From NCBI GenBank assembly GCA_014730235.1, contig WJIO01000244.1:1-12651 (forward strand): DNA of 12,651 nt, in the 5' to 3' direction. This document shows, piece after piece, positions 1 to 12,651 of this stretch (positions are counted from its first letter, which is position 1; each line of letters opens with the position of its first letter). The notes under the pieces were generated by a model. The model made no database searches. It worked only from the letters and a program-made list of their open reading frames with translations, and was not told where the DNA came from. This DNA is from Candidatus Poribacteria bacterium (GTDB lineage: Bacteria; Poribacteria; DTPJ01; WJIO01). The translations under genes and the position numbers were made by a program.

Positions 1-446
1 CCTGGGATATGGCGAAGAAGACTTTTTGAGAGATTGGGCATTACCTGTGAAAGGTATGATAATGCATCACGATCAGGATTCGGTTTACACTGGTCATATG
101 TGGACAAGGCAGTTATTGCTGAGAGACAAAGTCAGGTTGTCATATGCATTGGATGGAGCCAAGGACAATACAGAGATGGAGTCGTTCAACGGCCATTTCA
201 AGCAGGAGGGTAATTCACTTTTTCTGGATGCTGATGATATAGAAGAACTGAAGGCAGTGGTATCCAGACAGATGAAGTATTACAATACCAGGCGTCGTCA
301 TTCCAGCCTGGTTTATGTATCGCCTATGGCATATATTGAGAGTATGTTATCAGATGGAAAAGAGGAGAAATAGAGGGATAAAATACCGATGATCATCATC
401 CCTGGGAACACAATAAACACATTCTTTAAATGTACAACTTTTGGGG
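1..446 (+). mobile_element. 3' end of an IS3-family insertion sequence
   Basis: The element is inferred from the transposase ending at 373. A candidate right terminal sequence lies at 431-446 (TGTACAACTTTTGGGG). On the opposite strand it reads CCCCAAAAGTTGTACA, which resembles the inner part of terminal repeats of IS150-like members of the IS3 family. I could not find the expected terminal CA dinucleotide or the left end (outside the window), so the right boundary is approximate, roughly 446-475. The insertion adjoins a polysaccharide gene block and may have truncated it. Confidence 0.45.
2..373 (+). CDS. IS3-family transposase (OrfB, integrase core), C-terminal part
   Basis: This is the C-terminal half of a DDE transposase that inserts and excises an IS3-family element. 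The reading frame is open to the left edge, so the gene starts upstream of the window; a TTG at 26 is internal and not a credible start. Counting from that TTG, the second catalytic Asp is D16 in HHDQDS and the catalytic Glu is E52 in DNTEMESF. They are separated by exactly 35 residues, the D(35)E spacing of the IS3/retroviral integrase (rve) fold. The NTRRRHSSLVYVSPMAYIE stretch near the C-terminus matches the usual end of OrfB proteins, and the frame closes with a natural TAG. The first catalytic Asp and the OrfA part lie outside the window. The visible part is intact, so the element may be complete, but only its 3' end can be judged here. Confidence 0.9.
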   Translation: MGYGEEDFLRDWALPVKGMIMHHDQDSVYTGHMWTRQLLLRDKVRLSYALDGAKDNTEMESFNGHFKQEGNSLFLDADDIEELKAVVSRQMKYYNTRRRHSSLVYVSPMAYIESMLSDGKEEK

Positions 447-738
447 TAAGCCTCCCTTTTTCGATTATTTTCTTGCATAAAAGAAGAAATAGGTATAAAC
501 TTCTGTTATTATGACAGAAATAAACATAAACACAGAACGTATAGATTATATATCCTTGCTTAAGTGTCATGTATTATGAATCAGTCCTCTATATGTGCAG
601 CGGGAAGATCATGTCTGTGGTATGGTGCGACTCCTATTGTTGCTGGGGGTTATGAAGGCCTGATAAAACTTTTTGAATTCTGGTTAATCAAACTCACTAT
701 AGTGTCTGCAAAAATAAGCGAAAGATAAGATTAAATTT
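374..738. other. Intergenic stretch between IS end and lyase gene
   Basis: There is no convincing gene on either strand. The left part is the IS tail with its candidate terminal repeat. A weak inverted repeat (TTCTGT at 501-506 and ACAGAA at 514-519) lies mid-way. The base composition changes around 575-660, where a more GC-balanced segment could be a leftover of an older coding region (see 576-728). I see no clear promoter. A TTGAAT at about 672 with TATAGT near 698 is possible, but the spacing is poor. Confidence 0.5.
576..728 (+). pseudogene. Possible gene remnant, 50 codons
   Basis: A 50-codon open frame runs from ATG 576 to TAA 726-728 and ends 10 bases before the lyase start. Its middle part (YGATPIVAGGYEGLIKLFEFW) has a protein-like composition, unlike the AT-rich surroundings, but I do not recognise a family. 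There is no good Shine-Dalgarno before the ATG. It could be the tail of a polysaccharide gene destroyed when the IS arrived, a small real gene, or chance. Confidence 0.2.
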
Positions 739-2811
739 GTGCTAAATACTGAATACAAAGGTAATAAATATATTGCTCTGTTGAAAGAGATCAGTAGTTT
801 TAGCACCGAAAATCTCTTTTTCCGGGTTAATTATGAATTATCAAAAAAGCTGGGAAAAATAGAAAAAAAACACCCACCAATTAAATTATCTGAAATAGAT
901 ATTACATCCAGCCTTGATATAAAAAAAGATATAAAACTCAAGGATCATTTTATCAAAAGAAAGCATCCCCATTTTTTTTTCAATCCCCAAAATAAAAAAG
1001 AATATCAAAAAATACTAAGAAAGCGTTTCAAGAACCAAAAAAAACAGGTTATAAAAGAAGCGGATGAAATATGTCAGGATGAATTTACTATCTTTGATAG
1101 TTATAAAATTAAATTTGATGATAAAATTAACTGGCATTTTTCCCCGGATAGCGATAAAACATGGCCAAAAAAACACTGGTCAAAAATTAACATCAGGGGG
1201 AAAGACAGGATCGGAGATGTTAAGTATACCTGGGAACTTAACCGACACCAGTTTTTCTTTGTCCTGGGCCGGGCTTACTGGTTCACCGGGGATGGGAAAT
1301 ATGCATGTAAATGGTCGGAACTGACGCAAAGCTGGCTTGATGATAATCCACCAGAAGTAGGTATTAATTGGTATAGCAACTTGGAGATAGCTCTACGGAT
1401 AATATCCTGGATATGGGCTTATTTCTATTTCCTTGATTCACCATACCTCAATGATCTCCTTCATATTGACATACTGAGAATTATACTGCATAGCTGCCGT
1501 CATATCACAAAAGATCTTTCTTACTCCTTACACAGCATGGCCAATAACCACGTAATAGGGGATACAGCCGGAATTGTTTTTGCTGGAATTATGTTTCCTG
1601 AATTTCGGGAATTAAGGAAGTGGAGAGATGAATATACAAAGGTCATGTTCTCCGAACTGGAAAAACAGGTATATAATGATGGTGTAGATTTTGAACAATC
1701 AACCGGATACCATAGGTTTGTATTATATTTTTATATATTGATAATGCAGTTGATGCGAATTAATAATTATCCCATGCCCGATGGTTTTTCAGAAAAAATT
1801 GAAAAGATGACTGAATTTGTTATGGGTATAACAAAACCTGATGGAAATATGCCTCTATTGGGAGACTGCGACAATGGAAAAGTTGTTAATTTATGTGTTG
1901 AACCTTTTTCATCGTCAAAACCCGTACTGTCCACAGGAGCGGCGTTATTTCAACGTGGAGATTTCAGGAAAATTACAGGGGAATTAAGCGAGGAAACATT
2001 ATGGTTTACCGGCCCTGATGGGCTTGAAATATTCGATTCGCTAAATCCGGAAATTACATTGGAAAGCTTCAGAAGCTTTCCAATGGGTGGTTATTATGTA
2101 ATGCGTACTGGTTGGGGATCCTACGATAAATACTGCCTCTTCAAGTGCGGTCCTTATGCAGATCATGGCCATGCGGATTTACTTCACATGGAAATATTCT
2201 CTGGAAATACCGGTATATTGACCGACAGCGGAACTTATATATATAACGGTTCATGGGAATGGAGGACATTTTTCAGGTCTACCTATGCCCATAATACCAT
2301 AGTCATTGATGGAGAAAGCCAGAGCATACCCCACCGGGTTTTCAGATGGCTTTATCCGGCAAAATCCAGAATACACAAATTTAAAACCTCAGCTAATTTC
2401 GATTATGTTGATGGGGAACATTCAGGTTATACAAGATATAAAAATGATGTAACACATAGAAGATCTGTATGCTTTGTGAAACCCGATTACTTTGTTATTA
2501 CTGACAGATTGACAGGTTCGGGAGAGCATGAGATGGAACTTCTTTTTCATATACCGCAGACGGAATATCGGATAAACGAATACACAAAGGAATTTTTTAC
2601 TCAAAATTTCAGGATTACCCCGATATTAAATAATAATCTGGAATTACTGGTATATAATGCCTCTGAAAAACCTACCCGGGGATGGTATTCAAATTCCTAT
2701 GGGCATAAAACACCAGCTATAACCTTATGCTATAAAATCACATGTCAGCTTCCAAAAACTCTGATCACTGTTCTGTATTTAAGACAAAACCAAATAAACA
2801 TATCTGGATAG
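739..2811 (+). CDS. Heparinase II/III-family polysaccharide lyase-like protein
   Basis: This 690-aa protein belongs to the heparinase II/III (alginate lyase-like) superfamily, whose members cleave uronic-acid polysaccharides by beta-elimination. Relatives are common in capsule and exopolysaccharide clusters. The alpha/alpha-toroid domain spans about residues 130-440: a GDVKYTWELNRHQ motif, then VGINWYSNLEIALR, MANNH near 267-271 and the EQSTGYH motif ending at 325. The C-terminal beta-sandwich has HGHAD at 476-480, DSGTYIY at about 496 and AHNTIVIDG at about 517, all classic for the family. I see no signal peptide, so it is probably cytoplasmic or exported by another route. The GTG at 739 is the most upstream plausible start (in-frame stop at 715), but its Shine-Dalgarno is poor. 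A run of nine T falls at 972-980. The last 70 bp overlap the next gene. Substrate cannot be told from sequence. Confidence 0.9.
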   Translation: MLNTEYKGNKYIALLKEISSFSTENLFFRVNYELSKKLGKIEKKHPPIKLSEIDITSSLDIKKDIKLKDHFIKRKHPHFFFNPQNKKEYQKILRKRFKNQKKQVIKEADEICQDEFTIFDSYKIKFDDKINWHFSPDSDKTWPKKHWSKINIRGKDRIGDVKYTWELNRHQFFFVLGRAYWFTGDGKYACKWSELTQSWLDDNPPEVGINWYSNLEIALRIISWIWAYFYFLDSPYLNDLLHIDILRIILHSCRHITKDLSYSLHSMANNHVIGDTAGIVFAGIMFPEFRELRKWRDEYTKVMFSELEKQVYNDGVDFEQSTGYHRFVLYFYILIMQLMRINNYPMPDGFSEKIEKMTEFVMGITKPDGNMPLLGDCDNGKVVNLCVEPFSSSKPVLSTGAALFQRGDFRKITGELSEETLWFTGPDGLEIFDSLNPEITLESFRSFPMGGYYVMRTGWGSYDKYCLFKCGPYADHGHADLLHMEIFSGNTGILTDSGTYIYNGSWEWRTFFRSTYAHNTIVIDGESQSIPHRVFRWLYPAKSRIHKFKTSANFDYVDGEHSGYTRYKNDVTHRRSVCFVKPDYFVITDRLTGSGEHEMELLFHIPQTEYRINEYTKEFFTQNFRITPILNNNLELLVYNASEKPTRGWYSNSYGHKTPAITLCYKITCQLPKTLITVLYLRQNQINISG
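2057..2085. repeat. Perfect inverted repeat, 13-bp arms with 3-nt loop, inside the lyase gene
   Basis: The left arm at 2057-2069 (CATTGGAAAGCTT) and the right arm at 2073-2085 (AAGCTTTCCAATG) are exact reverse complements around CAG. The site encodes the TLESFRSFPM segment between the two domains of the lyase. A hairpin this strong could form in the mRNA, but there is no T tract, so it is not a classical terminator. It may only reflect the S-F-R-S-F amino-acid repeat. Confidence 0.8.
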
Positions 2812-4028
2812 TCAATCACTTTGCAACACCACCGGATTCTCCCGGTGGAACAAGGCACTATGATTTTGCCGTGGAACTCGCAAAATATGGATATGACGTT
2901 ACTATTTTTGCATCGGATTTTAATTACATGACCCGGCAGCGTCGTCCAAAACATATTGATAACAAAGAAAAGAATTTCAGGTTTGTATGGATCTGGACAA
3001 CAGGATATAAAAGCAACAACTGGCTCAGGTTGCTAAACATGTTAAGCTATTCAATTGGGTTTATTTTGCATGGATTGTTACATAAGCGTCCAGATGTAAT
3101 AATAGGCTCTTCACCTCATCTATTTGCCGCTTTAGCCGCATGTTTAATGGCAAAAATACGACGATGCACTTTTATACTGGAAATCAGGGATTTATGGCCC
3201 CAGGTTCTGGTGGATATGGGAGCAGCTAAAGAGGGAAGTCTGATAATAAGACTTTTGAGGAGAATTGAGAGATATTTATATAAAAATGCTGAAAAAATCA
3301 TAATTTTGTCCAGGGGCATGATAGATTATTTATCCCGGTATAATATATCTGAAGATAATATAATATTTTTGCCAAATGGTGTATATCTAAAAGAGTTTAA
3401 AATTACTGAAGATAGGAAATCAATACGGAAAAGCCTGGAATTAGAAGGAAAATTTGTAGTAATGTATACAGGAGCCCATGGTCCGGCCAATGGTCTGGAT
3501 ACAATTCTAAATGCCGCCAGATTGTGTATTGGTGAAATTAAAGAAGTAGTTTTTGTCCTGATTGGAGATGGCCCAGTTAAACACAATCTCATTAAACGGG
3601 TTAATGATGAATCCCTATCAAATGTATGCATGCTTCCTTCCATATCAAAACAACAACTGCCAAACCTTTTAAACGCCGCTGATGCTCTTATTATAACCCT
3701 CCGGGATATTCCGCTTTTTTCATATGGTGTAAGTCCTAACAAGCTTTTTGATTATATGGCCAGTGAAAAACCTGTTATCTGCGCTATAAGGGGAGAAACA
3801 GCAAAATTGGTTGAATCTGCAAAAGCTGGTATTGTGATTGAACCAGTAAATCCTGAAGCCATAATTGCCGCTGTATCTAAATTAAAAGCTGATAATAAGC
3901 TTTGTAGATACTACGGGAAAAATGGCAGAATGTTTGTTGAAGAAAATTATTCCAGAACTGATATAGTAAAGAAGCTAATAGATATTTTGAATAAATGTCT
4001 TGATCCGGATATACCCAAGCATGTATGA
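2742..4028 (+). CDS. Glycosyltransferase family 4 (WbuB-like)
   Basis: This 428-aa retaining GT-B glycosyltransferase transfers a sugar from an activated donor to a growing polysaccharide or lipid-linked acceptor at the cytoplasmic face of the membrane. The N-terminal Rossmann domain begins at HIWIVNHF (20-27) and carries the GGTRHYD acceptor-loop motif (35-41), typical of the WbuB/WcaI-like branch. LEIRDLWP (146-153) and LPNGV (210-214) precede the C-terminal domain. That domain has YTGAHGPANGLD (242-253), GDGP (275-278) and the donor-binding segment GVSPNKLFDYMA (339-350) followed by KPVI. Length is normal. ATG 2742 lies inside the end of the lyase gene (70-bp overlap). No in-frame ATG, GTG or TTG exists between it and the conserved domain, so this start is forced; residues 1-19 look like a non-conserved leader. 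The overlap implies translational coupling with the lyase. Sugar specificity is not predictable. Confidence 0.92.
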   Translation: MSASKNSDHCSVFKTKPNKHIWIVNHFATPPDSPGGTRHYDFAVELAKYGYDVTIFASDFNYMTRQRRPKHIDNKEKNFRFVWIWTTGYKSNNWLRLLNMLSYSIGFILHGLLHKRPDVIIGSSPHLFAALAACLMAKIRRCTFILEIRDLWPQVLVDMGAAKEGSLIIRLLRRIERYLYKNAEKIIILSRGMIDYLSRYNISEDNIIFLPNGVYLKEFKITEDRKSIRKSLELEGKFVVMYTGAHGPANGLDTILNAARLCIGEIKEVVFVLIGDGPVKHNLIKRVNDESLSNVCMLPSISKQQLPNLLNAADALIITLRDIPLFSYGVSPNKLFDYMASEKPVICAIRGETAKLVESAKAGIVIEPVNPEAIIAAVSKLKADNKLCRYYGKNGRMFVEENYSRTDIVKKLIDILNKCLDPDIPKHV

Positions 4029-4063
4029 TATACATGTAAGATTACAAGTATTTTTAACTTAAA

Positions 4064-4070
4064 AAGGAGG
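4064..4070 (+). promoter_or_regulatory. Strong Shine-Dalgarno for the LamG gene
   Basis: AAGGAGG sits 8 bases before ATG 4079, a near-ideal ribosome binding site. It fixes the start of the LamG gene and stands out because most neighbouring genes have weak sites. It suggests high translation of the secreted protein. Confidence 0.85.
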
Positions 4071-4078
4071 ATTATCAA

Positions 4079-4828
4079 ATGAGACATATCTTTAATATCT
4101 TCTTAATCTCACTTTTTATATTTGCTTTTTCAACAACTTCTCAGGCTGATGATACTCTTGTAGCTCATTGGTCTTTCGAAGAAGGTAGTGGAACAGATAC
4201 TGAAGACTTAAGCGGAAACGGTAACGATGGCATCCTTAATGGTGCTGCGGAATGGGGAGAGGGAAAAGTCGGTCAGGGACTTAAATTTACCAGAGATGGA
4301 CAGGGATTTGTCCAGATACCCGACAGCGAAAGTCTGGATGTTTCCGAACAGATAACAATATCAGCATGGATAAAACCTACTGATATATACATCGGTGACG
4401 CATGGCAGGAAAGAAACTGCATAGTTGCCAAACTTCGAGCTTACTATCTGGACATTAACGAAACCGGAAATCTCGCATGTTACCTTTATAACGTCCAACC
4501 GCAGCAGTGGCTGATTGGCGAAATAGATATGACGAAGTTTATCGGACAATGGGTTCACGTGGCGGCTGTATACGATGGTTCAGAACACAGGCTTTATATC
4601 AACGGTGAACTGGACGTATCAGAAAGCAAAAGCGGAAATATAACAGTCAACGAAGAACCATTAACTATCGGCTGGGTTGATAATAACCGATATTTCGAAG
4701 GTATAATTGACGAAGTGCAGATATGGTCTCGGGCATTGGATGAAGATGAGCTTTTCGGACTAATGCCTGTGGAATATCAAAATAAGCTGGCTGTGAGTTG
4801 GGGTAGGGCAAAAGGTTACCAAAAGTGA
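4079..4828 (+). CDS. Secreted LamG/concanavalin-like jelly-roll protein
   Basis: This 249-aa exported protein is likely to bind, or be displayed with, carbohydrate or protein outside the cytoplasm. Residues 1-23 form a Sec signal peptide (short basic start, hydrophobic core, SQA before the predicted cut). Residues 25-220 are one LamG-like jelly-roll of the Laminin_G_3 type: LVAHWSFEEGSG, DLSGNGNDG, GQGLKFTRDG, ITISAWIKP, WVHVAAVYDG, LYINGEL and GIIDEVQIWSRALDEDE are the standard strand motifs in the standard order. No catalytic domain is attached. The C-terminus reads MPVEYQNKLAVSWGRAKG and stops at 4828. A KLxxxWGxxK tail after LamG is one I associate, from memory, with proteins of Poribacteria-like genomes. 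Downstream sequence suggests the natural protein continues in another frame (see 4797-4931). The gene stands alone, with a strong ribosome binding site and gaps on both sides. Confidence 0.85.
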   Translation: MRHIFNIFLISLFIFAFSTTSQADDTLVAHWSFEEGSGTDTEDLSGNGNDGILNGAAEWGEGKVGQGLKFTRDGQGFVQIPDSESLDVSEQITISAWIKPTDIYIGDAWQERNCIVAKLRAYYLDINETGNLACYLYNVQPQQWLIGEIDMTKFIGQWVHVAAVYDGSEHRLYINGELDVSESKSGNITVNEEPLTIGWVDNNRYFEGIIDEVQIWSRALDEDELFGLMPVEYQNKLAVSWGRAKGYQK

Positions 4829-4931
4829 TATTCAGGGATCAATTAATGACTTTTTGAGGGAATTAGGGCAATATGATCAATCTAATATGGCAGAGTCTAC
4901 TGAGAGTTTAAAAGGTTCAATCAGCAAGTAA
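4797..4931 (+). pseudogene. Continuation of the LamG gene in the +1 frame (frameshift remnant)
   Basis: The frame +1 to the LamG gene is open from just after a stop at 4794-4796 to TAA 4929-4931. Past the annotated stop it reads a hydrophilic, protein-like tail: TKSDIQGSINDFLREL, then GQYDQSN, then MAESTESLKGSISK. If one base was lost or gained between 4797 and 4825, the LamG protein would have run about 35 residues further. A sequencing indel, a recent mutation or a programmed shift are all possible. The alternative is that this is non-coding and the match to coding style is chance. Confidence 0.45.
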
Positions 4932-5006
4932 TGTATGATATTAAGTAATGCCAGATATTTCATAATTGAAACAGATTTTACCAATTCACCTTCAGGATAA
5001 TATAAA

Positions 5007-5975
5007 ATGAAAATAAAACGCGCAGCAAAACACGAGGGAAAAGGCAATATAGTTATTGAAGAAATAGATATGCCAGAACATGGTAAGGACGAGGTGCTGG
5101 TTAAAGTCAAAAAAAGCCTCATAAGCCGGGGATCTGAGTTGTTTGCCCGGTATGTGATGCCGGGGCCTGTTGATCCCCAGCGCATGGGATATTCTGACGC
5201 CGGTGTTATTGCGGCTGTAGGACATGATGTTGTGGATATGCTAGTTGGAGATAGAGTTGTGGCTGTGGCCCCGCATGCCGAATATGTAATCCGTCGTCCT
5301 AATATCCCTGATGCCTGGATTATTCCTTTTTCTGACGATATTTCCTTTGAAGAAGCTACTTTTATACCGTTGCTTACCAGTTCGTTAGCATGGGTGAAAA
5401 CCGCATGTGTTAAGGCCGGGGATACCATAGTAGTTCTGGGCCAGGGATTGGTGGGAAATCTGGTTATGCAGGTGGCAAAATGCTACAATCCATCAAAGCT
5501 TATAGCAGTAGATGCCCTGCAACTTCGCTGTGATCTGTCCCGGAAGCTGGGTGCAAATGTGGTAATAAACTGCTCAAGAGAAGATCCCGTAAAAGCTGTA
5601 AAAGATTTAACAGATGGTCGAGGTGCTGATATAGTCTTTGAATGTGTAGGTGGCGATGCAGGAATAAAATCTTTTGAGCAGGCCCAGGATATGCTGAAAG
5701 CCCGGGGAACACTGCATCTTATATCCTTATACCAGAAAAAGCCCCTGCCTTTACATTCCGGCAAAATAATGAATAAGAAGCTGTTGGCGGGTATTCTTAT
5801 TTCGGAGCCAAGACCACTAATGGCTCAACAGGCGGTTAAACACTTACAGAAATGTAGGGTAAACGTCAAAGAAATGATAACCCATCGCTTTTCAATTACA
5901 GAAGCTAAAAAGGCTTTTGATTTTCTCTATAATAACCCGGGTGATGCGCTCGGGGTGATTTTCGATTATGATTAA
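5007..5975 (+). CDS. Medium-chain dehydrogenase/reductase, zinc-less, BchC/bi-domain-oxidoreductase-like
   Basis: This 322-aa NAD(P)-dependent oxidoreductase has the alcohol dehydrogenase (MDR) fold. An N-terminal GroES-like domain (1-125) is followed by a Rossmann domain with GQGLVG at 145-150 and an acidic residue at the end of strand 2 (AVDA, D169), which favours NAD(H) over NADP(H). GRGADIVFECVGG (about 204-216) is also typical. Where zinc alcohol dehydrogenases have the catalytic CGTD, this protein has SRGSE (40-44), and the four-Cys structural zinc loop is absent. It is therefore probably a metal-independent MDR of the group that includes BchC-like and bi-domain oxidoreductases, which carry an SxGTE motif there. 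Only the MDR half is present; no Gfo/Idh domain follows. The next gene begins 24 bp downstream, so the two are probably co-transcribed. ATG 5007 follows an AGGATA ribosome site. The substrate is unknown, perhaps a sugar or polyol. Confidence 0.85.
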   Translation: MKIKRAAKHEGKGNIVIEEIDMPEHGKDEVLVKVKKSLISRGSELFARYVMPGPVDPQRMGYSDAGVIAAVGHDVVDMLVGDRVVAVAPHAEYVIRRPNIPDAWIIPFSDDISFEEATFIPLLTSSLAWVKTACVKAGDTIVVLGQGLVGNLVMQVAKCYNPSKLIAVDALQLRCDLSRKLGANVVINCSREDPVKAVKDLTDGRGADIVFECVGGDAGIKSFEQAQDMLKARGTLHLISLYQKKPLPLHSGKIMNKKLLAGILISEPRPLMAQQAVKHLQKCRVNVKEMITHRFSITEAKKAFDFLYNNPGDALGVIFDYD

Positions 5976-5999
5976 AACGCAAAAATACGGGGAAATTTT

Positions 6000-7379
6000 A
6001 TGACTGATAATAAAAAAATACCATTCAGCATAAACGGTATAATACCAGGTCTTTCTGTAAAAGCCGATTTAGGCCCACCCAGAAGTGAAAGCGGCATTGG
6101 TGCTTTGGTATATTGGTCTGACAGGCTCTGGATGGTGACTTATGTGTCCCATAAAGCCGGTACTGGTTCGGGTACGGGACTTTATGAAATTGATGAAAAT
6201 CTGAATATGCAAAAGCGTCCTGAAAGCGTTGTAGGAACTTATGCCAACCGCATGGTACATTCCCAGTCAAATCAGCTTATAATAGGGCCACACTTCATTG
6301 ATGCAGACCGGAATGTCAGGACAGTGGATGAATTCAAAGACCATCGTCTGACAGCCACTATGGAGCATCTGTATGATCCCGAAAACATGATTTACTTCCT
6401 TACTATGGAAGGACTTATGTTCGAGGTGGATGTCAACACGCTGAAAATAAAACAGCTTTGTAACCTGGTAAAAGAACTGGATATAAAGCAAAAAGCACAT
6501 TTCAAAGGCGGTCATACAGGTCATTCAAGGGTTGTTGTGGCCAACAACACATACACAGAGGAAGATTTTAGAAGTGTATCTGCCGATGGTCGTCTGGCTG
6601 AATGGGATGGTGATAAATGGACAATTCTGGAAACTAAAGCCTTCAATGAAGTAACAGGACGCAAGAACATGGGCGGCGTTATTTTCGCTACTGGCTGGGA
6701 CAGCGCATCGGCAATACTCAAAGTCTTTACCAAAGGTCAATGGTCAACTTACCGACTCCCCAAGGCAACTCACTGCTTTGACCAATACTGGCAGACAGAA
6801 TGGCCCAGAATTCGGGAGGTAGAGAGCGAACGTTTTCTTATGGATTGTCATGGCATGTTCTACGAAATATCACCCATCGCTTACGAAGGTAAGGTATGGG
6901 GAGTCAGACCAATATCAACACACCTGCGCATTATACCAGATTTCTGCTCGTTTCTCGGTTTCCTGGTTTTGGGTGGTAACCAGTTGACACCTACAGGTGA
7001 TTCAAGTTTAAATGCCGGACAATGCCAGGCCGGACTTTGGTTTGGCAAAACTGATGACCTGTGGAACTTCGGCAAGCCCAAAGGATGGGGAGGGCCATGG
7101 AGGGAAAAGCAGGTTTCAAAAGGTGAAGTATCCAATGCCTACCTGATGACGGGTTTTGAACATAAGGTATTACATCTGTCCCACGATTCCATGGAACCTG
7201 TGGATTTTGCCATTGAGATAGACTTCTTTGGCAACAGCACATGGAAAACCTATGATGTCATATCAGTGACAGCCCGGGGATATGTTCACCACGAATTCCC
7301 GACGGGATTCAGCGCTCACTGGGTTCGGGTTGTAGCCAATGATTCATGCAAGGCCACAGCTTATTTTGTATATACATAG
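6000..7379 (+). CDS. Uncharacterised propeller-like protein, 459 aa
   Basis: I do not recognise a named family. The 459-aa protein has no signal peptide or membrane segment. It shows a recurring pattern of a Gly-hydrophobic strand ending in an acidic residue: GLYEID (60-65), GLMFEVD (138-144), GRLAEWD (197-203), AILKVF (228-233), GMFYEI (275-280) and AGLWFGK (324-330). The 30-80 residue spacing fits a five- to seven-bladed beta-propeller. Residues 350-459 look like a separate beta-sandwich, with FAIEIDFFGNSTW, then YVHHEFPTGFSAHWVRV and ATAYFVY, resembling the tail of discoidin-type domains by eye. His and Cys residues (GGHTGHS 160-166, CHG 273-275, HH 430-431) could serve metal or substrate binding. 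ATG 6000 follows GGGGAA at 5989-5994. Placement 24 bp behind the dehydrogenase suggests a shared pathway, possibly a sugar lactonase- or isomerase-like step, but this is unproven. Confidence 0.8.
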   Translation: MTDNKKIPFSINGIIPGLSVKADLGPPRSESGIGALVYWSDRLWMVTYVSHKAGTGSGTGLYEIDENLNMQKRPESVVGTYANRMVHSQSNQLIIGPHFIDADRNVRTVDEFKDHRLTATMEHLYDPENMIYFLTMEGLMFEVDVNTLKIKQLCNLVKELDIKQKAHFKGGHTGHSRVVVANNTYTEEDFRSVSADGRLAEWDGDKWTILETKAFNEVTGRKNMGGVIFATGWDSASAILKVFTKGQWSTYRLPKATHCFDQYWQTEWPRIREVESERFLMDCHGMFYEISPIAYEGKVWGVRPISTHLRIIPDFCSFLGFLVLGGNQLTPTGDSSLNAGQCQAGLWFGKTDDLWNFGKPKGWGGPWREKQVSKGEVSNAYLMTGFEHKVLHLSHDSMEPVDFAIEIDFFGNSTWKTYDVISVTARGYVHHEFPTGFSAHWVRVVANDSCKATAYFVYT

Positions 7380-7442
7380 TAACTATATTTTCGCATTTTT
7401 CATATATCAAAACGGTAAATACAGATTTCATAAAGATTCTCG

Positions 7443-7484
7443 GCTTGTAGTAGTTACACGGCATGCCGTGTAACTACTACAAGC
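7443..7484. repeat. Perfect 42-bp palindrome without loop
   Basis: Two 21-bp arms meet at 7463/7464 with no spacer and no mismatch. The left arm contains TGTAGTAGTTACACGGCA and the right arm is its exact reverse complement. Symmetry breaks at 7442/7485 (G opposite G). It lies 63 bp after the propeller gene and 137 bp before the permease gene. There is no T run on either side, so an intrinsic terminator is unlikely unless another factor acts. It could be a repeated extragenic palindrome, the trace of a small mobile element, or a protein-binding or cruciform site. Confidence 0.9.
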
Positions 7485-7621
7485 GCATAAATACTATGTC
7501 TTTTAAAAATTGCGAAAGTATAGATAGGAAATTATATGAATATATTGGTAATACTGGAATGAAGGCAGCGCAAATAACTGAAAGTGGACTGGACTGAATC
7601 AGGTTTACATAAGGAATAATC

Positions 7622-9412
7622 ATGTCATCCCAGATAATAATGGTCTTTGCCGTATTGGGAGTTACTATATTTCTTTTTATAAGTGAATTACTCAGGGTGG
7701 ATATTATTGCGATCCTTATTATGATAAGTCTGGCCTGGCTTCGTCTGGTTACTCCATCAGAAGCCTTTGCTGGCCTATCCAGTAACGCCGTAGTATCCGT
7801 CATAGCAGTTATGATAATAGGTTATGGTATAGATAGGTCCGGCGTTATGAAGCGCATTACCCGACCTATAACGAAAATGGCAGGTTCCAGTGAAAAACGT
7901 CTTATTGGTATAGTATCTTCGGCGGTAGCCGGCCTTTCGGCTTTTATGCAGAATATCGGCGCTGCGGCTTTGTTTCTCCCGGCTTTGGTAAGAATCTCCA
8001 AAAACACCAAAATTCCCATATCCCGACTGCTTATGCCAATGGGCTTTGCAGCTATACTGGGTGGAACCCTCAGTATGGTAGGTTCAGGCTCGTTAATAAT
8101 ACTCAACGATCTGTTAAAACAGGGTGGGCAAAAAGCCTTCGGTCTTTTCAGTGTTACACCTATAGGTTTAGTTCTTGTGACTGCTGGTATAGGATATTTT
8201 CTACTTTTTGGCAAAATCATATTACCTTCAAGAAAAGGTGAAGGTGATGAGGTCAATACTCAGCAAAAAATGATAGAGACATGGCAGTTACCGTGCACCA
8301 TATACCAATGCACTGTATCGGAAAACAGCCCGATAATCGGAAAAACCAGAGAGGATATTAAATGCTGGCGAAAATATAATGTAAACCTCCTGGCAATTTC
8401 TGAAGGTGATGATATGCTATATGCCCCTTGGCGATATACAAGATTTGCCGCAGGACAGAAATTGGCTTTCCTGGGTGATATTGAAAACGTTAAACAGCTT
8501 GCGGATGATTTTAAGCTGGATTTTCATGGTGAACCCAGTGATTTTGAAGACCTTCGCAGCGCTGTTGGTGCAGGTTTTGCAGAGGTATTGATCCCACCTC
8601 GATCTTCCATCGCAGGTAAAACAATCAGGGATATTGCCATGAGAAAAAACTACAGTGTTGAACCTATTATGCTGCTGGATAGCAAAACTAAAGAGCGAAG
8701 CGATTTTTCCGATGAGCCGCTAGAAGTAGGTAATGCGATAATAGTTCATGGTTTATGGAGAAACATAAAGGCATTAAAAAACGATAATAATTTTGTGCTG
8801 GCTACTCCTGTAGAATCAGAGGACGTGGACAAATCCAGACCGTTGACCGCTATGTTTTGCTTTCTCGTAGGAATTGGGCTGGCTTTTTCCGGTTTCCCCC
8901 TTTCTGTAAGCCTTTTGACCGGGGCTATAGGGATGATACTATTCAAAGTTATAACTATCGATGAGGCCTATAAAGCCGTTGATTGGCGGACTGTGTTTCT
9001 ACTGGCCGGATTGATACCCCTGGGAACTGCAATGGATAAGACCGGCGCGGCTAAGTTTGTGGCGGATCAGATGATGCAGATATTGCAAGGACAGCATGTT
9101 ATATTGGTTATGATGGCTTTTGGCGTGCTTTCTACTATTTTCTCTCTATTTATGTCTAATGTAGCGGCAACCGTGCTTTTAGTGCCGCTGGTTATGATTA
9201 TGGGAAACATGACTGGTATTAACCCAAGAACGCTGGCCCTTCTTGTTGGGGTTTGTGCATCTAATTCCTTTATTTTACCAACTCATCAGGTCAACGCGCT
9301 GCTTATGTCTCCCGGAGGATATAAAAATTCGGATTACGTTAAAGCCGGGGGAATAATGAGTATATTATTTATTATAATAGCTGTTGGCTTTTTATATTTG
9401 TTTTATTTATAG
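7622..9412 (+). CDS. SLC13/DASS-type anion permease with two TrkA-C domains
   Basis: This 596-aa inner-membrane protein of the SLC13 (divalent anion:sodium symporter / CitMHS-like) family imports dicarboxylates, citrate, sulfate or similar anions, usually with sodium. The N-terminal membrane half spans about 1-200 and includes SAFMQNIGAAALFLPAL (106-122), the family's first substrate hairpin. A soluble insert at about 220-400 contains two TrkA-C (RCK_C) domains, regulatory ligand-binding folds. The first is near SENSPIIGKTREDI, the second near PPRSSIAGKTIRDIAM. The C-terminal membrane half has MSNVAATVLLVPL (511-523) and SNSFILPTHQVNALLMSPGGY (547-567), the second substrate hairpin and conserved tail. 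The two-TrkA-C layout is common among bacterial sulfate-type members, but the anion cannot be assigned. ATG 7622 follows AAGGA at 7611-7615. The gene stands alone, flanked by a 242-bp gap with the palindrome and a 344-bp gap. Confidence 0.92.
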   Translation: MSSQIIMVFAVLGVTIFLFISELLRVDIIAILIMISLAWLRLVTPSEAFAGLSSNAVVSVIAVMIIGYGIDRSGVMKRITRPITKMAGSSEKRLIGIVSSAVAGLSAFMQNIGAAALFLPALVRISKNTKIPISRLLMPMGFAAILGGTLSMVGSGSLIILNDLLKQGGQKAFGLFSVTPIGLVLVTAGIGYFLLFGKIILPSRKGEGDEVNTQQKMIETWQLPCTIYQCTVSENSPIIGKTREDIKCWRKYNVNLLAISEGDDMLYAPWRYTRFAAGQKLAFLGDIENVKQLADDFKLDFHGEPSDFEDLRSAVGAGFAEVLIPPRSSIAGKTIRDIAMRKNYSVEPIMLLDSKTKERSDFSDEPLEVGNAIIVHGLWRNIKALKNDNNFVLATPVESEDVDKSRPLTAMFCFLVGIGLAFSGFPLSVSLLTGAIGMILFKVITIDEAYKAVDWRTVFLLAGLIPLGTAMDKTGAAKFVADQMMQILQGQHVILVMMAFGVLSTIFSLFMSNVAATVLLVPLVMIMGNMTGINPRTLALLVGVCASNSFILPTHQVNALLMSPGGYKNSDYVKAGGIMSILFIIIAVGFLYLFYL

Positions 9413-9607
9413 AACATATTATTGATATTCGGATAAAAAAATATTTTCAGGAGAACACAGGTGTTGTAATTATTACCCCATTATTTATTCAACTTCCATT
9501 ACTGCGAAATTAAATGTTTACATATCCTATTTGCTAAAGTATCTTGATACTTCCCCTAACTGATGCTAAAATATAGGTATGAATTACTTATATTATTATA
9601 TATTTAT
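9413..9607. other. AT-rich spacer after the permease gene
   Basis: No gene is seen. It holds a small inverted repeat (AAGTATC 9537-9543, TT, GATACTT 9546-9552) and strings of TA. No terminator with a clear T tract is visible. The last five bases (TTTAT, 9603-9607) are the left copy of the target duplication of the element that follows. Confidence 0.5.
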
Positions 9608-9731
9608 GTAATCGTTAAAAAATGAATATAATTTAGTTGTCATTCCTGCAAAAGCAGGAATGACAAATTTTGTAATTTACCATCATTATAAAGGTATTTT
9701 CTAAACACATTTTCCATTTTTTAACGATTAC
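9608..9731. mobile_element. MITE-like element, 124 bp, 17-bp TIRs, TTTAT duplication
   Basis: The left end at 9608-9624 (GTAATCGTTAAAAAATG) and the right end at 9715-9731 (CATTTTTTAACGATTAC) are perfect 17-bp inverted repeats. Immediately outside lie identical 5-bp direct repeats, TTTAT at 9603-9607 and 9732-9736, as expected from a target-site duplication. The interior has no reading frame of note but contains a 13-bp-arm hairpin (9637-9666). The layout fits a non-autonomous miniature inverted-repeat transposable element needing a transposase from elsewhere. The IS3 end at the left of this window does not share these termini, and a TTTAT duplication in an AT-rich site could be partly chance. 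It lies in the 5' leader of the deacetylase gene, its end 25 bp before the ATG, so it may supply or alter that gene's promoter. Confidence 0.7.
9637..9666. repeat. Hairpin of the TGTCATTCC type inside the MITE-like element
   Basis: TTGTCATTCCTGC (9637-9649) and GCAGGAATGACAA (9654-9666) are exact complements around AAAA. This resembles the widespread extragenic repeat beginning TGTCATTCC-GC and ending GC-GGAATGACA found in many bacterial genomes. A short T-rich stretch (ATTTTGT) follows, so it might also act as a weak terminator for the permease transcript. Confidence 0.85.
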
Positions 9732-9744
9732 TTTATACAAAATC

Positions 9745-9750
9745 GAGGAA
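9745..9750 (+). promoter_or_regulatory. Shine-Dalgarno for the deacetylase gene
   Basis: GAGGAA lies 6 bases before ATG 9757 and supports that start. It begins only 13 bp past the right end of the MITE-like element, so the leader of this gene is largely made of the insertion. Confidence 0.75.
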
Positions 9751-9756
9751 TTGTAA

Positions 9757-10554
9757 ATGGAACAAATAGATACATATCCCTGGCCGGATAACATCAAAGC
9801 CGCCATATCCCTTAGTTTTGATGATGGACGCCCATCTCAACTAAATGTGGCCATACCTATACTTGATGAATATGGATTAAAAGGCACTTTCTATATAAAG
9901 CCGGGAGGAGATGATTGGAAAACCGTCTATACACCCTGGCGGGAAGTTGCCCAAAATCAACATGAAATCGGAAACCATACCCTCAGCCATATATGTTCAC
10001 GAAACTTTGGATGGAGCGGTCGGGCCCTCGAAACTATATCCCTCGATTATATCGAGTCGGATATACTGGAAGCCGAAGGACGCCTGAGAGAATTAATACC
10101 GGAGCAGACAGAAAGGACGTTCTGCTATCCATGTTACCAGAATTACGTTGGTGAAGGCCTTAAACGTCAAAGCTATGTGCCAATTGTGGCAAAGCATTTC
10201 CCGGCTGCCAGAGGTATGGGTGAAGCAGCGAATCATCCCCTCTATACAGATCTGCATTATCTGACATCCTGGACTGCCGCCGGATGGATGTCAGGAGACG
10301 CGCTTATTGGCTTTGCTGAGGATGCTATTAAAAAAGACAGATGGTGCATAATCACATTTCACGATGTCAGCGAAGTTAAGCCCGATACATGGCTTCCCGG
10401 TGCTTCTTATCACGGCGCGCCGGTTGCAGCTGAAAGTTTCAGGAAATTATGTAAATTCCTTGTTGAAAATAAAGACAAAATATGGACTGGAACAGTACTG
10501 GAATCCGCTGAAAAAACTATAGAATGGCGTAAATCATTTGCAGACCAAAGGTAA
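9757..10554 (+). CDS. Polysaccharide deacetylase (CE4/NodB family)
   Basis: This 265-aa enzyme of carbohydrate esterase family 4 is predicted to remove N- or O-acetyl groups from a polysaccharide or small sugar in a metal-dependent reaction. Motif 1 is SFDDG (20-24), with D22 as predicted base and D23 as metal ligand. Motif 2 is HTLSH (74-78), the two other metal ligands. Motif 3 is RTFCYPCY (120-127), with R120 and P125 in place. The last motif is FHD (201-203), whose His is catalytic. Motif 4 (usually DxxDW) is only hinted at by LTSW near 169-172. There is no signal peptide or membrane anchor, so it probably acts inside the cell, which is unusual for peptidoglycan deacetylases and closer to enzymes acting on soluble or lipid-linked sugars. 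It is followed 9 bp later by era, a surprising partner that may be accidental operon-sharing. Confidence 0.88.
   Translation: MEQIDTYPWPDNIKAAISLSFDDGRPSQLNVAIPILDEYGLKGTFYIKPGGDDWKTVYTPWREVAQNQHEIGNHTLSHICSRNFGWSGRALETISLDYIESDILEAEGRLRELIPEQTERTFCYPCYQNYVGEGLKRQSYVPIVAKHFPAARGMGEAANHPLYTDLHYLTSWTAAGWMSGDALIGFAEDAIKKDRWCIITFHDVSEVKPDTWLPGASYHGAPVAAESFRKLCKFLVENKDKIWTGTVLESAEKTIEWRKSFADQR
10035..10065. repeat. Imperfect hairpin inside the deacetylase gene
   Basis: TATATCC-CTCGAT (10035-10047) pairs with ATCGAG-TC-GGATATA (10051-10065), with a 3-nt loop and a 2-nt bulge. It encodes the TISLDYIESDIL region. It could fold in mRNA, but no function is evident. Confidence 0.6.
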
Positions 10555-10563
10555 TAAAATAAA

Positions 10564-11457
10564 ATGTCAGAAAACAGAGAATTCCGATCAGGATATGTAG
10601 CCCTGATAGGTAGACCAAACGTTGGAAAATCTACACTTTTAAATTCCCTACTGGGAGAGAAACTTTCTATAGTTACACCCAAAGCCCAGACTACCCGAAA
10701 CAGGATTACAGGTATACTCACCGGCAATAATTACCAGATTATATTTCTGGATACTCCGGGAATATTCGATCCCGCATATAGATTGCAGCAGCATATGGTG
10801 AGTAATGCCCTTAGAGCAGCTTCGGAATCAGATCTGCTTGTGCTTATGGCCGAAGCTTTTACGACTCCTGAAAATTTTGAGAAAGAGGTATACAATAGGA
10901 TAAAAGAGCTTAAAAAGAACTGTATACTGGTTATAAATAAGGTAGACCTGATTAACAAAGATAAGCTCCTGCCTCTGATTGAGGCTTATTATAAAAAATT
11001 CGGTTTTGAGGACATAATACCAATTTCAGCTTTAAAAGGCGATGGTGTTAAGGAACTTCTGGATTTAATTATCAAAGCTCTGCCTGTTGGTGGTATGTTT
11101 TATCCTGAAGAGCAAATCAGCGACCTTCCAGAACGATTTTTTATTGCTGAGATAATCAGGGAAAAATTGCTGATGTATACTCAACAGGAAATACCTTACT
11201 CTACAACAGTGCAAGTAGAAGAGGTAAAAGAAAGAAAAAATGGAAGGTTATACATACGAGCCAATATATATGTTGAAAGACCTTCTCAAAAAGGTATTGT
11301 TATAGGCAAAAATGGAAAAATGCTAAAAAAGATCGGTCAGTTTTCCAGAATAGAGATCGAAAAATGGATGGAAGCTCCGGTTTATCTGGACCTATGGGTT
11401 GGCGTTAAACAGGATTGGAGAAAGAAGGAGAGAGAGTTAAACGAACTTGGTTATTAA
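10564..11457 (+). CDS. era: GTPase Era
   Basis: Era is an essential GTPase that binds the 3' end of 16S rRNA and helps mature the 30S ribosomal subunit in the cytoplasm. All signature parts are here: G1 GRPNVGKS (16-23), G2 region TTRNRITG (43-50), G3 DTPG (63-66), G4 NKVD (125-128) and G5 SALKG (155-159). A C-terminal KH domain has the GIVIGKNGKMLKKIG loop (244-258), which binds the rRNA. At 297 aa it has the usual full length. ATG 10564 follows the deacetylase stop by 9 bp, with a modest AAAGG at 10547-10551, 12 bases upstream, inside the end of that gene. The usual rnc/recO-type neighbours are absent here. It is the window's only clear housekeeping gene, indicating a chromosomal location. 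Confidence 0.97.
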   Translation: MSENREFRSGYVALIGRPNVGKSTLLNSLLGEKLSIVTPKAQTTRNRITGILTGNNYQIIFLDTPGIFDPAYRLQQHMVSNALRAASESDLLVLMAEAFTTPENFEKEVYNRIKELKKNCILVINKVDLINKDKLLPLIEAYYKKFGFEDIIPISALKGDGVKELLDLIIKALPVGGMFYPEEQISDLPERFFIAEIIREKLLMYTQQEIPYSTTVQVEEVKERKNGRLYIRANIYVERPSQKGIVIGKNGKMLKKIGQFSRIEIEKWMEAPVYLDLWVGVKQDWRKKERELNELGY

Positions 11458-11526
11458 ACAGTATGGATGAAACCCATTAGAGTAAAAGTTGAATATATTT
11501 TTTGAAAATTACTAATAACTCATATT

Positions 11527-12651
11527 ATGAATAAAAACACCAAGAGCCAGGGTTCTTTCATAACCTTTAGGTCTTTGATCCTGGCTCTTTTTCTTATAGG
11601 TATAAATTCTTACTGGCTTATTCAGGCTGAACTGGTCAGGTATTCCGGGCATCCTACCTGTATATCCCTGTTTTTTAATGTTGTTTGCATAATATCAGTG
11701 CTGGTATTAGTTAATGCCATATTTAAACAGGTATATTCAAAGCTGGCTTTGCGGCAGGAGGAACTTCTGGCTATATACTGTATGTTATGTGTATCTTCGT
11801 TTATAGCCGGACATGACCTGATGCAGGTTCTTATACCCCAGTTAAGCCATGCCTTCTGGTTTGCCACACCTGAAAATGAGTGGGAAGTCTTTCATAAATA
11901 TATGCCATCATGGCTTACAGTCAGCGACAAAACAGCTTTGGAAGGTCTTTATGAGAGTAAATCCAAAATCTATATTCCAACCTATATTGAGTATATGAAA
12001 AAATGGGCGCCAGTTATCCTTACATGGTCTGCATTTCTTACAGTTATCGTGTTCGTCATGTATTGCATAAACGTCATCTTAAGGAAGCAGTGGATGGACA
12101 ACGAAAAGCTTTCGTACCCTGTGGCCCGACTTCCTATGGAATTGATAAGCGATGGGGGGAATTTAAGTTTTTTCAGGAAAAAAACTGTGCTTATTGGCCT
12201 GGGGATAGCCGTATTTTTAAACCTGCTGAACGGATTTGCGTTTCTTTATCCATCAATACCAAGCATACCAATAAAACAAAGGAATATCGGTTATCTCTTT
12301 GCGTCAGAACCCTGGAATGCAGTAGGATGGTTTCCTATATCTTTTTATCCTTTTGTCATAGGTCTTGGATTTTTAATCCCTGTGGATTTGTCTTTTTCGT
12401 GCTGGTTCTTTTACCTGTTTTATAAGGGCACTCTGGTGCTGGGAAGGGCTACAGGTTTAGCCCGAGGTGCTATACAACTGCATCCAAACGAACAGATGCT
12501 GGGAGCTTATCTTGGGGTTCTGGTTATAGCCGCATGGAGATATAAACATTATTTGACGGATGTTCTGATTACAGCATTTCGACAGAATAAAAAGATGGAC
12601 GAAAATGAGCCTATGAGTTATCGCAGTGCATTGATAGGAACAGTCGTAGGA
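11527..12651 (+). CDS. DUF6785/DUF6784-type membrane protein, 5' part
   Basis: The frame is open from ATG 11527 to the right edge (375 codons, no stop), so the gene is cut by the window. It is a multi-pass membrane protein of a family without known function (DUF6785, often followed by DUF6784), frequent in Planctomycetota, Lentisphaerota and Poribacteria-like genomes; I assign it from memory of the pattern. Visible marks are FRSLILALFLIGINSYW (first membrane helix), an RQEELLAIYCML segment at 76-87, ATPENEW (113-119), KLSYPVARLPMEL (194-206) and IPVDLSFSCWFFYLF (284-298). Membrane segments lie at about 14-33, 47-66, 162-185, 219-240, 272-298 and 327-337. Remote similarity to oligopeptide (OPT) transporters has been suggested for such proteins. 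ATG 11527 has no good Shine-Dalgarno, and an in-frame stop at 11503 limits the upstream choice. A terminator-like hairpin lies in the early codons. Confidence 0.8.
   Translation, partial: MNKNTKSQGSFITFRSLILALFLIGINSYWLIQAELVRYSGHPTCISLFFNVVCIISVLVLVNAIFKQVYSKLALRQEELLAIYCMLCVSSFIAGHDLMQVLIPQLSHAFWFATPENEWEVFHKYMPSWLTVSDKTALEGLYESKSKIYIPTYIEYMKKWAPVILTWSAFLTVIVFVMYCINVILRKQWMDNEKLSYPVARLPMELISDGGNLSFFRKKTVLIGLGIAVFLNLLNGFAFLYPSIPSIPIKQRNIGYLFASEPWNAVGWFPISFYPFVIGLGFLIPVDLSFSCWFFYLFYKGTLVLGRATGLARGAIQLHPNEQMLGAYLGVLVIAAWRYKHYLTDVLITAFRQNKKMDENEPMSYRSALIGTVVG
11542..11592 (+). terminator. Terminator-like hairpin overlapping the start of the DUF6785 gene
   Basis: AAGAGCCAGG (11542-11551) pairs with CCTGGCTCTT (11580-11589) and is followed by TTT, then CTT. 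Wobble pairs could lengthen the stem to 13 bp. It has the form of a rho-independent terminator and is well placed to end the deacetylase-era transcript. However, it lies in codons 6-21 of the next gene, so it would also attenuate that gene if transcription ran through. The loop (about 28 nt) is long for a terminator, so it could be chance. Confidence 0.35.

Follow-up and report, generated by a model that had tools for sequence, protein, structure and literature searches.

A complete miniature transposable element (MITE) of 124 bp lies just upstream of a polysaccharide deacetylase gene of the CE4 type in a Candidatus Poribacteria bacterium. It occupies positions 9608–9731 (+ strand) of the window, by which we mean the whole stretch of 12,651 nucleotides analysed here, contig C174 of an assembly of 5.53 Mb in 451 contigs (about 92% complete, estimated contamination 4.8%, G+C 0.399). 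We are highly confident of an explanation in which this is a non-autonomous element moved by a transposase of the type encoded on another contig, C228, in which its central hairpin has been amplified together with it, and in which the copy in the window was inserted into the leader of the CE4 gene.

The element and its copies in the genome

The left terminal inverted repeat, GTAATCGTTAAAAAATG (9608–9624, + strand), reappears letter for letter as its exact reverse complement at the right end (9715–9731, − strand), and the two copies of a TTTAT target duplication (9603–9607 and 9732–9736) directly abut these ends in the window. The original prediction had claimed perfect 17-bp terminal repeats, flush TTTAT copies and a length of 124 bp, and every coordinate holds in the sequence; the same is true of the distance of 25 bp between the right end of the element and the CE4 start codon, an ATG at 9757, and of the lack of coding capacity, no open reading frame of at least 80 amino acids being found inside the 124 bp. 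When the window was shuffled 300 times under a first-order Markov model, one shuffle yielded a perfect inverted repeat of 17 bp whose arms lay 20–250 bp apart.

The exact 17-bp end is present in 144 copies (72 + 72) in the genome, against none for the reversed control, and with up to three mismatches the counts are 375 and 48. At least 65 distinct paired elements of 39–266 bp were recovered from about 1.2 Mb of contigs and the loci around matches, a non-random sample, some contigs having been picked for holding ends, and one that makes the census a lower bound. The commonest size is 123–125 bp, with subtypes of 91 bp and 171–174 bp, and full-length copies match the element in the window at 98% identity. 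Exact flush direct repeats of 5–7 bp flank 49 of the 65 elements (29 of 5 bp, 19 of 6 bp and one of 7 bp), where 1.4 would be expected with re-dealt flanks, and the G+C content of these target duplications is 15%. Full-length copies with target duplications of their own are found in both orientations near many unrelated genes, either upstream of or between them. The family consists of dozens of gene-less mobile copies, and the segment in the window is one among them. At another locus (L128 2242–2399) the same ends enclose a different, hairpin-less interior with another inverted repeat, CCCCTTTATTAA / TTAATAAAGGGG.

An empty site, which the original prediction had proposed to look for together with further copies of the ends, is provided by another copy in the same genome. 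The element at L011 1501–1624 interrupts a dispersed repeat, of which six other copies read through the same point with one GATAT only, as would be expected if the element had been inserted there. The MITE reading of the segment in the window is accordingly upheld by copies across the genome, by target duplications, by an IS sharing its ends, described below, and by this empty site. Seeming empty-site matches at L072 and elsewhere were due to neighbouring MITE arms and were left uncounted, and a candidate at L027 was rejected, since it aligned well on one side only. The repeat interrupted at L011, a third dispersed kind, has a further copy of about 100 bp in the window itself (7383–7487), within which lies a perfect 21-bp palindrome (7443–7484, GCTTGTAGTAGTTACACGGCA and its complement).

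Orthologous loci have diverged too far to serve for this comparison. The closest named relatives of the CE4 protein, in five Candidatus Poribacteria MAGs, are 56–60% identical to it, the genes neighbouring it in the window are absent from the DNA examined around these relatives, and their upstream sequence is unrelated, so that an empty site at the window's own locus is not demonstrable. The whole 124-bp MITE was not found in the 39 relatives searched, the nearest of which belongs to another family of the same order while all others share only the phylum, and matches there are limited to the hairpin part or other short stretches; phage records gave no match to the MITE.

A candidate partner IS

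What could have moved these elements? The original prediction had reported no transposase with these ends in the window, and the scan of the window for 17-bp ends beyond the element's own two likewise found none; a transposase gene of which the end lies at 26–373 (integrase core; PF13683, PF13333) bears no relation to the MITE ends. The search that it had suggested for an autonomous IS sharing the ends did find one, on contig C228 (L059 828–2138). This IS is 1311 bp long, both its 17-bp ends are letter-identical to those of the MITE, and it carries an intact frame of 402 amino acids encoding a DDE transposase. The protein scores 31.4 bits against PF01609 (DDE_Tnp_1, IS4/IS5-like; Pfam cut-off 23) and 46.4 bits (E 2.7e-12) against the IS1182 model, a score that falls short of the NCBIfam equivalog cut-off of 270, and it can be described as loosely IS1182/IS5-like. 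Two other pairs of ends were rejected as IS candidates: one of 4200 bp encloses ordinary genes, and one of 1603 bp terminates in a separate 124-bp element.

The G+C content of C228 (0.399) equals the genome value. The IS is nevertheless probably, rather than certainly, part of the same genome, because its flanks (TATAT and ATTAA) form no recognisable target duplication and C228 extends over 14 kb without any of the genome's other repeat families; the contig could be an island or a stray. By eye, it also carries a DDE-transposase-like gene (L249 4340–5053) and large NTPase-like and ATPase-like genes (6779–11359), and it may be a mobile island. A search of 83 further genomes from the phylum detected neither the transposase nor the IS, and no relatives of the transposase were found by peptide patterns in genome and viral contig collections or among solved structures; one relative, 28% identical, is encoded on an Alicyclobacillus plasmid.

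We propose that the C228 transposase, or a lost close relative of it, would bind the common ends and move the MITE. A rather unlikely alternative, though the strongest of those considered, is that the MITE is genuine and its mobiliser a different one, either lost, missing from an assembly that is about 92% complete, or derived from another IS. Consistent with this are the single copy of the IS in the assembly, its lack of a target duplication and the absence of the genome's other repeats from its contig. Past the 17-bp ends, moreover, MITE and IS show no significant similarity: the best arm score was reached by 35 of 500 shuffles, and a derivation of the MITE arms from the interior of the IS was rejected on this ground. 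Against a different mobiliser stand the letter-for-letter agreement of both IS ends with the MITE ends and the intact transposase frame.

The central hairpin and a second MITE family

The hairpin at 9637–9666 has the sequence TTGTCATTCCTGC-AAAA-GCAGGAATGACAA and is terminator-like by consensus scan. The TGTCATTCC-type hairpin described in the original prediction is thus present within the element, and of the two options offered there, a constituent part of the element or one repeat lodged in another, the evidence favours the latter. In 1.18 Mb of sampled sequence we count 149 hairpins of this type, the majority of which adjoin sequence other than the arms of the first MITE family, and being so much commoner outside that family the hairpin appears to be a separate dispersed repeat. 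The TGTCATTCC palindrome would then have entered an ancestral MITE and been amplified together with it.

Many of these hairpins are found at the centre of a second and larger family of MITEs, bounded by GGTTCTTCCGGGTTTAGTGTGG (268 such ends in the sample against one in the control) and mostly 120–164 bp in size, with many exact 8-bp AT-rich duplications; examples are L222 987–1106, L227 16269–16388 and L189 19089–19209. The GGTTCTTCCGGGTTTAGTGTGG ends resemble those of ISL3, and fragments of ISL3 transposases are present on three contigs.

Could the hairpin itself be the mobile unit, akin to REP sequences moved by a Y1/RAYT-type transposase, with the 17-bp ends as bystanders? The hairpins do outnumber the ends, and one Y1_Tnp gene was found. 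The target duplications, however, adjoin the 17-bp ends, and elements of 91, 82 and 67 bp that lack the hairpin still possess both ends and duplications, which makes this reading of the 124-bp unit very improbable. REP-like movement is contradicted for that unit but may still account for how the hairpin itself spread.

Nested and chimeric elements

The two families are also found one inside the other. At L064 505–770 a first-family MITE encloses a second-family MITE with an 8-bp duplication, TCATTTTT, and at L224 6395 and L071 464 the right junction GAAGAACC-TCATTTTTTAACGATTAC is kept while the second copy of the nested unit is absent; the L071 element has a TGAAT duplication of its own. Such junctions are expected if the two hairpins of the nested form recombined and the product moved again, and several chimeric elements look like the outcome of nesting, subsequent recombination at the hairpin and renewed movement. 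The classes of arms are combined across the hairpin in several pairings, one of which is dominant. Within one subfamily the loop is either GAAA or TTTC, and a 173-bp form contains two tandem hairpins, so that deletion between these could give either loop; similarly, the 91-bp form could have arisen by deletion between TTGTCATT and TTGTAATT. In 173-bp subtypes at L062 3084, L072 366, L073 450 and L074 400 the two hairpins flank a CCAG...CTGG middle, which has the opposite orientation in L073.

We tentatively hypothesize, while thinking it rather less probable than its negation, that the common palindrome acts as a recombination hinge. Two unrelated families, one with 17-bp ends and 5–6 bp duplications and the other with ISL3-like ends and 8-bp duplications, would nest and swap arms at the hairpin, and the resulting chimeras would be re-amplified through the first-family ends.

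Position of the copies and the CE4 leader

Copies of the first family are situated between genes and close to their boundaries. Overlaps with open reading frames of at least 150 amino acids involve seven of the 65 elements, at their edges only, against 60% under random placement. Start codons follow 19 of 41 copies at a distance of 15–50 bp, where a null of AT-weighted intergenic placement gives 16% (p ~4e-6), and of 38 copies measured against stop codons 13 are no more than 10 bp away, against 10%; starts were called mechanically, these distances carry error, and target choice and survival are indistinguishable as sources of the bias. The copy in the window falls inside the 15–50 bp cluster, with 25 bp between it and the CE4 ATG, and is therefore typical of its family.

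The CE4 gene (9757–10554, + strand; PF01522) lies downstream of the insertion and is preceded by a Shine-Dalgarno-like GAGGAA (9745–9750, + strand), read from the sequence, that is situated outside the element. The best promoter match, TTGATA-17-TAAAAT with an extended −10 (9544–9572, + strand), lies upstream of the element; it is a candidate by consensus, in a region with six promoter-type matches against 3.4 expected. Given a promoter upstream and a Shine-Dalgarno sequence downstream, the element, inserted at TTTAT between the two, would be transcribed as part of the CE4 leader. The statement in the original prediction that the element probably sets the leader or promoter of the gene is upheld in part, for its position in the leader; the best promoter match points upstream of the element. 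The element would lengthen the leader, probably as a structured piece of it, and may serve as a partial attenuator; such effects on CE4 are predicted from the sequence. A rival reading, of a conserved structured CE4 leader acting as a cis-regulatory RNA whose inverted repeats arose by chance, would suit the probable leader position and the strong fold of the element strand (z = −9.4), yet it is exceedingly improbable in view of the dispersed full-length copies beside unrelated genes with their own target duplications, the absence of the element from the CE4 relatives and the lack of a match to any Rfam family anywhere in the window.

Comparison with known elements

IS-derived bacterial MITEs, including Correia/NEMIS, RUP and ERIC, have been reviewed (PMC2229807), and the first family shares with these a size below 200 bp, terminal inverted repeats, a non-coding and AT-rich sequence, target duplications and presumed mobilisation in trans by an IS that shares these ends. 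It departs from them in its GTAATCG ends and 5–6 bp duplications, where they have TA-type termini, as well as in its separate, abundant central palindrome and its new host lineage. The enclosure of another kind of repeat within a MITE is known from BrickBuilt of Porphyromonas gingivalis (PMC4596501), which is always intergenic; its inner repeat is a 23-bp minisatellite, whereas the one enclosed here is a palindrome, which also occurs by itself across the genome and in a second MITE family. As in Candidatus Thiomargarita nelsonii (PMC4853749), high-copy MITE families inhabit an uncultured bacterium, but there the parent IS is unidentified and genes are interrupted, while here we have a candidate parent and copies between genes. 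The partner transposase is weakly related to the IS1182 family, which is described as heterogeneous and includes IS1272 (PMC5678879). IS1272 reportedly makes no target duplication and replaces inverted-repeat targets (PMC5678879), in contrast to the MITEs described here, which make 5–6 bp duplications at AT-rich sites, although the IS copy itself has none. A literature search combining Poribacteria with such elements found no paper naming both, and matches from a text search with the hairpin sequence were mostly unrelated.

Taken by itself, the element is an ordinary, well-supported MITE with a probable IS partner in a new lineage, and it is of value as a clean case of a MITE and an IS paired in Candidatus Poribacteria. 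The bias of the family towards the last 15–50 bp before start codons could make it a source of variation in the leaders of many genes. The most interesting part of the case is the combination of chimeric elements with a common hairpin: a palindrome held in common by two MITE families provides a testable instance of the exchange of parts among MITEs.
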